From Basidiobolus meristosporus CBS 931.73 (taxonomy: Eukaryota > Basidiobolomycota > Basidiobolomycetes > Basidiobolales > Basidiobolaceae), in the NCBI GenBank assembly GCA_002104905.1, contig MCFE01000109.1, positions 1 through 64,000 of the forward strand: a stretch of 64,000 bases of DNA, read 5' to 3'. The position numbers were made by a program, and so were the translations under genes. Numbering within the stretch: the first letter of the stretch is position 1; the number at the start of each line of letters is the position of its first letter. Below the pieces are notes generated by a model that had not been told where the DNA came from, ran no database searches, and saw nothing but the letters and a program-made list of their open reading frames with translations. This document shows positions 1 through 64,000 of the stretch, piece after piece.

Positions 1-394
1 CAGTAGTAGACATTGCAGAGAGTGACAGCTTGGGGCTAATAACCTATTGAAAGAGCCTTGGAGATATTGGAAGTGATTTGGGAGAACAAGTAGATTATGT
101 GGTTTTCACTTAATGATTTATTGAATGTAAAAGTAGTATTCATACTTTTACATGGTCTTGGCATAACAAGCACATAGAATAGGTTAAGGAAGGTCCTAAG
201 AACATGTGTGCAAAGTTTGGGGCTGTTTGGACAACTTTGAGTACTTTCATGTTCTTGGTACCTGGTATTTTGGTGAAAATATTCCAAGTAAATCTGGACA
301 AGGAATTTGGTCAGTATTCTCTAGGATTTGAAGGTAATGATCTAAGTGACTAAGCTAGGTGAATATTTAAGTGGAATTACAAATTTTTACAACA
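1..394 (-). mobile_element. 5' end of a copia (Ty1-type) element: primer site plus LTR, running off the left edge
   Basis: Positions 47-394 match, base after base with scattered substitutions, the LTRs at 51304-51652 and 56981-57326, and end in the LTR terminus TTACAACA. Positions 32-46 correspond to the primer-binding site next to the LTR at 56967-56980. This is therefore the 5' LTR and leader of a second copy on the minus strand, whose internal region lies left of the window. It is CpG-poor and diverged, so it is old. Confidence 0.8.
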
Positions 395-687
395 ATTTTC
401 ACTTATTGATTCATTGAATGACAGAGTAGTGTTTGTACTTTTATGTGGTCTTGGCATAACAAACATGTGGAATAGGTTTAGGAAGGTCCCAAGAGCATGT
501 TTGCAAGGTTTGGGGCTGCTTGGACAACTTTGAGAATTCTCATGTTCTGGGTAACTGGTAGTTTGGTGGAAATATTTTAAGTAAATCCTAACAAGGAATT
601 TGATCAATATTCTCTAAGATTTGTAGGTAAGGATCATAGTGACTGAGTTTGGTGAATATTTAGGTGGAATTACAAATTTTTACAACA
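395..687 (-). repeat. Truncated second copy of the same copia LTR, head to tail
   Basis: This lacks the first 60 or so bases of the + strand LTR reading but otherwise follows it to the end TACAACA at 681-687. It directly abuts the previous LTR, so two copies lie in tandem, probably from insertion into or recombination with an older LTR. Confidence 0.75.
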
Positions 688-1069
688 TAAAGATCTCACC
701 AACTTGGTGACTTTCACTCCCATATTCCTAGTCCATACAAATTTGATAACAAGGTCCACACTACTTTGACAAAAATTGGAACTAAAAATCTGAAGGAAGA
801 ACACCAGCTGAATGCCAGCACAAAATAACATTTGAATACCAGCAGGTTATCATATGAATTCCAAGTATGTAGTTTGATGTAGAGATTTCTAATAAGCTTA
901 TATATACCACTTTGTAATTGATAGTTCCAAATCAATGAACGAGTCAAAGAATACTGTTTAGTCTAGTACTTTACTACATAATCTACATTGGTAGTGCGTA
1001 GTTCCTTAAGCTACAATTGACCCTACGTATTTTAGGCAATATTCTGGGTAATTCAGATAATAGACTATC
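688..1069. other. AT-rich spacer, no gene seen
   Basis: Only short open frames occur here. I see no recognisable protein, RNA or repeat structure. Confidence 0.5.
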
Positions 1070-1076
1070 AAAAAAA
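1070..1076 (-). terminator. Pol III T-run terminator of U6
   Basis: Seven consecutive A on the + strand (T on the transcript) directly follow the 3' hairpin of U6. Confidence 0.85.
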
Positions 1077-1131
1077 TGTCCTCCGAAGAGGGGTCCACTC
1101 AAGATTTACGTGTCATCCTTGTGCAGGGGCC

Positions 1132-1162
<31 letters not shown>

Positions 1163-1188
1163 TTCAAGTGTCAGAGGTTCCGAAGAAC
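1077..1188 (-). ncRNA. SNR6: U6 spliceosomal snRNA
   Basis: The minus strand holds the invariant U6 core: the ACAGAGA box followed by AGATTAGCATGGCCCCTGC, then GGATGACAC. The 5' end is a UUCG-capped hairpin (GTTCTTCGGAAC, 1177-1188). The 3' end has a second UUCG hairpin and then a run of T (A run at 1070-1076 on +), a Pol III terminator. A TATA box lies about 28 nt upstream. U6 pairs with U4 and then U2 and the 5' splice site as the catalytic RNA of the major spliceosome. The core is major-class U6, not U6atac. It is slightly longer at the 3' end than I would expect, because of the extra hairpin. Confidence 0.96.
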
Positions 1189-1215
1189 TTGACACACGCA
1201 ATGGCCCCCACAGCG

Positions 1216-1222
1216 TTTTATA
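1216..1222 (-). promoter_or_regulatory. TATA box of the U6 gene
   Basis: TATAAAA on the minus strand lies 28-34 nt upstream of the inferred U6 5' end, the spacing expected for Pol III U6 promoters. Confidence 0.75.
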
Positions 1223-1305
1223 TCATGTGTATGCATAAGCAAATGGAATTATGGGAATTTCAATAATTTCCTGGTCAAAATTGATCATCATCGATGTAAA
1301 ATTGT

Positions 1306-1376
1306 GCCTACTGCCAGGATTGAACTGGCGACCTTCAGTTTACGAGACTGACGCGCTACCACTGCGCTAAGCAGGC
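1306..1376 (-). tRNA. tRNA with CGU anticodon (tRNA-Thr by anticodon; elongator-Met-like body)
   Basis: The minus strand folds as a full cloverleaf: acceptor GCCTGCT/AGTAGGC, D stem GCGC/GCGC, anticodon arm TCAGT-CTCGTAA-ACTGA, variable loop AGGTC, and T arm GCCAG-TTCAATC-CTGGC. No intron is present. Anticodon CGU reads ACG (Thr). The body (GCCT.CTTAGCGCAGT and GCGTCAGTCTC.TAA) is strikingly like eukaryotic elongator tRNA-Met, from which it differs at the central anticodon base (CGU versus CAU). The Pol III gene is followed upstream, 12 bp from its 5' end, by LTR insertions. Confidence 0.88.
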
Positions 1377-1388
1377 TATCTGAAATTC

Positions 1389-1709
1389 TGTTACAGAGTA
1401 AGGAGTCACTCGATGTCAAGTGACATCAACGCATACAAAGACGACTTAGTAGCCAGGGAAAAGCAAAGCAAGACGAATCACCAGACTCACAAAAAGGTAT
1501 AAATACCAAACAATCAATCAAATAAAAGGAGTTCTGGTTATAAGTAGAAAAGGCAGTAGAAACGAATTTTAGCTTGAATATACTTCTACGAAGTCACCAC
1601 CCTAACCTTTTAACAGATATTCTTATACTACCCCGTCGAATCTACGAGATAACATACACGTTATCCATTTTCGTACTCTCAAGGGACATTACTCTTTAAG
1701 TACGTAACA
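1389..1709. repeat. Solo LTR A, 321 bp, inserted just upstream of the tRNA
   Basis: It starts TGTTAC at 1389 and ends GTAACA at 1709, an inverted terminal pair. The direct repeat AATTC flanks it (1384-1388 and 1709-1713, sharing the terminal A), consistent with an integration target duplication. It is about 80-85% similar by eye to the adjacent LTR B. CpG dinucleotides are retained. Confidence 0.82.
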
Positions 1710-2031
1710 ATTCTCCAGAGTAAGGAGTCAGTCAATGTTATGTGAGATCAACGCATGCAAAGACGACTTAGTAGCCTGGGAAAAGTAAAGAAGGCAATTC
1801 ACCAGACTCGGAATAAGACATGAATAATAATCAAACAATCAAATAAAGAGAAAGTTTGGTCAGAAGTAGAAAGAGTGGTAGAAACGATTATTAGGTTGAA
1901 TATATTTCTACAAGTCACCATCCTAACCTTTTAAGAGACATTCTCACACTACCCCATTAAATCTACGAGATAACATACAAGGTATCTATTTACGTACTAT
2001 TTAAAGGACATTACTCTTTAATTACGTAACA
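1710..2031. repeat. LTR B, tandem relative of LTR A
   Basis: The same landmarks occur in the same order as in LTR A (GAGTAAGGAGTCA, AAGACGACTTAGTAGCC, CCTAACCTTTTAA, ending TACGTAACA at 2031). The first few bases are degenerate. With LTR A removed, this LTR would also start roughly a dozen bases upstream of the tRNA 5' end, so the site seems to have been hit twice. Confidence 0.78.
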
Positions 2032-2305
2032 TAATATAACGTAAAGAATCGCGGGCGAAGAAAAACCAAATAAGGAAAGCTAGGTAACCAGCCCTCACAA
2101 ATATATATGTATCACTTTATTCCTATAAGAAAAAGGAGAGTTATGATATAGATCCTTGACACAAAGGAAGAACATCATCTCTTAAATAGCCACACCATCC
2201 ATCATTTGCAATAAATATCTCAGTCTTTCAATGCTGGCCTACTTCGCCCTGCAATAGTAGTAGCCTTCTCTCTTACTACAAACTGTTTTACCGCGTAACA
2301 GTCCC
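2032..2305. other. Spacer between LTR relics, no gene seen
   Basis: No coding frame or RNA gene is supported. It may hold further eroded LTR sequence. Confidence 0.4.
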
Positions 2306-2531
2306 TGTTATAATAGTCCGAAACCTGACCTGAATGAACTGAGAAGCTAGGCATATATAGAGGTGTCAGCACCAAGTGGCACCTAAGTATATGTAAACAG
2401 ACGGTCCAATATGAAACAAGACTGTAGGCAAGCAATTGCAAAATGTGTTAAATACCAGATCTTAAGCCAAAATAAAGACAGACCTTGTTTCACTAACCTA
2501 AGAGACAAGGACAAACCCGGATATCATAACG
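2306..2531 (+). repeat. Old, diverged LTR of the gypsy family at 3937-8584, with a primer-site remnant
   Basis: It is the same 226-bp length and collinear with the intact LTR: TGTTAT start, a central GCATATATAGAG..GTCA.CACC block, CAAAATAAAGACAGACCTTGTT, and GATATCATAAC end. The bases after it (TTTGCTACAGCG) are a mutated form of the intact element's primer-binding site, so this is a 5' LTR remnant whose body is lost or unrecognisable. Confidence 0.78.
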
Positions 2532-3853
2532 TTTGCTACAGCGTAAAGTATACCTTTAGGATAAGTAGTAACCACCCAATAGAAGTCAATCATCTATATC
2601 GGTAAAAGATCGACCATGCTGATCTGCACACCTATAGAGTTACCCTGACAAAACCCTATCTATTCCTGGTCATCACTAAAGCCTAGTTTAGCACACAATA
2701 TGTAAGTAATCTATGAATAACTATTACAGCCAGGCTTATACATGTACAAAGTATCTTCTCCTTCATACCCTAGATTGACTCTTACCCTCACCGGATTCCC
2801 AAGAGATCGTTGTTTAGTCAGGACTTCCATTTACAACCGTAACAAAACATAGCCATTCTTAAGACCTTGGAAACTACCAAAATATCAGTTCAATCTGCAC
2901 TATAAGTATAGTAAGGTCCAGGCTTTATGCTCTACAAAAGATAAACCTCTCAAATCTGCATAAATTCCAAGCATTGTAGCTAATTCAAATTACATGAGCT
3001 TGCACATTTTACTTATGCTATACATTGAGTTCATTAAAATCTTAATACAACTACATTAAATGAAGTAGGAGTATTTTGGGAATGCTGTATATGTACAGTG
3101 TGCTGTGCTTGACCGTTCATTTTATAGAGTGCACAACATTCTACCAAAGCAATTACCTCCATCTGGAATTTCCAGAGAACCAACCTCATAAAAAATATGT
3201 GCGGGTGCTCGTCGCCTTCCGGTCTACCAGAAATTATCCCTTTTTTTGAGCTTTTTGAGAAAACAACCCCCTTTTGAAAGGTTCAATAAAGCCACTGAAT
3301 GTTAAAAAACAATGAAAGTGGCTTTAGTACTCATTTCTTCAAGAGATTTCTCTTCCTTACTCTTAGCTGTATACACAGGCAAAGTGATTATGACGGTTAT
3401 TTGGCAGGCCCATTGAATGAGGCACTTTTTTGTACTCATTACCGCACCTGTTTTGTTCATACTGTCATTCATAGCGAAACCATCACAAGAGTTTACTTTA
3501 TATGGTGGCATTACTAGCATGTAAGAACATGGAGCAGAGGAATATCCAATTTACGCTACAACTCCCGAACAATGGTCTAACTGGCACTCGCTGCAGATAA
3601 AGTCCTGTTAATCATTATCATCGAATACAAATCTTTGTTTGGTTTTCCTGGGTGAGTTCATGATTTCATATCTTTTACAAGGACCACACTTTTGATAGAG
3701 AATCGATCAAGTCCATCATTTTGCCATGTATACTGCTATACCTTTCTTTAGGTAAACATCTAGAGTGAACAAAGAGGTTAAAGCAAACTCGCAAAGCTGT
3801 AGCTAAGCATAAGGACAGAAATGGCATATCATGAAGATTCCAAAACATATCCA
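2532..3853. other. No gene recognised
   Basis: AT-rich sequence without supported ORFs. A T-run at about 3240-3246 follows a short GC-richer patch (3199-3230); I could not match it to any Pol III RNA. It may be the eroded interior of the old gypsy copy. Confidence 0.4.
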
Positions 3854-3926
3854 CGAGGCGCATGGGACTCGAACCCACAATCCCCAGATCCGAAGTCTGA
3901 TGCCTTATCCATTAGGCCAACGCCCC
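3854..3926 (-). tRNA. tRNA-Arg(UCG)
   Basis: Minus-strand cloverleaf: acceptor GGGGCGT/GCGCCTC with discriminator G, D stem GCCT/AGGC, anticodon arm TCAGA-CTTCGGA-TCTGG (one G-A mismatch tolerated at the stem base), and T arm GTGGG-TTCGAGT-CCCAT. Anticodon UCG decodes CGA (Arg). No intron is seen. The intact gypsy element begins 10 bp upstream of its 5' end. Confidence 0.92.
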
Positions 3927-3936
3927 AATTGCTAAC

Positions 3937-4162
3937 TGTTATGAAAGTCTGAATCCCGACCAGAACAGGCAGCAAGTTGTCGCATATAGAGATGCGTCAA
4001 CACCAAAAATCATCAAAGATGATCAAAGACTGATGGGCTAAAGTAAGACAAGTTGTATGCAAATGATCGAGAAATGTATAAAAAGTAGATCCTACGCTAA
4101 AATAAAGGACAGACCTTGTTACACCAAACAGAAGGACGGGAACTGGCCTGGATTTCATAACA
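3937..4162 (+). repeat. 5' LTR of the gypsy element
   Basis: 226 bp with 10-bp inverted termini. A TATA-like TGTATAAAAAG lies in the second half and is a likely promoter. The sequence is repeated at 8360. Confidence 0.95.
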
Positions 4163-4164
4163 TT

Positions 4165-4175
4165 TGGTAGCAGCG
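4165..4175 (+). other. Primer-binding site (tRNA 3'-end type)
   Basis: TGGTAGCAGCG lies two bases inside the 5' LTR. The TGGTAGC.. start is typical of primer sites complementary to an initiator-Met tRNA 3' end including CCA. The actual tRNA is not in the window. Confidence 0.75.
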
Positions 4176-4207
4176 AAACAACAAATAATCCTCCAAACTA
4201 CAAGAAA

Positions 4208-6748
4208 ATGAGTACTAGCAAGAGTACTAAAGGAAGCAGCCCTGGTGAAGACATCAATGCATTGCTGCGAGAGCAATTACAAGAATTGAAAGAAGAGAAC
4301 CAGTGGCTAAAAGCACAGTATAGTGCACAGGAAGAGTTGCCTACTAAAGAAGATATTCTGAAGGCATATGGAAGTTTGGAATCCGGTCATGCAAAGTTAG
4401 CAAAGCCTGATACATTTGACGGGAAGTCAAATGTGGATTCTTGGATTTTTCAGGTTGAAAAATACCTAAAATTCACAAACGTTAGTAAGATGCAAATGGT
4501 TGATTATGCATCGAGTCTGTTCAGGGGACAGGCGCTATTGTGGTGGAGGTCTCACATGAAGAGGGTCCAAGAAGGACTTGAAGTTGAAATTGAAAAGTGG
4601 AACCAGTTTAAGCAAGAATTGAAGGCAGAATTCAAGCTTGTGACAGCAACTAAACATGCTCGAGATAAACTGGCACAGCTAGTCCAGAAGGGAACAGTTA
4701 GCAGCTATACCAATGAATTCAAAAGTATTCTATTAGAAATTGATGGAATATCGGAAGATGAAATACTGGATCGATATGTACGTGGACTCCGAAAGTCCAC
4801 CAGGAAAGAAGTGGAGCTTCGAGATCCAAGCTCATTCAAAGAGGCCCACAGGATTGCAGAAAGATATGACCAGATTATGTTTGATAATGTACACAGCACA
4901 AAAAAAGAAGCACATGAAGCTGACAAGAAGTCTACACCAAAGAAAAAAGATAAGGAGTATTGCATCAAACATAACTTGTGCTTCAAATGCAATAAGAAAG
5001 GTCATAGATTTTTTGAGTGCCCCAACCGGAAGAAAAGTAAAGCTACTGAACAGGATAATGAGGACACTGAAGAAACCTTGAACGAAATACAGGACCAACA
5101 TATTATACATATGGTGGATCAATTTAACAAGCAAAAAGAGGAGCAGACACGACCAATTGTTCAATGGGTAGCCCAAGTAAACAACTGCCCCGTGAAGATT
5201 ATCCTAGACAGTGGTGCAAGTGATAACTTTATATCCAAAAAGTTGGCAGTGCAGCTGAAGCTTATAGTGCAACCAACTAGAAAAAAGTATATAAAGTTGG
5301 CGGCACAAAGCCCCATACAAATTGGGAGTGAAACAAACTTTCAATGGAGCATTCCAACATACAGCGATGAAGTGGTTGCAAAGATAATTACCAATGCAAA
5401 CTTTGATGTAATTTTAGGACAACCATGGCTGTACAAACGAAATCCTGTCATCAATTGGCAAACGCAAGAAGTGGCAGTATATGAGGAAGGGAGGCGGCAG
5501 GTAATCTGTAAACCAAACACAGAACTGCTAAAAGAAGAGGAGGTACTCGTAATTACAAAGTCACAACTTTCTAAAGCAGCAAGGAAAGTAGACAAAAGCA
5601 ATGTTGGAATTATATACAGCATTCTAGATGAAGACACCAAGCAAACCAACAACACGCAGGATATCCAAAATATCTTAGATGAGTACCAAGATGTGTTCAA
5701 AGTACTCAAAGGCTTACCACCAAAAAGAAGCGTGGATCACAAGATTGATCTAGAAAACAGCTCACCGGTGTCAAAACAGCCTTACCGAATGAGTCCATTG
5801 GAGCTACAAGAATTAAAAAAACAATTAGCTGAATTGTTAGAGAAAGGTTATATAAGACCAAGTAAATCACCGTTTGGAGCACCGGTATTGTTTGTTAAGA
5901 AGAAGGATGGGTCACTTCGTTTGTGTGTGGACTATCGAGCCCTAAATTCAGCGACAATCAAAAACAAGTACCCACTCCCCCGAATTGACGAACTGTTTGA
6001 CAACCTGAATGGTGCAAGGATGTTTTCAAAGATAGATCTAAAAAGCGGCTACTACCAAATCCGAATTCAAGAAGGTGATATTGAGAAAACAGCATTCCGC
6101 ACACGCTACGGTCATTACGAGTTTGTGGTAATGAGTTTTGGACTCACCAACGCACCGGCCACCTTTATGACATTGATGAATAGCATTTTTCATCAATATC
6201 TAGATCAATTTATATTAGTATACCTAGATGATATATTAATATATAGCAAAACACTAGCAGAACATCAAGACCATCTGCGAATTGTCTTTGATATTTTGCG
6301 AAGAGAAAAATTAGTAGCAAACAAGGAAAAATGTCAGTTCAATACAAAAGAAATTGAATATTTAGGACATGTGATTACCACAGAAGGCCTGAAAGTTGAC
6401 AATAAGAAAGTAAAGATAATAGAAGAGTGGCCATACCCAAACTCGATAACCAAGCTACGATCGTTTCTAGGGTTAGCGTCATATTACCGAAAGTTTATAG
6501 CAGGCTTTGCACAGATAGCAGCGCCACTGACGGACTTACTAAAGCAAGAAAGGACGTGCACTTGGTCAAAAAAATGTGAAGTTGCATTCCAACAGTTGAA
6601 AGGTTGCATTAGTAAACGCCCCAGTGTTGAAAAGCCCGGATTATTCAAAAACCTTCTATTTAACAACCGATGCTTCACTATGGGCCGTAGGGGGAGTACT
6701 GTCACAATATCAGGACAAACAGGAGCATCCAATTGCGTTCGAAAGTAG
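4208..6748 (+). CDS. Gypsy Gag-protease-reverse transcriptase ORF
   Basis: 846 aa in a single frame. The N-terminus is coiled (about residues 20-50), then a retrotransposon Gag region (around 70-200), a CCHC zinc knuckle (C-x2-C-x4-H-x4-C, near residue 257), an aspartic protease with DSGAS (near 334), and reverse transcriptase with the VDYRALN region and YLDD active site (near 671). Gag and Pol are fused without a frameshift, as in several fungal and plant gypsy groups. The frame leaves the conserved pol reading at about 6620, in a run of four C; after that the translated tail is meaningless. The RNase H and integrase continue in another frame from 6624. A single extra C explains it, so the natural product was probably one continuous polyprotein. 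Confidence 0.93.
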
Positions 6749-8375
6749 AAAACTCTCAGCAGCAGAACATAATTATCCAACACACGAAAAAGAGTTATTG
6801 GCAATAATTGTCTGTTTGAAAGTGTGGCGATGCTACCTAGAAGGAAAAAAGTGTATTATCCGAACAGATCATGCAAGTCTAAGATTTGTTAATACACAAA
6901 AAACCTTATCAAGAAGAATGCTGCGTTGGATAGAATACTTGCAACAATTCAATTTTGAGATCACCTACATAAAAGGTAGCTCAAATAAAGTAGCCGATGC
7001 ACTCTCCAGGATGGAAGAGGAGACACAAGAACAGACAATAGAAAACACAATCCTCATGATAGATGCGTCGGATTGGCCAACTCTAATACCTCAATACCTA
7101 CAGGAGCAAACCTTCCCAGAAGAGATCCCTGCAGAAGTTAAAGAATTAGTAAGACAGGAAGCAGACAAGTTTTGCATAAATGAAGAAGTTTTGTACAGAA
7201 AAATACAAGACCTAGAAATCCCGTTTTGCCCACATATATTGCGCGCAGATCTAATCTGCAAATATCATCAAGCATATGGCCATTTAGGAGTGCAAGGAGT
7301 CTTAAACTTACTGAAGCCTCGAGCCTGGTGGCCAAATATGACTCAAGATATTGCAAAAGTTATTCGGTTCTGCCCCGACTGTCAGTTAGCCACGCCGGGA
7401 AGAAAACAAGAGGCACAACTTCACCCATTACCACAAGTCCCAGCATTTAGTCGGTGGAGTTTAGACTTCATCGGAAGGTTGCCAGAAACAAAAAAGGGTA
7501 ACAAATGGATACTAACTGCTATAGACCACACCACAAAGTGGCCAATTGCTAAAGCAATAAGAAGAGCTACAGCAAAAGAGGTAGCTACGTTCTTATATGA
7601 AGAAATACTGTTACAGTTTGGTTGCCCAGAAGAAATACTTACCGACAGAGGGCGAAACTTTATTGAAGGCGTAATGGGAAGCTATGTTAGGATGCAAGGA
7701 ATTAAACACTTAAAAACATCGGCATTTCACCCTAGAACTAATGGGGTGAATGAACGTTTTAATGGGTTGTTTTGTAGAATGCTAACAACCTACGTCCAAG
7801 GTGCACGCCACAAATGGGATGAATTCGTGCAACAGGCACTTTTTGCGTGTCGAATACGATGCCATGTAGCTACAGGGTATTCACCCTTCTACTTAGTATA
7901 TGGACGAGAGCCAAAAATCCCAGGTGACACAGTACGGCCAAACCTCTGGAATCTCGACAATGAAGACGATAAAGCAGAATGGAGAATACGAGAATTGGAG
8001 GCGTTAGGCCACAAACGAGAGGAAGTGATAAAAAGACTTGAAAGTCAAGGTCAACAAATGAAATTGCGATACGATAAAAATGTAGGTGACCAAGAGCTGG
8101 AAGTTGGAACAAAGGTTCTAATACGAAAGGAGGACCACAAGAAGTTTCAACCGTACTGGATGGGCCCATTCGTTGTAAGTAGAATAATGCCATTCTCAAC
8201 ATATCAGCTCGTAGATATGAGTGGCCAAGTTCAGAAAACGTTAGTCCACCGAGACAGACTAAAAATAGCATTGCAAGGCGGACCATTCCCCGAAAAGAAG
8301 GTTTGGTACCATAAAGACGAGGATTCTTCAGGAGAAGAATCAATCGAAGAAGGGGAAAATGTTATGAAAGTCTGA
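6624..8375 (+). CDS. Gypsy RNase H-integrase half of Pol (out of frame with the RT ORF)
   Basis: 583 aa. It has no start of its own; reading begins where RT breaks off. RNase H shows TTDAS and RTDHASL. The integrase zinc domain reads H-x3-H then CPDC. The catalytic core has the D, D, E triad in [15 protein letters not shown] and [10 protein letters not shown]. The C-terminus has a GPFVV / GPY-F-like module and lacks a chromodomain. The stop codon at 8373-8375 lies inside the 3' LTR, so the last residues are LTR-encoded. Overlap with the upstream ORF (6624-6748) is only an effect of the frameshift. Confidence 0.92.
8346..8359 (+). other. Polypurine tract of the gypsy element
   Basis: An all-purine stretch immediately before the 3' LTR, also translated as part of Pol. 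It primes plus-strand cDNA synthesis. Confidence 0.85.
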
Positions 8376-8584
8376 ATCCCGACCAGAACAGGCAGCAAGT
8401 TGTCGCATATAGAGATGCGTCAACACCAAAAATCATCAAAGATGATCAAAGACTGATGGGCTAAAGTAAGACAAGTTGTATGCAAATGATCGAGAAATGT
8501 ATAAAAAGTAGATCCTACGCTAAAATAAAGGACAGACCTTGTTACACCAAACAGAAGGACGGGAACTGGCCTGGATTTCATAAC
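8360..8584 (+). repeat. 3' LTR of the gypsy element
   Basis: Matches the 5' LTR base for base as far as 8584, where the expected terminal A is T. Confidence 0.95.
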
Positions 8585-8585
8585 T

Positions 8586-8751
8586 ATACAATATCTGAGC
8601 GACATACAGATGATCGACTATAGTATGTCACCGTGTGATGTTCATATATGCTCGCTGTGGTACTTAAGACACAGTATGCAATCGATGTGTAAAGCAGATC
8701 AGCGCTAAAATAAACAGACTAACAGAAACTAGAACGACTGAGTATCATAAA
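8586..8751 (+). repeat. Possible decayed related LTR
   Basis: Shares only landmarks with the intact LTR (ATGCAA.CGATG.GTAAA, GCAGATC, CGCTAAAATAAA.CAGAC, ending ATCATAA). A short direct repeat, ACTRTACAATAT, follows both the intact 3' LTR and this block. Could be coincidence in AT-rich DNA. Confidence 0.4.
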
Positions 8752-9600
8752 AAACTGTACAATATGCAAAGCTGTACTAAGACATATTAGGAACAAGCCC
8801 AAACCCAACGACATAGTATCTAATACATAGAACCTAACAGAGCCAAAACATGGATAGGGCACTTGAAACCCTACCTTTCCTGAACCATAGTAATGAAGCA
8901 TCATCCATGTATATGTAACAGACGCATACGTTTATTGTAGTGTAGTAGTGCTATAAAGGATTGCTATATATTTTCCCTCGACTCAAGTAAAAGGCAATAC
9001 CCGTCAGAACCATACTGTATGGAATATACCCCCATAGTTACTAGGAAGCTGATTTTGAATTGATTCCGACTGTACCAGATGTACCTCCTAACAGATCGCA
9101 TAAGATAAAATATTTGTAACCCGCGACTTTCTCCTCTTACTAGGTTGTCCCAGCATATATTATTCGCAGCAGCTGGCAGATTCAACGTACGTTTCTGCTA
9201 ACAATAGGGCTTACGAAAATACTGCAGGTCGTTGGTGAAGTTTACCATTTGCAACAAGAAAATTATATCATGTGTCAATGACCAGGTCCCTTACTCGTGT
9301 TAAATATCACATCCAATTTGCTATCTTAAAGAATTTGTCAGGAGCATTTTCCCATGTAACTCTCATCTTCTATGTATTGTTTTATTGCTTTGACAAAGTC
9401 TAAGCACTGTTGTTGTACTAACACATCTTTTTGGCTCTAGAATGATGTACAGATGTATCCGAAATTGTCATTCCCCCTCCCCCAACCCTATTCTTCATAA
9501 ATAAACTCCTATAGCTATATAGTACTAGATATCCCCATATGGCACTAAGAAGTAATATCGATTAGGCAATGGGTGATAGGGATTATAAGTGCATTATCAT
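8752..9600. other. Spacer, no gene seen
   Basis: No supported ORF, RNA or repeat. It is the 3' flank of the Gly/Asn-rich gene. Confidence 0.5.
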
Positions 9601-9619
9601 TCTACCATAGCTCTATGTG

Positions 9620-10720
9620 CTACTGACAATTGTCATTGCCATTACCATCACTATTTCCCGAGTCATAAGCACCAGCACCGTTTCCATTGTCATCTCCATT
9701 ACCACCATTTCCTTTTCCAGAGTCATAAGCACCGGCTCCGTTTCCACCGTTTTCATTGCCTCCATTTCCATTACCAGCGTTGCCGTTTCCAGAGTCGTAA
9801 GCGCCAGCACCGTTACTACCGTTTCCATTACCGTTATTACCATCTCCATTGCCAACTTTACCTTCACCGCTACCACCGTTGCCATTTCCATCCCCGTTTC
9901 CGGCGCCGTAAGCACTAGCACCGCTGCCATTTCCATTACCACCGTTTCCGTTTCCAGAGTCATAAGCGCCAGCACCGTTACCATTACCATCTCCATTACC
10001 GCCATTTTCATTTCCACCATTTTCAGAGCCATAGGTACTGGCTTCGTTGCCATCGTTTCCATTACCATCTCCATTGACTCCGTTGCCGTTACTGCTGCTT
10101 CCGCTTCCTCCGTTTTCAGAGTCATAAACACCAGCTCCGTTTCCTATATTCCCGTTGCCACCGTTGCTACTGCCGCTATTTCCATCTCCATTGCCTCCAT
10201 TTCCAGAGTCATAGGCACCAGCCCTGTTACCAGCATTTCTTTTACCACTATTGCCATTATTGTATCCGGTACCGTTACTGCCGTTTCCACCATTTCCATT
10301 ACCACCACTGCCGTTTCCAGAGTCGTAAGCGCCAGCACCGTTACCACCGTTTCCGTTACCGCTATTACCATCTCGATTACCTCCGTTGCCGTTGCCGTTG
10401 CCGCCTTTTCCATTAATATCTCCACTGCCAGAGTCATAAGCACCTGCTCCGCTAACTCCATTACCACCGTTATCACCGTTTCCATCGCCTTGGTTTCCGT
10501 TGCCGACATTTCCCGAGCCATAGGCACCAGCTCCGTTTCCTCCATGACCATTACCACCATTGCCGTTAGAATCGCCACTACCGCCATTACCTCCACCAAA
10601 TACATCCGTCACATCATAGGCCCCACCGCTTCTAGCTTGCAATCTCTGATCGAAAGCTGCAGCGTTGATTGCTGCCAAACCAGAGAGGAAGCACAAGATT
10701 CTAGGAGCGGAGAATTTCAT
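9620..10720 (-). CDS. Secreted Gly/Asn-rich tandem-repeat protein
   Basis: 366 aa, single exon. The start at 10720 gives a clean signal peptide (MKFSAPRILCFLSGLAAINAAA). An in-frame ATG 17 codons upstream lies between the TATA box (10781-10788) and the likely transcription start, so I reject it. The mature protein is almost wholly built of Gly and Asn with about eleven degenerate units headed GAGAYDSGNG followed by NGNGGNG runs, ending in DNCQ. It has no Cys besides the penultimate residue of the mature protein and no known catalytic domain. Composition suggests a secreted or wall-associated low-complexity structural protein, possibly adhesive; that is inference. Because units follow a TCC/ACC-like period, long spurious ORFs occur on both strands. 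Confidence 0.85.
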   Translation of the reverse strand: MKFSAPRILCFLSGLAAINAAAFDQRLQARSGGAYDVTDVFGGGNGGSGDSNGNGGNGHGGNGAGAYGSGNVGNGNQGDGNGDNGGNGVSGAGAYDSGSGDINGKGGNGNGNGGNRDGNSGNGNGGNGAGAYDSGNGSGGNGNGGNGSNGTGYNNGNSGKRNAGNRAGAYDSGNGGNGDGNSGSSNGGNGNIGNGAGVYDSENGGSGSSSNGNGVNGDGNGNDGNEASTYGSENGGNENGGNGDGNGNGAGAYDSGNGNGGNGNGSGASAYGAGNGDGNGNGGSGEGKVGNGDGNNGNGNGSNGAGAYDSGNGNAGNGNGGNENGGNGAGAYDSGKGNGGNGDDNGNGAGAYDSGNSDGNGNDNCQ

Positions 10721-11109
10721 TCTATTATAAAAAGAGATATAGCACTTAGTGGATGCCCTGATATATCTCATTAGAGCCTCTATTTATACCAACCTACATC
10801 TTTCCCCTTATGGACCAGCCAAACATGGGGTATTCCATATGTAAACAAGTGCCCCTTCCTTTTCCTGCTCAGTCTCATTAAGCCAAGATACAGTTCAGTG
10901 TGTTAACTATCAGAATCAACCCAACCTTAGCCAAAAATGACGATTGGTAGTTCACCCCCTGCCTCGCGAATTGAGTAAACAACGCCTTTTCCCCCCATAT
11001 TTGCCATTGTATGGTTTACTGGATTATATTTGTATGTATAGGCGACTTTATACTTTAGTCCAAAAATAGTACGGGCCTCCGCTTCTGCACAAGCTCTTGA
11101 CTACTTAAA

Positions 11110-11220
11110 CACTGTCAGAATCAGTAGCATCCTGGCCATTACCTCCATTCCGTATCCAGAACCGTTTCATTTCCATTATTAATGCATGCTAGCTTCGGTG
11201 ATTCCAGAACCATCGCTACT
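11110..11220 (-). pseudogene. Fragment resembling the Gly/Asn-rich repeat coding units
   Basis: Stretches such as GTCAGAATCAG, CCATTACCTCCATTCC and CCAGAACCGTTTCATTTCCATT echo the + strand of the gene at 9620-10720, but no continuous frame remains. Likely a decayed partial duplicate upstream of the gene. Confidence 0.5.
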
Positions 11221-11226
11221 GGTATT

Positions 11227-11312
11227 ATCACTAGTCAGGTACATATAGGCAAAGTATCTTGGTGCAATGATCACTAGTCAGGTACATATAGGCAAAGTAT
11301 CTTGGTGCAATG
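11227..11312. repeat. Perfect 43-bp tandem duplication
   Basis: The unit 11227-11269 is repeated without change at 11270-11312. It lies in non-coding DNA and looks recent. Confidence 0.95.
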
Positions 11313-11535
11313 AGCTGAGACAAATACTTTCAATCACAATTCAATGCCTGCTCATTTATGCGTATCAAGTCTAGTTGTGTGGCATCGAGAAAGAGAAATA
11401 AATTCGGAAATGTTTTAGATAAACAACATCTTTGACCACCATCGTGGCAAATGATTGTATTATTGAATAGATGTGCTGCTCATAGTAATTATAATGTATT
11501 TCCGTCAATCCCTCAGTTCTTTATTATTCCCGCAA

Positions 11536-12106
11536 CTAGTAATTTGGCTCAGCCGGAGAGGCACCATCTTCCGTATGAGAATTTGTGGCCGGGGGAACAT
11601 CATCAGAATAAGGTTTTGGTTCAGGGATAGGAGTTGTTGGAGGTGAGGGAGGTGAGGAGCTGAGTGATTTACAACATGGATCTCTGTTTTGCCTGGTCTG
11701 CCTGGTCTACCAGGTCTTCCTCGTTTCCTTGTCTCCCCCGCTTCCCCTGTCTTCCACGTGGACCACGTGGGCCACGCGGACCGCGTTTTCCAGCAGTTCC
11801 GTGACCGTGACCGTGACCGTGCCCATGCCCATGCTTCTTTCCTTTGCTACTCTTTCCCAGATTCAGAGGATTACCTTGAATAACGGGTACACTTCCTGCA
11901 ATGCTATGAGAACTGAAGAGAGCGGGGCCACCACCGTAGCGCTTTTCCAAGCGAACGGCTTCAGGGCCCGGTACCGCGGCTCCACCATCAGTAGTCCCCT
12001 GGCTGGCAACAGCAGTGCCACCATCTTCAACTTCCTGACTAGCAACAGGATTGTGTGTAAGAGCAATCGCAACACTGATCAACAGTAGGGATTTTATGAT
12101 GGACAT
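11536..12106 (-). pseudogene. Secreted pro-protein with Kex2 site, His-Gly and collagen-like repeats; two frameshifts
   Basis: The open frame 12106-11669 encodes 145 aa: signal peptide (MSIIKSLLLISVAIALTHNPVAS), an acidic pro-region, LEKR (a Kex2-type dibasic site) before YGGG, five His-Gly repeats, then GPRGPRGPRGRQGKRG collagen-like triplets. The triplet pattern (GRPGRPGRPG) continues in a different frame, and a Pro/Ser-rich tail ending SPAEPNY-stop at 11536 lies in the third frame. One extra A in each of two A-runs would connect all three. A TATA box is at about 12148-12155. Either the gene is newly broken or the assembly has homopolymer errors. GKR and KR sites elsewhere suggest more than one processed product. 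Function unknown. Confidence 0.68.
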
Positions 12107-12155
12107 GGAGGGCAGACTGGTGAGGATATAGATGTTCCAATCACTTCTTTATATA

Positions 12156-13109
12156 CTGATTATGAGTTGCTGCATGAATGTTGCAATTAGTTTGGCTGAT
12201 ACTTTCTATGCAGCCTAGAACCGAGCACCTGCACCAATGATTACTTTGGCATTCAAACACTGTGTATCATTTCCATCTCTGCACAGTTAGCGTAGCCCTG
12301 GAACCAGAATCACCCAATAATCTTCATTGCCCTGATGATTCCATGCTTGGCCAATTCCTTGGTTCGTTGTGGAAATAATGGCGACGATGTTTGATCAAGT
12401 GCTTTTACAATCCATGGTGTTTCATGAAATTACCGTATTTCTACTCAAGAACTTGGCAGGTAATGGCACTTCCTGATACTGCAAAGGCATCATAATCCAA
12501 TCGTTTTCAAGGCCTCATAGAAGTGAAGGCACAGCTAAGGATGGGTGAACCTTCCCAACAATGGCTGTTTTTACAAACAATTTCTACCTTTTCCTAAGCA
12601 TTGCCACAACACCTACACCCTAACCGCCATTATATCCATAAAAGAAGATATCCGCTATGAGAGATGTGTCTGTAGCACTAAAGAGGTATAATACTGCCCT
12701 GAATATTCCAAGCAATAATGAGCCAAAGTACCAGCTAATGTATCCTACCACTGGCATGATGATAAAAATTGTTGAGCCATATGGATATACACTATAAATT
12801 GGCAGGCACTATCCAACAGAACAACCTAGTACCCCATATCCATACGTCCACTTTTAGCAATTTTTTGTTCGCTCCTTTTAGCTAATTACTGACTACTCTA
12901 ATCTAACAGCTTACTTTTAGCTAATCTTTGATTAAATATCCACAAACGGAAAAATGGATGAAGCCAGATTTAGAATATACAGATGAATAACCAGCTAGAT
13001 GTAAGCAGCACGCATCGCAATAACACATTTGAAGTCTAATACGAATGTATAAACACAAATGAATTCTTTATTTTACAAATTATTTCCAGGATAATGTAGT
13101 AGTAAGGTT
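12156..13109. other. Intergenic, no gene seen
   Basis: Roughly 950 bp between the collagen-like gene and the transporter. No ORF with recognisable features. Confidence 0.5.
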
Positions 13110-14670
13110 CTAGTTCTTTTGCTTAGCACCGCTCAACTCCTCTCCACCTCTATGTCTGGATGTCAATTCTTCGATACTCTTACCCTTGGTCTCACGCACG
13201 AAGAAGAGAATTCCAATGAATCCAACTACGCAACAGCCAGCGAAAATCAAGAAGATGTAACCATTGATGGCATCGGAGACGGCTGGGAAAATGAGACCGA
13301 TGACGAAGTTGGAAAGCCAGTTAATGGCAAGGGCGGTACTGGAGGTGGCTGAAACTGCATTGGTAGGCATCAGCTCCGTCATGATGAGGAAAGGTACTGG
13401 ACCAAGACCAACGGCAAAGAAGGCAACAAAAATGAAGACTAACAAAAAGGTTAATAACAAGTACCTGGCTGATATCAAAAGGAGCTACTTACTGGACGCT
13501 ACGGTTAATCCATGGTTGTTGACTTCCAGACCGACACACATGAGAATATTGAAAATTGCGGAGCCACCACTTGAGATAAGGAGCAAGAACTTTCTACCCG
13601 AACGATCAACGAGGACGACTGAGACAATGGTCATGAATACGTTGAGTCCCATGAGTCCCACAGTGACGTACTTGGCATTGTCATGGTAGATTTCTCCGAA
13701 GATAGAGGTACAGTAGTACATGATACCGTTGATACCGGACCATTGCTGGAGAGCACCAAGACCAATGCAGATGATGAAGGGGACTGTGCAGTGCTTATCC
13801 TTGATGATTTCCATGACACTCAGGTTTTTGGGAAGGTTCTTGGCCTCCTCACGAGCTTGCAGAATTTCTTGGAATTCAATTTCGATATCAGAGTTGCCTC
13901 TCAATTTCTGTAGTGACGCTTTAGCCTCTTCATTTTTACCCATCGAGACAAGGTAACGGGGGGTTTCAACACACATGGGCATAAGGATGGCTTGGACAAG
14001 ACCAAAGGCACCCACGAGGGCAACCAAAACTCTCCATCCGACTGAGGTAGCCATGCCCAGACTCATGCATTCAACCACCAGGATACCGATGACAGTGTTG
14101 AACTGATTGCAGGTACCGAAAGTACCACGGGTCTTGATGGGAGCCACTTCACCAATGTATGTGGGCAGGATGACAGCACCGTGACCGCAAGCAAACCCGA
14201 TCAAGAAACGACCGCAAATCCACATACCCGGATTAATGGACATACCCATCAAAAGACCACCCAGCACGAAGAAGAAGTTGTTTCCGATCATTGCAAGGCG
14301 ACGACCATACTTTTCCTGAGTGTAACCGGCCAACATACATCCGAAAGTACCACCAAGAGCCGAATTACCTACGGCGAAACCCCACAGCCAACTGCCCATA
14401 TCAAAGCAATGAGGGAATCTACCATCAAGTTTGATGTTATTTTCGGGGCAATTCCGGATGGAATCGGAAGCTAAATTGAAAGCAAGATGAATAAAACGCT
14501 TCCAAGGACACTTTCTTGGCTCACTTACTGATATTAGTGGAGGAAGTAGTGAAACCACTGGAGAACATCACAATGCAAGCCACCAGGGTACAAAAGAGGG
14601 CATATGGAGGATAACTGACGTTCCTCGAGTCATTAGCGTTTCGTCTTTCCTCAGACATATTGGAGTCCAT
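13110..14670 (-). CDS. MFS sugar (hexose) transporter, GLUT-like, three exons
   Basis: Exons 14670-14529, 14470-13493 and 13438-13110 (1449 nt, 482 aa). Introns of 58 and 54 nt have GTAAGT donors and join in frame. Plasma-membrane facilitator of monosaccharide uptake, 12 TM expected. Family signatures in order: G.RLAMIGN after TM2 (KYGRR), RGTFGTCNQF, PRYLVSMGK with the E.PRYL-type loop, QQWSGINGIMYY in TM7, DRSGRKFLL, PVPFLIMTELMPT in TM10, and the closing ETKGKSIEEL (PETKG-type). The start MDSNMSEERR is chosen as the first ATG of exon 1. The TM10-TM11 region with NWLSNFVIG resembles animal GLUTs and yeast-type sugar porters. Substrate is not determinable; hexose is most likely. Confidence 0.93.
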
Positions 14671-15830
14671 GCTTCAAGTACTTAGTAGAGGTTTTTCTAA
14701 AGTGGTTAGAAAGACTTTGTTGCTTGTCGGAATCAAGGTGCTCGACTGGCGACTTATATTCTACCTTGGACTCCGGAATCCTGGTATTTGAATACCCGAG
14801 CAACAATCAAGGTAAACATCCAACCCGTCTCGGTGATGAATTGGGCCAGGTTTTGGTCGGAGATCGAAATCGGGCACGCCTCTTTTTATCTTTTACTCTA
14901 TTAAGAACACATCTATCTTAAAATGCATAACTAGGCCCCTCTTCTGGCTTCCGAACCAGTGTGGCTTTAGGTTCAAGAAATAACCGACAAGGGTTTTATT
15001 ATACTTTCCAAGATACCAAAGTGATATGGTTTCATCTATATATAGTATACCCACTTATATGCATTCCATTTCCATTCCAAGCAAAGGATAGCACATGTGT
15101 GGATGCCACAAAAATTATCAATGTGAAAACGTGGGCTCGTGTGGCTTTTTATCTAGATTGAGGCACACTGTTTCACCCTGCTACTTATAGAAAAAGGCTA
15201 CTAAGAGCCTGCAGAGTCTAGAAGGGCGCTTTCCTCATGAGATGGATTCCTCTAGCCACACGATATGATCGCTAGTTATAGTAAACAGAGGACCCCGCTT
15301 GGAAAGTCCTGCCCACATTGATGAAACCGCTCTGACTGCTAAAAAAGTCCCAATTCTGATCGATGATATCCATACCAAAGCAAAAGAATTCCCAGATAGG
15401 ACAAAAGCAAATCAAGTTGAATGTATTGAATATGAACTTTGAAACATATCACCATGAGCCACTATAGGTCCACAAATAAAATGGCATTTCATACTAAACA
15501 ACTATGTACCGATAGCGTTAAATTCTAGACGTTACTACTAGTGATATATATGTATATATAGATAGTCAATTGCGCCGACTCCTCAGTACCAAACTGCGCA
15601 GACAAGATTTAATTATGATTGATTCTCCCAAAATAGGGTGTAACCTCGCTCGGAATGACTATCAAGGATACTAGAGGTCGTATAATTGGTTGGTACATTA
15701 CGTATTATAATATTGATTCCACAATTCTCAATTAAAGGCAATTCGCCTCACCTTCTATCTAGAATGACTCCCGCATTGGTTGAACATCCAAGGCTATGCA
15801 ACATTATTCACGAGGATTGCATAGTTCTAG
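14671..15830. other. Intergenic, no gene seen
   Basis: Several TATA-like stretches (15040-15050, 15545-15565) but no supported coding sequence. Confidence 0.5.
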
Positions 15831-15837
15831 GTAGTCT

Positions 15838-16940
15838 TACAAGGCATACAGCTCTGTTTAAAATCATGCGATTCAACCCGAATGATTTAGGAGACACTGA
15901 AGCCAACCGAGAATATACCTGATTGCCTTCGAAATGATTGCAAATTCGTCAATACCGATGATATTCCCTTGAACCGGCCAAGCCAACTACTACTCCTATT
16001 CCGTAGCAAAGCCTTCTTCTTGGCGTCGTATGCATCGGCAGCTGGCACCAACACTTGGATACTCAGCCCATCTCACAGGTGACTATAAAGCTCAGGATTC
16101 CATCGAATGTGGACAGCAACATTCCAGCGCTGTATTACCCAGCTACACCCCATCGCAATGAAACTCACTCTCCTGTCTGCTGTGTTTGCCACCACTCTCA
16201 TGGCTGCCAATGCTGCACCCGTAGATAGCTCGCTCGGTCAGTTGTCGGCTCCGTGCAGGCAGTTTTTGCTCTCAGTTGTGACTGATGGCGAGCCGTGCCT
16301 ACCGCTCAGTCAGGTCTGGTCAGAGGCCACATCCGTAGATTGGACAAACTATGACACAAGCAACATCGATCAGCTTTCCCCACTCCTCAGCACCATGTGC
16401 ACTGCCCCACGATGCGACAAGTCAGTGACCGATGGGCTTGCCAGCAAGATTCAAACCGAATGCTCCCAAGACCTATCTCAAAAGACAATCACCGCCATCG
16501 ATTATGTACTCGAGAACTATGAGCCACTCATCGCCATTGGATGCACGCAAAACTCTCAGCAAGAATACTGCCTCCTGGTTGAAGGCGAGGAACTGCAGGA
16601 TAACAAGGATGCGGACCTGGCTGATGTGCCGGATGACAAGCTATGCACGGAATGTATTCAGAACTGGGTCAAGGTGTACGATGAATACGCAGCAAGCTAC
16701 ACTGACCTATTCTCCAACATGACCGATGTCCAGCTGGTCAAGCAGCGATGTGGCTACTAATCACACTTGGCACAACTGATGTCAAGCCATGACCACATTA
16801 TCATCATCATGCCAATCAGTATCTATACTCAACAACTGCCTCACACTACTGCCAGCACACCATTCTTCCATTAAACCTTACCAATTGAATGACCTACACT
16901 TGTTGCACTTTGGAACACTTGGAATATATTCCTTTATCAT
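15838..16940 (+). repeat. Segmental duplication, copy 1 (about 1.1 kb)
   Basis: Direct repeat of 19806-20912 including promoter, coding region and 3' UTR. Similarity fades at both ends. Differences inside the core are a few substitutions and 1-2 base indels. Confidence 0.9.
16158..16760 (+). CDS. Small secreted Cys-rich protein, copy 1
   Basis: 200 aa. Signal peptide MKLTLLSAVFATTLMAANA, then APVDSS. The mature region has ten Cys (an even number, likely disulfide-bonded), including PCRQFLL, a CTAPRC pair, and a C-terminal LCTECIQNW CxxC. Start at 16158: a TATA box at 16083-16088 places transcription start near the upstream in-frame ATG (16107), and the downstream ATG gives the signal peptide. 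The pattern of spaced Cys with a CxxC-x3-W near the end is seen in families of fungal secreted proteins of unknown function; I cannot assign one. Possibly effector-like or wall-associated. Duplicated 4 kb downstream. Confidence 0.85.
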   Translation: MKLTLLSAVFATTLMAANAAPVDSSLGQLSAPCRQFLLSVVTDGEPCLPLSQVWSEATSVDWTNYDTSNIDQLSPLLSTMCTAPRCDKSVTDGLASKIQTECSQDLSQKTITAIDYVLENYEPLIAIGCTQNSQQEYCLLVEGEELQDNKDADLADVPDDKLCTECIQNWVKVYDEYAASYTDLFSNMTDVQLVKQRCGY

Positions 16941-17699
16941 TATCAACATCCATTTTTCACAAAGCTTCCTTTGTAAAATCTACTAACTGATTAGTTGGCC
17001 ATTCTTCATCCCCTAAAACACATGAGATATATAAATCTATCATTCTTAAAGCGTTTGCTTCATGATTGTTGGCATCGACTAAAAAACGCACTCCATTTGC
17101 GTTAGTACACATGACTTGCTCCTATTGCAAATGACTAGTATTGCAAGATTCTAGAATATTAAGAAAAATTTCTTGCAAAACTAGATTTTCAAGTATTCAA
17201 GGGCCACTAGTATTACTCGCACCTTTAAGGTATCGTTCGCAAAGCAGCCAAGGTTTTCTCATGATGTTGGAATGGATAATCGGCGCTTTCGGTCCAAAGG
17301 TGCGTGGTAAACAGCGAAAGGCTGTATATTTCACTGCTGCAATGAATTTGGATTACTGACAATTTAACACATGATCGATTTGTTTCAATTCAGATCGTAT
17401 CATTAATTTGTTACTCCAAAATGTGGAAACATCGAGAGGTTAGAAATCATCTAAATTTACTTGAATCTTCTAACAGCAGGTTGGTTTTACGAAGTTCCAT
17501 ATGGATTTCACTCTACAAACTTTTAAGTGAAAACCATTTTTAATTCTAATCAATAATCTCGTATACGTGCTACAGTGCTATCCTGGCATCAGCACTCTTT
17601 AGGGGCTAATCCTAGCCCTGAGCTGAACGAGTACCCGTTTATTGAGAGTATCAAGATGTAGTCGTTTGAACACCGCTTTGTGGATGGAAAAAGTCACTA
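16941..17699. other. Intergenic, no gene seen
   Basis: Spacer between the secreted-protein copy and the convergent NmrA-like gene. No supported ORF. Confidence 0.5.
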
Positions 17700-18593
17700 T
17701 TAAGCAACAGTTATCTGAAGCTTCTCAATATATTCATGAACTGTGGCAGGTTTGAGGCCTGGGAATCCCGCGATGTCGTTGATCTTTTGATGGCTATACC
17801 CGGAGCTAAGAAATCGCTTCAATTCTTCAATAAATGCCGCATACTTGCTTGGGAAGGTAGTCTGGTTGACCGTGGCAATTGCCTCCTCGACTGATTGGTA
17901 AGAAACCCTGAGTTTCGTGTTATGTGTTCTCTCAATGTCAGCCACCACCTCATTCAAGCTCTTGGTGTCCGCGGCAAAGTTCACCTCTTTGTTTCTAGTA
18001 TCCGGGTTGGCAAGAACAGCTGCAACATACTCCCCCACATCGTGACGATTCGACCAGGACACTAATGCATTACCATCCCCCACGAGGGTCACACACTTGT
18101 TGGCAAGATCGAAACCAAGCTCAGGGATGAGTGTGGTGTCGGTAAAGATCCCAGCGTTAACGAATGTCCAAGAAATGGTGTCTTGATGGTTGATCAACTT
18201 CTCTCGAATATCGTTTTTGGGGGCCAACTCAAAGTCGTATAGGATTTGGAACTCGGACTCGATGTCCCCAAGACTGCGAAGATCGACTCCGTACTCTGAG
18301 GGTAGAAATCGCTTAACACCAGCCTCAATTGCAGCATCGATCAGTTGGAGTTGTCCATCAAGGATGGCAGCCCCTGAGATTGCAGAGACAACCGCATCGA
18401 TCCCTCGAAGTACCTCCACCAGACTAGCATGGCTATGGTAATCAACAATCACTGTTTTGGCCCCTGGTATGCTGGTGCCTTCACTTCTGGTTAGAACGGT
18501 CACTCGATAATTGTTACGGATAAGGGCCTCGGTAATGAACCTCCCAATGCCGCCGTTTCCACCAGCGACTGCAACTGTAGTTATTTGACTCAT
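17700..18593 (-). CDS. NmrA-like / isoflavone-reductase-like NAD(P)-binding protein
   Basis: 297 aa, single exon. Atypical short-chain dehydrogenase: the N-terminal Rossmann motif AVAGGNGGIGRFI (GxxGxxG, about residues 9-20), VTVLTRS after beta-2 (Arg favours NADP(H)), then DAVVSAISG, VKRFLPSEYG (about 93-102) and the NmrA-type middle region. Cytosolic. Members act as redox-sensing regulators or as reductases of aromatic or secondary metabolites; neither role can be chosen from sequence. The gene lies alone between the two copies of the duplication, transcribed toward copy 1. Length is normal for the family (about 300 aa). Confidence 0.9.
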   Translation of the reverse strand: MSQITTVAVAGGNGGIGRFITEALIRNNYRVTVLTRSEGTSIPGAKTVIVDYHSHASLVEVLRGIDAVVSAISGAAILDGQLQLIDAAIEAGVKRFLPSEYGVDLRSLGDIESEFQILYDFELAPKNDIREKLINHQDTISWTFVNAGIFTDTTLIPELGFDLANKCVTLVGDGNALVSWSNRHDVGEYVAAVLANPDTRNKEVNFAADTKSLNEVVADIERTHNTKLRVSYQSVEEAIATVNQTTFPSKYAAFIEELKRFLSSGYSHQKINDIAGFPGLKPATVHEYIEKLQITVA

Positions 18594-19805
18594 GACACTT
18601 GATTGTCTAGTATGCTTTTCATGAACGGCTTATATAGGTCTGAAGAGTGATTGATTAGTCATCTTAGCCAATCTTCTGGCAATCTTGGCGGGAAAAGTGA
18701 TTCATCCACTGCATGAAGCATGAATTAGCAGTAGAGTTAAATTATTCATTTGTCGGATATATGATAAATAGAATCTATGATCCTCTTATCTGAGATGGTT
18801 TCTATGTTATATATACCTTTTTGCTCTACTAAATCAACAGGATCCCTGGAACAACCTGAGAGGAGGATATCGTATGGTAATGGCGATGGATTGAGAGATG
18901 TGAAATACGTGGATAAGCCAGACCACTGTGGATTTGTAAGTGATTTAACGAACGTGTGGATGTTCGAGTAAATATATGGTATCCTCTTACTGAGCCATTT
19001 ACAGTTGTAACCAATATCTTCAAATCACTGCGATTAGATTGTTGTACCAAATCTGCCTAGTATTTGGTGTGTTGGGCAGTATTAGGCATCACGTGAGGAT
19101 GTTATCGATGATATAGGGGCAGGTTAATCCTGTTAGTTGTGTAGTTAATCAAGAGATTACTTTGCAGACTGTGTGGCAAGTATCGGAGACTATTATCTCC
19201 TAAGGTCATTAATGTTATATTCAAAACCGAAAATATCTCTACTCATCCCACCTTGATGAGATCATATTTGAAACGAGCGGATGGTAGGCTACATATGGTA
19301 TACTTACGTATACACAACAAAACACGAATTTTAGCCGTTAAAGGGGTCTCACAGTTATTACATTACTCTATCTATAACCATATGATCACATTCATAGATT
19401 ATAAACTGCTAGCCAGCTCAACTTTGAGCAATGCGCTCCAAATGCACTATACATATTGATAACTTATTTTGTATTGTCTTTAATATTGGTAGTGTATTGC
19501 TACGTCGAATAATAACAGAAGTGAACGATATATCTATGTATCAGACAAGATGCTTTCATTGGTACAATTGATACTACGGAACACAATCCCAGTCTCGTGG
19601 TGGGAATCTAATAGTTGTCATTTTGTGGTCTAATCCACCCCCCCCCATCAAATCACCAATGTACTAGCAATTTAAGGAATTAGTGGAAACCAGCCACATG
19701 TCAAATACTGAACCTAGCCCTTCCTCAATCAGTCACATTTTCATCAGGAATGGCTCTTACTAATTGCATGCACTTGGAAAACTAAATAGTTAAGGACAGA
19801 CGGTA
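18594..19805. other. Intergenic, no gene seen
   Basis: Contains a C9 tract at about 19638-19647. No coding or RNA gene supported. Confidence 0.5.
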
Positions 19806-20912
19806 GCCTTACAAAATATTTGCCTCCATTTAAATCATGTAATTTAACCCGGATGATTTAGGAGATACTGAAGCCAACCGAGAATATACCTGATTGCCTT
19901 CGAAATGATTGCAAATTCGTACGATACCGATGATATTCCCTTGAACCGGCCAAGCCAACTACTACTCCTATTCCGTAGCAAAGCCTTCTTCTTGGCGTCG
20001 TATGCATCGGCAGCTGGCACCAACACTTGGATACTCAGCCCATCTCACGGTGACTATAAAGCTCAGGATTCCATCGAATGTGGACAGCAACATTCCAGCG
20101 CTGTATTACCCAGCTACACCCCATCGCAATGAAACTCACTCTCCTGTCTGCTGTGTTTGCCACCACTCTCATGGCTGCCAATGCTGCACCCGTAGATAGC
20201 TCGCTCGGTCAGTTGTCGGCTCCGTGCAGGCAGTTTTTGCTCTCAGTTGTGACTGATGGCGAGCCGTGCCTACCGCTCAGTCAGGTCTGGTCAGAGGCCA
20301 CATCCGTAGATTGGACAAACTATGACACAAGCAACATCGATCAGCTTTCCCCACTCCTCAGCACCATGTGCACTGCCCCACGATGCGACAAGTCAGTGAC
20401 CGATGGGCTTGCCAGCAAGATTCAAACCGAATGCTCCCAAGACCTATCTCAAAAGACAATCACCGCCATCGATTATGTACTCGAGAACTATGAGCCACTC
20501 ATCGCCATTGGATGCACGCAAAACTCTCAGCAAGAATACTGCCTCCTGGTTGAAGGCGAGGAACTGCAGGATAACAAGGATGCGGACCTGGCTGATGTGC
20601 CGGATGACAAGCTATGCACGGAATGTGTTCAGAACTGGGTCAAGGTGTACGATGAATACTCAGCAAGCTACACTGACCTATTCTCCAACATGACCGATGT
20701 CCAGCTGGTCAAGCAGCGATGTGGCTACTAATCACACTTGGCACAACTGATGTCAAGCCATGACCACATTATCATCATCATGCCAATCAGTATCTATACT
20801 CAACAACTGCCTCACACTACTGCCAGCACACCATTCTTCCATTAAACCTTACCAATTGAATGACCTACATTTGTTGCACTTTGGAGCACTTGAAATATAT
20901 ACCTTTATTGAT
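19806..20912 (+). repeat. Segmental duplication, copy 2
   Basis: Direct repeat of 15838-16940. Left-edge similarity starts weakly at CCTTACAA and becomes near-perfect from about 19846. Confidence 0.9.
20129..20731 (+). CDS. Small secreted Cys-rich protein, copy 2
   Basis: 200 aa, differing from copy 1 at two residues only (I to V in CTEC.QNW, and A to S in YDEY.ASY). Same signal peptide, ten Cys, and the same TATA-bearing upstream region, so it is likely expressed the same way. Both copies are intact, consistent with a recent duplication or with gene conversion. Confidence 0.85.
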   Translation: MKLTLLSAVFATTLMAANAAPVDSSLGQLSAPCRQFLLSVVTDGEPCLPLSQVWSEATSVDWTNYDTSNIDQLSPLLSTMCTAPRCDKSVTDGLASKIQTECSQDLSQKTITAIDYVLENYEPLIAIGCTQNSQQEYCLLVEGEELQDNKDADLADVPDDKLCTECVQNWVKVYDEYSASYTDLFSNMTDVQLVKQRCGY

Positions 20913-22457
20913 GTTAAAATTTTGTACTTCTTGTTAGTGGGTATATACCACAAGACTGCAAGGTAGTTTCAATGACGCTTACGTACCTTTTATTTGACAA
21001 ATCTATTTTGAGCACCTTGCTCTATCCTTGCAATGTCAAGTCATTTCCAAGTGCCCAGACTCTTTTCTTCAGCCCATTGACATTTTAGTGCTGAGTTAAG
21101 GGTATAGTGCAACAACCCGAATGAGTTACATGCGTCGTACCCCCCCCCATTGTGGCTTATTCAGAACTTTGCTAAATTCCCCATACATCACCAATTTTAA
21201 CTTGTTAGGGCTTTGTAAGGATTTCCCTGTAAAGTGTCTGTTGCTAATTTTCAACACTGCAAATAACAAAAGATGTAAATTTTCATATTGGTCGAAAGAG
21301 CTTGGATCGTTGTAATCAACCTTTTATATCGGCCTAGTGTTGATATAGTACTTAACATCTCGAGCATCCTTAGGTATAACATCATGATGTTGACGCGAAC
21401 AGCATTTTTATTTATGTGACTGATTCAACAGCTCACCAGATTTTCTCAAGGTCGATTGCTACTCGCCCCATTTAAACAACTTCGTAATACTGCACTTGTA
21501 ATACGCAATCATTAAGTAGCCTGCACCCTGACTAGTATATCGTATGGAACTTATTGGTTGTATGCTCGACTCGTAACAGCACCCGGAATTGGGCCTTGGT
21601 AACTAACACTTGAATTACAATATAAATACTAATAATTAATAGATATTCCGAAGCTGTCAAGTATATGTAAATGTAAAACAATGCATCTGAACACATCAAA
21701 TTGATAAGTGATATCACATCCACACACGAGCTTCTCTTGATCTCTCCACCAGATTAGATTTGAATGATATTTGGTGCATAAAACCTCAACGAATTATAAC
21801 TATATACAAGGCTTATATAATTCTTGTTGCCTTGAAACCAGGTGTAACAGGATGTCTACATGGTTAAGAATATAAAAAGGCTGGAATGCCTGAATTGAAC
21901 AGGAGTGAGCTTGTGTATAAACACATCACGTGGCATTACATGCTCATCACCACTGACATTCCGCAGATGTGACACCCGAATCCACCTGTAGCTTTTGGGA
22001 ATTGTTTGTGTGATTTGAACGAACTGGATTCATTCAGAAATCAAGAAATTGCCTAATTGCCTTCAGAATGAAAAATAACATCAAATCGAAGATCAGATTG
22101 TTGAGCTTGACTTTTGCTTTTTAAGATCATCACAAGGCTAGGTTGAGAAACACTGGTCACTGCTCTGTATTATTTAAGTAGAATATTCAGTTATGGGATT
22201 CTATTTATTTGATGCATTGGTCATACCATTGAGGAAGAACCTGACGGCTGATCTAGCCTATGCCAAATCTGGAATGAGACCTGGGTTAGGGTTGGGAATA
22301 CCCCTCGGAATAATGCCGATCTGTGCGGAATGATTGTCGACATGGAATGAATTAGTAAGAGGCAGACGGATGTTTATTTATATATTTACACGAGATTGCG
22401 ACAGTTACGTTGAATGTGCTAGCTTCCGGAGCTATGCTATAACATGCCGGAGCAATG
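20913..22457. other. Intergenic, no gene seen
   Basis: About 1.5 kb. It has a C-run at about 21139-21148 and a TATAAAAAGG-like box near 21872 with no ORF behind it. Confidence 0.45.
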
Positions 22458-23423
22458 CTAGACTACGAAACAAGAGGAATAGTCAGGCGGGCAGTCGAGT
22501 TTTACTGCGTAATAGCTGGGCAATTGGTCCATACCATTCAGGGCCTCCGGTGTGGAGCTATTGCTGGTGTTAGAGACAATATAGATCGGAAGAATCGACA
22601 GAATACTTCGGAGTTCACCATCAAGCTCAACTTGAATCCTGGCATATAGTATGTGATAGACTTTCATGTAGGGTGTTGTACAATGGAGATGGACTTCCTT
22701 TGGGGATTTTGGAATGGGAATACTGAGAAAGCTACTGTCCGAATTGCTCTCGATGGCTTTCGCACTGGTTTGCAGATGGCTTCTAACCACATCCCCTTCA
22801 GTGACGATATTTTTGTGGATCTTTTTGTACTCAGTTTTCTCGTCTAATCCTGCCCACACGCCCAACAGTCTGCACTTGCTACTAAGTAGGCGATGTTTGA
22901 AATAGATAGGGATACTGTCGCCAGGCGTGTATTCTGGACAGGGGATGATGATTTCGTAATCCACCAAATCGTTCCATGTGGCTTCTAGATGGGTATTGTA
23001 AGACATACATGCGAGGGGGTCGATGTCTCTACAAATATAGACGTCCTTTTGGGCGGTGATCTTGGGCCAGAAAAGCGAAGTCTCCATCGCTGCTTTCAAG
23101 CTGTACTGGATCTTTCCATAGCTTGCAGTGGCAGTCTCGGGGAGGTCGGCAGGAAGGGGAAACTCGAATGCGAATGTATGTTGTCCGGAGGCTTCCTCCA
23201 GGGAAAAGTGCCGCTTCTGTTCGAAAAGCACCTTGCGTGTAGCTTGTAGACCTCTGTTCAGTACGAATTCCCCACGAAAGGTTAATGAGATGTGCCGAGC
23301 ACCCAAGGAGGATGAAGAGACGAGGAGTACTTTCCCCCGGAGGAGGAACAGGGAGTTGGTGTCATCGTAGACACTCTTGTGGAATGTGTCTTGTTCTAGT
23401 TGAATCTCAAATCTTGGGCTCAT
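22458..23423 (-). CDS. Alpha-arrestin (ARRDC/ART family) with PPxY motif
   Basis: 321 aa from the ATG at 23423. An in-frame ATG at 23549 would add 42 aa with no arrestin similarity, and a TATAAAAA box (23461-23468) lies between the two, which favours 23423. Arrestin-N: FEIQLEQDTFHKSVY, the RGKVLLV strand, ISLTFRGEF, and HTFAFEFPLPADLPET (the classic F.F.LP..LP). Arrestin-C begins around YEIIIPCPEYTPGDSIPI. The C-terminal tail contains CPPDY, a PPxY ligand for WW domains of Nedd4/Rsp5-type ubiquitin ligases, and LPSYY. Such proteins recruit the ligase to plasma-membrane transporters for endocytosis. Cargo unknown; the nearby hexose and AEC transporters are only conjectural clients. It is shorter than many yeast ARTs. 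Confidence 0.87.
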   Translation of the reverse strand: MSPRFEIQLEQDTFHKSVYDDTNSLFLLRGKVLLVSSSSLGARHISLTFRGEFVLNRGLQATRKVLFEQKRHFSLEEASGQHTFAFEFPLPADLPETATASYGKIQYSLKAAMETSLFWPKITAQKDVYICRDIDPLACMSYNTHLEATWNDLVDYEIIIPCPEYTPGDSIPIYFKHRLLSSKCRLLGVWAGLDEKTEYKKIHKNIVTEGDVVRSHLQTSAKAIESNSDSSFLSIPIPKSPKEVHLHCTTPYMKVYHILYARIQVELDGELRSILSILPIYIVSNTSNSSTPEALNGMDQLPSYYAVKLDCPPDYSSCFVV

Positions 23424-23460
23424 TGGTGAAAAGTACGACGAGGAAACAGCAACCTGGGGA

Positions 23461-23468
23461 TTTTTATA
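23461..23468 (-). promoter_or_regulatory. TATA box of the arrestin gene
   Basis: TATAAAAA on the minus strand, about 40 bp upstream of the ATG at 23423. It decides the start choice. Confidence 0.6.
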
Positions 23469-23975
23469 GGCTTGGTTGATGGGAAAAGCAGTCCCGACGG
23501 GCCAGCATTCAGGCAGGTGTATGATGAAATGCCACGCAGGAACTGCCAAATGGAGATTAGCGGAACGGATAGCTAAATCATTAGGTCGGTCTCACTGTGC
23601 ACGACAAGGACGGAGCGATCTCAATCCTAAACACATTTCCGGATTTGGACACGATAACGACCAAACCCAAATTCGGTTAAGAGTGAAGTTGTTCTATCCA
23701 GTGGCACTCCGCATGTGCCAATCCCATCAACATCCCTCAACATCCCTCGACCAAGGTTCAGCTATCGCCGCTCAGTTATGGTTTGATGAATGTTGTAGGG
23801 GAAGTGCATATCATACTCAGTTTAATTGGAAACAGAGGTGTAATTCAGGCTGAGTTCCAGTAATTTCAGGCTCCAATCTGGATAGAGAAATCAACATTCA
23901 TACACTTCACAACTATAAAAAAGATCCGCCCCTCCTGCTGGGCGCCAAATCTCTTTCCCTCGTTGATTCCTAACT

Positions 23976-25079
23976 ATGGTTCATAAGGCTCTGGTTCAAG
24001 GCCTTCGCCTGGGCTCGAAGTTTGAGCCCGGAATCCTCATATTCTCCCGCGGGGTGTGTAGCTTGCTCATCTTTGCCATTTGGCTTGCATATTCGCTAAT
24101 ACAGTTGAGGAAAGTCCTAAATCCGCCGATTGGTTATGCAAATGAGGTGGTTCCATCCAAAATGTATGTTCCTACCATCACTGTTTCCGGCGCAAACGGC
24201 GAGTTGGCTGGAGTTGACCTATTGGTAGGCGGGTTTTACAACGACAACTCCACCGGTTTGAAGCCCATTGGAACTGTGCAAAGATACGATGATGCTAAAA
24301 CCGGTTCAACTACGTTTACCATCACACCGTATACTGCTCTTCGATTCGGCCTTGTGACTTCAGGCCAGGGCCGAGTTGTAAGTGGGGTCGCATTTGCTCT
24401 CTCAACCAACCAGACGCTTCCATACTTCCCCAGAGTAGGCGTAGTGTCTTCCAACACGGCTACAATAAACGAAACCATTTACTTGACCAGCCTGGATTTC
24501 AACCGGCACGCAAGAATTGGCATAGCTCAAGAGATTACCCAGGATCTACAGGGACGCACATGGACTGCGTACACCTCCCAGACGCAAGCGCTGTCGCTGC
24601 TATACTTCACAAACTTTCAATATGCCGGTCTTCTCCTCCCACTCAACGACCCCAGCAATGGTGACGATGAGTGGATAACGCAGAAGACAACAATGAAGCC
24701 GACATACACCTGGCTTGACCTGCTAAGTAGCATGAGTGGTACATTGCCCCTCGTGACCGGGGTGTATTACGTTTTGTTTGGGGTGGGTCGAGTGCAACCA
24801 TGGGGGATATTTCAAGCATACATTCTACGTCAACAGGTGCTATCCCAGGTTGATGAGCCCGTGTTGACCATCCCGGCGTATAAAAAAATCGGAAGCAAGA
24901 TCTACACAGACGACCAGCGGCCTCACGACGAAAAGAACCAGGTTGCCATCCAAATGCCGATGCCATTCGATTCGGACGTGCAGACCATCGAGGCTAGGAT
25001 CGCGCAGTTGGAGGCGTTCCAACAAAGAATGGAAATCTTCTATCTGAATCACCAGCTGTTCGAAAGCAAGAAGTTGTGA
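23976..25079 (+). CDS. Unknown membrane protein with two TM segments and a C-terminal coiled coil
   Basis: 367 aa, single exon, TATAAAA at 23914-23920. Not recognised. TM1 at about residues 26-46 (GVCSLLIFAIWLAYSLI). A long middle domain of about 200 aa has beta-type composition, three NxS/T sites (NDNST, NQT, NET), and is likely lumenal or extracellular. TM2 at about 252-272 (LPLVTGVYYVLFGVG). The C-terminal tail ends in a heptad-like helix (IEARIAQLEAFQQRMEIFYL). The layout, a single outward domain between two TM helices with a cytosolic coiled coil, is seen in lineage-specific families of early fungi; that comparison is from general knowledge. No enzyme motif. Confidence 0.78.
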   Translation: MVHKALVQGLRLGSKFEPGILIFSRGVCSLLIFAIWLAYSLIQLRKVLNPPIGYANEVVPSKMYVPTITVSGANGELAGVDLLVGGFYNDNSTGLKPIGTVQRYDDAKTGSTTFTITPYTALRFGLVTSGQGRVVSGVAFALSTNQTLPYFPRVGVVSSNTATINETIYLTSLDFNRHARIGIAQEITQDLQGRTWTAYTSQTQALSLLYFTNFQYAGLLLPLNDPSNGDDEWITQKTTMKPTYTWLDLLSSMSGTLPLVTGVYYVLFGVGRVQPWGIFQAYILRQQVLSQVDEPVLTIPAYKKIGSKIYTDDQRPHDEKNQVAIQMPMPFDSDVQTIEARIAQLEAFQQRMEIFYLNHQLFESKKL

Positions 25080-25305
25080 GTAAATATGCATGTAATAAAA
25101 ATGACCCAGAGCTGAGCCCGCCTGGTCCGCTTGTGGAATACACCAACAAGTATTGATCCCGCTGGACTCACCTGTGCGGTATTATAATTAATCTATCCGG
25201 ACCCATTATCATTTTACCAATCATGGAGTTTATTCAGTACGGAAGCAGACGATGGTACCAAGGCGTACTCAGGACAGACTGTACAATTGAATCAGAGTCG
25301 CTATT

Positions 25306-26299
25306 TTACACTGGGTTGAAGAAGAGGTCCGTGTGGACGGGGGTTTGGGGTGAGAGCAATTTATCAAAGATGCACTGCGTTCGCAGGTCCATGAACTGAT
25401 CACTATCGGTGACTATCCTGAGGCTATTGCTTGCGCAGCCAGCGGGCACATCCGGGATATTCAAGTGGCAGTTTTCATCTAGTAGCGGCTTCTCCTTGGG
25501 ACATATCACGTTCCATTTCTCCAGGTAGCGTAGCTCGTACATCTCCCACACAATGATCTCAAATAACTCGGTGGAGAACTCCACCATGGAAAGCATGCCA
25601 CCCGAGCCCTCCGTGGTCATTGCTCGCAGATGGTGCACCAGGCTCATGGATTCAAACCGACTGCGCACTAGACCCACCGTCATTCGTTGGTGGGTGTGCT
25701 CCTCCTCGCATAGAGTCAGATATTGAATCAGGAAATGCTTCATGTAGCGTTCACTCCATCTCAGCCGTAAACACAGATGCTTAAACACCTCCACGATGGC
25801 CTTAGGCTCCCAATGATTCGTCAGAAACTTCACGAACCGGGCGGTTTTGTTTGCTCTCTCTCCGATCACCAAGGTGGTGGTCAGCTGCACAATATTGAGT
25901 ATGGGCCAGTCCTTCGTCACCTCGGACACCAGAGAGGCGAATTTCGTGTGACCAACTCCCCAGTGGTAAAATAGCTTGATGAGGAGCTCAGCAATCTGCT
26001 GAATTGGCCAACCGTTGACCAGCCATCTGATGGCTGACGGGATGGATTCGGAATAGGAGTCGGACAACTCGTTGATCAATCTCTGCAAGTAATAGGCAAT
26101 GTAGTCTAGATTCTGCTCATTACGGATCCAACTGTAGAACTGGGTATTATATCTACTGTCCATGTCTAAAAAGAGGATTAATCATTCGAGGTGTGCGAGA
26201 ATGTTATGCCAGCCGTTTACCTCTCATGGTCTTTTCCACTTCTGCTATGTCGGTGTGAACATGTGGCGTGGGCTGAGGACCATCAAGGTTCTTGAACAT
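25306..26299 (-). CDS. Unknown alpha-helical protein, two exons
   Basis: Exons 26299-26221 and 26165-25306 (939 nt, 312 aa). The 55-nt intron (GTAAAC...TTTTTAG) joins MFKNLDGPQPTPHVHTDI.. in frame to DMDSRYNTQFYSWIRNE. I do not recognise a domain. The middle has repeated helical units with Trp (SAIRWLVNGWPIQQIAELLIKLFYHWG, ..VTKDWPILNIVQLTTTLVIG, ..LTNHWEPKAIVEVFKHL), about 33 aa apart, like an alpha-solenoid. No signal peptide or TM. A TATA-like box is at about 26390-26399. Confidence 0.75.
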
Positions 26300-27004
26300 G
26301 TTCGTCTAGAGGGAATAGAAATTGGTTGAATAGTAAAAGTGGTGGATCGTTCCAGACGAAAATAGAGTGTCTTTCGGCTCGGCCCTTGGTATTTATATAG
26401 AGACCGAGTATGAGAAATGTTTGTCCAGAGGCTGTGTCGATCGGAAAGTTTGATGTTATGGAACAATTATCATACAAGTCACCAGGTTTGAGGGGAGGAA
26501 TTTCCAAGCAAATCTTCCCAGAATCCGACCGAAATTACCAACCGTGTAGTGAATGAGATTGGTTTCATCTAGAGCTACGGGCTATGGGCTAGCGAAATGC
26601 GCTTTGATTTTCGACGGATGTGGAGGAGGTGGATCCATAACACGATATGCAAAATCTGCTTAATTCATCTATTTTGTTTCTCGTCAATCATTGTTTGCCC
26701 AGTGTTAGACAAACTGTGTGTGTAGAGTCATCAGACGCACGTTTCCCCTGAGAGTTGGATTGCAGCACTTCATTTAATCATTCAGGGAGATGAAGTGCTT
26801 AGCAATAGCCACACTTGCAAATTGTCCCAGTCCTTGAAGCAAAGGATATGCAATGTCGATATAGTTGGGAGAATGTGCTTTCTTTAGGGAGACACCCGCT
26901 TCTCCTCCTTCTCCAAGCCTTTATAAAGTGCGGGAGGATCGTCAAGGAATGATACTATTTGTCACGGTCACGGCTTCGCTCAACAACGCTCATCAACCTC
27001 AAGA

Positions 27005-28541
27005 ATGAGTAGTGATGCTACATTTGATATCAGCAGAATTGCCTGGACATCTGCTAAGCCCATCATAAAGATCATACTCAATGTAGGTAAGTACAGCAGG
27101 AATGCTATGCCACCCAGGCATCTTAACCGATTCATTCGATGTAGCGGCTGGATATATTCTTGCGAAGATTGGATTTATCACGCCCATGATAGCGAAATCC
27201 TTCTCCAAAGTAGCACTCTCTTCTGACTTCTCCCTGCCCTGCCACGGCTAACTCGATCTTTAGATAATAGTGAACTACATACTTCCATGCCTACTCTTCG
27301 TCAACATGGTGGAAAGCGTTCGGACCGATTATTTTCGTCAATTCGGGTAATTCATACTGTTTAGCGGAGTTGTCTCCAACCATTGAAACTCACACACCGT
27401 CAGGATTATGATGCTGATGGTGGTTTTCTACATATTTCTGGGTGCGATTTTTGGCACCCTATTTCGCGCATTTGCCACTTTGCCGCGCAATTTTCGAAAC
27501 GGGATCGTTGGTAAGCATCCACTTTACATCGATGATCAGAACAATGCTCATACCGCATCATAGCTGCAGCAATCTGGGGGAATTGGGTAAAGAACTTTTG
27601 ATTTGCATTTTGCTGCTGCCAGGGACTTACATGCGGATTAGGGTGATATTCCGCTTGCCGTTATGGTATCCTTAGGCGATACACCGCCATTCCGAGCAGG
27701 AGATCGTAGCCGGGGGATTGCATATCAGTCGGTCTTTCTTGTGCTCTTCAACGTAACCCTATTCATCATGGGCGGATTCAAGTTGATTCAGAGTGACTAC
27801 AGCGAATGCGTCTTGGAGAAAACGATTGAGGTTGAGGAGAAGTCACTCAATGGATCCTCTACGCTGTCACAAACCAAGGACCCTGCGCACCATGACCCAA
27901 CTGCTGCAGGATGCGAGACACTAGGCGACAACACGAAAGAGAGCGGGTACATCGACACCCATGTTGTGCTAGAGCCGTCAAAGTGGCAGGTTTGGCGAGA
28001 ACGGATAGCGGGCCTATTGGGGCTGATATTTGCCCCACCGAACCTGGCGGTTATCCTGGGGATTATTGTAGCGTTAGTCCCGATCTTCAAGACACAGTTT
28101 GTAAGGACCACACGTCCAGCACCAGAGCCAGCGCTGGAATTTGTATTTGCCTACATATATTCTGTTGGGGCAGCCTATGTTCCGCTTGCACTGGTGAATC
28201 TGGGTGCCGCCTTGGCCCGAATGGATTTTGTAGCCGTCCCGTTCGGAGTGTCCTTGCTGTTTGCTTTGACCAAACTTGTCCTCACCCCGGCAATCGGGAT
28301 ATCTTTTGTACTGCTTCTGGTGAGAGTGGCCAAGATCATCGACGCTGACGACAAACCGTTGATATTCCTCGCGATGTTTGCCTCGTGCGTTCCTACCGCC
28401 ACGACCATCATGGTGTTAACCCAGTTCTACAGCCCCGACGGGGAAGCCAAGGAGATTGCCTCCATCCTAATAGTTCAATACGCCCTTGGGGTATTCACGC
28501 TCATTGGCTCTATGATATTAATTTTCTACCTAATATCTTAA
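27005..28541 (+). CDS. Auxin efflux carrier (AEC/PIN-like) family membrane transporter, six exons
   Basis: Exons 27005-27086, 27145-27209, 27264-27346, 27404-27510, 27564-27586 and 27642-28541 (1260 nt, 419 aa). Five introns of 53-58 nt, all GT-AG, keep frame; exon 5 is only 23 nt. The N-terminal half has AGYILAKIGFITP and VNYILPCLLFVNM helices and the GNWGDIPLAV loop (compare N.GN.PLA). A hydrophilic, charged central loop (about residues 165-230) is followed by C-terminal helices PPNLAVILGIIVALVP, LVNLGAALA, VLTPAIGISFVLLL and ASCVPTATTIMVLTQFY (P.A...V.. motif). Fungal members are ER or vacuolar carriers of unclear substrate; the auxin name is historical. TATAAA at about 26921. Confidence 0.93.
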
Positions 28542-28679
28542 CATTCTCAACTGAACACTCATTGTATGCATATTGTAGACTTGTGTCACGACTAGTATAT
28601 AATACACACGCCACCGACACTTCAGTTCACCGTTTGACTGGTATTGAACAATAAAAAGCTAGGAGTTCGACGCAACACC

Positions 28680-28706
28680 AGCATCACCATCACCATCACC
28701 ATCATC
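28680..28706. repeat. ATC/CAC trinucleotide microsatellite
   Basis: About eight ATC units just downstream of the AEC gene. Confidence 0.8.
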
Positions 28707-28947
28707 AGGCCCCTTTTTTTCCTATTCCAAGAGAAAATCTTTTCCTGATGGATCACGTGGATTGGATCTTGGGTTCATGGCAAAAAGTTTGGAGATCGGA
28801 AACAAAAGTGTTGCTATGGGATAGACGAGTTCTTTCTCTTCTGAACTCAGTTCAACCACATTTGTAGACAAGGTTAGCGAATCCATGAATACATCCATTG
28901 ACCTGCACAGCTTGCTGACCCCCAATCTTCTTCCCCAGTCTTGAAAA

Positions 28948-29430
28948 ATGGAGGCTGTCCAAACTTTCGGTCGTAAGGTGGGTGCACTATCCTCGGACAA
29001 CGCCGTTGTTTCCCTTTGTTAAATCTTTTCTCTCCAGAAAACCGCTACTGCTGTTGCTTTCTGCAAACGTGGAAAGGGTATGATCCGTATCAACGGTTCC
29101 CCCATCGAGCTCGTCGAACCTGAAATCCTCAAGTTCAAGGTCTACGAGCCCATCCTCATCCTTGGTGAAGACAAATTCGCTGATGTTGATATCAGAGTTC
29201 GTGTCCGTGGTGGTGGTCACACTTCTCAAATCTACGCCATCCGTCAAGCCATTGCCAAGGCCATCGTCGCCTTCTACCAGAAGTTCGTTGATGAAGCTTC
29301 CAAGAAGGAGATCAAGGAGAAGCTCGTCGCCTACGACAGAACCCTTCTTGTCGCCGATCCCAGACGCTGCGAACCCAAGAAGTTCGGAGGTCCAGGTGCT
29401 CGTGCCAGATACCAAAAGTCCTACCGTTAA
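28948..29430 (+). CDS. RPS16: 40S ribosomal protein S16 (uS9)
   Basis: Exons 28948-28977 and 29038-29430 (423 nt, 140 aa), 60-nt intron. [10 protein letters not shown] joins to [28 protein letters not shown]. The protein ends [14 protein letters not shown], the universal uS9 C-terminal tail that reaches the decoding centre near P-site tRNA. Length is close to yeast and animal S16 (143-146 aa). First of four ribosomal-protein genes in a row; codon use is strongly C-ending, as expected of high expression. Confidence 0.97.
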
Positions 29431-29980
29431 ACCAGATTGGTTTATTGGTGTGTTTGTCTCTCTTTTCTGTAACATCGAGATTCTGTTGGAAATCCAATAA
29501 ATTCACTTGTCCTTTGCGATGAGAAGCCAAAACTCTTTCATTATCGAAGTCGTCTATCGTGATGCGTTACTATAGTTCCTTGGTGGTGCAGCATTGCTGC
29601 TATTCCCTGGCCATATGAGATGATATATTTCTCCCGCCCGAGTGATTTGTTTCGTTGGCAGCATTCCTCGAACCCTTGTGTTCTGTTGTCTGATGACTAT
29701 TCCTTTCCGACGAGGGCCAAACATTCCCGAGCACCACGACAGAAGCAAATTTTGGATTTCGTCCACGAGGGATTTCGAATAAACCAAAATCACAATAAAT
29801 CATGCGCATCAGAAAAATTAAGCAATTTATCGGGGAAATAACCAAGTAAAAATGACTAATGGCCTGCGATCAGAATTAGAAAGAAAATCGAGGAAAATAA
29901 TTGAGGCTTGCGTTATAAATGTTTTTGCTCTTGTGAATTCTCCTTCTCTTTCCCTCAGGTTCTTGTTGCTCTAGCAAACC
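29431..29980. other. Intergenic region and RPL13 promoter/leader
   Basis: No ORF supported. The 3' part (29940-29980) is pyrimidine-rich, like leaders of translation genes, and is the probable first, non-coding exon of RPL13. Confidence 0.5.
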
Positions 29981-30056
29981 GTATCCTTTGTGTTGGTTAC
30001 ATCCATCAATTCGCCTCATCCATTTGTTCAGTTGTTCCTTAACATTGTTTGTATAG
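29981..30056 (+). other. U12-type (minor spliceosome) GT-AG intron in the RPL13 5' leader
   Basis: 76 bp. The donor GTATCCTTTG matches the U12-type 5' splice consensus RTATCCTTT in full. TTCCTTAAC at 30035-30043 is the U12 branch-site consensus. The 3' end GTATAG lies about 14 nt beyond the branch A and 3 nt before the ATG. No U2-type donor (GTAAGT-like) is present here. It is non-coding, so there is no frame check; support comes from both motifs and their spacing. Confidence 0.85.
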
Positions 30057-30059
30057 AAG

Positions 30060-30758
30060 ATGAAGCACAACAATCAGTTGCCCAACAATCACTTCCGCAA
30101 GGATTGGCAATTACGTGTCAAGACTTGGTTTGATCAAGCTGGTCGTAAGAAGCGCAGAAGACTCAATCGCGTCCAAAAGGCTGCTCGTATTGCTCCTCGC
30201 CCCGTTGACGGCCTTCTTAGACCTGCCGTCAGATGCCCCACTGTCAAGTACAACACCAAGTTGAGAGCTGGCAAAGGTTTCACCTTGGAGGAGCTTAAGG
30301 TAGTACCAGATCGCTCAGCATTCGCCGCCAACCGGTATTAACGATTTTGGAAACTCGGCTAATAGGAAGCCGGTATCAGACGCAAGGAGGCTCTTACCAT
30401 CGGTATTTCCGTCGACCACCGTCGTCGTAACAAGTCCGAAGAGTCCTTGAGCTTGAACGTCCAACGCCTCAAGGCCTACAAGGCTAAGCTCATCGTCTTC
30501 CCCAAGAAGGCCGGTAAGCCCAAGAAGGGTGACAGCGAGGCCGCTGAGCTTGCTGAAGCCAAGCAACTCGCCGGTGCTGTTATGCCCGTTACCCAAGTCT
30601 ACTCCAAGGAGAAGGCCCGCAAGGTCACCGAGGAGGAGAAGACTGCCAGCGCTTACGCTACCCTCCGTAACGTTCGTTCCGAACAACGTTACCGTGGTAT
30701 CCGTGAGAAGCGTGCCAGACTCAAGGCCGAAGAGGAGGCTCAAAAGGTCAAGAAATAA
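30060..30758 (+). CDS. RPL13: 60S ribosomal protein L13 (eL13)
   Basis: Exons 30060-30299 and 30366-30758 (633 nt, 210 aa), with a 66-nt intron (GTAGTA...TAATAG). [26 protein letters not shown] and [21 protein letters not shown] are hallmark eL13 sequences; the basic C-terminus is [22 protein letters not shown]. Structural protein of the large subunit. A further, U12-type, intron sits in the leader, making its expression dependent on the minor spliceosome if real. Confidence 0.97.
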
Positions 30759-31149
30759 ATGTCAACATTTCTCGATTTTGATTCTTCCAGCAATACACAT
30801 TAATAAATATGCAACCTTATATCTGATCCTGTCTCATTATATATATGTGTGTATGTCAAAACATAACTCGTACAACCTGGTTTAAAGACCAAGAAGGAAA
30901 CTGCAACTGAGGTTAGGTCGTTAGTTGGAGGTTGTGCCATTCGATCATATCCGAGTGTGCGTATTTACAAACTGCATTCCTAACTAACTCTACACTTAGC
31001 TCTTAACCGATTCCTACTGTTTCCACAACATCTCATCATCTACTGTTCCACATCCATCAATTCAAGTCAGCATAAGAATGATTTGTTTTTTGGCAAAAGG
31101 AGATTTATTGGAGGGGATCAGTACATGCTTCATATTAATCCGAAGAGAT

Positions 31150-31548
31150 TTAGTTTTCTTGGGTACGAAGACGAGCGTTAGCGTTGGTAACCTTGACATT
31201 CAATTGTTGAGCGCGCTCGACAATGGAGATGCGGTTCTTGGAGCTGACGTTGTGAGCGATCTCGGCGGCATAGGTACGGTTTTGCATCAACAAAACCTCC
31301 AACTCCTTGACGCTGGAAACGACGAACTTCTTGAAGCCGTTGGGCATCAAGTGACGGGTCTTGCTGTTAGATCCATAACCGATCTTGGGCATAGGGATTT
31401 GTCCCTTGAATCTACGACGGACACGGTTATCGATACCCTTGGGCTTTCTCCAAGACTCCTTGACGGTCTTGTAGCGGTCAGATTGATGACGCTTGAAGGG
31501 CTTGGTGCGCTTCTTGACAATTGCGACCTTGTTAGTAGAGGAGACCAT
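31150..31548 (-). CDS. RPL32: 60S ribosomal protein L32 (eL32)
   Basis: 132 aa, coding part in one exon. [40 protein letters not shown] is the canonical eL32 N-terminal half; [12 protein letters not shown] and [23 protein letters not shown] follow. Normal length (about 130 aa). A 57-nt leader intron (31550-31606, GTATGAG...CTACAG) ends one base before the ATG; its donor is U2-type. It is convergent with RPL13. Confidence 0.97.
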
Positions 31549-31549
31549 T

Positions 31550-31606
31550 CTGTAGAGTATGTCAGTTCAGCCGGAGTTCAGTTGGAATCAATGGATGGAC
31601 TCATAC
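31550..31606 (-). other. Leader intron of RPL32 (U2-type)
   Basis: Minus strand GTATGAGTCC to CTACAG, 57 bp, located directly before the start codon. No U12 branch motif. Confidence 0.7.
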
Positions 31607-32010
31607 CTTGCTCACGAAGTCAGATGGATTTCCGGAAGAGAAAGAGGGAACTCTGCTTTTTTCCATAACTTTTATTGAGATTCTCCTGATGGATGATCCT
31701 CCTGGGATCACGTGACGTGAAAGAAATTTCTCCTCGACCATCCAACAACACCGCCAGGGTTTTGCGGGGTGCAGGAAATATATTCGGTCTCGGTGCTCGG
31801 AGTCTGGGATGGTGTCGATTCGATTCAACGAATGTACATGTATGGCACAATAGACGCTATCACATTAAGCGCAGAGTGTAGTTCTGGATATCACATTAAG
31901 CGTAGTGTAGTTCTGGTATGAAGCAGAAGGTACTTTATTATCTAAATGACCATCAGGGAAGGATGACTTGGTAATAGTGGTCGTTTCGAGACGTGGCTTG
32001 GTGAGATGGT

Positions 32011-33084
32011 TTAAGCCTCCACTGGCTCAGCGGCGGATTCCTCGGCAACAGGAGCCTCAACCTTCTTTTGGAAATCCTCGGAGATGGGCTCGGTGACGAC
32101 GGGCTCGTCCTTGGGCTCCATGACGGTGATCATATCAGGAAGAGGGTTCTTGGGGCCAATCTTGCCGGAAGGATCCCAATCCAACATGATCTTGACCTTG
32201 ATACCAAGGACACCTTGGCGGAGAAGAACGTGACGGACGGCGGTATCGATGTAGTCACGAACGGGTTGACCGGAGTGAATCATGAAACCGTCGGCGAACT
32301 TCATGGCCTTGGCACGGGCGGCACGAAGCTTACCAGAGATGACGACCTCAGCACCCTTGGCACCAGACTCCATGGCGAAACGGAGAACGGAGTGGGCAGC
32401 ACGACGGACGGCAAGTCCGGCGAGCAACTTATGACGAACAGCCTCGCATTGGGCGACGGCGCAGAGACCACGGTTGGCAACACGCTCGGCATAAAGCTCG
32501 ACGGTGTTTTCGGGGAAGTTGAAACGCTTTTGAACGACGGAGGTCAATTCACGGATACGGCGACCCTTCTCTCCGAGGACATCTTGGGTGCGAGTGGCAC
32601 GGATGATGATTTCGGTGCGAGCGGGGGTGACGCGGACCTCGACACCGGAGTAGCCCTCTTCGGCGAGCTCACGGGTGAAGAACTCGTTGAGTTCAGCATA
32701 GAAAACGCCATCAGCGACGAACTGTTGGTAAGCAAAGATGGGGGTTAGTTCTTCTGTGGATACAAGCCAATGATGAAGAAGACATCAAGATAGAGGGGTG
32801 CGCGGTTCATCAGTGCATCAACAAATGGTTACGTGCATTATGCCACATTCCCGAGGGCAGGCATTCAAACAAGAGGTGTCAGAAAGGTTAGATTCTCATC
32901 AAATGGAACCGCGCTCACCCTTCTATCGTTGACTATGTCCAATCCCATCCATCAGCCTCCAATAAAGCCAATCTTCCTCGCTTCACGGAGAAGACGTGGG
33001 TTTATCCGAGGGCATTGAACGTCGGATCGTACAGAACGTGTGGTGATAGATTACCTTTCTCTTCTTAGAGATCTGGGCAGCCAT
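32011..33084 (-). CDS. RPS3: 40S ribosomal protein S3 (uS3)
   Basis: Exons 33084-33055 and 32721-32011 (741 nt, 246 aa). [10 protein letters not shown] joins to [33 protein letters not shown]; the KH-domain region [21 protein letters not shown] and RACYGVLRF-equivalent [17 protein letters not shown] follow, then [32 protein letters not shown]. It lies at the mRNA entry channel of the 40S subunit and has helicase and quality-control roles. The single intron (32722-33054, 333 bp) is about six times the usual size here and hosts a C/D snoRNA. Shares a short divergent promoter with the gene at 33366. Confidence 0.97.
32799..32915 (-). ncRNA. C/D box snoRNA inside the RPS3 intron
   Basis: On the minus strand, a 9-bp perfect terminal stem (GCGCGGTTC at 5', GAACCGCGC at 3') brackets box C (TGATGA, 32901-32896) and box D (CTGA, 32813-32810). 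An internal CTGA (32882-32879) serves as D', with AATCTAACCTTT just before it as a possible guide. I could not place C' with certainty or name the rRNA target. Vertebrate RPS3 introns host U15, so homology is possible but unproved. The large intron, stem and box positions together make chance unlikely. Confidence 0.85.
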
Positions 33085-33365
33085 GTTCGATGTAAAGAAG
33101 GACCACACCCAACGCAATTTTTTCACAATTATACTCGAACCTTCCTACAAGTTGAAGTCCAATTCGGATCGTAAAAACCACGGCTGTAGGGGTGATGATT
33201 GGCGTAATTCGCCTCCATCGTCATGTGATTTGTGGGATGGACAATGGTTGTTAGTATTGGTGCTTGCTGGATTACTGGCACTGTCTCTGATGTTGGATTC
33301 AGATTGGAGACCGTAATATATACGCACCATAGCCCCTTGGCCTAGAAACCTTACTGACTGGAAAC

Positions 33366-34594
33366 ATGGCTGAAATGGATGATGTCGTGCGTGCTATTGC
33401 TGATACTTCGTTGAAGCTGCTTATCGACTGCCGGTATACCGAGCTTTTAGGCATGTCTAGCGATGAATTGTTTCAACGGGTGCAGGTGCTGAGCGAGCCA
33501 GAGAATACGAAGGAGCAAGAATTTCAATTATTCCAATGGAACCATGGTATCTCCTACGAGGAGTTGGCCAGTTATAAAAACGAGTTGGATTATACGGTGC
33601 CCGTGAGATACAGACGGTTCGATCCGAACGATCTAAGGGCCTTCGTCGAGATTCAAAAGAGGGAAAGCGACAACAAGGAAGACCTGGGGATCGTGCTTAG
33701 GTTAGAGGAGGGTTGGGTGTATTTTGATATACGCAGAGGTTTGGACTCTCAAGATAGCTCTGAGTGGAGGGAATCGATCGAAGAGGCCGAGGAGGAGTTC
33801 CGCAGCGCTGACCTGGTTAGAGGGGCTTTGTCTTGGGTTCAACAAACTTCTATCTGCTTACTGTGTCTATATTTGTTTAGAGTGCGAAGAAGGATCCCAC
33901 GATGGAGGAGGCGGAGGATGATTATTGGGCTCAGTACGGAGAGTCGTCGGATGATGCCGACCAGGAGCAAACTAAGGAGACCCGTGGAAATGAAGAAATC
34001 GACTACTGGTCACAGTATGACCAGGTCAACGCAGCGTTGGATCAAACCGAAGTAGACACCGAGCCTTACAGAGGCTTCAGTAGAGATGAGGACAAAGCAT
34101 TCGTAGAGTTGGAGGTATCGGATGATTTCCTGAGAGAGCTGGACAACATCGAGAAAGAGGAACTACTGAGTAACGAAGGCCAACCCGGCGGCACAAAGGA
34201 AAAAGAGGATGACTTCATCAAGGTATCTGCATCGGAGTCCAAAATCACTTCCGATGGTGAAGATGAGGCGACTTCGACTGTGCAGCTCACCAGCAAACCT
34301 GACCAAGAGATTTCCGCTCAGCATTCGTCTTCGCCAGCACCAACTAATCCACCGCATCCCCAGAGCATTGCCCCTTCCAATTCGGAGATGGCCTCTCGGC
34401 TGGATCTTACTACCATGTTGACGTTCGCCATGGGCAATATTAACAACATGCAAGCACAGCAAGCCCAATGGAAGCCTTTGATCTTGCAGTTGTTGCGAAC
34501 AAGTAGAGACATGGCCAAGTTAGCTGGGCTGTCAGATGTAGAGCTATCCGAACTACTGCATGATGCGTACGGCGATGTAGTTCCCAATCTATAG
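33366..34594 (+). CDS. Unknown acidic protein with paired YWxQY motifs, two exons
   Basis: Exons 33366-33815 and 33881-34594 (1164 nt, 387 aa), intron 65 nt (GTTAGA...GTTTAG). Not recognised. The N-terminal part (1-150) is folded-looking (DVVRAIADTSLKLLIDCRYTELLGM, LFQWNHGISYEELASYKNELDYTVPVRYRRFDPNDL). The middle is very acidic with two similar motifs, DDYWAQYGESSDD and IDYWSQYDQVN, about 35 residues apart, a plausible linear binding motif. The C-terminal helix (LDLTTMLTFAMGNINNMQAQQ..) may dimerise. Nuclear or cytosolic scaffold is a guess. Divergent from RPS3. Confidence 0.8.
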
Positions 34595-34671
34595 CTATGG
34601 GCAGCAGTGAAACATATATATAGTTCCTAATCTATGCATCTAAACAACACCTAGTTGACCATATACAGCAA

Positions 34672-34713
34672 GCCACACCCACACCCACGCCCGCACCCAC
34701 CCACACACGCCCG
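34672..34713. repeat. CACCC-rich simple repeat
   Basis: Imperfect CACACCC / CGCCCGCACCC runs between two convergent genes. Confidence 0.7.
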
Positions 34714-34764
34714 CATGATTGAAATGCTATTTTATTCGGATGAGTTGAGTTTGATGCTTGAAGT

Positions 34765-39198
<4,434 letters not shown>

Positions 39199-40868
39199 AT
39201 GATTGAACAACCGCCCCTTTCCATTTCAGTTCCGACCCAATCTCTTGATGCCCTTCTAGCCCTTCCAGTGGAAAGCGCAGAAAGCTCTACCACCGAATCA
39301 ACTACCACTTCACCCACCACCAAAAATGCGCGAGCCACTCTAAGCAGATTTACCAGGACAGAGGTGCAACGTCTACTTCGTGAGGCCTACAGCATCATCA
39401 CTGAGAAAGACAAAGGTATACACACGTTTACTGCATATATCATGCAAGTAATGCTTCTGGAACACAGCTAAACCTCTCGCCTCCCGTATGCTTAGAAATC
39501 ACCTTTGCTGCAAAACTTCGCAATAGAGTACTCGAGGAAAACGAATTGCTCAAGACCAAGTATGAAGAGATCATAACCTACCTGAGTGAACACGGATTCT
39601 TTGTAACCGAGTCGTATGACTCTGATCGTCTGGAGATTGTTGACCAGACCCCATTGCCAAACACCCCTGTGACCACTATACATCCCGTACGGCCATTATC
39701 TCGCCGCCCGAGTATGCGATTTGACGAGGAGAACGTAGCCGAGCTGGAAATGGCGAATGCAGAATTGCAAAGCCGTCTCGACGCTGCCGTTCAGGAAAAT
39801 GCACAGCGCCGAAAGCAGAACGAGCGTCAAATCCGAAATCTGGAGGCAGACATACGCGGTCTTCGTACAGAGCTTGATATGGCAAATCAAACGGTCACTC
39901 AATTGAGGGACAGGAATTATCAGCTGCAGCAAAGAAAGAGAGTTGAACACCATATTCACCAACATGATGCCAATGATGAGCAGTTCATTGACCAGCTGAT
40001 TCAAAAAGTCAGTCAGCTCGAAGAACTGAAAGCCTCATTGGAGGCTCAAAAGTTGGATCTAGAGAAACGTTTAAGCGGCGTTCTGAATGGGCTGGAAGAG
40101 GCTCGACTTCGAATCGAAGAGCTTGAAGAAACCCACAATGAATACAATGAACTCCAGGTTGCGTTTGAACGACAATCTATGCACGTCGCCGAACTGTCCC
40201 AGTCGGTGGAAGAGCAGCGGTCCTGGATACAGGGTATATTCAGTCAGCACTCACCACGCTCCGTGCCAGGCACATATAACTTTCAAGCAAGCCTCACCTC
40301 CCCGAAAATGGACCTTACTTCCGCACTCTTTGGCACTTCTTACAGTTCTACCAACTCTCCTTCTGGGACCTCGCAAATCTCAATACGCAAACGCCGCACT
40401 CTATTGAGTGAATTGGAGTCCGAATGGTATCGTAATGTGACTGGACGTACACCCGCTGGCAGTGTCAAGTCACCAAATTCTGTGAGTGGAGTGATCTCCT
40501 CTACACCTAGGGGGATGAATATTTTCTCTGTGACGAACAGCAATTTCAACTCGCCAGTTAGCCTTCACTCTATCACCTCTCCCAACAGCTCTAATATCAG
40601 CACAAGCTACCTTCGTGATATGTTCAAATACGAAGAAAAGAGCAAGGACCAATACAACGCTTCCTCCGACGTAGTCTATGATTCTGAAGTTGACGATGAA
40701 CATATCTATGATGAAGAGACAGAAGAGTCGGTTGGATGGTTTAGGTGGGTGTTCAATTCAGTCAAAGGGTCAGTGATATACATGTGGAGGTGGTGCCGGT
40801 TCCTATTTCTTCTGTTCACTGCTGTAGCGATTGCCTTATGCCGTGGTCCTAACGGCGACATGTTTTAA
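39199..40868 (+). CDS. Tail-anchored coiled-coil protein with a CC1-box-like N-terminus, two exons
   Basis: Exons 39199-39415 and 39496-40868 (1590 nt, 529 aa), 80-nt intron. Disordered Ser/Thr N-terminus, then helix RTEVQRLLREAYSIITEKDK running into EITFAAKLRNRVLEENELL (about 60-95), a long coiled coil (about 145-290), Ser/Pro-rich linker, acidic segment (DSEVDDEHIYDEE), and one C-terminal TM helix (RFLFLLFTAVAIALC, about residues 503-518) with a short tail. AA-x-L-x-x-x-x-LEEN-x-LL resembles the CC1 box of BICD/Spindly/HAP1 dynein adaptors, though the usual Gly is Arg. An organelle-anchored motor adaptor or tether is an inference. Confidence 0.82.
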
Positions 40869-41133
40869 CTGCCGGATCAACGCTAGATACCCTACCCTGC
40901 CCCTCGTTCACTATTCTCATATCCACGTTTGTATAGGCTTAACATAATCAATACATGGGAAATGTTTGTCCTAATCCTCATGCCATACACGGTCATCAGA
41001 CATCCACATTTGGCAAATATCAATAAATCTAGATCCTAATTTAGCCATCATCATTTAACGATTGATGAATGCGTATTCCTTATTAGGATGGTAAGTTGCC
41101 TGGGGTCGATTTATTCTATATTATGCTCTAAGA

Positions 41134-42444
41134 TTACATAGGGTGGCGAAAGTGTTCACCGGCATAGATAGCCTTGTCACCGAGTTCTTCCTCGATACGA
41201 AGGATCTGATTGTATTTGGAGAGACGCTCAGAACGGCATGGGGCACCGGTTTTGATTTGGCCTGTGCGGAGTCCCACAACAAGATCGGCAATGAAGGTAT
41301 CCTCGGTTTCACCTGAGCGATGAGAAACCATGACACCCCAGCCGTCTTGACGAGCAAGATTGGCGGCACGAATGGACTCGGTGACGGTTCCGATTTGGTT
41401 GACCTTGAGAAGGAGCCCGTTGGAGGCCTTCTTTTCAATGGCTGTTTGGATACGTTCAGGGTTCGTTACAGTCAAATCATCAGCGACGATCTGGGTGTTG
41501 TGGCCGATCTTCTCGGTAATAGCAGTCCAGGCGCTCCAGTCGTCCTGATCGAAAGGATCTTCAATAGACACGACCCCGTATTCCTCAGCAAACTCCCGGT
41601 ATAACTCGGCCAACTTATCCCCGGTCAACCATGTGCTCTGGTCGGAGTTGGGATTCTTGAAATCCAGGTCATATTTACCGTCCTTGTAAAATTCAGAGGC
41701 GGCGACATCCATACCGATCTTCACCTTGCCGGTGTACCCGGCCTTCGCGATGGCAGTCTTCAAGAGCTCCAGACCCTCCTTGTTGTCCTGAATATTCGGA
41801 GCAAAACCGCCTTCATCACCTACATTGGTGGCGTCCTGACCATACTTGGACTTGATGACGGATTTGAGTGCGTGATACACCTCAGAGCCCATCTTCATGG
41901 CCTCCGTGAAGGACTTGGCTCCCGTGGGGAGGATCATAAACTCTTGCATGGCAAGCTTATTGCCAGCATGGGATCCTCCATTCAAAACGTTGAATGAGGG
42001 AACAGGAAGGATGTAGGGTTGCTTGGAGCCGGCAAGCTCAGCGATATGTTGGTACAGAGGGACACCCTTCTGGGCAGCACCTGCGTAGGCTGCAGCAAGA
42101 GAGACACCAAGGATGGCGTTGGCCCCGAGCTTGGACTTGTTCTTAGTGCCGTCAAGCTTGAGCATAAACTCGTCGATGGCCTCTTGGTCAGTGACCTGGA
42201 TGTTAGCTTTGATGAGGGCGGGGGCGATCACGTTTTTGACATTGTCAACCGCCTGAAAGACAGATTTTCCAAGGTAGTTGGCCTTTTCGTTGTCGCGAAG
42301 CTCCAAAGCCTCATGGATACCGGTGGAAGCACCCGAAGGAACGGCGGCACGGAAAACTCCCTTCTCGGTGGTTAGCTCGACTTCGACCGTGGGGTTGCCA
42401 CGGGAGTCGAAGATTTGGCGAGCGTGAATCTTAGTGATAGCCAT
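41134..42444 (-). CDS. ENO: Enolase (2-phosphoglycerate dehydratase)
   Basis: 436 aa, no intron. Interconverts 2-phosphoglycerate and phosphoenolpyruvate in the cytosol, Mg2+-dependent. Seen: [20 protein letters not shown] at the N-terminus, [15 protein letters not shown] (active-site loop), [22 protein letters not shown], metal ligands in [21 protein letters not shown] and [10 protein letters not shown], catalytic Lys in [14 protein letters not shown], and [15 protein letters not shown]. Full length for the family. TATAAAT about 40-50 bp upstream of the ATG. Neighbouring GAPDH has the same orientation. Confidence 0.98.
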
Positions 42445-42745
42445 ATTGAATGTTGATGAGAGTCAAGACAGCAGCAGGCAGGGATTTATACTTTCGAATA
42501 TCGACTGAATTAGTCTGCTTTCCTATTTTGACCACGCTAATAATGACAGCCCGAATCGGCCAGATTCTAGGTACAAGCCTGATTAGATCTGATTACAGGC
42601 CTGGACCACTTCCAACTTTACTCGATCGACGATTCGACATATCTGCTTTGTGATTGAATGCATCCTTTTAAATCCGAGAAGTGATTGAAATGAGCATATG
42701 TTAAATTTGGCAAGTGCCTCTCCTTAATTATTTTTCCAGTTTCTT

Positions 42746-42750
<5 letters not shown>

Positions 42751-42782
<32 letters not shown>
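42751..42782. repeat. (AC)16 microsatellite
   Basis: Uninterrupted AC dinucleotides between enolase and GAPDH. Confidence 0.95.
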
Positions 42783-42785
<3 letters not shown>

Positions 42786-42868
42786 GCAACGGAAGATTGA
42801 AAGTAAGTGGATTTTAACAAATTTCACATTTATTGGGTTAAAATAGACAGGGCGAGAGAAATGTACAT

Positions 42869-44973
<2,105 letters not shown>

Positions 44974-47127
44974 ATGATGAGGCAGATAAGAAACTTCTTC
45001 AAGTCCACCGTCGCTGGTATTTCCTTGACCGCACTTGCATGCCATACCTCCGGAGAGGAAATTCATGTTTTGTATAGGACACGAGCCAATGAATTCACAC
45101 TTCTCCTCAAAAAGGGATCGTGCTGCCCAGAGAACCACGGAGAGGGAATTCCCGGACACATATAATGGCAAGGTCGCTGTTTCTTCCGAGTCCGGCGATA
45201 CCGAATTCGCTGTTGAACCCAACATTTCAATGTACCCTGAATTGGAGAGATACCAACTACTGGAAAAGCTGGGAGAGTAAGTGGGTTTTGCAAGGTTACC
45301 TATTCCCCCGTCGCCTCGCTATGAAACTAACTCCCCCAAAGTGGGGCTTTCAGCGATGTTTACAAAGCATTTGACAGGGTGTGTCAAAGGTTCGCGGCCG
45401 TAAAGGTGGTGCGAAAATTCCAACTCAACGCGGTCCAGGTAAGCGCAGCCTTTTACCACATGGCGTCCTGGACACTTATCGATCGGTTGGTGGGCTTAGA
45501 GAGGAAATATCCTGAAGGAGGTGACGATCATGCGCAACATCAACCACTGCAATGTAGCCAGGCTTTTGGACTTCAAAGAGACCAAGGATTTCTACTTTCT
45601 CGTCCTCGAGCTCCTGGAGGGGGGAGAGCTCTTCCACAGAATCGTCAAGCTCACGTATTTCTCTGAGGACCTTGCCCGACATGTAATCACTCAAGTGGCC
45701 AGAGGAATCCAGTATCTGCACGATGAGAAGGGGGTCATCCACAGGTAGACCAAGTCCGCGGCAATGGCCTATCTTACAGATGCTCATCATCCAAACCCTG
45801 ATATAGAGACATCAAACCAGAAAATCTACTATTTCAAGCGATACCCTATAGGTATAGAGATACCATGTCCGATGAACCCATCGAGTTGGATGAGGAGAAG
45901 CTGGACGAAGGCGATTTCGTTGACGGAATCGGAGGTGGTGGTATCGGCGTGGTGAAGATTGCCGACTTCGGGCTATCCAAGGTGGTATGGAATAGCGACA
46001 CAATGACTCCCTGCGGAACTGATATCCTTTTACATCTTTCCCGAGATACCTTTACCCCACCACTCGATCATGTCGATCCTTAACCTGGCAACACTAGGCT
46101 ATACAGCTCCTGAGGTAGTCCGAGACGAACGCTACAGCAAATCTGTGGACATGTGGGCATTAGGATGCGTGCTCTACACACTGTAAGTAGATCAAGGACC
46201 GGCCAGGCGTTTCGTTCGACTGACCGAGTTTATTAGATTGTGTGGATTTCCTCCTTTCTACGACGAGGAGATTCACGCGCTCACCGAGAAAGTGGCCATC
46301 GGTCATTTTTCCTTCCTGTCCCCGTGGTGGGATGATATCTCCGAGAGCGGTCAGTATTTCTCTATCGCCCCCAGAGAGCCTTCCCTTTCTAAACGGCCTC
46401 CTTTTTCACGGGTCTAGCCAAGGATTTGGTTTCCCAACTGTTGACCGTGGACCCTTCGGTTCGTTACACGATCGCCGACTTCTTCAGCCATCCATGGATT
46501 AAGGGAGAGGTAGGGTGTCATGTTAACCCCTCCCCCCTGTATGTGAAACATCTCTTGCTCATACTGCTTCTAATTCATCAGAAGACCGAGGATTCTGGCG
46601 TCGGTGGTGCCCATGACACAGTGCCGCCTGATTCGGATGAAGAACGTTCCATCGATGCAAATCACCAAACCAATATCCCGCGGAAAACTCGCCACCTTAT
46701 GCCTCTACCCGTCACCCCCAGTATCTCCATCAAGGAGGCTATCGACGTGTCCTATGCGGTTCATCGAATGGAGGATGAGGAGGCAGCAAAATACCGATTC
46801 CGGAATGCGGTGCAGGGACATCATGCGACTGGGATCATTTCCAACCCAGCCCACCATAGAGGATTCTTGGAGGTGCTGCAGAACAGTCCCAACAGCGAGG
46901 ACATAAATACCATCAATGCTGCCTTCCAAAATGCTGGGTTACCGGGCCGATACAAGCCACAGCGAAGGAGTCAATTGACCCCCGGGGCCTCCACAAGCTT
47001 GGCACCCGAAACAGCCGCTACCAAGCGCGACTTCGCAACTAGTAGGGCAGAGTCAGGTAGTGGATTTGAGTTGAGCTTGGACCAAGCAACATTGCTGAGC
47101 AGGAGGAAAGCGAAGCTGGATTGCTAA
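44974..47127 (+). CDS. srk1: CaMK-family Ser/Thr kinase, Rck2/Srk1-like, nine exons with one AT-AC intron
   Basis: Exons 44974-45016, 45078-45276, 45342-45438, 45500-45744, 45807-46021, 46095-46182, 46237-46349, 46418-46509 and 46582-47127; 1638 nt, 545 aa. Kinase domain about residues 70-410: KLGDGAFSDVY (Gly loop), FAAVKVVRK (VAVK Lys), [34 protein letters not shown] (DFG), MTPCGTVGYTAPE (activation loop Thr), [23 protein letters not shown]. The insert after HRDIKPEN (acidic, Gly-rich, about 35 aa) is typical of this group. The C-terminal tail is regulatory and low in complexity. Yeast and fission yeast members are substrates of the Hog1/Sty1 stress MAPK, modulating translation and cell cycle; that role is from the family. 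Frame across intron 5 works only with AT-AC ends. Confidence 0.93.
46022..46094 (+). other. U12-type AT-AC intron in the kinase gene
   Basis: 73 bp. It starts ATATCCTTTT (exact U12 AT-AC donor), has TCCTTAACC as branch site (46077-46085), and ends CAACAC; the branch A lies about 11 nt from the 3' end. Splicing here restores CGT-VGYTAPE, the kinase activation loop, exactly. The only nearby AG gives the wrong frame, and no GT donor fits. Confidence 0.93.
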
Positions 47128-47477
47128 TTGTCGAGAAGCGGAGCGTCGCACACAGAATCGCGATCTCCTCAATCGCCTGCCCCTAATGCTCCCCAATGTT
47201 CTCATGAAATGTATTCTAGCCGTTGACATTCCTCCCCTCCCATTGTAAAATAACTCAGCCCTGTTAAGCCCGCGAGATAGGCGAAATGGATCGTTGGTAT
47301 AGAGTGTCGGTTGGTGTTACTCATGGTTACTTATACCGATTTTGGATTGTGTTGGATAAACAAGTATTTGATGTTTGAAGTATGATTATATTTTGGATAA
47401 AATACATGATTGAATTAGGCGGGGTACACATCCCATTAGAATATCCTATTTGTATAAATCCGGTTGGAAGCGAGCGA

Positions 47478-48704
47478 CTAGGCGAGGCTGGTGCCACTGA
47501 TCCCCTCTTCCTTTCTTTTCTGTTGTGCCAAGTGAATGTGATTTAGTACATGCCGACCAGACATATTCCCTCAGGCGAACTTACTCTGTCCAACTCGGCT
47601 TTCGTCTGCTCCTCGATGTTGCGAATATCTTCGATGGTCAGGCCATACCATTGATCCATCAGGCAGAAGAGCTGCTTATGGAACTTCAGAAGGAGGTTCT
47701 TCATGATCTAAAGCCGTATTCGGTGAATTCGTGAGGGGACGTGGATCGATTCGGTTGACACTTACTCCATGAATAAAGGATTCCACTCGGCCTTGCAGGC
47801 CGAACCATTGGAACTTGACCGTCACCAGCTTGTAAGCCGTCATGACCGGTTCACAGGTTTTCTGGGGGGGGATCGTTAGTCGTGGAACCCGTCGGTTATT
47901 CATTCTGTCCATCCTGCTTACCATCCAGTCGCCAGTGAGTGGGCCTCTCCCCGTCTTCTGCGATTTGAAGAGCGTGGGGTCTTGCTCGGCATTGTAGTCG
48001 TTTTTGTCGAGCTTATCTTTGGCCGCGTCCATGATCACGACCTCTCGCTTTTTCAATACCTCGGGAGGTGCGCGTACAGCCTGGTCGAAGTGAACCACTT
48101 CAGTATCTGCACATGAAAGGGGAGCAGTTATCTGATACTCACGTTCTCCAGGTTACCACGATCGTCTGCCACGTGCATGGTCTCGGTGACGAGCTCGAAG
48201 TTCTCTTTCATGTATCCGTTCTATTGACAAGAAGTGAAAGGTTAGCGGAGCACACGAGATTCGGCCGCGAAGTATACCCACTGTGACGACTACGGTTGAA
48301 GGGGAAGGTTAGTCTTTTTGCTAGGCAACCAAGCTGACCCCGATGGGATAGGTACCTGTTTTGCAGTACGGATAAGCGTTCCATGCCTTCTCCTCGAGGA
48401 TCAAGGCTCCGGCTGGTGCAAGTGCACGGACCCACCCGGGGACCTTACTTGAATGTCGGGTTAGTCTCAGACCCACCAAGAGCTTCTGGGATACGGCACT
48501 TTACCTCGAGAGATGATAAATCTTGTGCGTGTACTGGCCTTTGTTCCCCGCCTCGTCAACGTAGGGTTCATTTTTCAACACCTCCACCCCTTCACCACCG
48601 CCCGTTTCGGCCTTGGAAGCCTCGGCGACTGAGTACAGCTGCGCGATTTTGTACTCCTCTAGGGTGCAGTTGGTGGTGAATCTGTATTCTTTTATTAAAG
48701 TCAT
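47478..48704 (-). CDS. Phosphatidylinositol transfer protein (PITPalpha/beta type), eight exons with an 8-nt microexon
   Basis: Exons, minus: 48704-48505, 48447-48356, 48289-48282, 48220-48157, 48106-47922, 47861-47766, 47707-47585, 47519-47478; 810 nt, 269 aa, the classic PITP length (about 270). Carries one PI or PC between membranes and supplies PI for phosphoinositide signalling. [84 protein letters not shown] (PI-binding Thr/Lys region), and [21 protein letters not shown] match animal PITP. Exon 3 is eight nucleotides (TCGTCACA), needed to give KTVVTNGYMKE. This START-like type differs from yeast Sec14. Confidence 0.93.
48282..48289 (-). other. 8-nt coding microexon of the PITP gene
   Basis: TCGTCACA on the minus strand, flanked by ...CCGTAG acceptor and GTGGGT donor. 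Completes codon V and adds V-T; phases on both sides agree, and the product matches the conserved VITNEYMKE-type region of PITP. Confidence 0.85.
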
Positions 48705-49216
48705 CGGTGAAGGCAGGGTGTTGAGGGAAGCTAGTTGGAAGGTCGGAAGCAAGCGTATGTATACCTTGTGTTCGCTACTCACCGAAACCTAAATATTGCC
48801 CGGTGAGCCTACATGCTCATTGGTTGTGCGTGACATAAGATTACCATTGATTACATCGGAATTTTGCTCAGGGATTATGGATGAAATCATTCGTCCATCC
48901 CGGAGAATCCCCTTCCGTGGAGTAGATTGAATGGCTTGCTGAACTCGCCAATGCCATTGATTAAATGACCCCGTCCAGCGGGGGGTCTCCCCTGAACAAA
49001 GGTGGGGCTAGCGTCCGGTAGCCTGTCGGCCTTCATATCAACGCCAAACATTGCCCTTCTGATGGAATGATCACAATCAACGATTTTTCATTAATGCCGA
49101 GTTTGGTAATATCATCCTCGATGCCAAGGCTAACAGTAAGCTGTGCCAAACGTTCCCAGAGGGAAAATGGAGTTTATTAATGTACATTGGAGTGGGTTTA
49201 CATTGGTGTGGCGCCA

Positions 49217-49438
49217 TCAGTCCTTGCCGGATTTCTTGAGCTCCTTCTCGAAGTCCTTCTCCAGCTTGCCCACCACCCCTTTCTGGTCGTTCCGGTCGGT
49301 AAATACCCGCTGGTCGGTGTTCTGCCACGCCTCTCCTCGTTCGCTCCTCTCCAATTCCGCCTGGCTGTCGTCGTGCTTGGGTCTTCCGTGAGAGACGACC
49401 GAGCTGTTGGGTTCCTGTCCGAGTTGTTGGGAGTTCAT
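49217..49438 (-). CDS. Small hydrophilic protein
   Basis: 73 aa, start MNSQQLGQEP at 49438, with a TATATATAC box about 35-45 bp upstream (49472-49481). An upstream in-frame ATG lies outside the likely transcript. Rich in Q, S, E, K, R and D, without Cys; likely disordered with a charged C-terminal helix (KGVVGKLEKDFEKELKKSGKD). It looks like a hydrophilin or stress-type protein, but I do not recognise a family. The alternative Arg-rich frame on the same strand (49077-49511) is rejected. Confidence 0.6.
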   Translation of the reverse strand: MNSQQLGQEPNSSVVSHGRPKHDDSQAELERSERGEAWQNTDQRVFTDRNDQKGVVGKLEKDFEKELKKSGKD

Positions 49439-49807
49439 GGTTGCTTGGGGTGTCCGGCGGATCTCCGGCCGTATATATACCCATGTGGGCAGGAGAATCG
49501 AACCCACTCATCCGTACTTACATCGACGTCGCCCTTGATTCCCACCTAGTCATCCGGTTTTCTTCCCGTGACGTATATCCCACTCTCATTGTCGGAGGTA
49601 TGAGTGATTCGAAGTCGGCCACCTGCCCAATGGATCCAACTTGCGTCATGTATATAGACGCGACACCGGTGGTGGTTGGGTGATGGTGACGACAACAGCG
49701 ATGATGTGTCCCTTGTGCCCTTGCTCCCTGCAGGATTGATGTCACAACTGCTTTTCCCGGACTTGTGTCAACTGGTGGATCTCCCCCTGATCGACCATAG
49801 TGTACGT

Positions 49808-49853
49808 CATCTACCGTTGCATCTCTGGTTCATCTACCGTTGCATCTCTGGTT
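49808..49853. repeat. Perfect 23-bp tandem duplication
   Basis: CATCTACCGTTGCATCTCTG plus GTT occurs twice in direct succession. Non-coding. Confidence 0.92.
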
Positions 49854-50079
49854 CATCCCACGATCCCTAACCTCCTCCAGTGGCAGATTTCCCTTCATCA
49901 GGGACGACCGGTTAATTGAGGACCACAGGTCAGTGAGCGGGCTAGGGTCGCTTCGCCTTGGCCCCCCATCCAATGAAAATCTGCCAGACCGGGATCCCCC
50001 AGCTCTCTTCGCTGGTATCCCTACTCGAGTCGCAAGTGGCTGGTTTGGCTCCACATTCGTTCCTGCTCACTAAGATCAT

Positions 50080-50600
50080 AGTCTACAAATCTTAGAGAGT
50101 TCTGCCCAAATTTCTTGTATTTTGCTGAGATATTCCAAGATCAGACATATCTCAAGTCAAATGTGTATCGTATCCACTAAATATCACTTAGTCACTAGAT
50201 CATACTACAAATCTTAGAGAAAACTGCCCATGTTCCTTGTTGGGATTTACCTGGAATATGCTCACCCAAGCATCAGGTACCCAGAACATGAAATATTGAT
50301 AAGTTGCCCAAACAGCCCCAGACTTTGCACACATGTTCTTGGGATCTTCCCAAACATACTCTACAGTTTTGTTTTGCCAACATCATATAAGAATATAAAT
50401 GCTACTTTCACATTCAACAAGTCATTAAGTGAATACTGTATAATACACTTGCTCTCCCAATCACTTCCAATATCTCTAGAACTCCTACAGCACAAAGTGC
50501 TCAGGCTTTGCACACATGCTCTTGGGACTATCCTAAGCACATTCCATGTGTTTGTTTTGCCAATACCATGTAGAAGTATAAATATCACTTGTACATTCAC
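50080..50600 (+). repeat. Cluster of plus-oriented copia LTR fragments
   Basis: 50164-50492 is nearly a complete LTR of the family at 51304 in the opposite orientation, ending CCTACAGCA. 50080-50163 and 50503-50600 are partial copies of its beginning and end. Nested or tandem solo LTRs, all diverged. Confidence 0.8.
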
Positions 50601-50609
50601 CCCCAGAAA

Positions 50610-51303
50610 AAAATGAATAAACGCCAGCAGAATACCAACCTAATATCCAGTGAATTCCAACATTCCCAACAGTGACAACTCCTAATATCTCAGGTACTAG
50701 TCTCATAGCAGTCAGGCAGACATTCTGTCAAGGGGGAGACTAGGTCAACTAGCATCCATACCAAATTTTGTAATCAGCTGCCCTTTATTTCTACCAAAAA
50801 TTGCAACCAAAAGGTTGTAGCAGAAATACCATCAGAATGGCTGCTGAATACCAGCTAAAGATCCAATCAAATCTAACTTCAAGAGTTTTCATTGGGTCAT
50901 TAAATTAATGAGCAGCAGTTGCTTAATCTATCCCTGTAAGAAAAAACTGGGATAATCCTATCAAAAGGCTATCAGAAAGTTTAAATCAGGTGACCAAGTG
51001 ATATTGGTGCCATCAGGACACCATATAAAAACTGTTGGGAAAAATTGCACCTCAGATTCCCCAAAAAACCTACTGAGTACTAAGCAAGACTGAGTAGAGA
51101 ATGGATGCAGTGGCAGCAGCAATCTACAGTTCAGCTTTATGCTTGTAGTATAGCTACCCAAATTCTGTCACAAATTCCTTGCATAAATGCTCTAGATGCA
51201 CCAAACTGGTACTAGTGATCTGCTTCTGGATAAAAACTCCTACAATGTCCACATATGATTTCCAATGCTTTCAGTGTACTCTGTGTAGTAATTGCTTCAG
51301 AAG
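50610..51303. repeat. CpG-poor repeat DNA; 51095-51303 recurs at 58225-58430
   Basis: No gene. The 3' part shares long landmarks with 58225-58430 (CAGCTTTATGCTTG, TCCACATATGA, TGGCTTCAGAAG-like end), about 75% by eye. The identity of this family is unclear. Confidence 0.65.
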
Positions 51304-51652
51304 TGTTGTAAGAGTCTTGGAGATATTGGAACTGATTTGGAGGACAAGTAGATTATGTGGTTTTCACTTAATGATTGATTGAATGTAAAAGTAGTATTTA
51401 TACTTTTACCTGGTCTTGGCATTACCAACATGTAGAATAGGTTACGAAAGGTCCCAAGAACATGTGTGTAAGGTTTGGGGCTGTTTGGACAACTTATCAA
51501 ATTTTCATGTTCTGGGTACCTGGTATTTTGGTGAGAATATTTGAAGTAAATCCCAACAAGGAATTTGGTCAGTATTCTCTGGGATTTGAGGGTAATGATC
51601 TAAGTGACTAAGTTAGATGAATATTTAGGTGGAAATACAAATTATTACAACA
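51304..51652 (-). repeat. 3' LTR of the copia element
   Basis: 349 bp with inverted ends TGTTGTAA / TTACAACA. Preceded in the element by polypurine tract GAGTGGGAG (51653-51661). Confidence 0.92.
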
Positions 51653-51663
51653 CTCCCACTCAG

Positions 51664-52987
51664 CTAAATGTTCATACTGACTAGCCCTAATTTTGACCTA
51701 TGATATTCAAACTTGTCTCTAGCTAATGGTTTGGTAAATATGTCTGCAATCATTTCATCTGAAGGACAGTAAACTAAGCTAACTAAGTTATTCTCTATAG
51801 CTTCATGTATGAAATGATGTCTAATATCTATGTGCTTAGTTCTAGCATGAAAAGTTGGATTTCTACCTAATTGTATACATCCTTGATTATCCTTAACCAC
51901 ATTGCTTCTTTTGTAGCTTCACAGGCTGCCATGTACTCTGCCTCTGTGGTAGAAAGTGCTGCAGTTGGTTGCTTTCTTGAGTGTTGTGCATTGACATTTA
52001 AAACTTGGCCAGTTTCACTTTGTAAGAAAATCTAGTACCCTAACTGATTTTCCCTAACCAAAACATAACTAATCCCTGTTATGGTTTATTTTATCACTTC
52101 TCAGAATCTATTTTAGCTGTCACACCTAATCAATTATCATGTGGTCATTACATCCTCAACTGATCTGCTAAGCATTTCCAAGTGATTGGTCTTCTAAGAT
52201 TTATCCAACCACTTAGTAGTTGCCAAGACATCAGCTGATAAATGATGCAATTTTTCATTTATCTTATGCACCTATCAACACCCCAGCAGATTTCAATTAG
52301 TCCAGTCTCTTGGCGCTTACTAATGCAACTCAATCAGAAAAGTATATATAAACTTTACTGAACCTTTTGGTTTAGTGTGTATCTCAACAAAACTAAGAGT
52401 TCAATAAATCCATTCTAGTTTCAACCCAAGCTTAGCATTTCTAGCACTCTCAAGAACACCAAGCCTAGCCTGCATAGCAAACCTACTCTGTTGCCTTTAT
52501 AGCCCAACTCAGCTATACATAAGACCAATATTTGACCAGAACCTCTCTGCTAATATTTCTGTCACTCTTGACAATTCTAAGATTCTGCACTTAGTTGTCA
52601 CTTAGGTTCAGTTAACTTGTTCAGAGTTTTATAACACTTTTCTCTTGGATACAACATTGAGTTCCATGAAATTGCTCCCTTACAGTAAAGAAAGGTGTAT
52701 CCTGTGGTAAATCTTCTCTCTACCAAATTTTGTCCCCAATTAGCATCAGAGTATCCCACAAGATCCTGTTCTGAGTCCTTCTAAGTGTATCTTAAGCAGA
52801 TATCAGCAGTTCCTTTTAGATATCTAAAAATCTGCTTAACTGCTGCAATATGATCAGATCCATAGTTCTGATTATGTTGGCTGACACCTCCCACTGAATA
52901 TGAGATATCTGGACATGTTCCAAGCATAATATACATCAGACTGCCAACTATAGATTGATAAGGAAAGTCATGGCTTCCAGATGGCAC
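51664..52987 (-). pseudogene. Copia RNase H, split by a solo LTR
   Basis: The 5' part (52987-52657) encodes PYQSIVGSLMYIMLGTCPDISY and a GYSDANWG...TTGYTF...GAISWNS region. The 3' part (51981-51664) encodes KQPTAALSTTEAEYMAACEATKEA, then ARTKHIDIRHHFIHEAI and ADIFTKPL. Removing 51982-52656 plus one target copy makes the two parts continuous in frame. Further stops exist. Marks the C-terminus of Pol. Confidence 0.9.
51982..52656 (+). repeat. 675-bp solo LTR inserted in copia RNase H, with TSD TTGAG
   Basis: Begins TGTTGTGC and ends GGATACAACA. TTGAG stands at 51977-51981 and again at 52657-52661, a perfect 5-bp target duplication. TATATATAAAC and AATAAA signals suggest plus orientation. Belongs to a different LTR family from the host element. 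Excision in silico restores the RNase H frame. Confidence 0.93.
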
Positions 52988-53005
52988 CAGGCTCTCTTGA
53001 TTTGG

Positions 53006-53653
53006 TTAAGTTTTGACCAAGTTAAGGTTTGTCTCCATTGGGGTAGCTGCCAGTTTACAGTCTTCCATTTTGTACTTCTTTAGTATATCTTGAATATACT
53101 TGGATTGGCTTAGGGTAACAGTCTGGGTACTTCTGTCTATGGAGAACTTAATCCCTAAGTAGTAACTAAGGTCTCCTAGATTGGATATCTTGAACTCCTT
53201 AGATAGGCTGGATTTAATCTCTTCCAATGTTTCTAGGTTATTGGTAGCTATAATAAGATCATCCACATATAGAACTAGTAGAACTGGATTTGCTCTATTT
53301 GGCTTATAGTATATACTATAGTCAGGATTACTCCTTTTGAAACTCAAAGATTCCAAATAAGAATCTATCTTGCAATTCCGAGCTCTTGATGATTGTTTGA
53401 GACCATATAGTGACTTTTTAAGCTTGCAGACCAAATAGGGGTTATTTTGGTCAGCAAACCCATCAGACTGGTCCATATACATGTCCTCATTAAGTTCTTC
53501 ACTTAAAAATGCAGTTTTCACATCCATTTGTTGAATAAAAAACTTATACTTGGCTGCAATAGCCAATATTAATCTGATGGAATTAAACTTGGCTACCGGT
53601 GCAAAGGTCTCAGTATAGTCAAGTCCTTTTGTTTGACAGTATCTTTTGGCCAC
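53006..53653 (-). pseudogene. Copia reverse transcriptase fragment
   Basis: 215 codons open: ARYCQTKGLDYTETFAPVAK-like start (AKRYCQTKG), MDVKTAFL, LKKSLYGLKQSSRA, and the catalytic LYVDDLII. Upstream (53711-54073) lies the RT N-terminal part (EYQALMENRTWDLVKLP) in another frame. Broken, not functional. Confidence 0.92.
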
Positions 53654-54159
53654 AAGTCTTGCTTTGGATCTCTCAATTGTACCATCAGCCTTGTGTTTTG
53701 TCTTGAAGACTCATCTGCATCCAATTGATTTTTGGTTGATTGGTAATTTGACTAAGTCCCAAGTTCGATTTTCCATCAAGGCCTGATATTCCTCAGTCAT
53801 TGCAGAGCTCAAAAACTTTGTCTGAGAGCTATTTAGGACCTCTTTGACAGTCTGGTGCTCATCAATATGGACTGAATAGGCATAGGCTAAGTTTGTACCC
53901 ACATTGATATAGTAATATGTGCTATTTCTTGTGCAAATTTGGATCTCCAGGCATTTGATACTGGAATGATCACTTCTGGGATATTCCTGGGCACTTCTCC
54001 AGGCTGAACCACGGTTGTAGAGTCCTCTGGAGTGAAAAATCATCATTGTTTTGCTCTGATTCAATACTGACAATTGGTGGACTTGAAATCAGATTTTTGT
54101 CATCATCTGATGTCATTTTTTGGGATAATTTTGAATTTTCATCAAACAGCACATCCCTG

Positions 54160-55242
54160 GACTTGATTAGCTTCTTTGCTTTGGTATTGTAGAGTCTTTA
54201 TGCTTTACTCTCATTGCAGTAACCCAAAAATATGCAATTTACACTTTCTGGCTCAAATTCTGACTGATTTCTGGACAGTTTCTTGGCATATGCTGTACAC
54301 TCTAGTATTCTTAGATGTTCTGCATTTGGTCTGTATTCATACCATGTTTCAAATGGAGTAGAATCACAAAGTATTCTGTTATAACTCCACTTTTAAGATA
54401 TACAGCAGTGGCAACTGATTCCACCCAAAAATCAAAAGATAATCTTTATTCATGGATCATAGATTGTGCCATATCAACTATTGATCTGTTAGCACGTTCT
54501 GCTACTCCATTTTGCTGTGCGGTGTATAGTACAGTAGTCTCTTGCTTTATCCCATGAATTTTGCAGAAGTGGATGAAAAGTTTTGAGGTATATTCTCCAC
54601 CATTGTCAGAGAGTATTTTCTTGATTTTTTCACCAGTTTCTCTCTCCACCATGACTTTGAGCTCCCTGAACTTAGACAGAGCTTGTACCTTTCTCTCCAT
54701 GAAGTAGACCCATGTGCATCTTGTATAATCATCAATAAAAGTGATTAAATACTTCATCCTGCCTAAGGATAAATTTTGCATCGGTCCACACAGATCTGAG
54801 TGAATTAGATCTAATTTTCTCTTAGTTTTGATCAACCCAGAGCTCTTGAGCAGTTTCTGGCTTGTTTCCCATATATGCAGGCTTCACAGTGCTCCAAACT
54901 AGCTGGGGGATTAAGTTTTACTCCAGAAATTAGCTGATCTTTGATCACTTTGCGCAGATAAACAAAATTGATGTGCCAAAATTTCCTGTGCCAAAGCATT
55001 GGTGTTTCTACATTTAAGTTACTTATATTGGCTTTTAGATATGTTGGAATACAGTTCAACTTGTATAGATTCTGATCTCTGATACCCAAAGCAGTATTGG
55101 CACCATTTTGATCAGTGATCTTGCATCCAGAATTCTCAAAGCTGAAGCTGAGTCCTTCTGCTGTGGCTTTGCTTACAAATAGTATGTTTTTGGCTATTTC
55201 TGGTACATAAGACTTGTTCCATTGTACCGCGCCAGAGCGCAC
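54160..55242 (-). pseudogene. Copia integrase remnants
   Basis: 54832-55242 encodes the pre-integrase zinc region (LWHRKFWHINFVYLRKV..CEACIYGKQ). 54446-54835 encodes the core with DLIHSDLCGPM, FIDDYTRC, LSDNGGEY and QNGVAERANRS (D, D, E residues present). The C-terminal continuation toward 54160 (IFLGYCNESKA, KLIKSRDVLFDE) has stops. Confidence 0.92.
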
Positions 55243-56305
55243 AGCGCAATCCGCGGTTGCAAAGAACGATTGGGCGTGATATTATAGCTACCAGAAGGCA
55301 GGATTGTTCTTGGACAATTTTGCACTATGCAGGACAATCTTGCACACTATGGCACAATCTGACACAATGAGGTTGGCGCAGATGATTGCGCCAACTTGTA
55401 ATGTATGCATCACGTGCGGGATTGGATACCGCTATAATGGCAGGTAAAATCCGGTATTTGGATATGTTTCTTTAATGTAAATGGAAATAAATGTGTATCA
55501 CACTATAAACTATACTGATACTTACCATTTTGGTTACCCTCACTCCAATTGGACGGTATCTCAGTGATTAATTGGTCCAAAAGTATCCTGAAGCTGGCAG
55601 CCCCCAATAGGCTCATTGACTACAGAAAAAGCTACCTGATTTGCCATCAAATATCCCATTTTGCCCATTGAGCAAGTAAATCCCTGATCCTAGTGATGGG
55701 ACAAGGTGTCATAGCTAGCATGCAAGCAATTGTGCAGGTGCAAAACAGATCCAATAGCTGCACTGGTATTACAGATGATGTATATATATGCAGGGTGTTT
55801 ATTTATAGGGGTTCTGTCTCAAATGTGAGACGACCTTGATATTACTTATATCAAAAATTTGATGATCACTGATTTGTGATGGCTCAATTTGGATTGCAAA
55901 AAAAAAGGGTTGGTGGGATCATTACAAATGTGAGCAATTCAAAGCAATTGCATCATCTTCTCCCGGGTTTTTTTCTCACAGGGATTACTACTGAAGCATT
56001 TGGTAGTGACTCACTTTGCACACCTATACTACTTCCTGGCTGACTATCATCTTGGCTACTTGTGTATTTGTAGTCAGTATTTTGCCTCCTAGTTGATGAG
56101 TGCAATGCTGCAGCTTGGCCGCGCTGAATTGCTCTGACTGAACCAACTGAACCGGCCTGTAGTGCCATGCACTGACGCGTTCTTTTACTTGCCAAGGGCT
56201 CCGGTGGTTGAGGCACTTCACGTTGGTCATCATCAGTCAGTTCACCAGAAGTAACTTGCTGATGGTCAGGCAAAACGGCACATGCAGGCGCGCCTTGACG
56301 CGTTG
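55215..56305. repeat. Foreign insertion in the copia element replacing protease
   Basis: Gag reading stops at about 56306 and the pre-integrase reading resumes at about 55210; between them no copia zinc knuckle or protease can be found. The block has CpG-containing, GC-richer ends (CCGCGCCAGAGCGCACAGCG near 55230; GGCGCGCCTTGACGCG near 56288) and a perfect 9-bp hairpin GTTGGCGCA/TGCGCCAAC at about 55372-55396. A 106-codon ORF (56273-55953, minus) is not recognised. No clean target duplication found. Confidence 0.65.
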
Positions 56306-56886
56306 AGACCTCCTTTGTTGGTTATCATTGCTTATTAAAGCATTTTCTTCTTCCTTCTTATTTGCACTTAATTTTCTTAATTCTTCTTCTAGGAGCCTTC
56401 CATAAATGTAATTTAAGGTCAAATCTTCAGTTCTGGACTCTAGGGCTGATACAAGGCCCTGATACTTGTCTGTCAGGTTATTCAGGATGGTAACTATTGC
56501 ATCCTCATCAGTAGTTGGTATGCCCACAGATTCCATTTCATCCAGCAGCAAGGTAATTCTGCTAATTAGATTTTTCATTTCTTCTCCTGGCAACATCTTT
56601 GCAGTAAAGAATTCCTGTCACAGATACATTTTCTTAGCAGCTGAACATGACTGATAGGGGTCTTCTAATGTCTTCTAGGCATTTTTTGCTGTTTTTGCTC
56701 TTGAGCATTGAATTAGCAATTTGTCTTTAACATTAAGGCAAATGCAGTTAAGAACACTTTGTTCTTTCTTCTGGTACTTTAAGGCTTCCTCTCCCATGTT
56801 TTTAGGAGGGCATTCTTCTCCCATGACAATATCCCAGAGTCCTCTTTCTTGTAGCAGCATCTTCATCTTCACCTTTCACACTTGAT
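56237..56886 (-). pseudogene. Copia Gag remnant
   Basis: MKMLLQERGLWDIVMGE (56872-56820), then LPGEEMKNLISRITLLLDEM..LLEEELRKL (from 56596), typical of copia Gag (UBN2-type). Stops and a frame change separate the halves; a TGA replaces a conserved Trp just before the first segment. Confidence 0.85.
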
Positions 56887-56966
56887 AGTTAGATCCATTC
56901 AACTTTTCAGCAGAGAGAGAAGTTCCAGTAATAGCAGTAGTAGACTTTGCAGAGAGTGATAGCTTT

Positions 56967-56980
56967 GGACTCATAACCCA
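56967..56980 (-). other. Copia primer-binding site complementary to the initiator tRNA-Met anticodon arm
   Basis: Plus strand GGACTCATAACCCA equals the anticodon stem-loop of initiator tRNA-Met (GGGCTCATAACCC in yeast) with one difference, and abuts the 5' LTR. The copy at 32-46 retains GGGGCTAATAACC. This is the half-tRNA priming type known from Drosophila copia and yeast Ty5. Confidence 0.8.
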
Positions 56981-57326
56981 TTGTAAGAGTCTTGAAGATA
57001 TTGGAAGTTATTTGGGAGGATAAGTAGATTATGTGGCTATCACTTAATGAGTTATTAAATGTAAAGCAGTATTTATACCATAATTAAGTCTTAGTATACC
57101 AAACTTGTAGAACAGGTTAAGGAAGTTCCCAAGAGAATGTGTGCAAAGTTTGGGGCTGTTTTGACAACTTTGAGAATTCTCATGTTCTGGGGCCTGGTAT
57201 TTTGGTGAAAATATTTTAGGTAAATCCCAACAAAGAATTTGGTTAGTATTCTTTAGGATTTGAAGGTAATGATCTAGGTGACTAAGTTAGGTGAATACTT
57301 AGATGGAATTACAAGTTTTTACAGCA
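56981..57326 (-). repeat. 5' LTR of the copia element
   Basis: Collinear with 51304-51652 but strongly diverged (small indels in the middle). Ends TTTTTACAGCA. Confidence 0.9.
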
Positions 57327-57351
57327 GGACAGATGTTTTTGTGTAACCTTA

Positions 57352-57745
57352 TCCTTTATCATTGCCAGGTCTTTCACTATCACTTTATCTGAGTGCTTCT
57401 TTAATTGAACTACATTTTCACCTTGCTAAATGTTGTGCTGATGCATCTGTTTTGGCCTGTTGGTCCCTTGCTGGGACTCTGTGGGCAACCTGATGCTTCT
57501 TTCCGGCTTGTTTTCAGCTCTCAGCCCACACTGTGACAGGCCATTGAGGTAGCAACCGGTTCTTATCATTGCCAGGTGACTGAGTGCACATTGAGTGGAA
57601 CTGCGCCCTTTTCTTGATAAAAGTTGTGCTGGTGCATCTGTGTCTGCCTGTTGTCCCTCATTGGCACTCTTCCAGCTACCTTATGTCACCTCAATGCTTG
57701 TTTAGAGCTTTCAGCCCTGCTTGTAATGGGCTCATGAGGAGGCCA
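57352..57745. repeat. Diverged tandem duplication, units of roughly 190-210 bp
   Basis: Shared landmarks repeat in order: ATCATTGCCAGGT, TTGTGCTG.TGCATCTGT, CCTGTTG.TCCC, GAGCTTTCAGCCC / CAGCTCTCAGCCC, GGCCATTGAGG / GGGCTCATGAGG. Units start near 57352 and 57566. Non-coding. Confidence 0.7.
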
Positions 57746-60700
57746 CAGTATATTTCTTCTCCCTGCTTGCTTCTAGTCCCCCTTTTATGTGTGCTCTGGC
57801 TCTTCTTTGAGTTAAATCCATATGAAACAGTGTAGAAATTACCTTGTGATTAGGAGCAACCTGGCATACTTTGTTAAAGGTGTCCTGATGAAAATTAGTT
57901 GCTTGTTGTGTCCAAACCAACCATGCATCACTTAACTGATTACCAAAGCATTAGGGCTGCTTAGCTACTTAATGCCATAGGCATAGGTGTATTTATGTGT
58001 ACATCTGTCCTCAGTATTTTTGGCTCTTCCTGGCTGTCCTTCATGTGCTAACTCATCACATCCATGACATACTTGAAAGTAGTATTTGTGATGAGATTGG
58101 GACATGACAGTACCTGCAACTTGACTTGTCATCCTATCTCCCTACATGTCTGCTCCATATGAACCTCCAAATAGGTGAAGCAAGGCCCAAAACTCACTGC
58201 ACACCATAAAAGATGGAGTAGTGCATGAATATAGTAACAGCAGAGATTTATGTGCTCAGCTTTATGCTTGCCGTCTAGCCACTCCAGTTCTGCCACAAAC
58301 TACTACACAACAGCTATAGATGCTTCTAGTTGGTATTGGAAATCTACTTCTGGACAAATATTTCTACAATATCCACATATGACTCCCATAGCTTCCAATG
58401 TACTCTTAGTAGAAATGGCTTCAGAAGGCTACTTGAATAAGTACATATCCAATTCATTCAGTGCTTGCAATTGTATAATTGCATATGCACATGAGTATTG
58501 ATTGGAGCCTGTGAGAAGTACATTGGTTAGCTGATATTGTGTGATATCTTGCAAATTCTCTCAAATATCACTGGTATCCTGAAGGACTCACTTAAGCTCA
58601 ACTGCCCTATTCACAACTTGGTCATTGGTGTAGGGACATTGTTGGCCAGCAAGTGTATTGCCCCCCAGTGGAAAGATTTTACTCCAGCAGATACTTTCAA
58701 TTTCAAGCTTCTCTGGTTTCTCACTAATTCCATACTTTGGCTGGTGGCTTAAGGCTTGCAAACTTTGCTGCACTTGCATACTGGCTTCTGTACATTCTCT
58801 CTGAGGGAATATGATGTTGTCAGTGTTAGTGTTTTGATAGTAATAATATCAATGTGTTCAAGTTATGGGGTGAATCATCTAGATCTTACACATCTGAGGG
58901 CAATTCAATTCAGTGTGTGCAGAGAAGCCAGCTATCTTGCTGATGGCTGGGGCAATGTTTCAAATACAAGACCATCTTCAACCTGCATCAATATTGAATA
59001 AAAGTGAAATAATAGCAATATATTCCTGAGTTTCAGGCAACTTGCCCATGGACAAGACTACATTGAGTTCACACTATCAGAGAGAGACATAGCTTAACCT
59101 TATTCAAGTTTGCTGTGTATGTAATAAATTGCCATAAAAAGGAGAGTATGCAAGAATTAGAAAACACTGATGTGCATATGCAAACTTATTTAATCTTGGC
59201 ATTGTGAGGTTAAGCCACCACATTACATGGGTAAATAGTAGATTAGCTCATAGCTGTGTGGATGCAACAAACAACTAGTCTTATTAAGACAACTTCATCA
59301 AAGTGAGCTGTGTAGCTCCTATACTGTAGCTGAGTTTTACATTTTCTGATAGGGAGTTTACAATAACAGGAACCAGAACACACCTATAAGCGGACTACAT
59401 TCCATCAGGAAGAAGGAATACACTAGCAGTGTACTTAATTGTAATTTACAGTTATTCATGAGGTTTTTATGGCCAAATTGCTAGCAACCAAGCATATTTA
59501 TGTAAAATATATGTAATAGCCGTGATATAAGGCATAATTCAAAGATCTTCTTAAAGGTTTGTAACTGGTGGTACTCTCATAAGCTCATCTTCATAAGTAT
59601 CTAATTACTCCATCAAATGGGCCTGGACTCTACAAAGAGCTGGGTGGAGATGGCATCCTATAGCACTACCAAGAATCACAATTGTATAATTTCTTTAAGG
59701 CCACTGCTGAGTTGTAACATTGCAAGCAGTCCTGATTAATGCTCAGTGAGTTTGAGCAAGCCAAAAGCCAGTCTAGCAGGGGTAAATAGAATGTCTGGCT
59801 CTTAATCTGTATCTAAGGGGCATGAGCACTGCTTTAATTATTGGATCATTATCCAAAACTATAATTTCCCAGATACAAGGTTAAGCCTGTGGATCCCAAT
59901 GTTATAGGTTTGTAAGTCCTTACTACCACCATAAGTTGCAGTGGTTATTCTATGAGTAAGAAGGCTAGCCAGGCGTAGTTTCCATCATTTGTTAGAACTA
60001 ATGCTGATTTTTATGTTCCTGAGTTAATTCCTACTCTGAGTACAAATGGGAGCAACATGTATTCATGCCACCCTTGATGAGGTAATCACTTGCATAGCAT
60101 CTATTTCAATATATGCAGCCTCCCAATGTCTTTGTTATAAGATTTTTTGCTCTTTTATATTGTCATGAGATGCTTTCTGGCCCTGCACACTACTGGGTTA
60201 GAGTCAAAGGAAATCTTGAAGTCTTTTTTCTGGTCAAAGATCCTAAACAAGTATTTCTTAAGTACTTTCCAGCAATCTTTCTAAACATATCCAAGCAAAT
60301 CATGGGGTCTAATTTTCCAGTTTGCCTAAGTGGACACTTGTACTTGTATATATACTGTCAATATATTCATGTGTGTCTAGGTAATCCTAACCTTTGTTGT
60401 AGTCATGTTTGAGATTTATTTTCTGCCTAGCATTTTTCAATTCTTAACAACTTAAGCAAGGTCTCCCCTTTCTTACAAAAGGGGTTTGTGGTTAATGCTC
60501 CTTCTAGCAGTGCAGGTACTAAAACCGTCAGGAATTAGAGAAATGGGTGCCTGGGAAATTTTGTACCTATTTAACAAGTACTGAGTTTTACTAGGGATCA
60601 AGTAGCTGCAGGTTTATAAATTGCCTGACTAGGTGCAGACTATGGCTGCTCCTAGTTGAACCTACAGCTATTGTTTTAGGTGGTAGTAGCATTGTTCTCT

Positions 60701-61217
60701 AATAAAATTTATTAATTGCAACACATTCTGCCTGCTACATATCTGCCAACTAAAGCAACTAATTGGAAGGTCAGCATTGCTATACAGACACACTAAGCTT
60801 GAGTAATATGCAAGTTGACTAAAAGCTGCATCAACTTAATCATTAAGACTGTGATTCAAATACCTATGATATATGCAGACTCAAAATTTTGCTGGTACAA
60901 TACAGTCCGGCATCTAGTCTATAGTATAACAGGATTAATACCATTATGGAAGAGACTAGATTCTTATATAGTGCACGAGATCACTTTAGATACATATGAC
61001 AGCTCAAATGATCAAGGTCATTCTTATCCTATATGTTGTATACTACATGACAGATTCAAGCCAAAAAGTCATACTTGTATATATACTTCCAGAACTCTTC
61101 CACAGTAAGGGAAGCTGAAGACAATATCTTTGTAGGTTTGGCCAAGAAATCAACTGACAAATGTTTGTACAAAGTATAAAAGAACTATTACTTAGGCAAC
61201 CACTTAAGAGTTGTAGA
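57746..61217. other. CpG-depleted repeat-like DNA, no gene seen
   Basis: About 3.5 kb without a supported ORF, apart from the repeat at 58225-58430 shared with 51095-51303. I counted three CpG in 59041-60000. Probably very old transposon sequence. Confidence 0.6.
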
Positions 61218-61589
61218 TGTTATGATACACTTGAATGTTTAAGTTAGATGAGTTTTTAGTCAAATAAACTGGTTTTATGCTTAGCCTGTCAGTAAATCAG
61301 TGTTATCTATCAAATCAGTAGTATTAGTCAGCAGATGTATCAGCTGATCCTTTTCATACAGAAACAGATATTAAGCAGAGTCTAATTAGGTGATGATGAG
61401 GCAATCAAACTGGTCATCAGCCACAAGCTACATTATGAAGTACAATTAGTGAGCAATTGAGCTGGCATGGTGTATACAAGGAGCTGCTGGAACTTCAATG
61501 AAAATCAGTTCAAGTTTTAGTGAATACAATACTAGCTAAACTCCCTATTGCCCTGCAACTCTCAAATCAAGACTTGTAACAGTAGAAGA

Positions 61590-63340
61590 TGCATGCCATA
61601 ATTTACCACTTGAGGACATGGAGAAGCTGCATCAAAGGAGTCAACTGTACTCTGAAGACTGATCATGCCTCAGTGGAGTATATAAAGATGTAGAATGTAC
61701 TAGACTTGTTCCATTGCACCATTGATCATTGTACTAGAAAGTGCTGTATATTTTGTTATTAATTTGATATTTTAGGGTCATATGCATGTCAATTTTGATC
61801 CCAAATTGGCACTGTATGGCACCATCTGGCACTCTGTGGCATGATCAGGCCCTGTGTTGCATGCTATGGTACTATTGGGCACAATGATCAGCTGCAATGA
61901 TGGAACAAGTCTATTATCCAGCAGATTGACAAGATGGGATGGATACATTCAGCAACCTGACCTGGGGAATGACTACTGCCCTGGGTAAAATAATATGCTT
62001 GCTGACACCTTATCATGACTTCAACAAGTTGCACAGCTCAGCATGATGCATGAAGCAGCTTGCTGCATTTAATCACAGAGGACTTGGAGGATCAAGCCAT
62101 TCCTAAGGAGATGGATGAAGATACCATGAAGATTATCCAGGATGAAGCCAGCAGGTTTGTAGCACAGGATGAAACACTCAACCATATTGATGACAGATGC
62201 CCTATTACCTATTGCTGATGGAAGCCCTATTGCCAATTGCCCCTAAGTTGCATGCCTGGAGTCAATACACAAGCTACACAAAGTAAACATCTTGGAACTT
62301 AAGGAATCTGAAGACTTGAGAAAGCTAGAGCATGGTGGCCCAGAATAAACAATTCATTGACAAGCTAGTGGAAACATGACCAAGTGGTCAAATTAATCAA
62401 CATTTACCACAGATAATTGCTGAACTCTTTCCCTTGGGGCCTGTGAGAGCATTTGAGAGATGGGAAATCAGCTCTGCTAGAAGACTACCCATTACTAGGA
62501 AATGCAATCAGTGGATCCCAGTAGCAATTGACCCTGCCACCACATGGCCAGAGACAAGAGCTGCACTGGTAGCCAGCAAATGAGAAGTTGCAAGTTTAAT
62601 TTCCATAAGATGCTGATAAAGCTTATATACCATATAGAATTCTTATCCAATACAGGAGCAAACTCTATGGCAAAAACATGGCAGAATACCTGGAAATGCA
62701 GCAAATCAAACATTTTAAAACTATGGCATATTACCCTAGCACCAATGGAGCTGCAGAATGATTTACTGGACTATTGGGAAAAAATGATGACCAAGTATGA
62801 AATGAAGCTGTAGGTAGATGGGACTAGTATATTGATAAAGTACTGTTTGCTGGCAGAGTAAGGGAGCACAACATAACCAAGTAGTTGCTATTTACTTAGT
62901 TTATGGATGTGAACCAAGGATTGCAGCAAAGCTCATATAACTAAAACTCACTGACAGAATGGAAGATGAGCTTAGTCAGCTTAGTAAGCTCAAAAGACTG
63001 GAACAACAGTGTCAGTAGGCTCAGGCTAAAATATATATAACAGTGCAGCAAAGCTGAATTAGAGATTTGCAAAGACTGAATCACCAGAAGCATTGACAGT
63101 TGGGAACATTGCTTTGCTGCAAAACTGCCCTCAGAAGAGGTTTGAGCTGCAATGGATAGGACCATTCAAGATCATAAGCAAGTGTCCATTTGCACCTTAC
63201 CAACTAGCAGTCAAAAAACAGAATATCTAACATGATTTAACTCATAACAATGGACTCAAGCTTGCAAGACCTACTAGCATTGCTGAACCATCTGTTTACT
63301 GGTATCACTAGAATGGAGATTCAGGAGAACCCTCTCAGCC
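61590..63340 (+). pseudogene. Gypsy RNase H-integrase relic
   Basis: By translation in shifting frames: CTLKTDHAS (compare CIIRTDHAS), LSSRLTRWDGYIQQ, ARAWWP, RAFERWE, NQWIPVAID, ILSNTGANS, APMELQND and VYWYH-stop-NGDSGE follow, in order, the intact gypsy Pol at 6850-8340. A MITE interrupts RNase H. Completely non-functional. Confidence 0.82.
61703..61911. mobile_element. 209-bp MITE with TA target duplication
   Basis: Terminal inverted repeats of about 28-31 bp: GACTTGTTCCAT.TGCA..TGATCATTGT and its complement at the right end. TA flanks both sides (61701-61702, 61912-61913). Removing it with one TA rejoins the gypsy RNase H reading. TA targets and short length suggest a Tc1/mariner-derived MITE. 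Confidence 0.87.
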
Positions 63341-63589
63341 TTAGTAGAGAAGAAAGCTATGTTCCATCACTTGAATGTAGAGGTTAAATCATTTCTTGCC
63401 AATAGAACTAGATTTATGTTCAGGCTATCTGTATATCAGTATTATCTATCAAATTTAACAGTGTTGGTCAGCAGATGAATCAGCAGACCTATATCAGAGA
63501 GAAATGGATGTATAAAGTATGATTCAATCAGTTATGATGCTGTAAATATCTTCATCAGTAGGGATTAAAGCATCTAGCAGATGGCCACA

Positions 63590-64000
63590 GGACCACCATC
63601 TTGGCTCTTGATCAGCTTTAAAGTATTGCCATCATATACTCTGTACCCTTCAGAGTCCACACAATACCCCAGATATAACTCATTTCTACTTGCTGATTTC
63701 AGTTTTGAGTGTGTTTTGTCAGGGATGTAATAGTAATCTCACTGTTAAAGATCCTTCAGTGCTGGAGGTCTAGTTTCTTGCCTGTATATGTTTTTCTGAG
63801 TTTATACACATATGCATTGTTTTCACTCCAAAACCTGTGGTTAACTTTTCTAGCATGGAGCATAGATCTTCCTATTTCTATTGTTGCTCTGTGAGTATAT
63901 TTCTGCCACCCTGCTGTGCTGTAGAATACATGAATCAGTAGTCTGTTGCAGTGGAACAGTAGTGGATCAGTGCATTGCTAGCTTCTGTGAACATTATTTC
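63590..64000 (-). pseudogene. Another decayed copia integrase C-terminal region, running off the right edge
   Basis: The minus strand reads YYIPDKTHSKLKSASRNELYLGYCVDSEG..YDGNTLKLIKSQDGG (63725-63600), the conserved domain after copia integrase. Upstream (63990-63730) there is a broken match to ..VAE..RNRKIYA.C..KS..FGVKT... A different, better preserved copia family than the one at 51-57 kb. Confidence 0.8.

Follow-up and report, generated by a model that had tools for sequence, protein, structure and literature searches.

Introns of the AT-AC U12 type begin with the 5' splice site consensus ATATCCTT and carry a branch site, consensus TCCTTRAC, about 10-14 nt from the 3' end. Basidiobolus is a frog-gut fungus, and Srk1/Rck2 kinases are targets of p38-type MAPKs in yeasts. 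According to the available text of a survey of annotated introns (PMC10639083), B. meristosporus, placed there in Zoopagomycota and by NCBI in the phylum Basidiobolomycota, has 249 minor introns. The same text gives 205 for Rhizophagus irregularis, about 4 for Rhizopus and about 20 for Phycomyces (cf. PMC2846911), and all four minor snRNAs have been reported for Rhizophagus. The preliminary description of the DNA studied here held that minor introns have disappeared from most studied fungi and persist in a few early lineages, which agrees with what the two papers state about their loss in Ascomycota and Basidiomycota and their retention in some early lineages. RNA-seq reads of strain CBS 931.73 were used in a further study (PMC7466969, as stated in its available text).

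The window analyzed in the current study is the first 64,000 nt of contig MCFE01000109.1 of B. meristosporus CBS 931.73. On its plus strand, an AT-AC U12-type intron of 73 nt (46022..46094) lies in phase 1 inside a Srk1/Rck2-type kinase gene and splits the activation loop between CGT and VGYTAPE. Judged from its sequence, it is almost certainly a functional minor-class (U12-dependent) intron of this stress kinase, which would be spliced out in the cell, and by the minor spliceosome. U12-type AT-AC introns known from animals, plants and early-branching fungal lineages have the same donor, branch, spacing and ends, together with the same four snRNAs; the minor introns of Rhizophagus, Rhizopus and Phycomyces are likewise fungal, but belong to different species. 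The kinase shares its domain with other Srk1/Rck2-type MAPK-activated kinases, and here the activation loop contains an AT-AC intron.

The whole intron reads ATATCCTTTT...TCCTTAACCTGGCAACAC. Its 5' splice site, ATATCCTTTT (46022..46031, plus strand), is an exact fit to the consensus and includes CCTTTT, complementary to the 5' end of U11 (AAAAAGG); the U11 of this genome starts AAAAAGGG, which is complementary to the donor. The branch site TCCTTAAC (46077..46084, plus strand) is complementary to GUAAGGA in the U12 of this genome. Both this motif and its distance to the 3' end, with the final base of the intron 11 nt after the branch A, fit the U12 type, and of the two As in the motif the one at 46083 is probably the branch A. 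The 3' splice site is AC at 46093..46094 (plus strand). The donor, branch, terminal AC and branch spacing named in the preliminary description were all borne out by coordinates and exact motif fits. In the proposed reaction, U11 would pair with the donor CCTTTT and U12 with TCCTTAAC, leaving the branch A bulged; the U4atac/U6atac.U5 particle would then join, and cutting at the AT-AC ends would restore the activation loop CGTVGYTAPE.

Among all excisions of 20-399 nt starting at about 45751-46300, removal of 46022-46094 alone restored the 14-residue activation-loop stretch, confirming the earlier statement that only this splicing yields CGTVGYTAPE. The alternative end, AC at 46092, leads to a stop codon. 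AT-AG use, with the AG at 46097 as the main site, was rejected, as it removes a conserved Val in frame. Retention of the intron results in a frameshift and a product that ends in a different stretch, of which 23 residues were given; a transcript that kept it would have its frame broken inside the activation loop and give a product without the C-lobe.

As modelled, the kinase gene (45089..47127, plus strand) has eight exons and encodes 527 aa from a probable start codon. Its other introns, all GT-AG and on the plus strand, lie at 45277-45341, 45439-45499, 45745-45806, 46183-46236, 46350-46417 and 46510-46581, and the last acceptor is either 46581 or 46584. The product, in a query with two residues joined wrongly, matched Pfam Pkinase at 246.2 bits and has a complete domain with the activation loop of the family. 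Of 2563 homologues found, 120 were listed; these share the kinase domain, and their identity to the query was 57-88% over 82-100% of its length. The best named homologues listed were from Basidiobolus, and one was named 'MAPK-activated protein kinase Srk1'. An origin of the window in Dikarya was rejected on the grounds of taxonomy and protein identity. The loop of these 120 listed homologues reads CGTVGYTAPE in 111, CGTVGYAAPE in three, CGTIGYTAPE in two and VGTIGYTAPE in two. The remaining two are P0063, without a match to the motif, and P0002, the deposited model of the same gene, which is broken there.

The genome has four close Srk1-type copies (at least 75% identity), in two of which the activation loop is interrupted by an AT-AC intron, and four further kinase matches at 35-44% identity. 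In the copy on contig C1014, an AT-AC intron of 79 nt occupies the same site in the same phase and reads ATATCTTTTT...TCCTTAAC...GTAC. Compared with the window intron, its donor agrees at 9/10 positions, its branch at 8/8, and the spacing from branch to end is identical; in the middle parts of the introns, the alignment is no better than that of shuffled sequence (216/500 shuffles reach the score). The copies on contigs C386 and C509 encode the same activation loop without an intron there, are open across the later sites and keep the 5' introns.

This pattern in C509 (L018) and C386 (L019) is one of intron loss from the 3' side, which can fairly be attributed to reverse-transcribed copies.

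The preliminary description had also claimed that the position of the intron makes kinase activity dependent on minor splicing. For the window gene the claim should hold, as retention would break its product, but it does not extend to the whole cell. Since C386 and C509 are intronless at the site, the Srk1-type activity of the cell need not depend on minor splicing, and the dependence should hold per gene rather than cell-wide.

The same two paralogues bear on whether the intron could act as a stress switch. Human p38MAPK has a stabilising effect on U6atac in cells and increases the splicing of minor introns (PMC3728624). By analogy, Hog1/p38-type signalling might lead to more U6atac, better removal of the window intron and consequently more of the downstream kinase Srk1, in a feed-forward manner. 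Such a switch seems improbable here, as the intronless genes on C386 and C509 would bypass it. Moreover, minor splicing in Rhizophagus did not follow proliferation, which is, however, a different stimulus (PMC10639083, in the part available). Activation of the window kinase by a Hog1/p38-type MAPK is itself only suggested, by the names of its homologues. The simplest reading is that the intron is conserved and constitutive rather than a regulatory switch.

A search for U11, U12, U4atac and U6atac genes had been asked for beforehand in the preliminary description, and all four were present. The snRNA models were run over the genome (89.0 Mb, 1311 contigs) and over 14 control genomes, and each gene was matched over the full model length: U11 at 76.8 bits (E 1.4e-12; two copies, identical within the gene), U6atac at 63.2 bits (E 2.1e-13), U12 at 46.9 bits (E 1.5e-6) and U4atac at 43.4 bits (E 1.4e-4), the last two under the Rfam gathering score of 53. 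There were no matches for U12, U6atac or U4atac in the 14 control genomes, and the three for U11 were below the cut-off, at a looser limit (E up to 10). The predicted U4atac-U6atac duplex has a 13-bp run and an energy of -28.0 kcal/mol, and includes a C to U change in U6atac together with a G to A change in U4atac, relative to the consensus. Among the proteins of the minor spliceosome, U11-48K was searched for, and a homologue is present. Its zinc finger, on contig C436, scored 30 bits, above the Pfam cut-off, with a short model that one of the 14 control genomes (an archaeon) also matches, and a GTSF1-type chain scored higher than U11-48K on this finger. Two stretches of the C436 locus match the U11/U12-48K of 8r7n (E 1.7e-5 and 2.7e-6).

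The two U11 copies (L004 and L005, on contigs C215 and C738) have flanks that are nearly identical over about 1.4 kb, and represent either a recent duplication or assembly redundancy. Upstream of the U11, U12, U4atac and U6atac genes (loci L001, L002, L003 and L005, with one U11 copy inspected), two elements were found in common: CCCATA around -63 (range -60 to -65) and a TATA-like box around -30 (range -25 to -35). CCCATA was first spotted by eye, and its chance of falling in a given 16-nt slot is about 0.003 per gene. Together the two elements make up a putative snRNA promoter, which would serve both polymerase classes of B. meristosporus.

The strict AT-AC U12 pattern detected 45 rows at 43 places genome-wide, the window intron among them, with three near-identical copy pairs among the rows, vs none for the backward-read pattern. 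Bases outside the pattern, compared in 40 of the 45 rows, likewise conformed to the U12 type, with T at +9 in 32, T at +10 in 25, and a pyrimidine before AC in 36. Flanks were read for 20 of the 43 places. In an uncontrolled count that took the most favourable of three frames and of the candidate ends, all 20 could be read through the junction in an open frame of 62 residues or more. A Pfam domain above the cut-off spanned the junction in nine of the 20 (WD40, TPR, Sad1/UNC, ChAPs, E2, Alg9-like, cofilin-type, VPS9 and eIF2A). For the other 11, a domain above the cut-off lay only beside the junction in three (MyTH4 twice, IPK), two had matches below the cut-off and six had none. In 200 kb sampled from contig C1 there was one strict match (113063-113135), which is also among the genome-wide places, and the peptide predicted there had no Pfam match.

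A second, perfect U12-type intron of the window, with GT-AG ends, lies at 29981..30056 (plus strand) and reads GTATCCTTTG...TCCTTAAC(30036-30043)...TATAG. It is a 5'-leader intron in the gene for ribosomal protein eL13, whose start codon (ATG at 30060) follows 3 nt after the end of the intron.

Two other features of the window were observed. At 4106-8375 there is a long, retroelement-like pair of overlapping ORFs (gag, protease, reverse transcriptase and integrase-like), identified as such by visual inspection of the listed ORFs. Two near-identical, secreted-looking ORFs of 223 aa (16089-16760 and 20060-20731) lie about 4 kb apart, an apparent tandem duplication.

The U6atac RNA of B. meristosporus is unusual. 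A single copy was found (L002; G000, contig C779, 39963-40096, minus strand), and a second search with a 21-nt core and two mismatches allowed detected no further copy. It reads GAGUCGAGAG where the Rfam consensus has GAAAGGAGAG, and the segment that pairs with the 5' splice site is changed from the canonical AAGGA to GUCGA. In human numbering, G14 is replaced by C and A13 by U, and G15 is kept. Suppressor tests in human cells showed that intron positions C5 and C6 pair with U6atac G14 and G15 (PMC4980772, available text). When the strongest predicted duplex was taken from any part of U6atac 1-30, the window donor reached -6.3 kcal/mol, compared with -11.3 with the Rfam consensus; the values were -4.7 vs -7.2 kcal/mol for the C1014 donor and -8.0 vs -10.9 kcal/mol for the eL13 donor. 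When +6/+7 of the pattern were opened, 59 rows were obtained vs 45, with 17 for the control. The 14 added rows comprised three ATATCTTT introns and 11 background-like ones (including a repeat present in three copies and a site counted twice). Since +6/+7 are barely relaxed and U6atac G14 is C, the introns keep bases that cannot pair with U6atac in the usual register.

Pairing with U11 could explain the constraint on these donor bases. The odd U6atac may be an assembly error, or a canonical copy may be missing from the assembly. A more far-reaching and rather doubtful proposal is that the minor spliceosome works with a broken canonical U6atac-5' splice site helix, and that C6 (rarely T) and T7 are kept through U11 alone, through U11 and protein, or through a re-registered U6atac contact. 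One specific re-registration, to GAUAC (the complement of GUAUC), was rejected as post hoc and with the geometry against it. The available U6atac text of the minor-intron survey (PMC10639083) contains no description of the U6atac change in B. meristosporus.

The departure of U6atac from the consensus in its pairing segment would also fit a relic machinery, in which the motifs are kept by descent and excision of the intron is either inefficient or the work of the major spliceosome. This is very unlikely, however, given the strong constraint on the motifs genome-wide, the intact predicted U4atac-U6atac duplex and the promoter-like elements shared by the snRNA genes.

The deposited gene model offers another reading of the locus. 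NCBI protein P0002 (B. meristosporus CBS 931.73) is identical to the kinase product apart from its N-terminus, which is shorter, and three splice choices, one of which implies a GT-AG intron at 45985..46045 (plus strand) that overlaps the U12 intron and was judged an annotation error. As a result, 13 activation-loop residues are gone from P0002 and 17 others stand in their place, nearly all of them translated from the 3' part of the U12 intron. If the GT-AG intron were real, the kinase would be without a normal activation loop, or both isoforms would be made. In favour of this, P0002 carries the intron, and the frame is still open where the U12 intron ends. However, the loop deleted in this way is present in C1014, C386/C509, B. 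ranarum P0001 and 111 of the 120 homologues listed, P0002 additionally lacks a 17-residue stretch of the catalytic loop, and the C1014 paralogue retains the AT-AC motifs. The deposited model, which breaks a loop kept across homologues, was rejected, and a real intron at 45985-46045 is extremely unlikely; read against its homologues, P0002 is mis-modelled, its GT-AG pair deleting the activation loop.

Among 60 sequences generated from the window by a first-order Markov model, an exact donor with branch and matched end arose at a mean of 0.017 per strand, and the window itself gave three rows on the plus strand (two introns, one of which has alternative ends) and none on the minus strand. A chance motif was rejected in view of the unique excision, this Markov control, the conservation of the motifs in the paralogue and the 43 genome-wide places vs 0. 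The sequence, the paralogue, the four snRNAs, the U11-48K homologue and the 43 AT-AC places all support the original identification of this fungal stress-kinase intron as an AT-AC U12-type one.

The intron at 46022-46094 is new and unannotated, although its kind is already known and the species is already rich in minor introns. The 249 published introns are from the same species, whereas this one is absent from the deposited gene model; because the survey, according to its available text, classified annotated introns and P0002 is without 46022-46094, the intron is probably not among the 249. Literature combining a minor intron, an activation loop and a kinase yielded a sole match, which concerns prostate cancer.

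These results show that the deposited annotation turned an AT-AC intron into a broken protein, leaving a public kinase model without its activation loop. Counts of annotated introns and functional surveys may therefore run too low, as shown here for one gene only. The kinase also provides a clean fungal readout of minor splicing. The odd U6atac bears on how the 5' splice site is recognized by the minor spliceosome and, if minor splicing does proceed with the broken helix, B. meristosporus would offer a test, set up by nature, of the dispensability of the U6atac-5' splice site helix, which is required in human cells.
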